Assembly (NCBI GenBank): GCA_018340375.1
Contig: JAFFJZ010000001.1
Coordinates: forward strand, 30,992,001 to 31,056,000
Direction: 5' to 3'
Length of the DNA stretch: 64,000 nt
Source: Gonatopus flavifemur
Taxonomy: Eukaryota; Arthropoda; Insecta; Hymenoptera; Dryinidae
Shown here: positions 1 to 64,000 of the stretch, piece after piece
Position numbering within the stretch: the stretch's first letter is position 1
How the letters are laid out: every line of letters begins with the position of its first letter
Notes under the pieces: generated by a model
Seen by the model: only the letters and a program-made list of their open reading frames with translations
The model's database searches: none
What the model was told of the DNA's origin: nothing
Translations under genes and position numbers: made by a program

Positions 1-2350
1 GATGTACTACAAGATTTTCGGGCTTTAATAGTCGAATATTATGTTATTCGATTGTTAATTATTTTCAATAAACGATTCAAACTTCAGCAACATCTGGATG
101 TAGAATACCTTTCGATTTTCAATTGCTTGTATCTCGGGATAAAAATCATACAGCAATGTTTTTTTTTCAATTTGAATGTCAGTTTCTTAAAGAAATGCCT
201 GTGGAATCCGCTTTGCTCTAAGTATAATAGTTTTTTTTGTATTTGAAAAAAATACAAAAACCCTTGGAAAGAATGTTTTTTTTAAACTATAAAAAAAATA
301 CATAAATTAATTCTATAGGTGGTCTGTCGAAAGGTTGAAACATGTATTGCTATCGAAACCATTGTTCGATTGGTTTACAAAAGCGTATTTTTTTTTGGAA
401 ATTTGAAAGTCAGTGTTTTCCAAAACGTATTTTTGACATACGAAGAGTAGTTTTCGCCGGTATATCAACTATGAAATCCTCAAAGTTCTTAATCCTTTTA
501 ATTTTTCTAGCTTAGTTTATAATTAAGAACAGGAACTTTTGATATTTAATCGTGAATTAAAACATTTCTCCATTCTTTTCTCTGATTTCGCTTTCGATTT
601 TGTAAATTTGCAAAATAGCGCTTCAATATTTACAGACACACTCGAAGATTATTTCGAACAAAATGCATTGTTTGTAAGAACATTATGATTATCGTGGACT
701 AAATTTTTTTCATCCCAACCAACATTTTTTTTTTATTTTCTTCTTGGTTTTTATTTCAACCAAAATTTTGTTTGCTGGAACAAAAGTTTTCTCAGCGTAC
801 TCTCACTTGATGACGCTTAGGATACACTGGGTGTAAAAACACCCAAAAAATCGTATCCTAAAAATTATAATCTACTCAGTGTTGCCAACTAGCTTGGGCA
901 GTTTCTCCCCATTCGACTAATGAAATCTCCCTAAATTCGTTGGAAATCCCCGGAAAATGGATATTGGTATTGATCAACTGGGATGTTGTGTTTTTTCGAA
1001 CTCGGAATGGTAGAGTGTTGCAGATCCGCCGTGTGTTCAACATCAACGAATCCTAGTAACAATGTTCAGTGACAGCCAAACAAAACAATTGACGGCTAAT
1101 TGATTCTGTAACGCGCCGAATATTGTTACCAGAAATCCATTGTTTCTGCAGATGTTGAACGCATGGCCGAAGGTTCATTCCCCGAAGGTCCGATGTACCG
1201 AATTGCAGAATCCCGAAGGTGCACAGTCTCAAATTATTTCTAGACGTTACTAGCCATCTGACGATTTTATTCTAACTTACCTGTGGAATTACCACTTGAA
1301 ATCAGATTATGTTACAGGAAATCACTGATTAGGCAACAATGTGAGTAACCCGTTATCAAGATATAAAGAATTGTCACTGAATAATCCTGTCTTTCAGTCA
1401 CGGGAATGTGAGAATAGAGGGTTTGAGGCTGACCTCCTATGAACCGAAATTTTTAAGGAAGTTTCGGGGAATTCCAATAAGTTACTATTCCCGAACCAAT
1501 TGAGTCTTAAGATTTCGTTCCATTCCCTGGAAATTCCGGTCCATGGGAGGTCAGCCTGAGGTAGTTGAACAATTTGAAGCTACATCAAAGTGATTTTTTT
1601 CCCAACAAAATTCTCTCAATAAAATGTATTGAAAATCGATAAATAGGAGTATGCAACAGGGAACATGCCCCATTTATATTATATCATATCATATAAGCTG
1701 AAGTAATAAGTGCTCGAAAAGCCATTTACCCGAAAGACAATGATTTGTGGATCCGAGGATAACTACCAGAAGATCCTAGCTGTCCTCAAACAATCGCAGA
1801 CTTTACCGTTTTCGGGCACTTGCTACCGCACCCTTTTTCCAACTCAATATTCTCTTTTTTTTCATATTTCATTTTATATACTATGAGGAATAATAATAAT
1901 GGCGATAACATTGATCTGAAACAATCGAAAAATCCTAGATAACAACAAGTTGTAGTGTGTCCATGAAGAATCCTTATGGTTTTGAAATTCTTCATCATTG
2001 ATTAATCTTAACCTTATTCTCACAATGGGAAGCAAAGCCCTGAAAAATCCCCCAAATTTGGAAATCTTCCCTGAAGAAGACCTTTAAAAAAATTTTTTCC
2101 TAGAATTACCCCTGAATGCATGAATTTCCCCCAAATCTAGGGAGCAACTCCCAATTCTTACACCACTGAATCTACTTTATAATATGGGCCTGGTACATCT
2201 CCCTGTTAATATCAGTGGTAATTCTTTCAACGTTCAGAGGATATATCAGAGGGATATATCCCTCATATTTCAGAAGGATTCTTTTTAATTCTAGTATACA
2301 ATTTTTAGTGGAATTTTCCAATCTTCTTCTCTCTATAAACGAAGCAACAT
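1..2350. other. Non-coding left flank
   Basis: I see no convincing gene here. The stretch is AT-rich with many homopolymer runs. An imperfect inverted repeat lies at 1435-1557, where AGGCTGACCTCC is answered by GGAGGTCAGCCT, and looks like a small fold-back element. A short stretch near 61-100 (CAATAAACGAT) resembles one near 18171-18200 in gene A intron 2. That hints at shared repeat or intron sequence but is too short to interpret. Confidence 0.5.
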
Positions 2351-3087
2351 CCCAGACAGCGCAAATGATCATTGTGAATTCACAAAAACTTCTGAAAGAA
2401 CCTCTTGAACAGTCTCCGTTATGACAGTAAAAATGAATTCAATATGAACTCAATGAATTCAAAATGCATACATGTTGAATGCCTGAATAGTTCTTTATGA
2501 ATTCGTGATATGGATTCTTTCTGAAGATTAAGTTATCCATCAAGAGTTCATTATAAATTCAAACTATTCATAATGAATTCATGTTTACTGTCATAACGGG
2601 AGCTCTTTGCGGCGACTTTTGTGCTGTATGGGATTGAACTGGCTTGCAAGTCTACTGTAAACAGAAAGTCTTGATCTGTTTGCATCCTAATTTGCGACAA
2701 TGTTTTTCCGTTGTGTCGGCGATTGTTTTTTTGGTTTAATTTGTCTGCATCATAGATTCAGTCATGAAATGATCTAAATTTAACACTTCCTTTTTACAGT
2801 GTGTTCCCATACAGCACAAAAGTCCCCGCAAAGAGCTCCCGTTGTGACAGTAAACATAAATTCATTATGAATAATTTGAATTCAAAATGAACTCTTGATG
2901 AATAACCTGATCTTCGGAAAGAATCCATATCACGAATTCATAAAGAACTATTCGGGGATTCAACATGTATGCATTTTGAATTCATTGAGTTCGTATTGAA
3001 TTCATTTTGACTGTCATAACGGGGACTGTTCAAGAAGTTCTTTCAGAAGTTTTTGTGAATTCAAAATGATCATTTGTGCGGTCTGGG
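2351..3087. mobile_element. Two inverted copies of MITE family 1
   Basis: Two ~277-bp copies face each other (2351-2628 and 2812-3087) around a ~180-bp spacer. Each copy has ends of the type CCCAKACAGC and GCTGTMTGGG and an interior rich in GAATTC. Both contain the phrase CCGTTATGACAGT or its close variant. Similar copies lie at 4734-5015, 35493-35760, 42325-42904 and 42906-43179, so this is a local high-copy, non-autonomous element without coding capacity. The transposase superfamily cannot be told from the ends alone. Confidence 0.75.
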
Positions 3088-3096
3088 TTTACTCTA

Positions 3097-3978
3097 TGTA
3101 GCTGACTATACCCAGTGAGCACAGTTACGTAAATGTTACATCAAAGTTACATAACGTTAAGTAACCAGTTACGTAACTTGGAAGTCACATGTGAGTCACA
3201 TGTAACTCACACTTCCCTACTCAATTACATAACTATGTGAGGAACAATGTTACATCACAGTTACGTAAATAAAAAGATTTTTTACGTGACCAGTGCATAA
3301 GTGTAACGTGATGGCGATGTCATGTCAACACTAAAGAATGATATAATCATCACATAAAAAGCCTAATTCTTTCGCGATCACATCCCAGCAAATACTGAAC
3401 GTAACATTGATGTAACTACCACGTACCCAGATAACAACACATGTTGAAGCGCTTTGAAAGCGCGTTGCTACTTGGATTAGCTATGAAACATGGTAATAGG
3501 TTACTTTCGATATTCACTAGAAATGTACCTGAAAAAAAACTCTCCTGAACACCCAACTATACAGAAATAGTTTGACATTTCCCAACTTATTCGACACTTC
3601 CCTAACTAATGCATAACATAAAAATGGCAAGTTATGTTTTCTTAAAGTCACTTGCTCATGTGACTGATACATAACATAGAAGTAACACATTGCTACGAAA
3701 TATAAGCTTAAATATTATATAATTGTTACATCACATATACGTAACAGAGTTACGTCCCTTGTGATTTCTGTGTTATGTAAAATTTCCATATGGTGTTAAC
3801 TGGGTAAGATATGAAGAACTAAGAATCAGCATATTACTTGGTTCAACTCGATTAAACCTAATCATAACTCATCGCGGCTGAAATCGTAATGAGAAATGAA
3901 AATGAGTTATGATCAGGTTTAATCGGGTTAAACCAAGTAATATGCTGATTCTTAGTTCCTAATATCTTACAGTCAGCC
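3097..3978. mobile_element. Nested MITE: palindromic element split by another
   Basis: The outer element has arms reading GTAGCTGACTATAAGATAT and its complement at 3950-3978, and a hairpin centre near 3890. A second element (about 3111-3806, ends CCCAGTGAGCAC and GTGTTAACTGGG) sits inside the left arm, flanked by TA on both sides. If it is removed, the outer arm becomes continuous and matches the right arm. The insert is full of near-palindromic GTTACGTAAC motifs. Confidence 0.65.
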
Positions 3979-3979
3979 A

Positions 3980-4534
3980 CACTGAGGAAAATGTGTTTCG
4001 TAGAACTAGCAACAAGAGCATTGCTGACATTTTATTGTTGAATATACAATAATTCTTGTTCTTGTAGCAATATATAGGTGTCTTATTAAGAGGATACCAG
4101 CGCCGGGACATTAGCCAAATTTATTCTGACATTTTATCCAAAAATGAAGCAAAAAAATCAAAATATCGCTCTATACAGACCAACTTCATCAATTCAAGAA
4201 GGTCGGTATAGAGCGATATTTTGATTTTCTTGCTTCATTTTCGAATAAAATGTCAGAATAAATTTGGCTAATGTCCCAGCGCTGGTATCACCTTGACAAT
4301 AAAATTGTCAATTCGGCAATTTTATTGCTGGTTGATATGTGACAATTCAGCATTGTCATATGTCAACCTACAATAAAAATCGTAAAAATATGATCGTTAA
4401 CATTGCTAAATTGACAATTCTATTGTTAACAAGACAACATATATTGCTATAAGAACAAAAATTATTGTATTTCCAACAATAAAATGCCAACAATTCTGTG
4501 ATTGCTAGTTCTACGAAACACATTTTTCTCAGTG
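3980..4534. mobile_element. Palindromic MITE (CACTGAG ends) with nested hairpin
   Basis: The ends CACTGAGGAAAATGTGTTTCG and the complement at 4507-4534 are inverted repeats that continue inward through a CTAGTTCTACGAA-type arm. A second near-perfect palindrome (4095-4288, TACCAGCG at one end and CGCTGGTA at the other) sits inside. The same CACTGAG family recurs at 20592-20834 and 61939-62182. Non-coding. Confidence 0.65.
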
Positions 4535-4733
4535 CACGTAGAGTTGGATCGATAATTCAGTCGAAAATAAGGTTGACAATTTTCCATTCTCAGTATCACA
4601 ATGGTTTATAACTTTACTGGACTTTGTTTACGTACACACATCGTTTATGTATTCTTCGATTTGGACACTTCCCCTTGAACATCGCAACGTGTATTTAAAT
4701 TAATGCAAATTTCCGAGGATATTCACGCCTCTA

Positions 4734-5015
4734 CCCACACAGCAAAAGAGTCCCCACGAAGAGCTCCCGTTATGACAGTAAACATGAATTCATTATGAAT
4801 CCTTTGAATCCAAATTGAATTCTTCATGAATAACTTACTGTTCAGGAAGAATTCATGTTGTGAGTTCATGAAGAATTCTCCAGGCATTCAATATGTATTC
4901 GTTTTGAATTCATTGAATTCATATTGAATTCATTTTCACTGACGTAACGGGGACTGTTCCAAGAACTCATGAAGGAGTCTTCAAGAATTCAAACGGGTTA
5001 TTTTTGCTGTCTGGG
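4734..5015. mobile_element. MITE family 1 copy
   Basis: It runs from CCCACACAGC to GCTGTCTGGG. The interior contains CCGTTATGACAGTAAACATG and its mirrored counterpart, as in the copies at 2.4-3.1 kb. Non-coding. Confidence 0.7.
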
Positions 5016-5112
5016 TACTGATTTTCAGTTTCCCCTAAAATGTTTTGCTGCCTCGTTTAGAGGGAAGCTTTGTGATCTTCGCACCACACTCACTATAAAA
5101 TTATAACGTTAT

Positions 5113-6505
5113 AAAACGATTCAATGAGAGAATCAAGGAAAGCAAAAGAACAATGGTTAGAGGAAAAATGTCAGGATATAGAAGTAAGATTACATTTAGG
5201 GAAAATAGATGAGGCACATAGGATTCTTAAGAGATTTTTTGGACAAATGAAATCTAGAAGCAGTGAGATGATAAATTCTCTAGGGAGACAATTGATAAGA
5301 ACGGAGGAAAAAATAGAACAATGGATTAATAATTTGAAAGATCTGTATAAAGGAAGCGATAATATAGGATTTTTAGAGAGGGAGGAAGATGTCGATGGAG
5401 AAGAATTGGGAGATTCAATTGAGGTCAGAATTTGACAGGGCTTTAAGAGAATTGAAAAATAATAAAGCGCCAGGAATAGATGGAATAATTGCGGACCTTA
5501 TCAAAGCCTCCAGTCAGAAAACTCATGACGCACTGTTTGAATTGGTCAGAGATATGTACGGAAGAGGAGAAGTACCGAAAGATTTCCAGAAGAATAAAAT
5601 TGTCACCATTCCAAAAAAAACAAGGAGCTGACAAATGCGAAAATTACAGAACGATTAGTTTAACTTCATACGCCTCGAAAATACTGACAAAAATTATATA
5701 CAGGAGAATAGAGAATAAAATAGATAGTAGATTAGCTGAAGATGAGTTCGGTTTTAGGAAAAATAGGGGAACGCGGGAAGTGATATTAGCACTCAGAACG
5801 GTAGTAGAGAAAAGTCTGAAGCTAAAAAAGTCTGTTTATATAGGTTTTGTAGATATACAAAAAGCATTCGATGATGTTGATTGTGAGAAAATGTTCACGA
5901 TTTTGAAAAAGGTAGGAATCAATTTCAAGGATAAGAGAATAATATGTGAATTATATAAGAATCAAACCGCAATAATAGAAATAGAGGGTTGAAAAGGAGA
6001 AGCACGAATGAAAAGAGGGGTGAGACAAGGATGCTCACTATCGCCATTGATTTTCAATTTGTATACAGAAGAAGCGATGAACGAAGTGAAGGAGCAAGCG
6101 CAATTGAAATTACAGATTCAAGGTGAAAATGTAAGCATGTCGAGATTTGCGGATGACATAGCTATATTAGCTACGAGTGATGCTGAGTTAGAAAATACTC
6201 TTAACACGATGAAAACAATATTACTAGAAAACTATTGTATGAATATAAATAAGGACAAAACAAAATTCATGATTCGTACAACAGCGAAAACATCAAGAAG
6301 AACGAAAATCAAAATAGATGCAGAGACAATTCAGCAAGTGAAAGAATTTAAATATCTAGGAAGCATAATTACAGAAAATGGTAAAAGCGAAACAGGTATA
6401 AGACCAAGAATAACACAAGGCTTTCCACCAAAAGAAAGTTACTATGCTCAAAGAATATTAGCTTAGCGGTAAGGAAGAAATTCTTGAAGAGTTACGTGAA
6501 TGGAA
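5113..6505 (+). pseudogene. 5'-truncated RTE-like LINE reverse transcriptase remnant
   Basis: This is a fragment of the same LINE that is full length at 51048-54390. It starts in the middle of the protein (RESRKAKEQW), so the endonuclease half is missing, as expected for 5' truncation during target-primed reverse transcription. Reverse transcriptase signatures are still readable: NNKAPGIDG, DIQKAFDDVD, GVRQGCSLSPLIFNLY and the catalytic FADDIAILA. The frame breaks near 5420 (small deletion), again at an eight-A run at 5612-5619, and there is an in-frame stop before GVRQG near 5990. The 3' end is cut off where a SINE begins at about 6500. It cannot encode an active enzyme. Confidence 0.88.
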
Positions 6506-6668
6506 AAATACAAAGAGTATGTGAAACGGGAATTGAAACAAAGAAAGCGGGAAAAATTCAAGATATCTAGACGAAAAATTGAACCCTGTGGTGAGAATCG
6601 AACCGGTGACTTCCACTATGGTAGGGTCTTATCCACTGAGCCATGGATCTTCGTTGACATCGACTGCT
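6497..6668 (-). mobile_element. tRNA-derived SINE
   Basis: Read on the minus strand the head is tRNA-like. An A-box-like TGGCTCAGTGGATAAG is followed about 40 bases later by a B-box-like GGTTCGATTCTC. The body then reads GTCTAGATATCTTGAA and ends near CACATACTCTTTG. A second copy with the same head and body lies on the plus strand at 29044-29220. A SINE is expected to be transcribed by RNA polymerase III from these internal boxes and to borrow LINE machinery. This copy abuts the broken 3' end of an RTE-like LINE. Confidence 0.72.
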
Positions 6669-8678
6669 GAAAGTGAAATAATCCGTATCATCGAGTTATT
6701 CCCAATATCATTGGAAATAAATGTTTCATTAATGATTTAAATGATTCTAATGATTATATGAATGTTGAGGAGGAATAATTCAAGATAGAATAAATTGCAC
6801 ATCAATATCTTTGCATGAAAAATTCTTATAATTAATTCATCAAGACAATCATCGTTAGAAAAGAGGCAATATATGAATATAACGATGCAGTCATCTTTTA
6901 AAACTTGTTTCTCCACTTCTCATACAATAGTCATTATTCTCCTTATCATAGTCTAATTTACATGATTAAGAAAATCCCGACAAAATACATTCTAATAGCC
7001 ATACAAAATGTCCTTTTACAAATTTATTTAGAATGATTATTGTTCACGTGAGAGAGAAGAGAGGTGGACTTATCTTGTTTTCTTCGTTGAACGGAGTCTT
7101 GGTCGGTGTTGTAGCCACGTGCGCCTCGCAATAATTCCATTAATTATCATCTATGCAGACTTACTCATATACCCTTATGAACAAACCCGATATCGGGATT
7201 TCATCGTTCGATAATTATCCGATACAAAACCAAACCAGTAACCCGATGATTTCCCGATAGATATCTATATCGGGTTTACATAAGATAATTATCGTAGATA
7301 TCATATTTTTATCGGATCCGTACGATAATGAAATAACACGATAGATTTCGGATAGTATCAATACCCATGTAGCACAAGAACGTTCTATGGATATTTTATG
7401 AATATTCTGGCATCATACATAGAATATTACGATGAAATTATTTCAAACACCCTATGAATGTTCATAGAATGTACTAGAGGAGAATATTCTAAAGACTTTT
7501 CATAGATGCTCTGTAGAACATTGTGGACGTTGTGAGAACGTTCTATGGATATCCTATGGATATTTGAAACAGTGTCACTCGAACGTTGTATGGACATTTT
7601 TTATATATATTCCAGATCTTATCAGAATATTCTGGATACTTTGTTTTTCGCATGTTATCAGAATATTCCAAGAATTCCAAGAATTCCAAGGAACATTCAT
7701 TCAATGTGTTGGGGAACACGTTTTGGGGACATTGTTCACACATGCTATGGTACGTTTTCAGAACGTTTTCGAGACGTTATATGAAAACCAAGTATTCCAT
7801 CTCTGACTGATACAAATGTATATTCATAGCTTTACTAGGGAAAAAAAGTACTTCACCCTTATAGGTTATAGGGACTCTAGTCTGAACTAACCCTATCTGA
7901 TTCTCCTGCTAACCAATCCGTGGTGTGGCGCTATTTCTGTTGGTACATAAAAATCTGGGCGACAATAGATTTTGGCTTTGCAGATTATAAATCAACAGCT
8001 AATTAGAAGTTTCCGAAAGATGATGATTGGAAATATTCTATTTCCGGAACTTTGCGATTCGACATAATGTGTATTCAAGCACATTGTCTATGTTTTTACT
8101 GTACCGGGATAGGGTACACTAAAAAAAATACTGTCTAATGATGAAAGGAAGCTGCATAATTATAAGACGATCCCGTTTCAAAATACTTTCAAACGGGAAT
8201 TCGTTTTGTACCAAGACGGGAACCGTTTTAAACGATTTCATTTCACCAACAGACGAATTCTTCTGTTAGTAAAATGAGACTCGTTTAATGACAAGACGGA
8301 TGCAAAATACTCAAACTTGCTCACTTGGGACCAGATTAGGAGTATTTTTCTTGTTTCTTGAGAAGAGAGGATTCATTTCAAGTTTAAACGATTTTTGTCT
8401 GCTTATAAAACTGTCCGGTCATTGTATTGAGACAGCCGATTCTAATCGTAAAACGGCTTCGTTTGACCAGTGAAACGGAATATGCATTAGAGGGCTGCCG
8501 TCTTATGATAAGGGAATCATTCTTATGAGTGTAGAGGTTGAACGAATTTATCTAATTATACATATTGGTATAGCAGAAAAATCTTAACATTCAACAATCT
8601 TTCAACATGATTTGATGATCTCATTTCATTCCTATCTTATTCTGCTACGGTAAAAACTTTGCAGTCATTGATCATGTG
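6669..8678. other. Non-coding, repeat-derived stretch
   Basis: No gene is visible. At 7190-7370 there is a copy of a palindromic element with CCCGATATCGGGA and CACGATAGATTTCGGATAGTAT motifs. The same element occurs at 39195-39765. At 7370-7790 there are many short GAATATTC and CTATGG repeats, and the reading frames there (for example 7545-7810) are by-products of these repeats. Confidence 0.5.
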
Positions 8679-9135
8679 CACGGAGAAAAATAGATACTAA
8701 TATGAGTATAGGAAATCTCTCTGGTTGAACAAACCCATTGATTGTCGCCAAATCTCATTGAAATTGGACAAAGGTCTGATGGAACCTTATTCAACTATTT
8801 GTCAATGACATTTGATCAGATGAATTTATTTTTTCAATCTAATTCTGAAAGCTCGCCAAATCTGATTGAATTTTTGCACAATGTTTTGACTAAATTACAT
8901 GAAATTTCATTTTGTCAGATTCTATGGATTTTTTTTATCAGGGCTAATACTATCTTCAGGGGGCACTATCTTCTTTTTATTAAATAATGAGGACAAGCAT
9001 CTGGAGTATACTCCCTAAATACGTGGATACCAGTCTACTCATTATAATCCGATTTGATACTGCTTAAGAAATGGATACTAAGAACTGGAACGAAATTTGC
9101 ATAATACGTAAAAAGACAATCAATTTTTCTCCGTG
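8679..9135. mobile_element. MITE with CACGGAGAAAAA ends
   Basis: It opens with CACGGAGAAAAATAGAT and closes with ATTTTTCTCCGTG as an inverted repeat. The interior shows no coding potential. Elements with the same terminal motif recur at 17767-18136, 22823-23050 (variant), 39412-39702, 42488-42790 and 57255-58255, making this one of the commonest families in the window. Confidence 0.65.
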
Positions 9136-9287
9136 TGATTTATGGGTAATAAAGGGGGAAAAATATCATTCCTTTCAATAATTGGGGGTGCCTGTGCATT
9201 CCCAGGCATCCCCGTAGCTCCGCTTATGTTGATAGTACCTCCCGGTGCTGTATGGGACGTCAGACTGAATGATCACACACAGCACTC

Positions 9288-9597
9288 GTTGTCTAAAAGA
9301 TATCTTCAGGAATAATTAAAAACAATGCAAGAAGTCTTATGCGACATGAATAGACATCTTTTAGAAGTCTTAAACTGTTCTCACTTCTAAAAGATATCTT
9401 CAAGCACATTTTCAGAAACCTTTCAGAAAATTCTGAAAGATGTCTTGTAGACAATTTTAAAAAGTTTCTGCAAATGTTCTTGAAGATATTTTTTAGAAGT
9501 GAGAACAGTTTAAGACTTCTAACAGATGTCTATTCATGCTGCATAAGACTTCTTGCATTGTTCTTAATTATTTCTGAAGATATCTTTTAGACAACAA
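9288..9597. mobile_element. Palindromic fold-back element
   Basis: Left arm GTCTAAAAGATATCTTCAGG and its complement at 9575-9597 are joined by long matching arms (GACATCTTTTAGAAGTC, GTGAGAACAGTTTAAGAC) around a centre near 9445. The RNA would fold into one long hairpin. No reading frame. Confidence 0.65.
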
Positions 9598-9695
9598 GTT
9601 TTGTGTTACATAGAAATCCCATGTGTCCCACGAAATCCTCTCCGTGTACATAGAAATCCTACGTGATTTTTCCTCAGCAGGGTCAAATTTGCTTT

Positions 9696-10043
9696 TTAAC
9701 TACCAAGACTCTTCATTTTCCCAGCCTCATATTTTGATTGAAGACAATTATGAAATTTGATAACCATATTAGTCATCATTACCGTTAAATTATTCTCTAA
9801 TTCAAGTAAACATGGGGTTTTATGTTGAACAAATATTTCTTCGTATAGGGCTTCGAGAGGATGAACGATGAGAGAAACTTCCGAAGCAGCATCTAAAACA
9901 TGTTTGACAGTGTTCAATCCTTCTTCGATATAGCATTTTATCACCTTCAGTTGATATTCCCATGGATTCAATTCTGGATCACTTTGAACGGTACAAGCTC
10001 CATAGGAGAGGTATTGCAACAGTTGGCCAATTTGATGGCTGTT
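9696..10043 (-). CDS. Gene A exon 4: terminal exon, four-cysteine helical domain
   Basis: A 348-bp exon with 115 codons and a TAA stop. It follows a strong acceptor, a T-rich tract ending CAATAG, and starts with Asn-Ser-His. Cysteines are at exon residues 17, 37, 78 and 100, and a tryptophan is at 28. In gene B's terminal exon the cysteines are at 16, 36, 78 and 100 and the tryptophan at 27. Shared phrases include VLDA/VLDG, a C-L motif at Cys78, and FHNCLQS versus FYNCINS. Hydrophobic residues recur every three to four positions, suggesting helices. No catalytic motif is visible, and no AATAAA was found close downstream. Function unknown. Homology to gene B is the strongest reason to call this coding. 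Confidence 0.85.
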   Translation of the reverse strand, partial: NSHQIGQLLQYLSYGACTVQSDPELNPWEYQLKVIKCYIEEGLNTVKHVLDAASEVSLIVHPLEALYEEIFVQHKTPCLLELENNLTVMMTNMVIKFHNCLQSKYEAGKMKSLGS

Positions 10044-10079
10044 CTATTGAAAAAAAAAACGAGACGGTAAATGGAACGT

Positions 10080-10530
10080 TTCCGAATAGAAATTGATATT
10101 CCCATACAGGACAGTCGCCGATGGAATTACGTTGTGTCTTCGTAGAATGAAGAGAGAAGAAAGGGAGCGGTGGATATAACATGGCACAACGAAGAAGCAG
10201 CATGGTAAAAAAGTCCGCCTGAATGCGGTCGCATTTTACTTGAAAACATGACTGACATTCAGTCTTTTCCATTGTATTGGCATTTGTTTTCGGCGCTGAC
10301 TTTCATTAAATCAAGATTTGTTTTTGTTGCATATTGAAATCAGCCAATTTTTAGGATGGAAGTAAGTCTTACTTTTGTCCGGGCCATTTTTTCGGGCAGA
10401 CATTTCTCCGTTGCTTCTACATCGCTTCTCCGTCGTACCACGCTTTATCCACCGACGCCTTCTTTCTTCCTGAATTCCTCGGAGAGGCGACGTAGGTGCC
10501 CTGTATGGGTAGGGACCAGAATTAGGCCAC
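10080..10530. mobile_element. MITE-like sequence in gene A intron 3
   Basis: The sequence between CCCATACAGGACAG and CTGTATGGG carries GAAGAAGG and GCGACG phrases. These resemble the ~140-bp family at 32523-32659, 47291-47440 and 49893-50042. It has probably been rearranged, since a piece of unrelated sequence lies between two half-elements. The reading frames here are by-products of the repeat. Confidence 0.45.
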
Positions 10531-10887
10531 ATCAGGTCCTCACCCTAGCAACGCCATTTATGGAACTGTCTAGGCCCTTATGAGGATCTAGTCAAGGGCT
10601 AGCAAGAGTCTAGTAGCTAGCGGGAAGCTTGTAAAGGCCTAGCGAGTGTTGATATAACGCTCGCTCGGGTGTATGGCCTAACGTGGCCCCGATGTGCCCT
10701 GATGTGGTCTCTATATCAATTTTTGCTCGGATTAATTGACAATCATCATAACATATTCTCGACCCACACACATAAAACAAAAGGTATGAGATAATGAAAT
10801 GTTACTTCAGCAAAGAATTTGAAAGTCATTGAAATAGTGGGAGCTACAAATCTGGTGATGAAGAATAATGTATATTGAAACACAAAC

Positions 10888-11058
10888 CTTGCTTAGAATT
10901 TTAATAGATTCCAACGCTTGAATCAATCTTGAATCGTTCTCAATACAATACGTGGTTGAATTATCATACAATTGTGAGAATTCTAGTATATTTTGGTCGA
11001 TTTGATTTTCGCAGTCGATAAAGTGGTCTCTTCCATGTGTTACTTTATCCATTATTTT
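10888..11058 (-). CDS. Gene A exon 3: 57-codon, two-cysteine exon
   Basis: A phase-0 exon of 171 bp between acceptor TTTTATTTAG and donor AAG|GTTTGT. It is exactly as long as gene B's exon at 49731-49561, and the two align without a gap. Identical positions include Cys16-Glu17, Ile20, Gln22, Tyr31, Cys38, Ala48 and Ser51-Ile52-Lys53. The two cysteines are 22 residues apart, which is also the spacing of the last two in the terminal exon. The sequence is rich in charged and aliphatic residues, so a helix is likely. Overall identity to B is low, so the copies are old. The role is unknown. Confidence 0.85.
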
Positions 11059-11961
11059 CTAAATAAAATAGACAGTTCAGTTGAATAGATAGTTATTTTC
11101 TTCAGAAAATACCTCATGCTACTAGTATATATTCATTGATGATAAATTAGATGGTTTTACATTAAGAACATCCAGAAACCCGTAGAAAAGTTCCCAGATC
11201 TCGAATTTGCGCCCCCATTTTTCTCAAAAATGGATAAATTGTATAGAAAATAATATTCATCCGCATTTTTTCAAATGTTAAAGAAGCTGCAAGTACTCCC
11301 GATTCGAAAAGTGATGCTTCCCTTCCCCCTACATATGGAAGATTAGGAAATTTGCACCCCTTTGAGGGAGAAAAGAAGAGCTATATGCTCCTCCTTTGCT
11401 GCTCAAAGTGACAGAAATTTCCTGATCTCTCAATGTCCTTGCAGTTCGAATCGTTCATTCAAACCCATCAAATTTAAGGTACCATCGATGTTTATTTTCT
11501 CCAATTAACTTCTTGAAACTGGAACAATCGTTTGAGGGGGAATCCTGCTTTAGGTAGCCTCAAAAAAGCGTTTGTTGGAGGATTTTTTGGATCCGAAAAA
11601 AATAATTGAATAAAACGAACTTTTTGGAGGATATTCGTGTATGTTTCGAGTTGATAAAAAAATTTTTTTTCCAATGAGAAATAACGAGGGAACGTGTGTT
11701 TTCTCCAGTTTCCATTTTTGCAGTCAATATAAACTGGTGGGAGTGATTGGAAAGAAACTAGACGTCCGATTGAAATGAGCCAAAGCTTGTTATCTTCAGT
11801 TTTGTATTCTCTTCTATTTGAACCTAAAAAGTTTATGGAAAATTATGTCTCAGCAATTTTTATAGCAAGTTTCAGTGATTATTTTTCCTCCAAAAAAAGC
11901 TGTTTTTTTTCAAACCCCGAGGAAATTTGGAATTCCACGATTTCTTGATGCCGTTTGGTTT

Positions 11962-12440
11962 TTAGGCACTCATCGGTATACATAGTATACCAAGCACAGA
12001 GTGCCTATTGCACCCGCCATCGTGCCGTGTGACAGTATCTTTTGAAATATTTGAACAATACAATTGGGAGTTTTTCATTTCATGCAATACTGATTGATAA
12101 TCCGTGGGGTTGTCTGTGTGTCTCTCTGTTTCTCTGTCAGTCAGTCTGTCTGTCTGTATGTCTGTATGTCTGTCTGTATATGGGATAGCTCTGGAGGGAG
12201 TGGACGAAATGGATTGAAATTTATAGGGGACTTTCCTGAAACCCTTTCCGAGATACCGTTTTTTTTTTATTAGAATCGGACAAGTCCTTCTATTTTTTTT
12301 TATTTTTTTCGTTGAAAATAGGTGATCTCGGAGAAAATTTTCTCCACTGTATACATATATATATATATATATACCTCATTTTCTTCGCAGTCTTTGAATA
12401 TTCGCTATCTTGGCTCGGATCGATGAATTATTACACAGGT
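11962..12440. repeat. Dispersed repeat, uninterrupted copy
   Basis: It begins near GGCACTCATCGGTATAC and carries a near-palindromic GGTATACATAGTATACC. After that come a GTCTGTCTGTCTG microsatellite, a (TA)n run at about 12353-12376 and a tail reading CCTCATTTTCTTCGCAG. A second copy begins at 24423 but is split by two fold-back elements and resumes at 26634. Comparing the two gives the pre-insertion structure. The class is not recognised. Confidence 0.7.
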
Positions 12441-13341
12441 CTACAATGATTTTGGTGCCGCTAAAACTAAAGCAGATTGTGAGTATATTCGATACCCTGA
12501 CTCTGGAAATATACTTATTTTTTTAATGCTACGTGTAGTTTTCAAGAAATCGCAGGTGTAAAATAAAATGAAAATGCACGTTTTTGAAACGTTTTATTCC
12601 ATTATTCCACACGTTAACAACATTTTATCAAATTATTCTTCAAATTATCCCAAAATATGAGTCATTCTCTTCCAAATGCGATTAGGTTTGTTCAAATATC
12701 TTTTTGTTTCTCTGAGATACGACAGTTTGAAAATTGTGTTATTTCACCTATTCACTAAATCCATGAACACACAAATTTCAAATTGTCGTGTCACAGTAAA
12801 AAAAAAGATATTCGAGCAAACTCAACGGCATTCGGAAGGGGATGGATTATATTTTGAGGTGCATCTACTAGTTTCATGAGAAAAAATTACATTCTGACGT
12901 CACGTAATCTCAAATATGTCGAAAAACGGTGTTTTTCACACTTTGACGTTAAAATATCTCAAAAACCACACGTAATAATGCAATTTTGAAGCCAGATTCG
13001 GATTCAGCGCGCCAAAATACTTCGGAAAAGTATGATACAGTTGTTGCACCAAACAAAAAGTTCAATTTTGTAGGCCTCGTTTTTCTTCAAGTTTCAAATT
13101 ACATTTGTCTAGGGACACTGCCGTTTGTATTTCTTGGAAAGGATACTATAGCGAGGGTGCTATAGCACCCTGATGTTAACCAAATTGTTCATACGAGACT
13201 TTTCGAATACCTTGCAATTCATTCTCAGAATATTGTTCAATGCCTCAATCGTTGAATACTTATATGACTGCAAAGAAATACTTTACAGAGCGATATTCTA
13301 AAACTTGTGAAGAATAGTCTAGAAATCTCACATGAACAATT
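12441..13341. other. Non-coding stretch in gene A intron 2
   Basis: No gene, clear repeat border or RNA gene is visible. The sequence is AT-rich. The short reading frame at 12676-12879 has no supporting features. Confidence 0.4.
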
Positions 13342-13355
13342 CACTTAGAGGGATG
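13342..13355 (+). repeat. Target-site duplication, left copy, of the R1-like LINE
   Basis: CACTTAGAGGGATG is repeated exactly at 15294-15307 and brackets the LINE. It shows that the truncated 5' end is the real insertion junction. Confidence 0.85.
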
Positions 13356-15098
13356 TGTATGGAATGGGGGGAAAATTCTGGAGGAGTGGAAACAGATTTG
13401 GATAGCGCCGATTGTGCAGAAGTAGAGGGCAAAAGGGTGGAAGAATATACAGGGGTAGCTCTGACCACAGCGCTATACAAGGTATACACGATGGTCGTGG
13501 CAAAGAGGCTAGAGAGGGAGGTGGAAGAAAAGAAGATAATACCGGGGAACCAGACAGGGTTTAGGAAAGGGGTAGGTACGTTGGACAACATCTACGCGTT
13601 AAATTATATAATAGGGAGAACAATTAGGGAGGGAAAAGAAAGGATAGCAGCGATATTTGTGGATTTAAAGGCGGCTTTCGACATGGTGGATAGGGGAGTG
13701 TTATGGGGGGATATGAGGAAGAGAGGGGTAAGAGAAGGGCTGATAGGAAGGATTAGGAGGCTATATGGTTGAAACAAGAGGGAGGGTAAGAGTAAGAGGG
13801 GAGCTGACGGAGGCGTTTTGGACGGCAAGGGGGATAAGGCAAGGGTGCCCTTTGAGCCCTATGCTGTTTAACTTGTCGACGTCGGATCTTGAAGGGGGAT
13901 TAGCAAGAAGTGGGAGAGGAGGGGGAAAGAGAATATGGAGTTTGGCATACGCTGACGACATAGTTGTCATATCGAGGGTGAAGGAGATGCAGGAGGTAAT
14001 TGGAGTATTGAGGAGATATTTTAGGGAGAAGGGGTTGGAGGTAAACATTGGGAAAACTAAGGTAATGAGGTTTAGGAGGGGAGGGGGAAAACAGAAAGAG
14101 GTAATGTGGAAATGGGGGAAGAAAGAGCTAGAGGAGGTTAAAGAATGGAAGTATCTGGGGTATGTTATACAGAGCAATGGTGAGGGAAAGGATAAGGAAG
14201 GGTATGGTGGTAGTGAGGACAGTATGGGGGATAGGAGAGAGGAGGTTAGGAGCGGACTGGAGGAGGAGATTGTGGATATGGGATAGATTGGTACGGACGG
14301 TAGTAGAGTATGGGGCGGAGATTTGGGGATGGAAGGAAAAAAAAGGGAACGGAGGGGTTACAGGGAAAATATTTGAGATGGACACTGGGTTTAGATCGGA
14401 GGACGCCTGGGTATATGGTGAGGGAGGAATGTAAGAGGGATAAGTTGAGAATAGGTTTCAGGAGGAGGGCCTGTAGATATGAGGAGAAACTGGAGAAAGG
14501 AGAGGAGGGGGAAGTGGCAATGAGGTGCTGGAGGGAAATAAAGTTGGGTAGAGTGGGGGGAATGTGGGTAGAAGAAAGGAGGGAATGGTATGAGGTTTTT
14601 GGGGGGCAAGGGGCGGAATGGGAGATAGGAGAAAGAGTGGGATGGGCGGAGATGATAGAGAAAGATAGGAGAACTCAAATAGAGGAGAGGAGATTGAGGA
14701 TAAGAGAATCGAGGTACAATCCGTGGTATAGGGAAGTAGGGGTAGAGGGCATCTCGAAGTACCTGAGGGAGAGTAAAGGGGTAAAGTGGGCTAGGAGGAT
14801 TGCGAGATTTAGGTTAGGGAATGAAATGAGAGGGGGGAAATATTGGGAGGAGGAGGATAGGTGGATGTGTAGGGTATGTGGAAGAGACGTAGAGGAGTGG
14901 GAACATGTGCTGGAGAGGTGCACAGGGGGTGGTCAGGTGGGGTTGGGTGAGAGGATAAGGGAAATATTGGGAGAGGATGGGACGGGGGAGGGGTGGATGA
15001 GGGAATTGGAGGGGGAAAGAAGGAGGGCAGGGAGGGGAGGGGGTTGGGAAAAGGAGGATGGGACAGAGGGAATGAATGCTGGATTGGATGGATGAATG

Positions 15099-15131
<33 letters not shown>

Positions 15132-15293
15132 GGCTTGTATGTTTGAATGTGAGGTAGAAGTAGGATAAGAGTAATAGGTTAAGATAGATGTCAGTAGAAT
15201 AAGTGGGGAAATTGTAAGGGAGGGCGGCGCTCACAAGAATTGTCAGTGGGCGCCGACGAAAGAGAAATAAAACTAATACAATACAATACAATC
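13356..15293 (+). pseudogene. 5'-truncated R1-like LINE, broken
   Basis: A non-LTR retrotransposon fragment with purine-rich sense codons unlike its surroundings. Signatures in order are GNQTGFRKGVGT, IFVDLKAAFDMVDR, RQGCPLSPMLFNL, the catalytic AYADDIVVIS and a C-terminal zinc knuckle, CRVCGRDVEEWEHVLERC. They sit in different frames, with breaks near 13380, 13770 and 14200. The copy ends in a (TC)n tract at 15102-15131, a short tail and ACAATACAATACAAT. It is flanked by a 14-bp target duplication, CACTTAGAGGGATG, at 13342-13355 and 15294-15307. The N-terminal endonuclease is missing. R1-like clade membership is my judgement from the YADD and C-terminal CCHC arrangement. Confidence 0.88.
15104..15131 (+). 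repeat. (TC)n microsatellite in the LINE 3' region
   Basis: A pure TC run just after the LINE coding region. It is probably part of the element's 3' untranslated region. Confidence 0.8.
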
Positions 15294-15839
15294 CACTTAG
15301 AGGGATGCTAGGGCCGAGACGCTAACTATTTTGTTTATAACATTCAAAAAATCTTTTAATAAAATCAAAATAACGCTGTGTACAGCAGTTCTTCAATGAA
15401 TTTTGAAAATTACTATGTACGGAGAGATGTTTTGATTCAATTGAATTAATTCTCTCCAGTTTGTTGTAAATAAAATGGCTAAGGTCCTGGTATTAGCATC
15501 ACATGCTGTAAGGGGATACCAGTGTGCCCTCGGAGCAAAAATTCTCTTGGTAAGAATTCTCCGAACTAAATTCATAGAAATAGATGAAATTTTCAAGAAA
15601 TGATCTTCAGTACTTTATCGCAGTGCAGAATCCAAATTTTGAATTTCAAACTTTCTCACAGATGTTGGAAAAGAATTTTTTGGAATTTGGAAATTTGGGC
15701 TTTGTATCGCAAATAAAGTATTAACGATTATTCCCTGAAAACTTCAGATACATTCATGAATTCAGTTCAGATAATTCTTACCGAGGAAATGTTTGTCGAG
15801 TCCGTATACTGTTACATATTTTCAACTGCGTGCAATTAG

Positions 15840-16075
15840 TGTCCCCTTGAAATATTGCCACAATATTACTAAAATATATAATATCGACAGGTGTGAAATA
15901 TTACGGTGACATCACTGAAATATTGCTGTGATATTGACGTTATATTACAATATTGCTGTGATATCACTGCAATAAATCTGCGTGGACATGAAATATTACG
16001 GCAATATCGCAGTAATATTTCCCTGCAATATCACAGAATAATATTACTGCGATATTACTGCAATATTCTGTGCTG
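15840..16075. mobile_element. Small repeat of AATATTGC/GCAATATT motifs
   Basis: Interspersed AATATTGCTGTGATAT and its complement form a self-complementary stretch of about 230 bp. It resembles other fold-back elements here. Non-coding. Confidence 0.4.
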
Positions 16076-17065
16076 TGTGGGGACTTCGCATTTGTGGACA
16101 GATTTATATGAAACATGGGTCCTAGGGGTTTTGTAAGGTGAGGAATTCGAATCTGACGTCGAAAAACGCATTCCAGATGGCGGATCCAACATGGCGGACG
16201 TGAATCTAGTCAATTTCACATTCATGTACAGATTTATATGAACCATGCGTTCCAGGGGTTTTCGAGGGTGCTGAATTCGAATCTGGGGTAAAATCCCGAA
16301 TTCATGATAGCTGACGCGAATTTGGTCAACTTCGCATTTGTGGACAGATTTATATGAAACATGGGTCCTAGGGGTTTTAGAGGTTGAGGAATCCAATATG
16401 ACACACGTGAATATAGTCATTCTGCCACTAATGAACAAAATTATATTGTTATATGTAACACGGGTTCTAGGGATTTTCAAGGGTGCTGAATCAAAATCTG
16501 GGCTTCAATGTTGAAAGAAAATAATAATTTCGATCTTCTCGTGTAAGCTTTACTACATCCGAAGACTCTCCAAGAGCTGGTTGACGTTATGACAACGGCG
16601 CCCTAATGAGAATCCAAAAGTGAAGGTAGTAGCTATTGAAACAAATGAAGCCTGAAAATATTCGGATTCATTCCTAAATTACGCCTAAATAACTCTTCGT
16701 TACGCTTATTATGCTCAAACGACTTTTAGTCTACGCTTTCGTCGCGCTTCCAGGCTTCATTTTCACCAGGACAGTTGAAATTCTAGAGTTCTCCAGGTAC
16801 TTGTTTCTGAATCATTTGGGGTAGTATAAAGGATGGTGAGCAATAAGTTCCAGGCTTTCTGAACATTACATTTACAAAGTTTCTCAATTGAGTGACAAGC
16901 CGATGAGTGCCTTTTCATATATCCCCGGATATCTGAATTGCTCAAAATGCGAGCGAAGCGAGCATATGTGGGCTACGATGAATTCAAAATGAGCGAAGCG
17001 AATTTTGAAGGGGGTCGGGCTGCTGAGCGAAGCGAAGCAGTCAAGGAGCGGAGCCTTCTGATTCT
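16076..17065. repeat. ~1-kb dispersed repeat, copy 1, with internal ~120-bp minisatellite
   Basis: The first half holds imperfect tandem units of the type TTCGCATTTGTGGACAGATT and ATGGGTCCTAGGGGTTTT. The second half contains GAGCGAAGCGA blocks and a conserved tract with TTCCAGGCTTTCTGAACATT. The same order occurs at 26701-27690, so this is one dispersed element. Reading frames inside are by-products of the repeat. Confidence 0.75.
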
Positions 17066-17766
17066 GTTTTAGATAAGAAATACGACCTGTATCTCCCCCA
17101 CTGATAGAAGACTTGAATTGCGAGGCGCTCTACGAATGTGGACATAACTCTTGCATATATGATCTTTTCACGCTGGAGAACATTTTTTTACTTACTTGAA
17201 AAATATATGAAAATACCCTGAAAAGTTTGTCGGATGGAATTATTTTGTTGGTACCTGAACAAATGATCAAAAAACACTATTCTGAGGCCTCTTAAAGTAG
17301 GATACCTCCTCAAGAAATGTACTGCAAGATTTTGAGTTTTGCCTAACCCTGAACTGTATACATGGGTCAAGTGGACACACAGCGTTTTGTCAAATCCATG
17401 TCGTTTTACATCACGCGGTTTTTCGTCACCACAATTATGGGTGAGAGAAAACGTGCGTGCGATTGAAATCGACTTTTATTGATTTCAGTGTATAGCTCAT
17501 ACAGTCTGGTGTTTTGATTTTACCTTCACTGAAACAGAATCAAATATCATCATCAAGAATTATAGCAAATCCCATCCCGGGTAGAACTGCGAATCGGCCC
17601 ATTTCTGGCCCCGTTCAGACCCTGGTTAGGAAGGTCTGAGCTCGGATAGGGCCCGGACAGGGCTACTTTTCAATCGGGGAGATTTCTACCTGGAATCAGT
17701 CAGGTTTCGTGGATCCGCGTATGTACAGTATGAGTGGAAAAAAAATATGTCACAGTTCTAGAGTTA

Positions 17767-18136
17767 CACGGAGAAAAAGGAATTCGCTGTGGCAGCGAAA
17801 TCCACTTTTGCTGGGTTCCTTTTGCCAGAGCAGCAAATTTTTTGCTGTGACAGCAAACTATTTGCTGTTCCAGCAATCTTGTTAGCTGCGACAGCGAATT
17901 TTTAGCTGTGGCAGCAAAAAATGTTTGCTATCCCAGCAAAATTTGTTTGCTATTCTGTATTTAATACTGAAAATTTGCTGGCGGAGGAAACATTTTTTGC
18001 TGCCACAGCTAAAAAATTGCTGTCGTAGCTAACACGGTTGCTGTTATAGCAAATTTTTAGCTAGGTCAGCAAAAAATTTTGCTATTGTATACATAATACC
18101 TCGATTTGCTGCGTCAGCAAATTTTTTCTCTCCGTG
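17767..18136. mobile_element. MITE with CACGGAG ends and CTGTGACAGCAAA repeats
   Basis: The ends are CACGGAGAAAAAGGAATT and TTTTTTCTCTCCGTG. The interior holds roughly ten variants of a short TTGCTGTGRCAGCAAA palindrome in tandem. Several of these half-sites could pair with one another. Non-coding. Confidence 0.65.
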
Positions 18137-18438
18137 TAATAGCTTAGGATTTTGTGATTTCTTCATCCATTCATCTCAATAAACGATCCAAATTCCAACA
18201 ACATAAAAGAGTAATCACTTTTCGACTCGCCTTCATTGTTATTTCTATTTAGTTCATCCATTTTTTAGAAGACTGGGGACTTATATTCAATAAGTTCAAA
18301 AATACGTAATGTTCTTCAGAAATATAACAAGAATAATGCAGATGCAAAATGACGTGAATAGCTATCAGGAGAAATATATGGTTAGGATGGTGAACTCGGT
18401 ATTCATTTCTTCGTTTTTCATGAGCAACGAGAACTCAC

Positions 18439-18582
18439 CTGAACTGACATTTTCAAATCTGTCCCCATTTCGTTGATCCTCTTTTCATATTTTGCAATCC
18501 AATTATTTAATGATGATAAGATCGTTGTCACGGTGTGTGGTATCGTTTGATCCAGTAGATGATTCTTACTTCCAAAATTGGG
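18439..18582 (-). CDS. Gene A exon 2: 48-codon helical exon
   Basis: A phase-0 exon of 144 bp between acceptor TATACATTCACAG and a consensus donor, CAG|GTGAGT. Its last 35 codons match the last 35 of gene B's 59-codon exon (50500-50324) without a gap: I-P-x-x-V-x-T, then N-x-W-I, ending at the same donor. The first 13 residues have no obvious match, so B is longer at the start by 11 codons. No cysteine. The acceptor choice is supported by sequence but not proven, since the frame stays open for another ~60 bp upstream. Confidence 0.78.
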
Positions 18583-18639
18583 CTGTGAATGTATACATAG
18601 TTTTTGCCAACGTGGAATTTCAGTACTCACCCTCTTCAT

Positions 18640-20210
18640 TGTATTAACTTATATGTGTACGTTTTGACGAGAGCCTCGAAACCATCGAAACAGGGATGCA
18701 ATTAAAGAATTTTTTTATTACAAACTCAAGCTTTGAAAAAAGTGACTATTTATTCTCGAATAGTGAAAAGTGAATGTTCGATTTTATCGTCAACTGTGAA
18801 TAGCGAGCCTTCCCAATTTGAATATTTTCAAATGATTTCAACTCGAAAAATTGAACATGCTCACTTTTGGTTGTCAATGCAAAATGATATTCCATTTTGA
18901 AAATTTTGGGCAGTTGAATTATTATCAGTTACAGGCCACCCATAAAACGCACTCCCCACTCCCAAAAGAAATGTCTTATTTCAACCAAGAGTTTTTGTTG
19001 AGCTCTGTGAAACAATTTTTCCTGAAAATTGGACCTTATTTCCAAAATTTGTTCTGAAATTGAGTTGAAGTTCCTGAAAATTCAGTAAAACTTATCTGAA
19101 ATTCAAAAGAAAGTGCCTATGAGGAATTACAGTCAAATTTTTTGAATTTCCAGAAGGAATTTCATTGCACAGTGAACTTTGGGTAACAAAATTTTTATTG
19201 AGTTAACCCTCCTTCGTACAATTCGAAATTATCACAGATCCGTACAGTTCGGGCTTCAGAGGCTCGGATAGTAAAATATGAAGAATATAACAAGGAAAAA
19301 TTGGAAATTTGTCAACTTTTCATACTTCATTTTCATAAATTCATTTTGAAACATCTTCTTTTGTCATTATTTTTCTACCGGTCATTTCTTCCCCTGGAGA
19401 AGAAAATGTGGGAAGAAACCCCATTCAAAATGTCTGACAGTTCCAAACAAAAAATTGTTTGTCAGGTTTCTAGTCGGTTTTTGTCCCGTACAATTCCAGA
19501 TGATACTAACAAAATATATTTCAGCGGCCTCTGATGGGTTCGGCATTTGCTTGATATGTCCGACAAATCCAGATAGAAAAATTTTTCATCAGGTTTTATC
19601 AGGTTCTTGGTCGGTTTTTGTCCCGTTAAATCCTTAACAATGCTGATAAAATATTTTGTGACGGCTTTTCTCCGGTTTTACACGCTATGTAAATCAGATA
19701 GAAACTGCATGAAATACTCGAGTTTTTTTCATCGGATAGTGACTAGTTTTTCGGCCTGTGAAATCCGAGTGAAATCAATTAAAAAATATTTTGTCCGCTA
19801 TATTGACCGGTTTTCCATACTGCAAAATACAGCTTGGATTAAATATTCGAGAATACTTTTGGTCAGATTGTGACTGGTTTTTCGGCTTTTAAAATCCGAG
19901 TGAGATCCATCAAAAAATATTTTGTTTGCTATTGACCGGTTGTTCATACTGCAACATGCAGTTTACGTAAGATATTCGAAGATATTTTTTGTCGAAATTC
20001 GATTGATCGTTCATGTTATGGAATCCGAATAGTATCGAATAAAAACCTCCTGCCCATAGTATTTTCTTCGAAATTGATCGTCCTTAGAAAAATTTCCTTG
20101 ATTCTGACCAAAACGTGTCATTTTTTGTACAATTTTTTTGTGGAAAAATGAAGTGTTTCGGCCAAAATGCAGTAAATCTTCCTCCGGACGGTTTCCAATG
20201 CTATGAAGTT
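18640..20210. other. Non-coding stretch with ~130-bp degenerate tandem repeats
   Basis: From about 19590 to 20060 there are three or four diverged units containing GTGACTRGTTTTTCGGC, AAATCCGAGTGA and TTGACCGGTT. The rest shows no gene or recognised repeat. It lies in the first intron of gene A. The frames at 18851-19057 and 19301-19873 show no protein-like composition. Confidence 0.5.
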
Positions 20211-20211
20211 C

Positions 20212-20432
20212 GTACCGTAAAACGGGGTGAACAGGATGATTCTAAAGTGAATAGGATCACGCAGAAAAGATGTTGAATAAGTTCGTAATTGATTTTTCAA
20301 AGGATAAAAGTGTTAGATAGTGAGGATTTACCATTCCTATTAATCACATAATTAGTTATGACTCTGTTCAACATCTTTTCTGCGTGATCCTATTCACCTT
20401 AAAATGATCCTGTTCACCCCGTTCTACGGTAC
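20212..20432. mobile_element. Palindromic fold-back element
   Basis: ACCGTAAAACGGGGTGAACAG and its complement form the ends. Matching arms (AGGATCACGCAGAAAAGATG) surround a short centre near 20320. Non-coding. Confidence 0.7.
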
Positions 20433-20591
20433 CCATATAACACACGAAGAATGCTTTGTGAAGGACAAGAAAAGAGGTCTTTGAAAACTATTTTCGAACC
20501 AATAAATTCATGTAGAGCTCTGAATGAGTTCAATGTTTGGGAAATCAACGAATTCTTTGAGAATACTGAAACAATTCTTCCAGTATTTTTA

Positions 20592-20834
20592 CACTGAGAA
20601 AAATAATGATTAATATCAAGGATTTTAATTCATGAATACTGCCAAGAATAAAAATTCTTGATTAAAGATAATATGTTATGGGCCTAAGAAAGTTTTTCAC
20701 GAATCAAAAAATATTTTCTCGATTCAAGACCATTTCTTTTGAGCTAATAACATATCAGCTCTAATCAAGAATTTTTATTCTTGGCAGTATTCATGAATTA
20801 AAATTCTTGATATTAATCATTATTTTTCTCAGTG
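20592..20834. mobile_element. Palindromic MITE with CACTGAGAAAAA ends
   Basis: CACTGAGAAAAATAATGATT and the exact complement at the other end enclose arms containing TTGATATTAATC and ATTCTTGGCAGTATTC. It belongs to the same terminal family as 3980-4534 and the insertion in the gene B exon array (61939-62182). Confidence 0.75.
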
Positions 20835-21269
20835 TAGAGACCTCGTTGATGTCTCAAACATTGAACTTCTTCAAAGCTCGTTATGAATTCATCAGTTCGG
20901 AAAGAATTTTCTAAAAATTCTATTCTCATTCTTAGAAAGAAATTCTTCTTGTGTTATATGGGTAAATTGTATGTAGATATGATTTGTCAGACTTTGACTG
21001 GTTGTCCAACCTTTGAAATCCGAATAGCGAAACCCGAAGATCTTCTTATAAACGTAGATCAAGTGTATGAGTATTCGAACGTTTCAAGAACCTTTACAAA
21101 ACGCATATTAACCTAAAGTAAATCTACCTCACCTGAAGAGATTGTGTCGTCTTAGGGCATCGAATAGAAAATTCTTACAAACATATTTCGTTCAGAATTG
21201 ACGGGTTTTGTGTATCGTAAAATTGCAGTTAGGAGCCGTATAAGGTATTTTTCCACATATATTGGATTC

Positions 21270-22532
21270 GTGAATATGACTCCGCCCTTTTTTGTCCAAA
21301 TAAAACACATTTGCTTGTTTAGAAAATTTAAGAACAGTTTATTCAAAGTATGCTCCATCTGCAGCTACAACCTTTGCCCATCTTTCAGGTAATTTATGTA
21401 TTCCTTGACTGAAGAAATCCTGATCTTCTGAACTGATTCAATTATTAAGCCAAATTCTGATACTTTCGTATTTAGCGAACCGTTCTCCTGTAAGATCTGA
21501 ATGCATTGTCCGAAATAAGTGATAATCCGACCGAGCTATGTCTGGCGAATATAGCGGATGGAAAAGTACTCCCCAGGCCTGTCCATCTAAATATTTTTTC
21601 ATGACTTGTGCGGTGTGCGGTTTGGCATTGTCATGTTGCAGAATCAATTGACTGTGCCTATTCATCTATTCTGGTCGTTTTTTTTCCTATGACTTGCTTC
21701 AATTGCATTAGTTGTCGTCGGTAAAGTTCTCCATCAATAGTTCGAGCAACTCATAATATACAACACCTCTCTGATCCCACCAAATGCAGAGCGTAACCTT
21801 GGCACAGTGAATATTTCTTTTTGGCTGTGATGGGCCCGGTTCAACTGGCTTCACCCAAGATTTTTGGCGTTTTAGATTCTCATAGTATATCTATTTTTCA
21901 TTTCCTGTGACTATTCGATGCAAAAATCTTTTTCGTTGCTGTCTTTGAAGTAGTATTTCACAAATTGTTTTTCGACGTTCCATGTCTCTTTCTCTCAATT
22001 CATGTGGGACCCAGTTATTGAGTTTTTGAACCATTCCCATTGCTTTTAAGCGCTTCGCAACAGTTGATCGTTCAACATTCAATGCTGCAGCCAGTTCTGC
22101 TTGAGTCTGGCAAGAATCCTCTGTCAATAATGCTTCCAAATCAGCATCTTCAAATTTTTTTGGTGGTTTTCTGTATTCTTTGTCCTCAGTGCCAAAATCA
22201 TTATTTTGAAATCGTCGAAACCATTCCTTGCAAGTTGTATTAGATGGAGCATGCTCCCCGTAAATCTCCACAAGCAAACGATACGTTTCCGCTGCACTTT
22301 TTTTCGCGATGAAATAGTGTAACAACACTTCCCGCAAATGATGTTTACTTGGAACGAAAACCGACATGTTCAAGGAGGTAAGAATTTGTTGCTCACAAAC
22401 CAAACCAAATGTCGCGTAGTGCGTTTGACAGCTGACAAAAAGTACTATCGAATACAAGTGTTGCTATCTATTAGTACACGTAAACAATATTAACAACGAC
22501 ATGTGTTAGGATAGGGCGGAGTCATATTCACA
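21270..22532 (-). pseudogene. Dead mariner transposon
   Basis: Terminal inverted repeats TGAATATGACTCCGCCC and GGGCGGAGTCATATTCA bound a ~1.26-kb element. The transposase reads leftward from about 22367 (MSVFVPSKHH). It has an N-terminal helix-turn-helix region (CKEWFRRFQNNDFG), the linker motif WVPHEL and, further on, LQHDNAKPHTA and YSPDIARSDYHLF of the D,D34D catalytic core. The first catalytic aspartate is lost (TGNEK for TGDEK) and the next codon is a stop. More stops and frame breaks lie between 21890 and 21670. It is a fossil copy without activity. Confidence 0.9.
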
Positions 22533-22822
22533 CATTATCCCAAGGTAACTAATTTTCCATCCTGCTAAACTGAAACAGCGAGGTAAGCAAGGCGAAGAAA
22601 CATTGTTTCAGGGATGATCTTTCCTTCGAACTACCTTGTACTTATAACAACAGCTCCGTAAATTGATATTTATGGAGTTGTCGATCTACGGGTATAATAT
22701 TGGATCATGGAGAAGTTAATCGAAACAATGTTTTTCGGACTCAATCACATTACTGCATCGAATAGCCCAGCGAACATTCAGAAATCTTTGAGATGCCTTG
22801 CCATGATTTCCTTAAGGTCTTA

Positions 22823-23050
22823 CACGGAAAAAAAGTATGGTTATCGCAACGAACAGAGGTATAGTTTGAAGAGAAAGTGTAAGTGACGATATTGTATCGT
22901 TATGGTCACGATATAGATGGTTGAGGCTAACCATCTATATTGTTCCTCGGAAGATCTGTTTCGTCAGGGCAACGATACTGATATTCCTATACTTTAGACG
23001 TCATGACAACGATCCCGTATCGTTATGAGAACGATACTTTTTTTTCCGTG
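22823..23050. mobile_element. MITE with CACGGAAAAAAA ends
   Basis: CACGGAAAAAAAGTATGGTT and TATCGTTATGAGAACGATAC through TTTTTTTTCCGTG form inverted ends. Internal ACGATA and TATCGT motifs repeat. Non-coding. Confidence 0.6.
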
Positions 23051-24420
23051 TATAGAAATCTTGGCAAGACATCTTGAAGATATCTGAACGTTAGCTGGGA
23101 GGATCATGTCATTCGAAGCATTTTGTCCGGGATTCAGTACTTCTTGACGCTATGAATAATGTCGGCGGACTGGAAATTTCCGAGCACTGTAGGAACCCGG
23201 CAAACCTCATCAGATCTGCACATTTTGGGAATATGTGAATCACGGTGTATTATTCCTGTCAGCTTTCCATGCAGGCATGCCTTACAAAACCTACTATGTG
23301 CCAGTGAACTGGCGAACCGGTACAAATCATCTTCGTTTCTGGTTAGGCATTATCAGCAAATGTGATTGTCAACTGAGAAGTGTTTTGTGTTGGCACTACG
23401 GAGAGTTTCGAGCACTCTGGCGACCCGCCGATCCTATCAAGATCGGCATATTCAAGGAATGCGTGATTGACTGAGGGGTTCTGACGAAGTTCTCAATCGG
23501 TGAGTCTTACAAAATCTGTCACAATTTTTTTTGCCGGCCAACCGGTATCACCCTGTCACTATTCCTCCATGCCAGTGTCAGCTAATTACAGCACCTTCTT
23601 CCGATTATGCTCTTTACATACAAGAACTGACATCATTTTCACCCGACAACCCTGATTGTACCAGATATTTTGGTAAGCCTTGCCAATCCTAACTCATTCT
23701 CAACTTGGTACAAATCTGGTATTTGCGAACCAGAGAAAGACCACACAAAACCAGACAGATCCAGCTAAAAGAGTTGTCCGGATTCGTCAATGCATTTTGA
23801 GTAGGGAATGATCGGTCCGCAATCAGTCCCTTTCTTCCCTCTAAACAGGCATAGAAACTTGAGCTTCCGCTCGAGTAGGCGAAAAGTTCTTTATTATATA
23901 ACTATTGCAGTGTGTTTTTAAATGTTTTCGGAGCTGTAAACAACAAAATGGCGGCTTCTCAATGTTTTTCCCTGAACATCTTTTTTTCGTGACCGGACAA
24001 ATAACTCCTGCAAATTTGAAAACACAATCATAAGCCAAAAACATTTCCATTGAATATGATATTAGGTTCAGCTGCACGTAGGTTTTTTTTCAATTAATTC
24101 TTGCCAAAATCGCATGTTTTCTAAGAAAATTCGAAAAAACGGAGTTTGCTCGAAAATCGTAATAAAAATTGAACTTTGCATCATAGAAAAAAATCTTGCG
24201 TACTGCTGTAGCTAATGTCATGTTGAATATGAATTCTCTTGGCTTATGTTCGTATCTTCAAATTTGCAGGAGTTATTTGTCCGGTCACGGTAAGAAAAAT
24301 CTTCAGGGAAGAACACTGAGGAGTCGCCATTTTGTTGTTTACAGCTTCGAAAAAATTGAAAAACACACTACAATATTTATATAATATAGAACTTCTCATC
24401 AAATTTCGACAGGCTCAATT
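23051..24420. other. Non-coding stretch in gene A intron 1
   Basis: No convincing exon was found despite checking GT donors near 23508 and 23640. Around 23890-24110 and 24190-24380 a sequence containing TGTCCGGTCACG and TTTGTTGTTTACAGCT occurs in inverted orientation, a diverged inverted repeat. Reading frames here show no known motif. Confidence 0.4.
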
Positions 24421-24422
24421 TT

Positions 24423-24742
24423 TAGGCACCCATTGGTATACGTAGTATACCAAGCACAGAGTGCCTATTGCACCCGCTATCGTGCCGTGTGACAGTATCT
24501 TTTGAAATATTTGAACAATCCCATTGGGAGTTTTTCATTTCATGCAATACTGATTGATAATCCGTGGGGTTGTCTGTATGTCTGTCTATCTGTCTGTCTG
24601 TACTCGGGATAACTCTGGACCGAGTGGACCAAATTGGATGAAATTTATAGAGGACCTCCTTCAAACCCTTCCCCAGGGACCATTTTTTTTTATTGCAATC
24701 GAACAAGTCCTTCTGTTGTTTTTTCAATTTTTTTCTGAAAAA
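24423..24742. repeat. Dispersed repeat, interrupted copy (left part)
   Basis: It matches 11962 onward (GGTATACGTAGTATACC, then GTCTGTCTATCTG). It breaks off at AAAATAGGTGA, where a fold-back element begins. The right part resumes at 26634 with CCTCATTTTCTTCGC. Confidence 0.75.
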
Positions 24743-25322
24743 ATAGGTGACCCAAGTCGGATAGATTATATTTGAGGAGCGTATTCTGCAGCCAAAATGC
24801 AACAACCTTTCTATTTGGCAAAATTTTTTTTGAGGCTTAGTTTTGGAGATATGAGCATTTTTAGATTTTCCTTCAAATCCAAATCACTCAGAGGCACTCA
24901 CTGCTACACGCTTGAGCTTCATGCCATTCGCTGAGTTGGAAAATGGTGGATCTCTGAGAAAAAAATTGAACTATCCTATCATTTTTCAATTTCAAGTTAT
25001 AGCGATTTGAAATTTTTGAGCTTTCAGCCAATCAGAATTCAGCAACTTTAAATCGTTATAACTCCGGAACAAGCAATGATAGGATAGTTCAATGTTTTTT
25101 CCAGAGATCCGCCATTTTCCAACTTAGCGAATGGCATGAAGCTCAAGCATGGAGCAGTAAGTGCCTTGGAGTGATTTGAAAGAAAATCTAAAAAAAAAAT
25201 CTAAAAATGCTCATATCTCCAAAACTAAGCCTCAAAAAAAATTTTGCCAAATAGAAAAGTTGTTGCATTTTGGCTGCAGAATACGCTTCTCAAATATAAT
25301 CTATCCGACTTGGGTCACCCTG
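24743..25322. mobile_element. Fold-back element, ~580 bp, GGTGACCCAAGTCGG ends
   Basis: The two halves are inverted copies. The left starts GGTGACCCAAGTCGGATAG and the right ends CTATCCGACTTGGGTCACCCTG. Arms carry AAAATGCAACAAC and TTTGGCAAAATTTTTTTTGAG, and their complements. The centre lies near 25030. Close relatives are at 46530-47107 and, more diverged, 48820-49392. No protein. It directly abuts another fold-back at 25327 across the tetramer TATA. Confidence 0.8.
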
Positions 25323-25326
25323 TATA

Positions 25327-26633
25327 CAGGGTGTCCCATTTTAATCTTTAAATGCAAATATCTCAAAAACATGCATCTTAAACCAAAAGTACTTCATACC
25401 ACAGTTGTTATACAAAGAGGGGGCCACAAAATTACGATATCAGTTTCATCATAGATGGCGTTATGATCGATTAGAATGGGGTCAACATCATTTTTGTAAA
25501 CGGGAACCTCCACTTTTCATTGCATATCTTGATTCTACGCAAAAAACTGAGTAACTTTTGCTTGAAACGTTTTCTTAAATTTTTGAAGACGGCGCCACAA
25601 TCGATGAAAAGTAAAGTCTATGAAACAATATGCGGATATCTTGAGGAATGCATCCAAGAGCCGAAATATCTTATTCGAATGTTGTTGTTAGGAGAGGGGA
25701 CGACACAATGGTGATATCAGTTCCATAGTAGATGGCACTGTGGTCGGTAAAAAAGAGGTCAACTTCAATTTTGCAAATGGAAACTCCTACTTTTTATCGC
25801 ATATCATGATTCTACGCGAAAAAATGAGGAATTGTAGTGTGAAACGTTTTTCCTAAATTCTTGAAGATGGAAACGGTGGAAAATAAGGTTGATGAAAAAG
25901 TTCCACTGCATTATGTGTGAAGCGACGCTCAACACACCAGATCGCGCAACCTCCTCGGGGTGTACATTGGGTAACGCTAATGCCGACGGCCAACTGATGA
26001 GCGGGGGCGGGGGGGAGGGGGTAATATGGGAATTTGTTACACCGCAGTCCTCGGAAGATGGAAACAAAACCTTCAAGAGTTGAGCGTTGCTTTACACATA
26101 ATGCAGTAGAACTTTCTCATCAACCTCATTTCACACTGTTTCCATCTCCAAGAATTTAGGAAAATTGTTTCAAACAAAACTTCCTCCAAACTTGAAGTTG
26201 ACCTCATTTTTACCGACCACAGTGCCATTTAGTATGGAACTGATATCGCCATTGTGTCGTCCCCTCTCTTAACAACAACATTCGAATGAGATATTTCGGC
26301 TCTTGGATGCATTCCTCAAGATATCCGTATATTGTTTCATAGACCGTACTTTTCATCGATTGTGGCGCCATCTTCGAGAATTTAAAAAACTGTTTCAAGC
26401 AAAAGTTACTCAGTTTTTTGCGTAGAATCAAGATATGCAATAAAAAGTGGGGGTTCCCGTTCAAAAAAATGATGTTGACCCCATTTTAATCGATCATAAC
26501 GCCATCTATGATGAAACCGATATCGTAGTTTTATGGCCCCCTCTTTGTATAAAAACTTTGGTATGAAGCACTTTTGGTTTAAGATGCATGTCTTTGAGAT
26601 ATTTGCATTTAAAGATTAAAATGGGACACCCTG
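25327..26633. mobile_element. Large fold-back element, 1.3 kb
   Basis: It starts CAGGGTGTCCCATTTTAATC and ends GATTAAAATGGGACACCCTG. The two ~560-bp arms match almost throughout, including CATCTATGATGAAACTGATA-type and CATAATGCAGT tracts. The arms flank a ~150-bp centre with a G-rich run (26001-26020) near 25980. Reading frames at 25889-26464 lie within the arms and are mirrored, so they are not taken as genes. The terminal CAGGGTG is shared with the neighbouring 580-bp element. Confidence 0.8.
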
Positions 26634-26700
26634 TATATACCTCATTTTCTTCGCAATCTTTGAATATTCGTTATCTTGGCTCGGATCGATGAATTATTAT
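26634..26700. repeat. Dispersed repeat, interrupted copy (right part)
   Basis: CCTCATTTTCTTCGCAATC through GATCGATGAATTATTAT matches 12370-12440. It is the continuation of the repeat broken at 24742. Confidence 0.7.
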
Positions 26701-27690
26701 GAAACATGGGTCTTAGGGGTTTCCAAGGGTGCTGAATTCAAATCTGGGGTCAAATCCCGAGTTCATGATAGTGGATCCAAGATGGCGCACGTGAATTTGG
26801 TCAACTTTGCATTTGTGGACAGATTTATATGGAACGCGGGTCCTAGGGGTTTTGAAGGGTGAGAAATTCGAATTTGACGGCCAAAAAGGAGTTCCAGATG
26901 GCGGATCCAAGATGACGGACGTGGAATTAGTCAACTTTGCATTTGTGGACAGACTTACATGAAACATAGGTTCTGCGGGTTTTCGAGGGTGCTGAATTCG
27001 AATCTGGGGTCAAATCCCGAATTCATGATAGCGGATCCAAGATGGCACCCGTGAATATAGTCATTCCGGCTCTGATGAACAAAATTATATTGTTATATGT
27101 AACATGGGTTCTAGGGATTTTCAAGGGTGCTGAATCAAATTCTGGGCTCCAATGTTGGAAGAAAATAATAATTTTGATCTTCCCGTGTAAGCTTTACTGC
27201 ATCCGAAGACTCTTCAAGAGTTGGTTGTCGTTACGACAACTGCGCACTAGTGAGAATCCAAAAGTGAAGGAAGTAGCTATTGAACAAATGGAGTCTGAAA
27301 ATATTCGGATTCATTCCTAAATTACGCCTAAATAACCCTCCGTTACGCTTATTACGCTTAAATTGCTTTTATCTTACGCTTCCGTCGCGCTTCCAGGCTT
27401 TATTTCTACCAGGACAGTTGAAATTCTACTGTTCTCCAGGTACTTGTTTCTGAATCATTTGGGGTAGTATAAAGGATGGTGAGCAATAAGTTCCAGGCTT
27501 TCTGAACATTACATCTACAAAGTTTCTCAATTGAGGGAAAAACCGATGAGTGCCTCTCCATGTATCCCCGGATATCTGAATTGTTCAAAATGCGAGCATA
27601 TGTGGGCTACGATCCATTCAAAATGAGCGAAACGAATTTCGATGGGGGTCGGGCTACTGAGCGAAGCAAAGCATTCAGGGGGCGGAGCCC
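26701..27690. repeat. ~1-kb dispersed repeat, copy 2
   Basis: Same order of parts as 16076-17065: ~120-bp minisatellite units with ATGGGTCCTAGGGGTTTT and CAAGATGG, then the tract with TTCCAGGCTTTCTGAACATT and GAGCGAAACGA blocks. Confidence 0.75.
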
Positions 27691-27805
27691 TCTGGTTTTT
27701 TTTTGGAAAAAATTGCCAAAATTCTCTTTTCTTCCGGGCCTCTATGTGTTAAACCCCTTAATTCACAGTTATGTTAAAAACATGAAAAATCCTTGGATGG
27801 AATCA

Positions 27806-28192
27806 GGGGGGTGCAACTCGATAAAAACTATACGTAACGTTTTGTCACCATTTGATATTTCCCAAACTGTTCGCAAGAGACGCTGATTGTGCTATCAGAA
27901 AAAGTCACGTAATACGATATTTTTTCGGCGCCTAATTTTGCATTTGAAATCGCTTGACAAGTCATATCAATAATGGTGTTGATATATACATACAATTCTT
28001 GAATATGTCACATAACCAAATACGATAATGACGATACTGACACTCGTATCACGTACGTAGTGTACAAAAAAAACATCACGTGATTTTGACTTAGCTACAG
28101 ACAGCGCCGTTCACGGGCTTCAAGTGAAGTTTACTGTGGTGACAAAAGGTTTCGCGAAACATTTGAAGGTGATTAGGTGAGTTGCACCCCCC
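27806..28192. mobile_element. 387-bp TIR element with 12-bp target duplication
   Basis: The ends are GGGGGGTGCAACTCG and GAGTTGCACCCCCC, inverted repeats of about 14 bp. The element is flanked by TGGATGGAATCA at 27794-27805 and again at 28193-28204. No coding capacity. A 12-bp duplication is longer than the 2-11 bp typical of common cut-and-paste superfamilies, so its class is unclear. Confidence 0.75.
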
Positions 28193-28601
28193 TGGATGGA
28201 ATCAACTATTTTCATCTGATTCAATAAAAATATTTGAAATCTGAAAGGCAACAAGCGAGGTATAATATTTTTCTGTTTCCAATTATTCATATAACTTTTT
28301 AATTACTTGGGCCTCGGAGACCCGAACTATACGTTTACGTCGCTTTGTTTGTTATTCCAACTTCTGCTACACCTGCACGCTGAAACAACAGCTGTAATAA
28401 TTGTTTCCCAACGCCTTGTCAACGAAGATGAATGTCACAAATAATCGGTCGATAATAATGAGTATGCACCGATATTGAGACTGCATATGTAATTTCCAGG
28501 GCCCAAAAGACCCGATCTGTACGGATAACCCTGGTGAAAATGAAGCGTATACACAAAGCGAGAAGGAAACGTATACGAAGCGAAAAACGTTTCAACTTCC
28601 A

Positions 28602-28870
28602 CCCTGTGCGAAAAAACCAATAGAAACCAATAGGCGAAATCCTAATGGAATCAATGATATCCTATCGGTTTCTATGCGGTTATTGTCACAGGATCCAAGG
28701 GTTTCTATGAGATTCTAAGTGAAATCTGATGTTCCATGGGTTTCTATCAGCATGATCGGCAAAACCTGATTAATTCTGATAGGAATAAAATAGCATAACG
28801 GTTTCTATGCGGTTATTTTCACAGTACCTATGGGAATCCATGGGAATCTATGGGACTTTTCGGACAGGGC
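28602..28870. mobile_element. MITE family 2, copy 1
   Basis: It runs from CCCTGTGCGAAAAAACC to CTTTTCGGACAGGGC, with repeated GGTTTCTATGCGGTTATT phrases inside. A near-identical copy lies at 56735-57004 in gene B. The close match suggests recent movement. Confidence 0.8.
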
Positions 28871-29043
28871 TCTTTCTGGAGCGTATGATACCCGCTTGCT
28901 GGGAAGTCACCAAATCATACGTTCTGTATACGTTTCATAAATTTCCGATCCCGTTTCGCATCTGCTTTATGTAATGTAATAGTAGGTTATATGGAGCGTA
29001 TGCGAGTCATACCTATTCTGACTTCAAATAACATCTTTCAGCA

Positions 29044-29220
29044 ATCGATGTCAACGACGATCCATGGCTCAGTGGATAAGACCCTACCATAGTGAACGTC
29101 ACCGGTTTGATTCTCACCACAGGGTTAAATTTTTTGTCTAGATTTCTTGAAGTGTTCCCGCTTTCTTTGTTTCAATTCCCGTTTCACATACCCTTTGGAT
29201 CCTTTCCATTCAAGCTTCGT
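29044..29220 (+). mobile_element. tRNA-derived SINE, second copy
   Basis: The head reads CCATGGCTCAGTGGATAAGA (A box), with GGTTTGATTCTC as B box, then GTCTAGATTTCTTGAAG and CACATACCCTTTGG. It matches the minus-strand copy at 6497-6668 over the head, body and the first bases upstream of the A box (ATGTCAACGA). Confidence 0.7.
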
Positions 29221-29591
29221 ATACTTTCCATTAACGTTTCTGTTACCCTTCAGCATACGCTTCGTTTACTCTTTCTTCCCGCTCACATTTTCACCAGGGA
29301 AGGGATAACAAAAGCTTTGTCATCTTGAAAAAACTCAAAAACTCCTTTCGAATGCTTTCGGATCCAAAACGCACTCGAGGGAGTGTACTGTATGAGTAGA
29401 TGTGAATTCTTATTTACTTGATAAAATTGATTCACACATCAATTTCGATCGTAACTCATACGACCATTAGTACTTAACGTCACTTTGCTTAATAAATCCA
29501 TCACTTCACACGAATACGATACAAATTTTTGCAAATATCATAGTTATTCTTTTCCAACAAAGCTGCGTATCTTTTTAATTCGTGATTTTAC

Positions 29592-29657
29592 CTCGGATTT
29601 TACCAAAACCAACATCATGTAGGTAGCTATCAAGGTACACAATATTTTTCTTCCCAT
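29592..29657 (-). CDS. Gene A exon 1: signal-peptide exon
   Basis: A 22-codon first coding exon from ATG (29657-29655) to donor GAG|GTAAAA. The peptide starts MGRKILCTLI and continues through a hydrophobic run, MMLVLV, to a polar end, KSE. This is a standard signal-peptide layout of basic start, hydrophobic core and short polar tail, so the protein should be secreted or enter the endomembrane system. The junction is phase 0, as at every other exon of the family, and fits exon 2 directly. The exon is 66 bp long, the same as the repeat exons of gene B. The donor is weaker than consensus (GTAAAA). Confidence 0.72.
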
Positions 29658-29693
29658 TTTCAATAGATATGTTTCACTTTTTCTTGTCGTAGA

Positions 29694-29699
29694 AACTGA
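29694..29699 (-). promoter_or_regulatory. Possible initiator of gene A
   Basis: TCAGTT, the arthropod initiator consensus, lies 40 nt upstream of the gene A start codon. No TATA box is seen at the expected distance. A six-base match is weak evidence by itself. Confidence 0.25.
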
Positions 29700-29751
29700 A
29701 CTTGATTATCACTCAAATTGATATTGTTTCTGAATATTTCGAAAAGAACGA

Positions 29752-30091
29752 ATGATATGTTTAACCGGTATCGGAATCTCCACCCAACATTTGTGGCATT
29801 CCATTTCCAGTCGTTCTTATCTATCTATACATCCTGCATATTCAAATACAAAATTCGATGACGACGTAACAGATATTCAGTTTTGTTTCGACATACAGGG
29901 TATCGGTATTGAGGATAATCATTTTGATTTTAATTGTTATCATCACAATATGCCTGAAAATTATAATTTCAAATATTCACTTTACGCAACGTTGTTGGCG
30001 TATCGTTTCAATGGAAGTGACCCAGTTCTCAGTATTTCTTTGATAACATGTGTTACCGAGGAAAAGCATCCACGTTGTTTTCAACGTCATA
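29752..30091 (+). other. Open frame divergent to gene A
   Basis: This plus-strand frame stays open for ~340 bp next to the presumed gene A promoter and then runs into MITE sequence (CCCAGATAAAACTTG). The conceptual peptide (for example FCFDIQGIGIED, YSLYATLLAYRFNG) resembles nothing I know. No splice acceptor leads into it. It may be a fragment of an old gene or chance. Confidence 0.2.
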
Positions 30092-32302
30092 AACACCCAG
30101 ATAAAACTTGACCATGGGCGTTAGGCTGTCGCAAGGCTCAACATGGGCCGAGCCTAGATTACCAGGCATGGCGCAACTCTGAAATGATGAAATCATTTAA
30201 GTCTCGGTCAAATAGCCCACGTCACCAAAAACGTCTTTGAAATGCATTTTGGTGAATCATTTGGAACTTATTTTCAATGCATCAATCTAAACCATGTGTG
30301 TATGGACCAATGGCCCAATGATGGATCAAGCCTGGCACAAGACCTGCTGAGACTTGTCTTGAACAATTTAACAAACTTGAGCCAGGCTTGGGAATTATAA
30401 GATCAGGACAAGCTTGGGCCAGTGGTTTTGCCAGGCCTGGTCCAATTCATTCACCAAGCATCAACCAATGCTTCTTTGATCGCAGATATGGATGAAAAAA
30501 GTAATTGATTCATATTCCAGTTCATGACTTTCTCCCTCAGAATACCGTACATGAATTATCTTAAAACGATAGAAAAAATGTGACAAGACTGTATGATCAT
30601 TGGAAAATTTGCGTTCTTTGATATTTCAATCAATTCTGATTCTATTGTTGAATTATAATTTCGATCAAAATTCAATCAATATTTATAAACATTGTGCCAC
30701 TCATGTGGGCAATACTGGCACAATTGTTCTCAACAAATGGTCGATTTTTACACTTGTGCCAAGCTTGTACCAAATGTAGTGACCATTTCAAAAATATTAA
30801 CAAATGTACCATGACTGACTATCCATTGGGAACAACGGGATAATCATGGAACAATATTGGGCCAATTGTTCTTCACGGAGGTTTGTTTCTGACACATGTG
30901 CCAAACTTGGGACAATCTTGAGTTTTTTTCAGTCTTGGCAATACCTGTATGGGAACGTATTCAAATACATTTGAAATACACGCAACGCATTTCGAATGCA
31001 TTTAGAAAAATGAATCCTGAATTCCCTTAGTTTATCCCCTGAATAGGACTATTATGGAACGTTGGGAATACATGGTTATGCATGGAAATACATGGAATGC
31101 ATTTGTAAATATATTTCGAAAACAATAATTATTACATTGTATTTGTATGTGACATGCAATTGGAGACTTTCTTTGAATTTCAAATAGTTCACGTGAAGGT
31201 TTAAAATTGCTCTAAAAATATATTTAATTTACATTTTGAACAGAAGCGAGAAAAAAATCTTTCTAATCATAAGTTCTTATGGATTTCTCATTTCATGGAT
31301 ATCACTGAGTTTTTTAGAACTCTAGTGAAATACATGATATGTTCAATGGTCCAGATTCGGGGAATCTGAAGTGTAAAAAATGACAAGAACTATTTAGAAA
31401 TTCGAACCCTCTTTCCTATCTCACTGCCTAGCATCCTAACCTGACACTTAAGTGCGTGAGCTATACCAACCATAATGACACTCGCCTAGTGAAAGGTCCA
31501 AGATCATGTTTGAGAAGTAATAATTATGAAACCAATAGAGCACGCGTAGAAATGTGATTTACATTGAAAAAAAAAATGTGATAGAAATTTGATTATGTTT
31601 AGCAAAGATTCGGAGGCTTTGATTCAGGATAATTACGTCATTAGAGTAAAGTTATTCTCCAGGTAAATACAGTTATAAAAGTATCTAAAATGCGTTTTTT
31701 CAAGTATTTTGAAGATCCCTCTCAAGATGTATCATAAAATGCAAGGTACGAAATATATCATGATCGGCGAAATGTTTATGGGAAAAGAAGATTAAAACAA
31801 ATTGCAAATATAAATGAAGGTCAAATGTTCTACCGATGAGAAAAATATAATCCAAATAAATTGAAAATATATTCAAAGCAAAATATGATTTCTATATATT
31901 CTCGTCCTAATTTGACTGAATTTATGTTACATTCTCAATATATTCTAGCTCTAATTTAATTATATCATTATTATTATTATTGTTATTATCAAATTTCACC
32001 TATAACTGTCATAAGGGTAGATATATACACATTACAGTGTCAGTACGTATTTTTAATACATCTGAAATCTATTTTGAATACTGAACAAAAACATTTCAAT
32101 AACGTATTTCATTATCTTTGGAAATATGGAAAATGTATTATAAATATAGCTAGATAGAAAAGGAAATAAAAAAGATATGGGAAATTATATTTTGCTGTGA
32201 ATATATTCTCAATGTAATACTAATGTTTCTTAATTGTATATTTTTTCGAATAAAACGGGATTGATATTAACCTTTTAGAAACGAAAAATATTTGCACCTA
32301 CA
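30092..32302. other. Repeat-derived non-coding stretch
   Basis: From 30092 a MITE-like block carries CAAGCCTGG and CCAGGCTTGG motifs. 30900-32280 is AT-rich, with TGCATTTG and CATTTGAAAT repeats. At 31400-31471 the minus strand has a tRNA-like fragment: TATAGCTCACGCACTTAAG, then GGGTTCGAATTTC. No gene is visible. Confidence 0.45.
31400..31471 (-). repeat. tRNA-like (SINE-type) fragment
   Basis: An A-box-like TATAGCTCACGCACTTAAG and a B-box-like GGGTTCGAATTTC are spaced as in a tRNA, but the stems do not pair into a cloverleaf. A related fragment with the same GGTTAGG core lies at 44651-44706. Confidence 0.4.
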
Positions 32303-32403
32303 CAGCACCACAGTCCCAGAAGAAATCATGAAGAATTCTTATCAAACTGATTGTGTTTCTTATGAATTCAATAAGAATTCTTCTGGGACTGTGGTGCTGT
32401 GAA
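32303..32403. mobile_element. Small palindromic MITE
   Basis: CACAGCACCACAGTCCCAGA and its complement flank a short centre. It would fold as one hairpin of about 100 bp. Confidence 0.65.
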
Positions 32404-32522
32404 GACAAGTTCTAAGTGTCACGAAAATATTACTGATTTGAGAACCATTTCAGAGTGAATCATTTCAAATATATTCAGTTCACATTTTGATAAATACATT
32501 TTCGCAAAAGTCTACAAAATAT

Positions 32523-32659
32523 CCCACACAGCACATCCACCGATGTCCACGTCGCATCTCCGTGGAGGCGAGGTGGAAGAAAGGGAGACGTGGATACAAG
32601 ATGGAAAGAACGGAGAAGCGACGTGGAGGCGACGGAGAAATGTCCGCGTGCTGTACGGG
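32523..32659. mobile_element. MITE family 3 (GC-rich, ~140 bp), copy 1
   Basis: It runs from CCCACACAGCACATCC to GTGCTGTACGGG, with ACGTCGCATCTCCGTGGAG inside. Its GC content contrasts with the surrounding DNA. Related copies are at 47291-47440 and 49893-50042. Confidence 0.7.
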
Positions 32660-34260
32660 ATGCTTCATTAAACATTTGGAAGAATCCTTTCTCTACTAAT
32701 TTCTGGAAAATGTATTTGAAAACCTTTCCTTAAAAATCCATACCTTTAAAAATGATTTCAAATACATTTGATGCATTTAAAATGTATTTTGAAAGCTCTT
32801 ATGGTTACATGGAAGCCCTACAATCAAGGCCCAACATTGGGGAAAGGCTTGTAATGGCATATGCCACCAATGGCAAACCATAAAAAAATGTTGTTCGCCA
32901 AGGATGAGTTAACGCTGTCGCAATCTTGACCCACTATTGCGCCCATCCAATGCCAATGGTCATTTTCACACTGTACAAAGGAAGTTTTTAATTGAGATTG
33001 GGTTATGACTGAATTTAAGACGAAGCCAAAAGAAGTTTCTTTTGAGGGTAAATTAAGCACAAAAAACAATCGCCGATACAACGGAAAAGGCTGAATTCCA
33101 CTCACTGTTCAAATTGAGACGCAGCCAATTTAAGCCACACTTTTTACAGTGTATGCTTTATGGTAGTTGAAAATTAAGAAAAATGAAACATCCATCATTC
33201 TGCAATTTTTATATGAAATACATGTCGGAGAATTTCCAGAAGTTCGACATAGAATTTTCCTAATCAGTTTAAACTAATGAATGCCACAAATCCCATGATC
33301 CTGGTGTTGAAGTAGGCACGTCTAGAAATAGATCAGGATTCCTTTCTAATAAGGAATCTTTCGAGGAGACCTATATATTGATTGAATGCTCACTCGCAAG
33401 AAACAAGCAGCACCCTGGTGAAAGTTATTGCAATTTGTCACTTGAAAAACGAGTTTCGCTCTGGGCTAAGGTATCGCTTTAGTTAACTCAAACTCTCCCC
33501 CAAGTTGGGCAAAACTATTGCCCATGCTGAACCAAGCTATTTTGTAAGCTGTGCCAAGCTACTTTCTACACTTGGTGTAGCATGAGAATCTACTGTCATC
33601 CAAAGTTACCTAATGCGGGGGGCAACGGAGTTGATTCATTCACCGCCTATACTGGCACAATGTTTAGATCGTTGTCAGTCATCCTTGCTTCTACATAGGA
33701 AGCCCAGGCTTAACTGCCAGTCTCGCGCCCAGGTATATGCCATCGTCAGCATTAGGAAAGCCTGAAAATTTTTGTATGGGTCAGCTTTGGAAACTCGTTA
33801 TGAAATCACGTTGTTTGAAATGGTAGAAAGGGTCAGTTTAGGAAAGGAGGAAACAATACTGAAAACGACGTGGTTTAGCGACGTATCATGATGGATTTCT
33901 TATACTTGATTCCGCTAGTAAATTCGTTTCTGAAATATCGTGGTGAAATCACATTGTATTTAATATTCAAAACTACCTCGTTTCCGTCTTATCCAAGGTG
34001 GGACCATTTTACCATGGTGAACAACGTTGTTTCAATCTAGTTTTCGATGGTATGTTCAACATTGGAAACAACGTAGCCCCCCCCCCCCCCTCACCGGTAC
34101 ATGCCTAAATAGCACAAAAATTCAGGAATGCTGAATGCATGTTTTTGTGAATTCGGTTCATTCGAAATTCGATCATGAATGATCAATGATTGCTGGTTGT
34201 ACTTCCCCCGATTTTCGTGACTTTCGAAATTCCGTGTGGTTCGAATTTCCGGAAAGTAAT
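32660..34260. other. Repeat-derived non-coding stretch
   Basis: No exon was recognised. The stretch contains MITE-like pieces (for example around 32930-33150, with TTTTTACAGTGT at one border) and a run of 13 C residues near 34079-34091. Confidence 0.4.
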
Positions 34261-34750
34261 TAAAATTCAAAATTTCTCTTTATATACCCATGTGGAAATG
34301 GAAACACGGGCCAATCCTGGCTGAGTACTGTTACCAGGGTTACCAGTACTGGCGAATGCACTCTCACCATTACAGAGCCAGTTGAATTGACGATACTGAC
34401 CCGGAGTCGAAATGATAACATCGTTGAACGTAAGGGCCAGAATAACATTTACCACTGTGTCAGTGCTGGTTTTTTATGTGGGCCTGTCATGGGGGATCTC
34501 TGGCGCTTCAAACGCACCAGTTGTTTCGCCAGAGCTAATTAAGAGATGGGAAGGAGTCGAAATGATAATATCCTACGTGCAAATTCAAACCCGATCCAAT
34601 ACTGGCACAGTACCGGTGACCAAAGTTATCCGGATTATCATATTTCGAATAATAAAAAAATACGTCAAATTTCAAATTTAAAATCCTTTCAAATAAATTT
34701 TTCTCATTATCGTTATCGAAGGAAGGCATTTTGAAAGTGATTTCTTGAAA

Positions 34751-34823
34751 GTTCACCTAATGAGGATTGAACCCGGGTCCTGCGAGTGAAAAAGCGAGTC
34801 TCTATCACATCAGCCAATTTCCA
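34751..34823 (-). repeat. tRNA-like (SINE-type) fragment
   Basis: The minus strand reads GGCTGATGTGATAGAGA (A-box-like), then CCCGGGTTCAATCCTC (B-box-like) at tRNA spacing. The anticodon region is a direct repeat rather than a stem, so this is a tRNA-derived fossil, not a working gene. Confidence 0.4.
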
Positions 34824-34976
34824 TGTTGACGATGGATCACTCAAATTGCCATTCATTGTAATAATTCCATTGAAGTCCGACGATTCTTCACAGATGCCGT
34901 AGTGAAAAAAAGTTCTATCAATACTAGCACAGTGTCGGTTCTCTACGGTATTGTTGTTATGGAGTCTGGCTTGGTA

Positions 34977-35181
34977 CACAGTAAAAAATTTTTCGTCATT
35001 GTGTAAAGTGTTAAAAGTTGTATGTAGAATATTTAACATTCTAGAGTGTTGATTCAACCCGATCGTGTTTTTTTTTTGTTTGAGTTAACAACGATTGTGT
35101 TGAATCGACACTCTAGAATGTTAAATATTCTACACACAAAGTTTAACACTTTACACGATGACGAAAAATTTTTTACTGTGT
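34977..35181. mobile_element. Palindromic MITE with CACAGTAAAAAATTTT ends
   Basis: CACAGTAAAAAATTTTTCGTC and its complement bound long matching arms (TTAACATTCTAGAGTGT) around a centre near 35075. The same terminal motif is seen at 50916 and 54719, around the RTE insertion. Confidence 0.75.
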
Positions 35182-35309
35182 ATTGGCGCATCTCTGTCTT
35201 ACTAAAACAGCCGTATTCCTACATTGTGAAAAATAATCGGAATTTTCCTATACGTAGCAATCGAAAATTTTCAATCATGCGATAGAAAATCAATTCAGGG
35301 CCCCCCCAG

Positions 35310-35440
35310 ACATTGAAAGTCAGGGAAAGTCAGGGAAAGTCAGGGAATTCTTATTCAATCAGGGAAAGTCAGGGAACGTTTGCAAAATGCTCCATTAGTC
35401 AGGGAAATCCATTGAAATTTATAAAAAGTCAGGGAAAATT
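35310..35440 (+). repeat. AAAGTCAGGGA minisatellite
   Basis: An 11-bp unit, AAAGTCAGGGA, recurs with variation. Related pieces reappear at 37965-38015, beyond the mariner and a MITE. The repeat was probably split by those insertions. Confidence 0.6.
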
Positions 35441-35492
35441 GGAACATTTGATTCCAGCAGAAAATTTTCAAGGTCCATTTGTGTATTTTCTA

Positions 35493-35760
35493 CCCAGCAA
35501 GCACAAATGATCAATTTGAATTCATAAAGACTTCCCAAAGACTCTCTGAATAGTCGCCGTTATGCAACCAATAATGAATTCAATGAGAATTCAATGAAGT
35601 CAAAATCAAAATGCATTGAATGCACGCAGAATTCATTATGGAGTCCTGATACGAATTCTTTCTGAACATTAAGTTATTTATTAAGAGTTCGTTTTGAATT
35701 CGAAATATTCATAATAAATACATATTCATGAGCATAACGGGAACTCTTGTGCTGTATGGG
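35493..35760. mobile_element. MITE family 1 copy
   Basis: From CCCAGCAAGCACAAATGATC to GTGCTGTATGGG, with the family's GAATTC-rich interior and a variant of the CGTTATG motif. Confidence 0.7.
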
Positions 35761-36387
35761 TGAAGTATAAATTTCATTGAATTGCCTTGCGATTTTGTTT
35801 GCAAATACCATTCCTTTGGTTCGGTTCAAAACGCGATGTCAGGAGAATGAGTATTCACAATTGATCTATTGACTGTGCTTATTCTATTTCAATCCGTAGA
35901 TCACCTCCAAACGTCTCAAAATACTGTAAGAAAAGCGGTGTCAGAATTAACACCGCGCGGATTCTATAAAAGTCCACTCCGGAATTCAGTGTTGAAATAA
36001 TTCCAAATGGTATTAGAATGACACCATACGGTGTCGAAATAACACCGTCCGATGTTAAAACAACACCATGTGGACTTTACCTAACACTGCCAAACTTTTT
36101 AGAGTGAAGTGTAATACCATTCAAGGGAATATCCAAAAATTTACTACCTTACTTGAAGTGAATAATAATAAATTACATGCCTAGAGTTCCACATCGCCGC
36201 AAACCTTGAATGGCTAAGTGATTTCTGAAGGCTCAAAAATAAAATTTTAAAATTTTAACCTCCAAACATTAACAAATTTGAATTTTTCCGTCCCCCACTT
36301 CCTCATGCTCGAGTCCCCTCAAAGGAGGATAGTGAGTTTCTGAATACGCCCTTGACACCATTATATGGATAGGGAAGTATACATATA

Positions 36388-37709
36388 CATTCTGTCAAAA
36401 AAGTACCGGGAATTGATCATTTAAAAAGTGCGGCTAACGGGTTTGTCAACATTCTTTTTGTTGTTGAGTTGGTACATTCGTCCTGTATATTGACGCGGAG
36501 TTCGACTGTCATCTGTCATTCAGTTTGTTTATAGTGCTCGATCTTTTCAGTTCTCTCAAGTGTGTCCCGCGATTGTCACAATGGATACAAAGATTGAACA
36601 AAGAATTTGTTTTAAATTTTGCGTTGCAAATGGAATTTCGTGTGCCGAATTGCTGAAAATGTTGGAGAAGGCTTACGGTGAATTGACTCTATCAAAAACA
36701 CGTGCATATGAGTGGTACAGTGCATTCAAAAGTGGTCGAGATGTGGTGAAAGATTTGCCTCGCTCTGGTCGTCCATTGACGTCTTTAACTGAAGTTAATA
36801 TCGATAAAGTGGAGGAAATGGTGACTGAAAATCGTCGCTTAAGTTTGAGAGAGATAGCAGGTGAACTTTCTGTGTCTTACGAATCAGTTCGTACTATTTT
36901 ACATGATTGTTTGGACATGAAACGCGTTGCCGCTCGATTAGTTCTGAAAGACTTGAATTTTCTCCAGAAACTGAATCGCGTACAGGTCGCTGAAGACATG
37001 CTAAAACGAGTCAATTTCGACTCCACATTCATAACACGCATCATAACAGGTGATGAGACATGGGCTTACGAATATGACATGCAAACCAGTCAACAAGCTT
37101 CGGAGTGGCGGCTTCCAGCTGAGCCGAAACCAAAAAAGCCACGCCAAAGCCGATCAAAAGTGAAGGTAATGTTGACTGTGTGTTTTGATTATCGCAGTGT
37201 TGTACATTCGGAATTCTTGCCAGAAGGTCAGACGGTGAATGAGGAATATCATCTAAGCGTTATGCGGCGTTTAAGAGAGCAAATTCGTCGAAAAAGGCCA
37301 GATTTGTGGAAAGAAAATTCATGGATTTTGCATCACGATAATGCACGATCTCACAAGGCTTTCATTGTGAACCAATTTTTGGCCGAAAACTCAACAAATA
37401 TCATCGAACAGCCACCGTATTCACCTGATCTGGCTCCAGCCGACTTTTTTCTGTTTCCAAATCTTGAATTATCACTTCGAGGCATCCGTTTTGAATCGAT
37501 AGAAGATATTAAAGAGAATTCGCGGCGAGAACTGAAATCGATTCCGGAAAAAGCGTATAAAAAATGTTTTGATGATTGGATTGTTCGTTGGCATAAATGT
37601 ATCATTTCGGGAGGGAACTACTTTGAAGGCGATACAATAGATTTGGAAGAATAAAAAATATTTTGTGTTTTATTCAAGAATTCCCGGTCCTTTTTTGACA
37701 GAATGTGTG
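36388..37709 (+). mobile_element. Mariner transposon, apparently intact
   Basis: A ~1.32-kb class II element. Terminal inverted repeats read CATTCTGTCAAAAAAGTACC and, at the other end, GGTCCTTTTTTGACAGAATG. A TA precedes the left end. On the right the nearest TA lies a few bases out, so the exact duplication is uncertain. It contains one long uninterrupted transposase gene. Ends and gene both look whole, which is unusual among the many mariner fossils in insect genomes. Confidence 0.9.
36581..37654 (+). CDS. Mariner transposase, full length (D,D34D)
   Basis: A 357-residue transposase that would excise and reinsert its element at TA sites. The start at 36581 is the first ATG of the frame, and the protein opens MDTKIEQRIC. 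Residues 5-65 form the DNA-binding helix-turn-helix region, and a second one lies at about 85-110. The catalytic triad is complete: Asp158 in ITGDETW, Asp253 in HHDNARSH and Asp288 in PDLAPADFF, with 34 residues between the last two. The usual linker WVPHEL is replaced by a VLKDL-type motif at 121-125, a variant I have seen in some insect mariner lineages. No stops or frameshifts. Activity cannot be judged from sequence alone. Confidence 0.93.
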   Translation: MDTKIEQRICFKFCVANGISCAELLKMLEKAYGELTLSKTRAYEWYSAFKSGRDVVKDLPRSGRPLTSLTEVNIDKVEEMVTENRRLSLREIAGELSVSYESVRTILHDCLDMKRVAARLVLKDLNFLQKLNRVQVAEDMLKRVNFDSTFITRIITGDETWAYEYDMQTSQQASEWRLPAEPKPKKPRQSRSKVKVMLTVCFDYRSVVHSEFLPEGQTVNEEYHLSVMRRLREQIRRKRPDLWKENSWILHHDNARSHKAFIVNQFLAENSTNIIEQPPYSPDLAPADFFLFPNLELSLRGIRFESIEDIKENSRRELKSIPEKAYKKCFDDWIVRWHKCIISGGNYFEGDTIDLEE

Positions 37710-39194
37710 TACTTATCACATTCATATTCAAAGGAATTTGGTGACGATGCGATATACTGGTAAATTGTAACAATATTCCATCATAAATCATGACAACTCC
37801 ACAATTTCATTTATAAGCTGAGTTTGCCCAGTGGCGTCCTAAGTTATCCCAACTTGCTCCAAGTACTCCGGATTCGCTATTCCCAGTTATAGAAACAAAT
37901 TGATTGGTTTGGTACAATTTGAAGCACATTGTGTGCTATCTGGGTATACTTATTTGAGAGTCAGGGAAAATTTTGAACATGGTCAGTGAAAGTCAGAGAA
38001 AGTCAGGGAAAATGACTCTCCAAATTTTGGGGGAACCCTGCAATTCCTGTTGAATGTATATGAAATTTCCAATAAATTTAACTAAAAATTCCAAACTTTA
38101 TAGAATCTTTACTATCATCTTCCAGTGAATTTCCAGTGAGATCCGGAAAATTCCTAAGGCGTGTATGTGTTAATTACCTCTAAATATTCATGCGACATTT
38201 CCCATATAAATTTTCTACAGTGTAGACCGTTGATTGGAACTTCACTTTCCCATCGATTCCGTAGTGAAACAAAGTTGTATCAATACTGGTATAGTGTAGT
38301 TTCTTCACTCTCTAAATTCTTTGGAGTGAATATTCATTCTTCAAAGAGTCAAAATACTGCAACTCTAGAACGGAGGGGGAGCTCAACTCTTGAAGAGTGA
38401 AATTTCACTCTTTAAGAGTCAATATTCACTCTTTTTCCTAAGAGTGAGTTTTTCACTCCCAACACCAGAGTTGATTTCCACTCTTATAGAGTGAAAATTC
38501 ACTCTTTCGGAGTTGCAGTATTTTCACTCGGCAAGATTGAATTTTCACTCCAAGGAATTTAGAGAGTACGGTATTCTACGTTATTATGGACTCTGGTTTA
38601 TTGCTGGCACATCTCGATCTCATTGAAACAGCCTTATTCCTAGATCGTTGGTTTGGATAAGTCCGTTCCTCTATCGATTCCGTAGTGAGACAGAGTTGTA
38701 TCAATACTGGTACTGTCTCATATCTTCTCAGTGATGTACACTGTCATTTTTGGTTTGGTACTGGCACTGTGTTGTTTCACAAAAAGAATTGTATCGTTAC
38801 GAACTTAATTTTAAGTCAAATTCACCACTCATTCCGTGGGAAGACAACGTTGCACCGGTACTGGAAGTATTCCGCAGCGTTATCAGTTCTGGTTCAGTAC
38901 TGGCTCAGTCTTGTCTTAGGATAGCAGCTGTACTACTACAGAATGAATTTGGTTTCTGATCCTCTACCATTTCAGTATTAGAACGACGTTACAGAAATAC
39001 TGTTCCCATGTATTTTACAATGTAATTAGCGCGGGCTCAGTACTGGCATAGCCTGGGTCTATTGAAATAAAGTTGATTTGAATTCGGATTCACGGCCGAT
39101 TTCGTAATGAGACAATGTTGTATGAATACTAGCTCGTATAATGTTGCCAACTCTGGTTCGATACTTGGACAATTCCGTTTTCTTAAAACTTGGC
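37710..39194. other. Repeat-derived non-coding stretch
   Basis: At 38290-38580 there is a fold-back block built from CACTCTT and AAGAGTG motifs. Its relatives are at 47700-47890, 56178-56453 and 60640-60800. Further right, GTACTGG and CAGTGT phrases repeat, as they do at 34300-34640 and 48395-48715. No gene. Confidence 0.45.
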
Positions 39195-39765
39195 CTTGAC
39201 GAAAAAACCCGATATTGGGATTTCATCGTTCAATTATCAGTTGTATTAATACTATCCGAAATCTATCGTGTTGTTTCATTATCAGACACTTCTGATAAAA
39301 ATACGATGGATTAAATTGGATAATTATCGTAGATATTGTATTTTTATCGGACTTGCACGATAATGAAACAACACGATAGATTTCGGATAGTATTAATACA
39401 ACTGTACACGGAGAGAATGAATTGAGGAATGATTACCCAAAGTTGAGGAAAACGGGGACATACTGGCATCTCGGCGGGGTTCAAAATCCAGTTGACATCG
39501 TTTTACTCGACTGCAGATGAAAATTCACTAACCTGTTTCTCTACAATACTCAACTTGTAAAGATAATAAGAATCTTTAAATGAATTTTCATCTACAGTCG
39601 AGTAAACGAAGTCGATTGGATTTCAAACCTCGCCGAAATGCCATTATGTCCCCTTTTTCCTCAACTTCGGGTAATCATTCGTCAAAACATTTTCTCCGTG
39701 TAGTTGTCATCACGCAGTCATCACGATGATTTAACGATGAAATTCCGATATCGGGTTTTTTCATA
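39195..39765. mobile_element. Palindromic element with nested MITE
   Basis: Outer ends are AAAAAACCCGATATTGGGAT and ATATCGGGTTTTTTCAT, with arms carrying CGATAGATTTCGGATAGT. A second element (39412-39702, CACGGAGAGAATGAATTG to TTTTCTCCGTG, itself palindromic) sits within the right part. Confidence 0.7.
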
Positions 39766-40275
39766 AGGGGCTTCTTTGCTCAGCGGTGAAGAGTTCTGGC
39801 GCAGAACTGTCTGTCTACGGGAACCAATACTTTTTGAAATCCGTCCAACGGTTGTTGCCACTTGAGAAACAGTAATGATCCTGAATAGAAATCGTTGTTT
39901 CTGCCGGACTCCGGCAAAGACAGCCTTGTCAGTACTGCACCTCTTGACAACTCTGGCAATTTCCACATGCGTAGGCGAAAGCTAGTTGTCAATCAACGTT
40001 TGATCAACGTTTGGTTTTTTAATAAAAATTAAACAATGGAAACGCATGTGTTTCGCACGCGCTTACTTTTGGATAATTTTTGTAGTACAAAGTAGTATTA
40101 AATCAACTATGTTCACGGAGAAAAAGGAATAGTTGCTGCAACTATTCTCTTTTCCCTGTGTTATAACCATTGTTTGCAGTTGGAATATGATAATAATAGA
40201 TGAGGGTTAATTGATGTAACAATACAGATTGAAGTGAAATTTACGTTTAGCTTGTGGAAACATTTTGCACGATGG

Positions 40276-40782
40276 TTACGTTATCATCAACCACGAAAGA
40301 AATGATTCAGAAACTTTCCAAAGTGCATGCAAAGACGTGTGATCCATCTGTAGATCAAACACAAATTGATAGCCGGAGACCAGCAGGAAATGAAACATAC
40401 ATATATTCTATCAATGACAGGATATAGTTGTGAAACCATCAAATTTTTTTCAAAGGCTTTGATTAATGGAGTGATGTATAAAAGTGATAAAAATCGTACT
40501 ACCAAATTTTTTAATGCAGTAATATATTGTAAGAGCATTGGTTTCGGAGAAATTATCAATCTAGTCACCCTTGAGTCTAAAATTCAAAACATACATGGCG
40601 CGTTTGTGAAAAAATGTGTTCAAATAAAAAATTCGTCAGGAACAGCATTCATTAGACGAGTGCAACTTTCCATCGATATTGTTTCCGTTAGACTAACAGA
40701 TATTATTGGACCAGCGCTTGATATTTCTATTAATTCTAAATTGTATGCTATGAAATTACCGAATCATTGGGAAACAGATTGA
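40276..40782 (+). pseudogene. Orphan open frames, unknown protein, one frame change
   Basis: A plus-strand frame starts at an ATG near 40276 (MVTLSSTTKEMIQKL) and ends at a TAG near 40429. The neighbouring frame stays open to 40782, ending in KLPNHWETD. Composition looks protein-like throughout (GVMYKSDKNRTTKFFNAV, FGEIINLVTL). This suggests one protein of about 165 residues with a frameshift near 40400. The final pattern faintly recalls uncharacterised C-terminal modules seen with insect transposons, but I cannot name a family. No inverted repeats were found at its edges, and it lies between genes A and B. Confidence 0.35.
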
Positions 40783-41426
40783 ACAGTGAGATTTAACATG
40801 AATTTTTAATAATTTTCATATTGGAAAATAATTACCTGACAATTATTAATATATTTATATGGCATGAATGAAACATACTTGCAAAAGAAATTGTTTGTGT
40901 TATTTATATTCTTATTTGAAAAACTTATATCCAATCTACCTTTGATTAGAATGCATTTAAGAAATGAGATTAGTTGTCTCGATATTGACAGAAGGTCAAC
41001 TGCTCACGAGCAGTTCATGATGAACATTTTGCATGCAAATTTGAGTTGGTTTTTTATTTAGATATGCGTGTAACGCATTGGTAATAGATATCATTCTGGT
41101 AGAATTCATGTAAGAATCTGACATGTGTTTCGTGTACTTACAATATGATTCTAGTATATTTTTGCTATGATTTCAGGATCTTAATAATATAATTATAGTA
41201 TAATTACAAAACAGTTTCGATATGATTTAGGTATAATATCCGTTGGTACGATTGGATTATGATTTGAACACATGAATGATGGTATATTTTGAGTATCACT
41301 TTGGTACGGAAAATTCACGAACATACCGTAGAATTTTGGTATATTTTCCGTGAAATGCCAAAATAATACTTCACTGTTACAATTTATGTACGTTACTAAA
41401 AGTATACCTGAGACATACTCAGAATT
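40783..41426. other. Non-coding stretch downstream of gene B
   Basis: AT-rich, with TATGATTT and GTATAAT repeats from 41090 to 41340, probably a degraded MITE. It would include the 3' untranslated region of gene B. No clear AATAAA signal was found on the minus strand close to the stop codon. Confidence 0.4.
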
Positions 41427-41789
41427 TCAATGAGGCGCTGTTTCTTCGGAATGATGTGCGGGGGTGCTGTTGGTTACTCCAGAATTAATACAATTGTAGA
41501 AGGTGAAACTCGCCGTCATCATTTCTTTCAATATCTTAGTTTGCGCGTTGACCAAACAGGAGAGCCCACGACCTATACGTGGTAGGTCTTCAGCCATTGT
41601 TGTAATATCCTCGACGGTAGTAAAAGCTTTCACAGCACCATCTAGTACCTGTGATCCAATCTCTATTCCACTGGGAATAAAGCAAATTAATTTCTTCACT
41701 CTGCGTGCCCACTGAGTTGGTTCGGAATCCGCCACATGTGGACATTTTTCACTTATTACCACCAGTTCACTTCCAAGATTTTTGAGATC
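41427..41789 (-). CDS. Gene B terminal exon: four-cysteine helical domain
   Basis: A 363-bp exon with 120 codons and a TGA stop, opened by acceptor CCAATAG and starting Asp-Leu-Lys. Cysteines at residues 16, 36, 78 and 100 and Trp27 match gene A's terminal exon (17, 37, 78, 100 and Trp28). Shared stretches include a V-L-D-G/A block and the pattern F-x-N-C before the tail. The last ~17 residues (serine, threonine and histidine rich, ending EETAPH) have no match in A. No enzyme motif is visible. The domain is probably a helical bundle with two disulfides. Confidence 0.85.
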   Translation of the reverse strand, partial: DLKNLGSELVVISEKCPHVADSEPTQWARRVKKLICFIPSGIEIGSQVLDGAVKAFTTVEDITTMAEDLPRIGRGLSCLVNAQTKILKEMMTASFTFYNCINSGVTNSTPAHHSEETAPH

Positions 41790-42324
41790 CTATTGGCGAG
41801 GAATAATATATTGATAATTGACCAATGATTTATTCCAAATCAACGGAGTTTTTTTCCATTCTGATCATTATCATGTTCAGGGATTTTCAAATAATTATTG
41901 AAAAGAGTACAATTTCATTCCTTTGCAGTATAATGTCTGTTTTCGTCTTTTGAATTGGTGTTTCAAATTTTATATCTTTCATATTACATTTCTGATTGTA
42001 CGTTAAAAACAAAGATTCCAAACAGAATTTTTAGGACTCTCGACTGTAAAAACTATCTTTGAGATTGTGAGACTTCTCGAAGATTTTACGAATGTGTCAA
42101 AGAGAAGAGTTGCTTTGACTGAATCGTCGCCGTGGATGGACCGCCACCTGATATTGCAGGATGAATCCGGATTCGTTTGAATCATAGACTGATAATGCCA
42201 TATTGATGGGCATTATCACTGTATGATTCGAATGAGTCCAAATTCCTTCCTCTTTCAATATAAAATAGTGTTCCATCCAAGGCAACTCCACTGAAAAAAC
42301 AATTATCGTTTTTACCCTATACAG

Positions 42325-42904
42325 CCCAGACAGCACAAATGATCATTTGGAATTCACAGCAACTCCTTAAAGAATTCTTAAACAGTTCCCGTTATGACAG
42401 TGAACGTGAATTAAATATGAATTAAATGAATTCGAAATTAAAAAATGTTGGATGCCTGCATAGTTCTTGATGAATTCACAATATGAATGCACGGAGAAAA
42501 TTTTGTAGTATACATTGCATAAAAAATGTGTTCAATATTACTATGTTTTTGTAAAGTTGGACCATACTGACATTACGAGGAATATTGCGATGATAATGAT
42601 TTGAATTACGATAGATTATAGTAAAATTGGAAACAAAACAAAAGAAGGTTACAATGTCTCAATCGTAAAAAGGGATGCATGCAAAGCATTTCTGAATAAA
42701 CGTTCAGTGATTTTAGTCAGAGTGTCAGTAGAGTCCAGCGTTACAAAATAATTGTAGTAATCTATACAACAAAATTCTCTCCGTGTGCTTTCTGAACAAC
42801 CGAGTTGTTCATCAAGAATTCAAATTGAATTCCAAGTATTCATAATGAATTCATGTCCACTGTCATAACGGGAGCTCGTTGAATGAACTCTTGTGCTGTA
42901 TGGG
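42325..42904. mobile_element. MITE family 1 copy with nested CACGGAG element
   Basis: Outer ends CCCAGACAGCACAAATGATC and GTGCTGTATGGG enclose a second element (42488-42790, CACGGAGAAAATTTTGTAG to TCTCTCCGTG). Another family 1 copy follows directly at 42906-43179. Confidence 0.7.
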
Positions 42905-42905
42905 A

Positions 42906-43179
42906 GGACAAGAGTTCCTGCAAAGAGCTCCCGTTATGCTAATCAATATGTATTCATTATGAATATTTTGGATTTAAAATGAACTCTCAATGAACAACCT
43001 AATGTCCAGAAAGAATTCATATCGAGATTTCATGATGAATTCTGCGTGCATTCAATACGTTTCCATTTTGAATTGAAAATATTCATAATGAATACATAAT
43101 GATGAGCTTAACGGGAATTATTCTAGAGGTCTTTAGAAAGTCTTCATAAATTCAAATTGATTATTCGTGCTGGCTGGGA
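42906..43179. mobile_element. MITE family 1 copy, adjacent to previous
   Basis: It begins with the GACAAGAGTTCC variant of the terminus and contains CTCCCGTTATG. It ends GTGCTGGCTGGG. Confidence 0.6.
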
Positions 43180-43570
43180 CTGCGAAACTGTACGCTCATC
43201 ACAGCACATTGCTGTGGCAATGCGAACTATAGTTGATACAACGATCTATGCAAATGGAGAAAAAGATACGTATCATTGTAGGATGGGTACCAGATCGTTC
43301 TACCAATTATATTACACTGAGATAAATAATGAGGGTAGACCGGGTACGATTGGAACACAGGACGGTTGGAACAGAATAAATATCTCGCCAATTTTTGATA
43401 ATGGGGAAAAAGATCTAGGGACGAATGAAGTGAAACCGAAGTCCCATCACGAATCTCAGTGTCGCATCATTCACCACACGTTGCATAATTCCCTTATAAC
43501 GAAAACAATTAGCGGAATATTTGTGGCGTTCCAACCGTCCTGTGTTCCAACCGTACCCGGTCTCCTCTAC

Positions 43571-43760
43571 TAATACCAAGAAAACATATTCTTGAATATT
43601 TTTGAACCAGATCGTTCTACCAATTATATTACACTGAGAGAAATAATTACTAATACCAAGAAAACATATTCTTGAATATTTTTGAACCAGATCGTTTTAC
43701 CAATTATATTACACTGAGAGAAATAATTACTAATACCAAGGAAACATATTCTTGAATATT
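43571..43760 (+). repeat. 80-bp tandem repeat
   Basis: Two full units and a partial third start at 43571, 43651 and 43731, each opening TAATACCAAGAAAACATATT. The unit contains ACCAGATCGTTCTACCAATT, which also occurs once at 43290-43310, so the array probably grew from that sequence. Confidence 0.8.
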
Positions 43761-43862
43761 TTTAAGAATACATATTCTTGATTACAGCTGATATGTTGCA
43801 AGCTCAAGTGGAATTCCCTTGGATCAAGAGAATATTTTTTCAATTCAGGAAATACATCCTTA

Positions 43863-45185
43863 CACGGAAAAAAAAGATATATGAATTACCAATGCCGGTT
43901 TATAAACTGCCAATGAAATTTTCTGATTCCTTTGATTAGAAAAAAAATAAAGTTTATAAGTGTCCTTGTATATTTGATAGGTTTGTAGAGTTGCGGGAAC
44001 AGTTGATGTTCAGTAAATATTGTTTCGTCATGGATAACTTTGAAGTCAGTAGATTTAATAAAACAAGCAGTTCTGAATTCTATAGTATTTCTTACTACTC
44101 AGCTCATGTAGAGTGAATACATGTTCAATGTAAGTTTCACTTGAATATCGAATCATTTCAAAACATATAATTAGTTGTATATTTATATTCTACATTGTAG
44201 TAAAGAGTACTTCATATTCATGTAAACACTACCGATTATTTGTTTCATATCCACGAATTGAAATAGAACATTACGTTCATTTCCCGATTAACTGAATCTT
44301 GAAAATTGTTGATGACGCGAAGATCATGAACTGGATCGGTAGTTAATTATCAGTTGAATTCCCCTTGAAAATACAGGAGCACTTGGATATTTGATTTATC
44401 ACTAAAATGGAATAGTGAAAATAGTGATAGGAAGTTTAGAATATATGAGAACCAAAATATTAAAAACCACTCACTTATGAAAAAAATGAAAATCTCTAAT
44501 ACTAAAATCAACAGCACATTCAATGCATTACATGCCAATATAACCTATGAATATGAAGCATATTTATCCGCAACTTTCGTCCCTGAATTCCGATGACGTC
44601 ATGTTGATCATAAAGATTCAATTCTATGATCTCTCGCTATTATATCATAGTGTAGCTCAAGTCGGTGCAGGTTAGGCTTTGGATGCGTAGGTAGGTTCGA
44701 ATCCCTTTTCTTCGTCGAAAAATTGGTTTCCCAATTCAATGAGAACATTGACCAGCATCATCAACAAGTGGTCTTGGGAAGAAACTGAGAAAATGATTTT
44801 TGATTGTCTAATATTAAAAATCTTTTTTATTTAATATATTTTTTCATATATTTTTTATTAAATACTTCGGATAAATCTAACTATTGATTTTGGTAAAACT
44901 GATGTATGATGATAATATTTTCCATGATTTCATTAAATATTGTATACAAGATGTATTGGTGAATTCTACTAGATAATTTTATACATCTTATCTTGAGTAA
45001 AGGGTCATGAAAACAATAAACAGAAACCTTATTCACAAATATATGTGGTAACTCTTAAACAAATGGCCAACTCGGCTGAAGTGGTAAGAGTTACTATTGA
45101 GTTTGATAATCCCGTATTTTATGAATGTCTTTAGTAGAATGAATTACAGTTCTAGTAAAATTAACTACTTTTTTTTCCGTGTAGT
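43863..45185. mobile_element. Possible long element with CACGGAAAAAAAA ends
   Basis: CACGGAAAAAAAAGATAT at the left and ACTTTTTTTTCCGTG at the right are inverted ends of the family seen elsewhere at 230-460 bp. The 1.3 kb between them is AT-rich, has no gene and includes a tRNA-like piece at 44651-44706. These could also be two unrelated ends. Confidence 0.35.
44651..44706 (+). repeat. tRNA-like (SINE-type) fragment
   Basis: TGTAGCTCAAGTCGG is followed by GGTTCGAATCCC at shortened tRNA spacing. The boxes are good but no cloverleaf forms. It resembles the fragment at 31400-31471. Confidence 0.4.
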
Positions 45186-46529
45186 TCTAAGAAAATTTTC
45201 TCGTATCAGAGTACAGATTTTTTAAGAAATGGATTTCTTGAAACATCACAATATGTTATTGGTGATAGTAATTATTTTCCTCAGTGTACCGTTGATAAGA
45301 CGCTACCGTTCATTCCCGTGTAGAAAAACTTGGGTCTGGTAAACATATGGAAAGAGTCTGGCCAAAAGTATGACCACAATTTGGCAATACGTAAGAATGG
45401 TCTGGTGGGAAGTAGGGTGAAGTATGGCCAAAGGGACGGGCTTTGGGACTCAGGCATACTTTTGTCAAACTTTTATTGGAAGTTAGTGAAAGTCTGTCGA
45501 AAGTATAAGATAAATCTGGGGGTAGTAAAATGGGAAGATAACGAGAGTCGGTGCATACTGGTGGAAATAAATCTCGTCAATCTGCTGATTTGGTTCAAAT
45601 AAACGATGGAATAAATTACCAGCTGAACAAATAGAATTTTTTGTGAATCATCACGAGACATGTGATATATCGTCAGAAATGCGCAGAAAATTTTTGGAAA
45701 TACAGTAAACCCTCTCAATACTGCCGAATGGCGTCTCCCTCACTCTATAGAGTATATATAAGAGAAAGATATTTGAGCAAGAAAGAAGTCCTGCGGTACT
45801 AAAGAGAGGGTTTACTGTAGGATCATACAAAGTGTGCAAAAACTGCCACTCTGAAAAGAGTGAGTTTTGAGCTACTTATTTTATCAAGTATTAGGTTTGT
45901 GTTCCCCTACACGGAAAGACTAGGTCTATTAATATTCAGAAAAGTGACTGTCAATTTAGGGAAAACGAGGATCGCTGGCAAGTATTCGTAGTGAGTCTAC
46001 TAAGAATTCATAGTCGATGTATCAACAATTGATAGGTTCACTGTAAAAAATACCAACGAGACTATCAACTGTTGATATTTTCACTACGGATTTTTGGTAG
46101 ACTCACTACGAATATTTTTCAGCGATCCTCCTTTTCCCTATATTGACAGTCATTTTTCTAAACGTTGATAAATTCTTCCCAAATATTAATAGGCCCGGTC
46201 TTTCCATGTAGTGAAAGTATATACCGATATAAAAAAGAAATACCGATATACGGAAAGTATTGGGTTTATTTTTTTATCGATTTCCGGTATAAATTTCACC
46301 TTACCGCGCAGCCCTAAGGAATTGTGTTTGTCATATTCAAATCGCGGATACAGAAACAAAATACGTGGCCGAACCTATCAATTCAATGGAATCCGAAAAA
46401 TTAAATTTCTTTTCCGTTACATGGATATATTCCAACAGTTTTATCATGTATCCCATGTGATACACTAAAAGCAAAAGTGACCCTCGAATTGTTCAGAGTC
46501 AAAAGTTTCGAGCAAACGCGATACATCTA

Positions 46530-47107
46530 CAGGGTGACCCAAGTCGGACAGATTATACTTGAGGAGCGTATTCTGCAGCAAAAGTGCAACAACTTTTCTA
46601 TTTGGCAAAATTTTTTTTGAGGCTTAGTTGTTGAGATATGAGCATTTTTAGATTTTTTTTCAAATCCAAATCACTCGAAGGCACAACTCAATGTGCTACA
46701 GACTTGAGCTTCACGTCATTCGCTAAGTTGGAAAACGGCGGATCTCTGGAAAAAAAACTCAACTATCCTATCATTATTTGTTTCGGAGCTACAGCGATGC
46801 AAAGTTGCTGAATGCTGATTGGCTAGAAGCCCAAAAAATTCAAATCGCTGTAGCTCCGAAACAAATAATGATAGGATAATTGAATTTTTTTTCCAGAGAT
46901 CCACCGTTTTCCAACTTAGCCAATAGTGTCAAGCTCAAGTATGTAGCATACAGTGGTCTTGAGTGATTTGGATTTGAAAAAAAATCTAAAAATGCTCACA
47001 TCTCAAAAACTAAGCCTCAAAAAAAATTTTGCCAAATAGAAAAGTTGTTGCATTTTTGCTGCAGAATACGCTCCCCAAATATAATCTATCCGACTTGGGT
47101 CACCCTG
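46530..47107. mobile_element. Fold-back element, 578 bp (CAGGGTGACCCAAGTCGG ends)
   Basis: Both halves are near-perfect inverted copies and closely match the element at 24743-25322. Ends CAGGGTGACCC and GGGTCACCCTG. Non-coding. Confidence 0.8.
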
Positions 47108-47290
47108 TATAATTGGAAACAAAAGAGCAACCACAGAAATCTCCGGGCAAGAGTGGAACACCGAAAAGCTCGAATAAAAACGAACCAGCGCATAAATACA
47201 GGATTGGGCTGTGCGTTGGTTCGTTTTTGCTCGAGCTTTTCAGTGTTCCATTTTTGTCCAGAGATTCCTGTGGTCGCTCTTTTGTTTCGA

Positions 47291-47440
47291 CCCGTATAGC
47301 ACTACCACCGATCGCCGAACATTTCTCCGTCGCTTATAGGTCGCTTCTCCGCTCCTCCAACTTGTATCCCCGTCCCCCTTTTATCCACGTCGCATCTCCA
47401 CGGAGATGCGACGTGGAAGCGGTGGGTGTGCTGTTAGGGG
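47291..47440. mobile_element. MITE family 3, copy 2
   Basis: From CCCGTATAGCAC to GTGCTGTTAGGGG, with CACGTCGCATCTCCACGGAG inside and GC-rich. Confidence 0.7.
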
Positions 47441-48394
47441 AATTATAGATATATCGCGTTTGCTCGGAACTTTTGACGTTCCATTCTTGTTCTCAAAAGT
47501 TCCTCTCTTGTTCTTGCTTGACAACAATTTGAGTGTCACTTTTGCTCTTGGCGTATCACGTTAAACTCAATAAAAGAAACTCGGATAAAAAGATGCGCTT
47601 TTCTTCAAATTCAATTCATGACAAACATTCTAATCCCACGGTATTGTGAGAATTCATTACGATATTCTCTCTCAATGTTTAGGATTGAAATGTTACTTTG
47701 AATAGAGTGAAAATCCTGCAACTTCATAGGAGGATCGATGGATGTCACTTTTAATGAGTAATCTTGTACGCTCCAAGAGTTCATTCTTGGATCAAATCAC
47801 TTTTAATCTCGTTTTGGAAATGAAATACATGCTCTTAAAGATTGAAAAATTCACTCTTCTCAAAGTGGAAGTATTTGCACGCTTTGTATGATCCTATTTC
47901 TAAAAATTTTCTGCGCATTTCTCACTGTATATATAACAGATTCAATGAGTTGAGTCTACACTGTTCGAAATTTCTGATTGAATACAATGAAAGCAAAAGT
48001 TATTCACGTAACTGAAAGATTTAATGAAATTCCAGTTACGAAAATATATATTGATGTACGATATAATATAGTAGGAATTTAAATTTCCACATGGGTCAGT
48101 CTGAAAGTGTATACTTCTGGCCACACTTGACCCTATTTTTCACCAGACCATTCTTACGTATGGCCGAATTTTGGCCATACTTTTGGCCAGACTCTCCCCA
48201 TATGTTCACCAGACTATATTTTTCTATACGGGTTATTTCTTGCGAATACTTGTTTGAACCACACCGTACTAGATCGTACCACTAAACTTTCTTTCCAGTG
48301 TCTTCCGTATGAACCGCTTGGAAAGATTATTTTATGCGAATGTAAGATAATGCTCAGGTGGTTCCATCGTGGTTCCGTTCATTGTATGCACTGC

Positions 48395-48715
48395 AACACC
48401 CAATCAGAAAAATCCGTAATATGCCAATGTTGACAACAGGTGCAGTATTGGGTCTCCAACACTTGGTCAACACGTACGGGATCAGTACTGGATACATAAA
48501 AATACAGTAATATGCCTGTACTGATAAACCAGTACTGAGAACTTAATACCGGCCAGGTACTAAACCAGTACTGGCTCTGCACTGATTGCGAATAATGGCA
48601 TCAGTACTCAATCCCCAGTACTGAAAAGCGTTATCATTTCAGACAAATGCCAGTACCCTGCCAGTCTTGGCTAGTACTGGTGCAGTACTGCGCCTGTTGT
48701 GAATTCCTGGTTGGG
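48395..48715. mobile_element. MITE rich in CCAGTACTGG motifs
   Basis: The ends around CAACACCCAATC and TTGTGAATTCC enclose several CAGTACTGG palindromes. Related fragments occur at 34300-34640 and 38220-39170. Confidence 0.5.
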
Positions 48716-48819
48716 CAAATATCTACCACCTACCCTACAATTCACGTTGAATTTACAAAAAACCTGATGAATCCCACTAGAATTTTCGTATAGGTGACAG
48801 ACATTTGGCGTTGTCTATA

Positions 48820-49392
48820 CCGGGTGTTTCAGAATTCATCATTCGCATTTCTGTGGCATATTCTGCAGTCAAAATGTCATAATTTCCCGTATGAAAAACA
48901 TTTTTTCGAGGCGTAGTTTTTGAAATATCAGCCTTTTTCAATTTTTCTCAAATCCGGATCACTCAAAAGCACTGTGTGCTACAAACTTGAACTCCACGCC
49001 ATTCGCTACGTTGGAAAACAACAGATTTCTGTAAAAAAATGGAACTATCCTAGTATTGTTTGTTTTGGAGCTATGATAATTTGAAGTTGTTGAACGCTGA
49101 TTGGGTAGAAGCTGAAAAACTTCAAATCGCTATAATTTGGAATTGAAAAATGATGGGATATTTCAATTTTCTTCCCAGAAATCCGCCGTTTTCCAACTTA
49201 GCGAATGGCGTCGAGCTCGAGTCTGTAGCACACAATGCTTTCGAGTGATTTGGATTTGGAAAAAAATTAAGAAATGCTCACATCTCAAAAACTACGCGTC
49301 GAAACAATTTTTTTCATACGGGAAATTATTGCATTTTGACTACAGAATAATATACCACAGAAATTCGAATGATGAATTCTGAAACATCCTGT
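48820..49392. mobile_element. Fold-back element, diverged relative of 46530-47107
   Basis: CCGGGTGTTTCAGAATTCATC and GATGAATTCTGAAACATCCTG are the inverted ends. Arms still share the TATTCTGCAGTCAAAATG and CTCAAAAACTA tracts with the younger copies. Non-coding. Confidence 0.7.
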
Positions 49393-49560
49393 ATAATCAC
49401 GGGAGTTCCGGTGAGTTTCACGAATTTTTTCTGTGCACGTTGGAGAGTATGAAAATCAGTGCGTAATACGAAGTGCAACAAATTCTTTAATAGCTCGACG
49501 AGGGAATCAATTATATCTATTAATTATATTCTTGAAAATGGTTTCTGTTGAAATACGAAC

Positions 49561-49731
49561 CTCAAAAATTTCTTTAATCGAACGAAACGCATGGAAAATG
49601 TTTGAATATTCACCAAAACAGCGTTCAAGGACATCATAATACTGCTTAGGAACCATCACTACGTCCTGATGTATTTCTTGCTCGCATACCATTATATTCC
49701 CGAATTCTGCCATAGCACGTTGTAACGTACG
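49561..49731 (-). CDS. Gene B 57-codon, two-cysteine exon
   Basis: A phase-0 exon of 171 bp between acceptor TTTCCATGAGTAG and donor GAG|GTTCGT, opening Arg-Thr-Leu-Gln. It has the same length as gene A exon 3 and aligns gap-free with it. Cys16 and Cys38 sit at the same positions, with Cys-Glu, Ile20, Gln22, Tyr31, Ala48 and SIK at 51-53. The frame is open with no stop and hydrophobic residues have helical spacing. The two cysteines are 22 residues apart. Confidence 0.85.
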
Positions 49732-49892
49732 CTACTCATGGAAAAAAAATCAATTATTCATTATCCTGACTCATGATTAAATCTATAGTTACAGGTACGG
49801 GTTCACGTGTCCATAAATGGCAATGAAAACTTTTCACGATTGTTAATTATTGGCCAATTTTAGAGTTCGAATATTTTGTTGGGTATATTATA

Positions 49893-50042
49893 TCCCGTAC
49901 AGCACAACCATCGATCCCCGGACATTTCTCCGTCGCCCTTACGTTTCTCCTCCGTTCATCCATACCTTGCATCCACGTCTCCCTTGCATCCACCCCGCTT
50001 TCACGGAGATGCAACGTGGACATCGGTGGATGTGCTGTTGGG
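49893..50042. mobile_element. MITE family 3, copy 3
   Basis: From CCCGTACAGCACAACC to GTGCTGTTGGG, GC-rich, lying in the intron between two gene B exons. Confidence 0.7.
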
Positions 50043-50323
50043 GATATTATTTTACAAATTGCCAATTCACCCACAAGTATAGAAACTGTGATAAAGAATT
50101 TTTGTCACGATGTTACGAATGAAAAAACCAAAGGATTGAAAATTTCTCCTTCTTTAAATCTAAAACAGTAAGAATTCCATTCACACGGGGAAATAGGATC
50201 CTTTTTGGCTGTCTAAAGAACTAAGTTTCACTCAAACAGAGTATAATTCCGTTCAAATGAAATTTTCAGTTTTCCATATTCAGATAGGTGACAAGAGAAG
50301 GTTTGGATTCAACAATAACTCAC

Positions 50324-50500
50324 AGCAACGTTCTGCTTTATACCGCCCAAGGCATTTTTCACGGTGAAATACTGTTGATTAATCCAGACATTAATCTTGG
50401 CTTCTAATGTTTTGACACCCCTTGGTATGATATTTACAAGAAAATTATCGAGATCTCGTTCGGCCTCAGATACTTCTGTCCACACTATTTGTGATTGGTT
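50324..50500 (-). CDS. Gene B 59-codon helical exon
   Basis: A phase-0 exon of 177 bp between acceptor TTTTTTTCATAG and donor GCT|GTGAGT. It starts Asn-Gln-Ser-Gln and is lysine, asparagine and aliphatic rich, with no cysteine. The last 35 codons align with gene A exon 2 (I-P-x-x-V-x-T, then N-x-W-I). The first part contains acidic EVSEAERDL. It precedes the two-cysteine exon, as in gene A. Confidence 0.82.
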
Positions 50501-51069
50501 CTATGAAAAAAATAAGAGGTATTGAATATTCATGGTATTCTGAATTCGATCAAATGTTTATGAAGTGTAACCGTTGACCACTTTTGACGAATCCATAAGT
50601 ACGCACAGGGGTGTTTGAACCACTCAAGTATTAGCTTTATTTTCAGGTAGGAGCATTAAATTTCTTTGTTTTTTTCCGATTCGTAAATATATTCAATTTT
50701 CCCAGACGTAATAAATGAATTCCAATGAAATTGAATTGCAGCATCGCTCAGAATTTTCTAATACGCAAAACTATTATTAATTCAACTCTTCCCGGCTAAT
50801 TATGAGTTATGGTGCCTAAACAACCCGCGCGCGTACACTGTAAAAAGTCCGGCTCAATTTGGCTGCATCTTAATTGGGAAATTTACTGAAATTCAGTATT
50901 TTCTATTGTGCACAGTAAAAAATTTTGTGTTAAAAACGGTTCACTCGAAACTCGTGTTGAGAATCAACACGGATGATTGTCAAATTGACAGATTTTCAAT
51001 GTAAATTTAACACTTTCGTATTAATTTATCACACCCTTTATGTCAATCATCATCATGAAATAATCAGTC

Positions 51070-52933
51070 TTATGACTGGTTTGATGAAATCCTCCAACCC
51101 TGTCTATTATCCGCTAACCGCTTAATTTTTGCATATCTACGGCAACCCTTATCTTGTATAATTTGCTTCATATAACTCAATCTAGGTCTACCTCTTCGTG
51201 TTTTACCATTCATTTTTCCTTCCAATATTGTTTTCAATAAGCTATCATGCCTCAATGTGTGTCCTATCAGATTACTTCTTCTTTTCACGACCTGTCTCAA
51301 GAGACTTCTTTTTTCATTTACCTTCTCAAGTACTTCTTCATTTCCTACTTTCTCTATCCACTTTATTCTAAGCATCTTTCTATAACACCACATTTCAAAA
51401 GCTTCAAGTCTTCGTTGGTTCGTTTTTCCAATTGTCCAAGTTTCGCAACCATATAATGCTGTGCTCCAAACGTAACTCTTCAAGAAGTTCTTCCTTACTG
51501 CTAAGCTAATATTCTTCGAACATAGTAACTGTTTCTTTTGGTGGAAAGCCTGTTTCCCTTGTGCTATTCTTGCTCTTATATCTCTTTCGCTTGTACCGTT
51601 TTCTGTAATTATGCTCCCTAGATATTTAAATTCTTTGACTTGCTGAATTGTCTCTGCATCTATTTTGATTTTCGTTCTTCTTGATGTGTTCGCTGTTGTA
51701 CAAATCATGAATTTTGTTTTGTCCTTATTTATATTCATACAATATTCGTCTAGCAATATTTTTTTCATAGTGTTGAGAGTATTTTCTAACTCAGCACCAC
51801 TCGTAGCTAATATAGCTATGTCATCCGCAAATCTCAACATGCTTACATTTTCACCTTGAATCTGTAATTTCAATTGCGCTTGTTCCTTCACTTCGTTCAT
51901 CGCTTCTTCTATATACAAATTGAAAATCAATGGCGATAATGAGCATCCTTGTCTCACCCCTCTTCTAATTTGTGCTTATCCTTTTTGACCCTCTATTTCT
52001 ATTATTGCGGTTTGATTCTTATATAATTCATATATTATTCTCCTATCCCTGAGATTAAATCCTACCTTTTTCAAAATCGTAAACATCTTCTCCCAATCAA
52101 CATTATCGAATGCTTTTTGTATATCTACAAAACCTATATACACAGACTTTTTTAACTCTAGACTTTTCTCTACTACTGTTCTCAGTGCTAATATTGCTTC
52201 TCGCGTTCCCCTATTTTTCCTAAAACCGAACTGATCTTCCGCTGATCTACTCTCTATTTTATTCTCTATTCTCTTGTATATGATTTTTGTCAGTATTTTC
52301 GAGGCATGTGAAGTTAAACTAATCGTTCTGTAGTTCTCGCATTTGTCTGCTCCTTGTTTTTTTTGGAATGGCGACAATTTTATTCTTCTGGAAATCTTTC
52401 GGTACTTCGCCTATTTCGTACATATCTCTGACCAATTCGAACAGTGCGTCACGAGTTCCCTGACTGGAGGCTTTGATGAGGTCCGCACTTATGCCATCTG
52501 TTCCTGGCGCTTTATTATTTTTCAATTCTTTCAAAGCCCTGTCGAATTCTGATCTCAAAATTGAATCTCCCAATTCTTCTTCATCGACATCTTCCTCCCT
52601 CTCTAAGAATCCCATATTATCGCCTCCTTTATACAGATCTTCTAAATGAGTAATCCATTGTTCTATTTTTTCCTCCGTTCTTATCAATTGTCTTCCTAGA
52701 GAATTTTTAATCTCACTGCTTTTAGATTTCATTTGTCCAAAAAAGCTCTCAACAATCCTACGTGCCTCATCAATTTTTCCTAAATGTAATCTCACTTCAA
52801 TATCTTGACATTTCCCCTCGAACCATTGTTCTTTTGCTTCCCTTGATTCTCTGATTATTTTATTCCTCAGTGCCTTGTATGTCTGCTGATCTTGTTCACT
52901 ATTCTTATTCTTGTAATCCCTCCTTTCATTAAA
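51070..52933 (-). pseudogene. RTE-like LINE reverse transcriptase, broken
   Basis: It continues the endonuclease frame. Thumb-to-palm motifs are readable: NNKAPGTDG, RTISLTSHASK, GFRKNRGTREA, DIQKAFDNVDW, RQGCSLSPLIFNLY, the catalytic FADDIAILA, then a C-terminal region with SYVWSTALYGCETWTIGK. Breaks are the TGA at the start, an eight-A run near 52361-52368 that shifts the frame after AIPKK, and a TAA before RRGVRQG near 51974. The eight-A shift is also present in the copy at 5.6 kb. The enzyme family is certain; function of this copy is unlikely. Confidence 0.88.
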
Positions 52934-54043
52934 TCAATTGAGAATTTCTTCTGTTATCCATGGTTTCTTAGGCTCTATCCCATCGTTCTTCGAAATTCCA
53001 TCTGCACATTGCTCTATGTTCCTCTCCATATTTGTCCATCTACTCTGTATTTCCAAGTCTTTCTCTTGTCGATCCTCCAATTTTTCGTCCAACATCGCTT
53101 TGAATGCGTCCTGTGTTTTTCCTTGTTTGAGATTCTTCAAATTCCATCTTTTTTGCATTTTCCTTTTCTCCTTCAGAGCTTTGAATTTCAGAGAACATTT
53201 CATCAGCAACATATTGTGATCACTATCTATATCCGCGCCTGGATAAGTTTTACAGCTTTTCACTTGGTTTCTAAATCTTTGTTTTACTAATATGTAATCA
53301 ATTTGATATCTTGCTGTATCTCCTGGCATTTTCCAAGTATAGATTCTTCTTGGATGATTTTTGAATAATGTGTTGTTAATAACCATTTTATGACTCTCAC
53401 AGAATTCGATTAAACGTTGTCCTCTTTCATTTATTTTTCCTAACGCAAAATCTCCTATTATGTTGGCCTCTTCTCCTTGCCCTACTACCGCATTCCAGTC
53501 GCCTATGATCATTAAATTTTCTTCTCCCTTCATATATTCTATCACTTCTTCTATTTCATCGTACATTTTTTCGATATCCCCCTCTGAGTATGCAGATGTG
53601 GGCATGTATACTTGGACTATAACAGTGTCTACCGGTTTTGTTCTAACTCTGACCATCATTACGCGTTCGCTATGTTGCAAATAATTTTCTATCCTATTCC
53701 CTACCCTCTTATGCATTATAATTCCCACACCTGCTTGACCATTCTTTGATCCTGTGTGAATGATTCTATAATCCCCACTCCAGAAATCCCCTTCTTGCGG
53801 CCATCTCATTTCACTAATTCCCATTACATCGATACCCAACCTCTTCATTTCCAGTTTCAAATTTTCTAATTTTCCTGTTTGTCTCAGTGATCTAACATTC
53901 CACGCTCCGACTCGAAGAATGTTCCCTATCTTCTTTGGGTTTCTATCTTGTTTGATGAGGTTCTCTCGAGCAGCCTCCACCCGGAGATCCGAACGGGAGG
54001 CTATTTTACCTCCGGAATATTTTACCCGAGAGGACGCCATCAT
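52934..54043 (-). CDS. RTE-like LINE apurinic-type endonuclease domain
   Basis: A 369-residue open frame that nicks target DNA for target-primed reverse transcription. Motifs are in the usual order: WNVRSLRQTGK, the metal-binding glutamate in ISEMRW, VYMPTS, GDWNAVVG with Asp and Asn, QIDYILV and SDHNML with the catalytic Asp-His. All key residues are present. The frame ends at a TGA after EEILN. The following codons continue in the same frame into the reverse transcriptase region, so that stop is a lesion in an originally continuous protein. Confidence 0.88.
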   Translation of the reverse strand: MMASSRVKYSGGKIASRSDLRVEAARENLIKQDRNPKKIGNILRVGAWNVRSLRQTGKLENLKLEMKRLGIDVMGISEMRWPQEGDFWSGDYRIIHTGSKNGQAGVGIIMHKRVGNRIENYLQHSERVMMVRVRTKPVDTVIVQVYMPTSAYSEGDIEKMYDEIEEVIEYMKGEENLMIIGDWNAVVGQGEEANIIGDFALGKINERGQRLIEFCESHKMVINNTLFKNHPRRIYTWKMPGDTARYQIDYILVKQRFRNQVKSCKTYPGADIDSDHNMLLMKCSLKFKALKEKRKMQKRWNLKNLKQGKTQDAFKAMLDEKLEDRQEKDLEIQSRWTNMERNIEQCADGISKNDGIEPKKPWITEEILN

Positions 54044-54455
54044 GTTGTTGTTGTTGCTTTTTTTTTCAATAAATCAAAATTCAAAATTCCAGGTTTGGAG
54101 AAAAGATTTCATTTCCTCGGGAATATTGAAAGATGTCAAGGAAGGTAGTTTCCCCTTGCTTTCCCTCCGTTTCTGCCGATGTTCCTGGCGTTGGGATGAT
54201 TTAGTTTCTCTCAGTTTGTATTCTCCCTCTCGAGTAGTTTATTCCACCCGAAAAAGAGACCCAAATCTGAGATACTTATCCTCCCCACCACGTAAAGGAA
54301 GCAGATACTACCAAGGATGGATAAAAAGGATATCAAGGACAGGTATCGAGAATATCCCCCTGGAAGACCCGCAATAATTCCACGGGGAGGCTTTATGTCA
54401 ATATTTAACACAAATTTTGAGTGGACCGTTTTGGATATGCACGTGTGTTAAAAAT

Positions 54456-54700
54456 AAGGTAAATGGCTATATCTTCGTCACTGGATATTATTTCGTCAGG
54501 TCATTGATAAAATTGATTATTAAGCAATTGTAAACAAATTGAGTATATTTGGTGTAATCATGAGATGCATTTGTGACGTTTTGTACCGAAAAATATTCAT
54601 AATTTCCTCACAAGAGCTTGTTTTATCAATTTTATGATACCCTGACGAAATAATATCCATCTCACTGACGTGACGGCATTATAGCCATTTACACCTTACA
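54456..54700. mobile_element. Palindromic MITE
   Basis: AAGGTAAATGGCTATATC and the complement near 54700 bound arms containing GATATTATTTCGTCAGG. It lies within the same host MITE that received the RTE. Confidence 0.65.
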
Positions 54701-54719
54701 CAAAATTTTCTACTGTGTG

Positions 54720-55278
54720 TCGCCATTTGTTTTTGGTGCTGACTTTTAGTTGAAATAAGACTAATTTTGGTGGCGTCATAAAATGAGCTGATATTTAGGA
54801 TGCATGTAAGTTTTACATTTCATTACTACATACTTACGGTTTAAAATGACAGAATTATTGGAACCAGATATTATGAATGACAGACGAATCTCAGTGAAAT
54901 TCTCTTGCGAGGAGTGCGCCAAAACATCTCACGTGGAAAAAGTGTCCAAAATTATGTCCAAGTTGTTTATAATTGTATACAACCCATACATAAATTGATT
55001 TCAATAATATAAAAATTGTATATAATTTTGGACATTTTCTCATATGAGATTCGAAAAATGAATATTGAGTTTTCTTTTTTTGAAGGAAAGAATGGTGGTA
55101 TAATTATTGAATCTAGAAAGGTTATCATGAGATGAAATCTGCAATTAATTAATCACAACGGATGATAAATTTGAATTGATTCGATCATTCGGATGGAATC
55201 AAATCAGGTCTCATTTTCTAGTTTCAATAAAGGTGATTCACATGTAATACTAGTATCGAGCATATAAAAAGTTCTTAC
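54720..55278. other. Non-coding intron sequence of gene B
   Basis: AT-rich with no recognised repeat border, RNA gene or exon. Confidence 0.4.
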
Positions 55279-55383
55279 AGAAACCGCAGATGCAACGTGG
55301 AAGAGACTTTTGCGGCTGTAGTTGAATAATTGTTCACCATCCTTGATGAACACTTTCGCACCGTATTCAATGTTTTTCCGATT
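55279..55383 (-). CDS. Gene B 35-codon exon
   Basis: A phase-0 exon of 105 bp. The acceptor is TTTTCTTCCACAG and the preferred donor TCT|GTAAGA, with an alternative GCG|GTTTCT six bases earlier, also in frame. It opens Asn-Arg-Lys-Asn and includes YGAKVFIKDGEQLF. No cysteine. The start N-R-x-x-x-x-G-x-K resembles the start of the 22-codon repeats (N-R-I-S-E-G-V-K), so it may be an extended relative. No counterpart was found in gene A. Confidence 0.7.
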
Positions 55384-56177
55384 CTGTGGAAGAAAATTCA
55401 GTGAACGACCTAAGATTTTCATTTTGAACTTGCATATTTTGATCTAAAGAATGTCAGAATGATTTCTATTGCATTGATTTCTGCCATCTTTTTGATCTCT
55501 CCTCAAGAGTTCTAAATGCTATGTAAAAGATATCACGGATACTTTTCGTTTTTAACGAATGTGTAATAAATGTTAATCGAAAAATCATTCACTCAGATGT
55601 CGTTGAATGTAAGTTGTCTTTTTTCTCTACCGGCACCGAAGCTAATGCTTGTCGACATTTATGTCACACTTTACACATTTAGAAATTTTATCTTCTGTAA
55701 CAACTTCTTGGCATGTATATGCGTTCATTAAATCCATGTTAAAATTTTATTCCTGACTTGTGTTAACTTTGCTCAGATTTATGTTGTACTTTGGAAATCA
55801 ATACCGATTTGAGTATGATCTCTACTTTACAGAATGTCGCTGTGTTCATAAATTCATCAATAATCTGGTGTTAATGTTTTTTTAAACAGTGTATACACTG
55901 CGGAGAAATTCTACATCAAACAGCATAAATACGCATACTCTTGGAGTGAGGGATTATCAGGTGTTGTATTGGTACCATAAACTTGAATCACATACATGAA
56001 TCCACGCTTTTGAAGTATGAATTTGTGAATCTAAGGTATGCGAACTTCACGTGGTCGAAAAGGAAGAGCAACAGGAATGAGAGCCTCATGCCATTTTGGT
56101 TCGAATTTTTTATTTCCTCGTCATAAGGTAATGGGAAGGGTTTTTCTCGCATTATTGATTATTAGGTACGGCTGAAT

Positions 56178-56453
56178 TTCTTGGAGTGGAAATTTTGAAG
56201 AGTGGAAATACTTCAACTGCGAAGAGAGTTAGAAGTTCACTCCTTAAGAGTTAATTTTGGGATTGCAATGTGCTCGAAGGACAGAACTTCTCACTCTTTC
56301 ATGAGGGTGAATTGTTCACTTCAATAGAAAGAAATTCCACGTTTGTGGAGGGAATATTCACTCTTCTAGAGTGGAATTCTCACTCTTATGGGAGGTGCAG
56401 CATTTTCACTCTTTGAAAGTAAATTTTCACTCCAGGAAATTTTGAGGAGAGGG
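56178..56453. mobile_element. MITE with CACTCTT/AAGAGTG motifs
   Basis: Repeated TTCACTCTT and AAGAGTGAA phrases in inverted order, related to 38290-38580, 47700-47890 and 60640-60800. Non-coding. Confidence 0.55.
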
Positions 56454-56638
56454 TTAATAGCTGGAAACACAAAAGTTTGGAGTTACTTCCAAGATTCCAT
56501 AAGTATTGAAGTTTTCTCTTCATCTTTCAATATCCAAATTTCTATTATTTTTTTGCATATTTTCATGCTTTGGAGTTATTTATCGAATTTCTTCAAATCT
56601 CATTAATGTATGTCTCGTTATCAAAATTGAATACATAC

Positions 56639-56704
56639 CATTACAAATCCTCCGACATAGCTAACTGCTTGTTTTGTACGATTAATGCCTGCTCCAACTT
56701 TTTC
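56639..56704 (-). CDS. Gene B repeat exon 8, diverged, acceptor shifted
   Basis: It aligns base for base with the 66-bp repeat exons and keeps the donor ATG|GTATGT and the flanking intron motif CATGCTTTGGAGTTATT. Encoded residues read EKVGAGINRTKQAVSYVGG. The conserved acceptor TTACAG is TTACAA here. The nearest AG is one base into the exon, giving 65 bp and breaking phase 0. It may be skipped, be a decaying exon or contain a sequencing error. Skipping it keeps the gene in frame. Confidence 0.55.
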
Positions 56705-56734
56705 TTGTAATTGAAGGTTCCTAATTCAGTGTAC

Positions 56735-57004
56735 GCCCTGTGCGAAAAAACCAATAGAAACCGAGAGGCGAAATCCTAATGGAATCAATGATATCCTATC
56801 GGTTTCTATGCGGTTATTGTCACAGGACTCAAGGGTTTCTATGAGATTCTAAGTGGAATCTGATGTTCCATGGGTTTCTATCAGCATGATCGGCAAAACC
56901 TAATTAATTCTGATAGGAATAAAATAGCATACCGGTTTCTATGCGGTTATTGTCACAGTACCTATGGAAATCCATGGGAATCTATGGGACTTTTCGGACA
57001 GGGC
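56735..57004. mobile_element. MITE family 2, copy 2
   Basis: Nearly identical to 28602-28870, from GCCCTGTGCGAAAAAACC to TTTTCGGACAGGGC. Confidence 0.8.
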
Positions 57005-57254
57005 GTATTCAGTAGAAAGGATCAATACGTTCGCTATTCAATGCGTCCTCCTTTGTTAGACCTCACTGACTTCACGTTGATGTGACAAAGATATGAACAA
57101 CGAAAAGCGAACTTATTTTATAGATGATCCCGAATATAAACTGCTCGAATTAACATATTTGGAAAAAAATTGATAACGTGTACAGAAAATCCGAATGTTA
57201 CAACATTCCCAGCCAACAAACCAGGGTGGGGAACCCGGCAGCGATGCTACACTG

Positions 57255-58255
57255 TACACGGAGAAAAATTTGATTGTGAAAATTACTATTTTTTGTTGTA
57301 AACTAGTATTATTGGAAAATATTGACAGTAATTTGTAACCTAAGTGTATTGTTTTATACGCACGTAGTAAATAATCGTCAGCTACGATGGTAAAATTGAA
57401 GATTCAGCGTGAGAAAATATATTTCAGTAATAACAACTTTGAACAAACGGAATCAATACCTTTTTTAATGAAAATTATCACCACTTGACAATAATAGATT
57501 TTGTTTGAACAACTATTCTGAATTTTGAATCACATTTACTACCAATGACGGGTCGGTATAATACAAGCGCTAATGGTAATATTTTCCAACAGCGCTCGAG
57601 ATTTTCTCACAATTATCGCATACACAAGTTGTCCAGTTTAGGTTCCCTCATTTAGTCTTTCAATGAAACTTCAAAACAGCGAATTCATGAGTGCGAGCGT
57701 AGCAAAGCGGCTTTAATTGTAAGGTTTATAGGTAGGGATAAGTACATTATTCTTAAGCTCAAATCCCCTCCGCGTAATTAGGATTTTTCATTATCAACTG
57801 TACTCAAGAATGTATTGAAGATGACATGATTGCAATCAACAAATATGGTGGTGATAACTCGAAGGCTGGACAACATGAACTAACAAATGTGCCTGAACTT
57901 ATGTTTTTGTAAGTAAATGTTTTTTTCATTTTAGTGAATGATATTGCCATCATTGATGGTAAAAATTATTGCCTTTGCTCCGATTTTGAGAGCTCTTGCT
58001 TGCGAGAATCTTGAAATAAAGTGTAAAGAAACATTACGATCGCTGATGGTAAAAAGTATTAGCACTGCCTGGAATCATCAATATTACCTTTGTTAGTTTT
58101 CCTGAAGAAATTTCGAAATTTTTGACAAAGTGAAGTTTACCATCGTGATAATTTTATTTCCAAACTATTCCCAATAGTTTCAGTTTACCAATTTTTATGA
58201 TGATATTACCCACGTATTTTACCACTTTCAACCATCAAATTCCTCTCCGTGTAAA
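57255..58255. mobile_element. ~1-kb element with CACGGAGAAAAATTTGAT ends
   Basis: Begins CACGGAGAAAAATTTGATTG and ends ATCAAATTCCTCTCCGTG. Interior blocks with GGTAATATTTTCCA and GGTAAAAA repeat in both orientations. No gene. It is long for the family, so it may be compound. Confidence 0.5.
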
Positions 58256-58528
58256 AAGAAGTCTTGAATCCAGCTTCTATCATGACTGAATTTGAGACGC
58301 AGCCAAAAGAAGCCTACTCTGAGAGTGAAGTAAGCATGCAAAACAATCACCGACACAATGGAGAAACCTGAATGTCAGTTAGTTTTTAAGTTGACCGCAG
58401 CCACTTTGAGCCACACTTTTTAGAGTGATACCACTCATTCCACTTACACATTTTGAAGTTTCTTTTATGAATAGTGCTCAATTTAAGTAGGAAGATGGGA
58501 ACGACTTGATAGCACATTCCGAATAATA

Positions 58529-58782
58529 CACTGTAAAAAGTGAGAGGAGTTTTCCCTCAAATTTAGTGGCAGCATAAATCCCCCATGTGGGAGAAATTCA
58601 TCTCCCCTATATTTTGGAGGGGTTCTTCTTCATTGTGAGAGAAAATTTCTCCTTTTTGAAGGGAACTTTTCTCTAAATGAAGGAAAATTGCCTCAGAACA
58701 AGGGGGAATGAATTTACCCCACATGGAGGATTTTTGCTGCCTCCAAATTTGGGGGAAAGCTCCACATTTACTTTTTACAGTG
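58529..58782. mobile_element. Palindromic MITE with CACTGTAAAAAGT ends
   Basis: CACTGTAAAAAGTGA and TACTTTTTACAGTG bound arms with GGGAGAAATTCATCTCCCC and CCCCACATGG motifs. The neighbouring TA (58783-58784) serves as insertion site of the next element. Confidence 0.75.
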
Positions 58783-58784
58783 TA

Positions 58785-59879
58785 AGGTAACTGTGGGTTG
58801 TATCGACCTCGTTGGTTATATCGGCCACCCGAAGTTGGTTTCATATCGGCCACTATTTTCATATATTTTTCTTGAATACTACGAACTTCACATAACGAAC
58901 TACACAACGCCGGATAACTCTTCGATGTTTCAAGAACATCAAAGTAAAAGTTATAAATGGCTTGTGTTCCTGCTTGAATAGAAAATTGCTTTTGTCAAGA
59001 AGGTGACTTGCGTCCCTAAACATGAGAATTTGTTAACACAAGCGGTCTTAACCTCGAAGACTGGAGAGTAAGTACGTTTGAATAAGATATTATGATCGCT
59101 TTTGCGGTTTTTCAAATCAACATAAGATGAAATAAGTCAGGCCGTTTAACATAATGCAGTCTGCGAATCATTTTTTGTCATTGACGAAATGAAAGTCTCA
59201 CATTGATGAAAAAATGTTTGAGTTCGCAAAACTGACAAATCCGTTGAGTGTATCGGCCAGGTGTTGATTTAAATTTCCAACTTTGAAACGTATGTTTTTT
59301 TGGCAATTGATAAAGATCAAAATGGATAATAAAACATGTATCTTTCGAAGGAAATGGCATCTAAAAGATGACAATATTCTATGGACGATTTGAAAAAGGC
59401 TATTGCTGCTGTACAAAATGGATTATCCATACGACAAGCAAGTATATTATTCAATGTTCCACGATCGACCCTACAAGATAGAAAATTTTAATGAAATTGA
59501 TTGATTTTATTATGATTAAAGAAATTGAAATGCTAATGAAAAATGGAAATAGACAGCCAGATAATTCATCCTGCATCAATAAATTTCATTATATTCCAAT
59601 AAGAAATGTATTTATCAATTGCCGGCTGAACACCCCATCTCATGGTGGCTGGAATGATCAGCAACCGACCGATATTCGCATCATTAAAGAACTTTTTATC
59701 TTGGCGATTACTAAAAATAAATCTGTGTATTCAGAGTTCATTCAATTGGATATTCTATTATAAAAATGTATAAGAAATCAGACTATAATCTCGAATGATT
59801 GAAATATTCAACTGAGTATTCAAAATTCTTTATGGACGAGGAAGTGTCTTTAAGTGGCCGATACAACCCACAGTTACCT
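58785..59879 (+). mobile_element. TA-flanked TIR element with Pipsqueak-type HTH remnant
   Basis: A 1,095-bp DNA transposon with perfect terminal repeats, AGGTAACTGTGGGTTGTATC and its complement, flanked by TA on both sides. It contains a short frame encoding a Psq-like helix-turn-helix but no catalytic domain, so it is probably an internally deleted relative of a pogo/Tigger-type element. A further open stretch at 59491-59763 (ending LDILL) may be transposase debris. Confidence 0.72.
59381..59491 (+). pseudogene. Pipsqueak-type helix-turn-helix fragment
   Basis: Thirty-six codons, ATG to TAA. The core, KKAIAAVQNGLSIRQAS followed by FNVPRSTLQDR, fits the Psq DNA-binding motif: two helices, then the recognition segment V-P-x-S-T-L. 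In pogo-like transposases this motif opens the protein and binds the terminal repeats. The frame stops straight after it, so only the binding module is left. Confidence 0.65.
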
Positions 59880-59881
59880 TA

Positions 59882-60128
59882 CTTCTGAAATTCTCTCCCA
59901 AAAAATGGTAGCAGAGAAATTTCTCCATCTTAGAAGACTTTTCCCTATAATCTGAAAACTCTACAGAGTTTTCCTTTTATTTGTTTAAGACCTTAATACC
60001 CAAAAGGCAGAATGATTCCTCGAAATGAAGGGAAAATCCCCTATGTTTTATGAAAAAACATTTTTGCACGATCGGAGGATGAAGCCTACAAGTGAAATGA
60101 GGTAAAACTTCTCATATTTTTCACAGTG
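59882..60128. mobile_element. MITE fragment ending TTTTTCACAGTG
   Basis: Contains CTTTTCCCT and GGGAAAATCCCC motifs like the element at 58529-58782 and ends with the same CAGTG terminus. It is probably a related element or the far half of a compound one. Confidence 0.4.
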
Positions 60129-60480
60129 TAGTTGACCGGGAGCATTACTTGGTAGTGCTACCTAGCAATACTGGGACTGCTGGAGCACCACCCCAGTTAG
60201 CAGAGTGGCCATAAATTTGCGTTTATGCTACTAGCAGTGTCGTGGTAGCAACGTAGTAGCAACTACAATAGTGTACATAGCATGTAATTTATTAAATAGC
60301 ACCACCTTAATGTTAGCACGGAGTATTACCGAGTAGTGCTCCCAGTAAAATACCATCACGTGGCTGTCACTAGCACATGTAAATTGTTCATCACATATAC
60401 AGGAAGCTTTTGAATGTGTAAGTGGATTGTATAGCATGTCTGCTAGAAACGATGTCTGGGTTTTGTTGACGGGGACCTGA
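60129..60480. repeat. Dispersed repeat with CTACTAGCAGTG motif, copy 1
   Basis: GGGAGCATTACTTGGTAGTG, TATGCTACTAGCAGTG and GGTAGCAA phrases recur at 63160-63310, which is a second, diverged copy. Confidence 0.5.
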
Positions 60481-60992
60481 TTTCGTAGTACAGAATTGCC
60501 TTGACAATTCCATAAAAGTTAATTCCTTTTGAGAGCAATCAATAACTGAATTTTGTGTTGGTTTTGAGAACTTTTCTTTGATTTCTCATACAAATTTGTT
60601 TGAAATTTAATACAGAATCATGATTGTTCATGCACTTTCAAATGAAGGGTGAATTCTTCACTCTATAGAGTGAAAATTTACACACATGAAGTGACCATTC
60701 ACTCTTGGGGTTTGGGATTTCCCTTCTAAACGCAGTTGCAACATCATCACTCTTTGAAAGTGAACTTTTGTCCCAGTAAATTGAGAGAGGAGGGTCAATG
60801 TGCTTAACATATGGAACTTTAGAGTGACTGCAATGATTCGAAGAGTCTCCAATTCATGAAAGGTTTTTGGGCTTTATTTTTTGAATTGTAAGTTCGTCTC
60901 ATTCTTTTGGATTCTTCCATGCTTTGGAGTGATTCATTGAATTCCCTAAAAACGTACTAATGGGAATCGCGTTATCAACATGCAATACATAC

Positions 60993-61058
60993 TCCTATCG
61001 CTCTTTCGGCATTGCCAACTGCTTTTTCTGCATATTTAACGCCTCCACTTATACGGTT
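60993..61058 (-). CDS. Gene B repeat exon 7 (22 codons)
   Basis: Acceptor TTAAATTACAG, donor GGA|GTATGT. Begins NRISGGVKYAEKAV and ends GNAERAIG. It is the last of the regular array before a ~4-kb transposon-filled intron. Confidence 0.84.
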
Positions 61059-61270
61059 CTGTAATTTAAGGATGCAAATGTAGTGTGAGTATTCCGTGCG
61101 CTATACTTCGATGATTCGATGAGTCTCCAATTCATGAAAGGTTTTTGGGCTTTATTTTTCGAATTGTAAATTCGGCTCATTCTTTTGGATTCTTCCATGC
61201 TTTGGAGTAATTCATTGAATTTCCTAAAAACGTACTCATGTGAATCTCGTTATCAAAATGCAATACATAC

Positions 61271-61336
61271 TTCTATTGCTCTTTCGGCGTTGCCAACTGC
61301 TTTTTCTGCATATTTAACGCCTTCACTTATACGGTT
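61271..61336 (-). CDS. Gene B repeat exon 6 (22 codons, consensus form)
   Basis: Acceptor TTAAATTACAG, donor GAA|GTATGT. Begins NRISEGVKYAEKAV and ends GNAERAIE, identical in protein to repeat exon 3. Confidence 0.85.
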
Positions 61337-61547
61337 CTGTAATTTAAGGGTTCAAATGTAGTGTGAGTATTCCGTGGACTACACTTCGATGATTCGAAGA
61401 GTCTCCAATTCATGAAAGGTTTAGGGCTTTATTTTTCGAATTGTAAATTCGTCTCATTCTTTTGGATCCTTCCATGCTTTGGAGCAATTTATTAAATTTT
61501 CTAAGAACGTACTCATGTGAATCTCGTTATCAAAATGCAATACATAC

Positions 61548-61613
61548 TTCTATTGCTCTCGCGGCATTGCCAACTGCATCTTCTACGTATTCAACGCCTT
61601 CACTTATACGGTT
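61548..61613 (-). CDS. Gene B repeat exon 5 (22 codons)
   Basis: Acceptor TTAAATTACAG, donor GAA|GTATGT. Begins NRISEGVEYVEDAV and ends GNAARAIE. Confidence 0.84.
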
Positions 61614-61825
61614 CTGTAATTTAAGGATGCAAATGTAGTGTGAGTATTCCGTGCGCTATACTTCGATGATTCGACGAGTCTCCAATTCATGAAAGGTTTT
61701 TGGGCTTTATTTTTCGAATTGTAAATTCGTCTCATTCTTTTGGATTCTTCCATGCTTTGGAGTTATTCATTGAATTTCCTAAGAACGTACTCATGTGAAT
61801 CTCGTTATCAAAATGCAATACATAC

Positions 61826-61891
61826 TTCTACTGCTTTTTCGGCATTGCCAACTGCATGCTCTACGTATTCAACGCCTCCACGCATACGGTC
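61826..61891 (-). CDS. Gene B repeat exon 4 (22 codons)
   Basis: Acceptor TTGAATTACAG, donor GAA|GTATGT. Begins DRMRGGVEYVEHAV and ends GNAEKAVE. Confidence 0.83.
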
Positions 61892-61938
61892 CTGTAATTC
61901 AAGAGTTCAAATGTAGTGTACGTATTCCGTCGACTATA

Positions 61939-62182
61939 CACTGAGAAAAAAATTACCTTAATCATAAGAACCTATTTTTTTGTTCTAAGAATATATTTAT
62001 TTCTCTCATGTCAAGAAGATATGTACTTGGGGTAAGAAAATTTTCTTCGCGTCAAGGTGCATAATTTTGAACTAAGAAAATGTTTCCTCCTCTGAAAGAA
62101 AGTTCTCTTGAACCAAAAAAATATCGGATTGGGCTCGGTCAATCTAATATTTTCTTGGTTGAAGATTTTTCTTCTCTCTGTG
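61939..62182. mobile_element. CACTGAG-type MITE inserted in the exon array
   Basis: CACTGAGAAAAAAATTACCTT to TTTCTTCTCTCTGTG, flanked by TA. It interrupts the intron between repeat exons 3 and 4, and the array period is restored when it is removed. It therefore arrived after the array formed. Confidence 0.8.
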
Positions 62183-62349
62183 TACTTCGAATATTCGATG
62201 AGTCTCCAATTCGTGAAAGGTTTTTGGGCTTTATTCTTTGAATTGTAAATTCATCTCATTCTTTTGGATTCTCCCATGCTTTGGAGTAATTTATTGAATT
62301 TCCTAAGAACGTACTCATGTGAATCTCGTTATCAAAATGCAATACATAC

Positions 62350-62415
62350 TTCTATTGCTCTTTCGGCATTGCCAACTGCTTTTTCTGCATATTTAACGCC
62401 TTCACTTATACGGTT
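62350..62415 (-). CDS. Gene B repeat exon 3 (22 codons, consensus form)
   Basis: Acceptor TTAAATTACAG, donor GAA|GTATGT. Begins NRISEGVKYAEKAV and ends GNAERAIE. Its peptide is identical to that of repeat exon 6; the DNA differs by one silent change (AAT versus AAC). Hydrophobic residues at 3, 7, 10, 14, 17 and 21 follow a four-three spacing, as in a coiled-coil or lipid-binding helix. Confidence 0.85.
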
Positions 62416-62626
62416 CTGTAATTTAAGGGTTCAAATGTAGTGTGAGTATTCCGTGCACTATACTTCGATGATTCGATGAGTCTCCAATTCATGAAAGGTT
62501 TAGGGCTTTATTTTTCGAATTGTAAATTCGTCTCATCCTTTTGGATTTTCCGATGCTTTTGAGTAATTCATCGGATTTCCTCAAATCGTACTAATGTAAA
62601 TTTCAATATAAAAATTCAATACATAC

Positions 62627-62692
62627 CACTGTTGCTCTTTCGGCATTTGCAACTACATCTTCTAAGGATGCAATGGCTCCACTTATACCTCT
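62627..62692 (-). CDS. Gene B repeat exon 2 (22 codons)
   Basis: Acceptor TTGAATTACAG, donor GTG|GTATGT. Begins RGISGAIASLEDVV and ends ANAERATV. It shares its -ATV end with repeat exon 1, so the two form a subtype. Confidence 0.8.
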
Positions 62693-62897
62693 CTGTAATT
62701 CAAGGGTTCAAATGTAGTGTACGTGTTCCGTTCTTCAATGATCCGATGAGTATTCAGTTCATAAAAGATCTTTGATCTCCATTTTTCGAAATGCAAAGCT
62801 CTCTCATTCTTATGGATTTTTCTATGCTTTGGAGTAATTCATCGGATTTCCTCAAATCGTACTAATGTGAATTTCGATATAAAAATTCAATACATAC

Positions 62898-62963
62898 TAC
62901 TGTTGCTCTTCCAGCATTTGCCAATGCTTCTTCTGCTCCTTCAACGCCTTGGTGGGAAGTGCT
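62898..62963 (-). CDS. Gene B repeat exon 1 (22 codons, most diverged)
   Basis: Between acceptor CTCAAATTACAG and donor GTA|GTATGT. Encodes STSHQGVEGAEEAL followed by ANAGRATV. It keeps the G-V, A-E and N-A landmarks of the repeat. Confidence 0.78.
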
Positions 62964-62999
62964 CTGTAATTTGAGGTTTTGAATGCAGCGTATGTATGC

Positions 63000-64000
63000 C
63001 GTGGAATGTAAACTAATTGTATTAACATATCTGAAGAATTGATGGAGTATAATAAGAAACAAAATGTTGGCAATGTGACCCTCCACTTATACGTTCAAAA
63101 CTTTCATGTACGAATAGCACCTAGTTTACGCACGGAAATGGGAGTGACTTGATAGTAGTTCACCGAGGGCATTGTTTTTCAACCCAACCTGGCAATATGG
63201 AGACTGCTGAGGCACTTCCAGAGCCAGCAAAGCACCCATAATACTGCGTATATGCTACTAGCAGTGCTAAGGTAGCAAGTAGGCACTTGACAGTATTTTG
63301 GCATTGCCCACTAAGGTGGGTTCAAGAAATTTTCTTTCCTTCTAATCGAACCGTAATAGTGCGGAAAAGTTGCCTTGAGGTATCAATAGGAACCACCAAA
63401 AACCCCAGCTGGAGTGGACAATATCTTCTGTTTCAAAGCTGAACTTGAGTTTTCGATTCTTTAACCGAAAATACATAAATGTTAGGTAAATCGCAACTCA
63501 TTTCATTTTCATTTAGGAATGTCAAGATCAATGTTATTTCCTTTGAATAACTTGGATTATACTTCTTTATATTAATAATTAACTGAGACAATAAATGTTT
63601 ACTAACCCTAGTAGAAATTTGTCTGGGCGTCCCATTTACCATCCACGTACTAGATGGGACCCACATGGGGGCAACTGGATAACACATTTCAGCCAATTTG
63701 ACTTTAGTGCCCGAACATTTAGTTGGTTTATGTAGATTCTTCATCCGCCAGCTGATCGTACAGTAACATTGACAGTCGGAGGAATAAAACAGGAATCCCA
63801 AACGTTTCAATTTGTCACTCAGGATTATTTTATGGAAATAAATTCAAAAGCAACGTTCTCGACTGAAGATCACATGTCAAAATACATTGTCACTTTATTC
63901 ATAGGTGTGATTCTACAGAAAACACATGATTTCGCATTTCTAATTACCAATTTGAACAACATTCTAGCAATTCCCTGGGACATCTAGATGGGCACAGGCT
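63000..64000. other. Right edge, no firm gene
   Basis: Near 63068-63095 the minus strand carries CGTATAAGTGGAGG, a 14-base match to the start of the repeat exons, possibly a decayed unit. A diverged dispersed repeat lies at 63160-63310. Open frames exist on both strands at 63433-63987 but lack recognisable motifs and cannot be joined to gene B with confidence. Confidence 0.4.

Follow-up and report, generated by a model that had tools for sequence, protein, structure and literature searches.

At positions 60993-62963 of the window (the whole stretch of 64,000 nucleotides of Gonatopus flavifemur contig JAFFJZ010000001.1 that was analysed) lies an array of seven stretches of 66 bp each on the minus strand, all seven of which are open in phase 0 and flanked by AATTACAG upstream and GTATGT downstream, as had been stated in a preliminary description of this DNA. 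Coordinates are given on the window scale (contig position minus 30,992,000), also for features that lie beyond the window.

62898..62963, minus strand: array exon 1, 66 bp, STSHQGVEGAEEALANAGRATV, open in phase 0 between AATTACAG and GTATGT
62627..62692, minus strand: array exon 2, RGISGAIASLEDVVANAERATV, frame and splice signals present
62350..62415, minus strand: array exon 3, NRISEGVKYAEKAVGNAERAIE, frame and splice signals present
61940..62185 (ends approximate), minus strand: insertion of about 247 bp in intron 3, seen as an alignment gap, with an imperfect 60-bp palindrome inside
61826..61891, minus strand: array exon 4, DRMRGGVEYVEHAVGNAEKAVE, frame and splice signals present
61548..61613, minus strand: array exon 5, NRISEGVEYVEDAVGNAARAIE, frame and splice signals present
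61271..61336, minus strand: array exon 6, protein identical to that of exon 3, one silent change
60993..61058, minus strand: array exon 7, NRISGGVKYAEKAVGNAERAIG, frame and splice signals present

The spacing from exon to exon is 271, 277, 524, 278, 277 and 278 bp, so that the recurrence at about 277 bp that had been described breaks down at one point, because intron 3 (458 bp versus 205-212 bp for the others) holds the insertion of about 247 bp, whose palindrome matches itself in inverted orientation at 76.7% over 60 bp. Elsewhere in the window (43568-43763) an 80-bp unit is repeated 2.5 times at 98% likeness, and its CACTGAGAGAAATAA-like end resembles, by eye, the end of the intron-3 insertion. 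Repetition by chance is excluded by the Tandem Repeats Finder scores of the array (1813 and 910). Phase 0 is the sole open frame on the minus strand in five of the seven exons (3-7). The openness of the 66-bp exons is by itself weak evidence for coding; with the observed changes placed randomly, all seven stay open in 17% of the trials (P 0.17). The donors of the array score poorly (-0.3 to 3.5) on the splice weights used, which serve for ranking only. Both borders of the array fall in introns, with likeness extending about 45 bp before exon 1 (by eye) and 166 bp after exon 7.

While the count of seven intact units holds for 60993-62963, the array is not the whole of the repeat, as there are two further units, one intact and one decayed:

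68347-68412, minus strand: eighth intact unit, outside the window, 66 bp, TSLSKGVPHAEEAGNRMKKLRP, both splice signals and the frame kept
56639..56704, minus strand: ninth unit, decayed, an open 66 bp with its GTATGT donor intact but AA instead of AG at the acceptor

The eighth unit sits 5.4 kb upstream of the array and was recognised at the DNA level through its likeness to the array (best E 6e-16, 2.3-kb subject), having been missed by the protein profile alone (E 2.9). The ninth is followed by an intron homologous to the array introns (74% over 121 bp) and is read as decayed because the next AG would yield 65 bp and a frameshift. AG/GT, the 66-bp length and the frame are thus retained in eight of nine copies. 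A short element is present in two 269-bp copies that are 96.7% alike (window 56736-57004 and 28602-28870), one of which sits about 30 bp ahead of the decayed unit and might have helped to disable it.

The sequence around the array suggests that its exons are internal exons of a predicted gene, here called gene A, that would comprise 18 exons over 52 kb (69, 5 x 63, 8 x 66, 105, 177, 171 and 363 bp) and encode 575 residues (553 from 17 exons, plus the exon at 68347). The other exons are:

93631-93699, minus strand: signal-peptide exon, 69 bp, phase 0, MKKHNFSGFVGLSVVVILMNING, from the exon scan
87111, 86166, 85336, 73173 and 70474, minus strand: five 63-bp exons upstream of the array, from the phase-0 scan
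55279..55383, minus strand: 105-bp exon, NRKNIEYGAKVFIKDGEQLFNYSRKSLFHVASAVS, from the phase-0 exon scan and splice sites
50324..50500, minus strand: 177-bp exon, from splice sites and a D2 homologue (E 8.8e-12)
49561..49731, minus strand: 171-bp exon with cysteines 1-2 of six, from splice sites and homologues in genes B, C, E and D2
41427..41789, minus strand: terminal exon, 363 bp with stop, cysteines 3-6, homologues in genes C, E, D2 and B

The count of 18 exons is provisional, with strong phase-0 candidates inside the gene at 80377 (48 bp), 75533 (36 bp) and 75357 (57 bp) omitted, and the phase is uniform in part because the exon scans favoured phase 0, which may have left exons of other phases unnoticed. 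A scan of the window for amphipathic phase-0 candidates, with thresholds that were set after the array had been seen and below which array exons 1 and 7 fall, found such candidates on the minus strand only: ten, of which eight are exons of the array or of the rest of gene A (with two of the eight nested). In a scan of 183 kb, the candidates of the minus strand were most often 63 bp long (6 of 56, versus 1 of 58 on the plus strand). These 63-bp phase-0 exons form a second exon class in C1 30,962,001-31,145,000, with five members in gene A and one in D2, of which the intron ends are alike and the exon bodies mostly unlike; when the six neighbourhoods are compared, three matching pairs align across the exon, whereas the remaining pairs align in intron parts only. 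The same 183 kb hold eight signal-like first exons, one of which (54933, 111 bp) fits none of the genes. A looser signal-exon scan of the window gave 11 candidates, and the one at 29592 alone was adopted (gene B, below).

Gene A has four predicted relatives within 190 kb (B, C, D2 and E), all of which carry the pair of a 171-bp and a terminal exon:

29592..29657, minus strand: gene B first exon, signal-peptide-like, MGRKILCTLIATYMMLVLVKSE, presumed member by order and strand
18439..18582, minus strand: gene B 144-bp exon, blastp E 0.004 to the gene A 177-bp exon (six-sequence set)
10888..11058, minus strand: gene B 171-bp exon, two cysteines, blastp E 1e-4 to A (six-sequence set)
9696..10043, minus strand: gene B terminal exon, 348 bp with stop, four cysteines, homology to the gene A terminal exon from the alignment
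101138-113480: gene C, 171-bp exon E 1.1e-5, terminal exon E 2.7e-17; its 177-bp exon was recognised by visual inspection, from its length and from the exon order, before being added to the profile
about 122-124 kb, plus strand: gene E, 171-bp exon E 0.009, terminal exon E 0.007
-59931 to -25305: gene D2, 171-bp exon E 5e-21, terminal exon E 7.4e-30

The scores of C, E and D2 come from profiles without the hit itself. By score, gene E is only weakly placed in the family, while the length of its 171-bp exon, the exon order and the cysteines agree with membership. The six cysteines are invariant in the aligned A, B, C and E, and D2 has (by eye in the alignments) all six plus one extra. More signal-peptide-like first exons, at about -839 to -771 (minus strand) and about 133867-133914 (plus strand), suggest that the cluster contains more genes. 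Beside the cluster, a spectrin-like exon at L021 7548-7739 (plus strand; Pfam PF00435, E 1.8e-5, 25.6 bits, cut-off 29.9) is a possible synteny anchor.

D2 is the closest relative of gene A, with small exons of 63, 63 and 60 bp followed by the 177-bp, 171-bp and terminal exons, and a signal exon (MKKNNFWVCASFSAVVILIIANG) of which 12 of 23 residues are alike that of gene A. After its small exons and before its 177-bp exon, i.e. at the place equivalent to that of the gene A array, D2 has a single 66-bp exon (-42793 to -42728, EDIDHGAEYARKGVNRIVGFLE), which is open and has TTACAG before and GTATGT after it. A blastn search of D2 from -47010 to -28000 with the array sequence gave this one clear match (E 7e-7; the next at E 0.05), and no homologue of the gene A 105-bp exon was found in the same interval. 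The array therefore looks like a gene A amplification of one exon, and the simplest history would be that the 66-bp exon was ancestrally single-copy and was amplified in gene A. The exon-level repeat expansion that had been proposed for the array is thereby supported by a homologous exon that is single, open and spliceable-looking in a sister gene, and the lengthening of a secreted-type protein by 22-residue steps by the D2-like signal exon together with the array, splicing and secretion being presumed.

Its regular tandem structure, and the many transposon ORFs nearby, might also suggest that a satellite or transposable element, in the form of the 277-bp unit, landed in gene A. A genome DNA search with one unit intron gave seven matches, each of which falls within the array or its decayed copy. 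This excludes an abundant transposon though not every distant copy, since the search took best candidates only and is a lower bound (three diverged copies were overlooked, namely the units at 68347 and in D2 and array intron 1). With the intron matches confined to this locus, and a single copy at the equivalent place in D2, a satellite or transposon origin was rejected, and we regard it as highly improbable. The mobile elements themselves include an apparently intact mariner transposase ORF of the DD34D type (window 36560-37654, plus strand), for which the best database matches, among those listed, are 85% over the full query. ORFs that we take to belong to LINE families lie at 51070-54043 (minus strand, in a predicted gene A intron) and 5489-6466 (plus strand), with reverse transcriptase in both and an endonuclease-like ORF in the first, and what we presume to be a second LINE type is present as reverse-transcriptase fragments at 13332-15095 (plus strand). 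The transposons point to an arthropod as the probable host, more likely an insect, although mariners can pass between species.

The introns of the array had been described as being as regular as the exons; regular they are, but in fact they are more alike than the exons in 18 of the 21 array pairs, nominally significant (P <0.05) in 12 of the 21, in a comparison over 159 columns of the following intron (without splice signals, insertion and 3' end) in which the pairs are non-independent and P is uncorrected. The exceptions lie among the near-identical exons 3, 6 and 7. Between the decayed copy and the array, the exon is the more different part in seven of seven comparisons (P <0.05 in six). 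When the array is set against D2, the upstream intron is more alike than the exon in all six comparisons, while in some of them the likeness of the exon is close to that of the downstream intron (0.36-0.55 vs 0.51-0.56). A joint likelihood model puts the exon rate at 1.96-2.34 times the intron rate on three of three trees (P 6e-4 to 9e-6).

The dN/dS between the copies, the calculation of which the preliminary description had proposed as a check, is 1.03-1.09, and dN = dS is not rejected (LRT P 0.81-0.92), a ratio that supports neither purifying nor positive selection. The single silent difference between exons 3 and 6, which was indeed found as described, is therefore no sign of purifying selection, and recent shared descent or conversion of these two exons is more likely. 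Synonymous sites in the array exons are also faster than the introns (P 0.023-0.11); since synonymous and nonsynonymous rates are alike, the exon excess extends beyond amino-acid changes. The excess fits an exchange of introns in which the exons were spared overwriting better than it fits plain positive selection, and it is also compatible with replacement of exons from diverged copies. The exon data reject three of five trees (AU 0.0004-0.009), namely those that were obtained from introns or grouped by a concatenated guess, as expected under exchange of short tracts. The intron data reject neither exon tree (AU 0.06 and 0.13); the 5' half of the intron rejects one of the two (0.031; the other 0.060) and the 3' half neither.

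A dN/dS of about 1 among copies, the loss of the acceptor in one of them, and a helix pattern that is not significantly kept copy by copy (see below) would also be found if the array consisted of decaying tandem pseudo-exons in a long intron, unspliced and neutral, with introns that are slow through constrained sequence. We consider this improbable: eight of nine gene A copies and the single D2 copy keep splice signals, the 66-bp length and the frame, and a neutral exon should not exceed its intron twofold in rate. Moreover, it would require constraint across the 159-bp intron stretch, for which there is no other support: the one array intron that was folded showed nothing unusual (z -0.93), so that RNA structure as the reason for intron conservation was set aside for lack of support in that intron.

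In the comparison of gene A with D2, three pairs of small exons have a dN/dS of 1.99, 1.49 and 1.18 (the pairing in pairs b and c was chosen by the analyst), versus 0.16 in the signal exon; the 177-bp, 171-bp and terminal exons have values of 0.93, 0.38 and 0.69, respectively. Nonsynonymous divergence is higher in the small exons than in the two cysteine exons (pN 0.478 vs 0.294, P 1e-4), whereas pS is not different (P 0.47). As N is below S in the cysteine exons (P 0.007) and not significantly different from S in the small exons (P 0.23), the cysteine domain is constrained at the protein level, while the small-exon part is loose or diversifying.

The hydrophobicity of the array peaks at 11/3 residues (harmonic 6 of 22; column permutation P 0.003), which suggests that it encodes a long amphipathic helix. 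The 22-residue helical repeat of the preliminary description would hold for the array as a whole; copy by copy its retention was not significant, as none of the four units tested kept the pattern beyond chance. The terminal exon is all helical in a two-sequence model of low confidence (pLDDT 51).

That the gene could not be assigned to a family was confirmed for the parts tested: no Pfam family scored above its cut-off with the array, with the C-terminal exons of A, B, C, D2 and E, or with the joined 63-bp exons. The nearest Pfam family is DUF725 (PF05267, cut-off 22 bits), for gene B, which reaches 12.4 bits when its C-terminal exons alone are used and 15.0 bits (E 0.025) once the 144-bp exon is added; there was no DUF725 match at E 5 for A, C and E and none at E 0.1 for D2, and a DUF725 search of the genome was blank, as it likewise was for 14 control genomes. 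Protein database searches gave nothing with the array plus three exons, among the 7993 scored candidates sharing most words, and nothing with a two-gene alignment query, among 1356 candidates. A control query with the mariner transposase of the window gave 1819 proteins; as the matches listed include named arthropods, such genomes are in the database, with sensitivity being limited for fast-changing proteins. A PDB match of the array to a metal-binding protein (E 0.0033) was marginal and was dismissed as a compositional helical match, and a PDB sequence search with the cysteine domain gave nothing below E 1. Scans of viral contigs revealed no relatives, Rfam and tRNA scans were empty, and no paper recognised as describing gene A turned up in the literature searched.

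Following these results, it is likely that gene A is one of a cluster of related genes for secreted proteins, and that one 66-bp exon was copied in it together with its intron by unequal exchange. The family plan, as far as found, would consist of phase-0 exons, with a signal exon first, fast-changing small exons next, and a conserved six-cysteine helical domain, spread over the last two exons, at the end. Unequal exchange inside introns would have copied the 66-bp exon with its intron to give eight intact copies and a decayed one, each copy adding 22 residues, i.e. two 11-residue periods of an amphipathic helix, so that the predicted protein of 575 residues would carry a helical stalk ahead of the cysteine domain. 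Such exchange would homogenize the introns, while differences between exons would last, probably as selection favours or tolerates different exons.

Since the copies are symmetric and the array ends in introns, gain, loss or skipping of copies keeps the frame. The copies might accordingly be alternative cassettes (mutually exclusive or skippable) from which a large set of isoforms would arise, as is the case for Dscam and for the micro-exon genes of schistosomes; the seven phase-0 copies have identical splice signals, any subset of them stays in frame, and the small neighbouring exons found around the array are symmetric as well. However, phase-0 ends also allow serial joining of all copies, exclusion is not required, and the one folded intron is without unusual structure, so that we find alternative use of the copies the less convincing reading, possible but rather unlikely. 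Returning to serial copies of one exon in a secreted protein, it can be put forward tentatively that gene A acts at a site of biological conflict, be it in saliva, in venom, or in an immune or reproductive secretion. With somewhat less confidence still, gene A could be seen as a single-gene diversity engine, in which exchange would rewrite introns and copy number, selection would shield or favour exon differences, and the length and sequence of a secreted helical stalk would vary quickly between individuals or species.

Among known systems, apolipoprotein A-type repeats are amphipathic helices of 22 residues, 66 bp each, that lie within one exon. The array shares the 22-residue, 66-bp repeat, but each repeat here has its own exon and there is no family-level match (apolipoprotein A1/A4/E, PF01442: array alone 14.4 bits, E 0.032, with a cut-off of 90 bits). 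Tandemly repeated exons encoding 81-base repeats are said, from its title, to be the subject of a 1988 study that is cited in the literature on schistosome micro-exon genes. Those genes, in the account drawn on here, encode secreted proteins from many short exons of 3-81 bp (PMC10526429), to which gene A, with a predicted signal exon and thirteen predicted exons of 63-66 bp, is alike in architecture, not in descent; they belong to another phylum, and no six-cysteine domain appears in the part of that source used here. The bicycle genes of aphids are, in the part of the source used here, putative effectors that evolve fast and whose numerous small internal exons almost all share one phase, and megacycle, a giant bicycle relative, contains multiple internal tandem duplications (PMC9168663). 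The internal exons of bicycle genes are almost all in phase 2 (PMC9168663), whereas the array exons are in phase 0 (exons 3-7 are open in phase 0 only) and of 66 bp, beside others of 63 bp, the gene A exons outside the array being a weaker test of phase as they were sought as phase 0.

A parallel in rates comes from the small secreted salivary gland protein (SSSGP) genes of the Hessian fly, which are described, in the part of the source used here, as clustered and secreted, with conserved introns and signal-peptide region and diversified coding regions, and for which homogenization of noncoding sequence, possibly via gene conversion, was proposed (PMC2955719). Coding regions of SSSGP-2 have about 950 nucleotides and 35 introns (PMC2955719). 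The likeness concerns architecture and rates: introns are more conserved than exons among the gene A array copies too. With regard to the positive selection (dN/dS above 1) expected in the mature part of SSSGP-like genes, the dN/dS here is 1.18-1.99 for the small exons of A vs D2 (N vs S, P 0.23) and about 1 among the array copies. In the part of that source used here, introns that are steadier than exons are reported between members of a secreted family (PMC2955719), whereas here the contrast is also found between repeated exons within one gene. Gene A and D2 thereby offer a natural before/after pair for the growth of an exon array, for how conversion spares exons, and for selection on protein length. 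Finally, the 63/66-bp phase-0 exons together with the 171-bp/terminal six-cysteine pair provide a structural signature by which members of the family could be recognised beyond the reach of the sequence searches made here.
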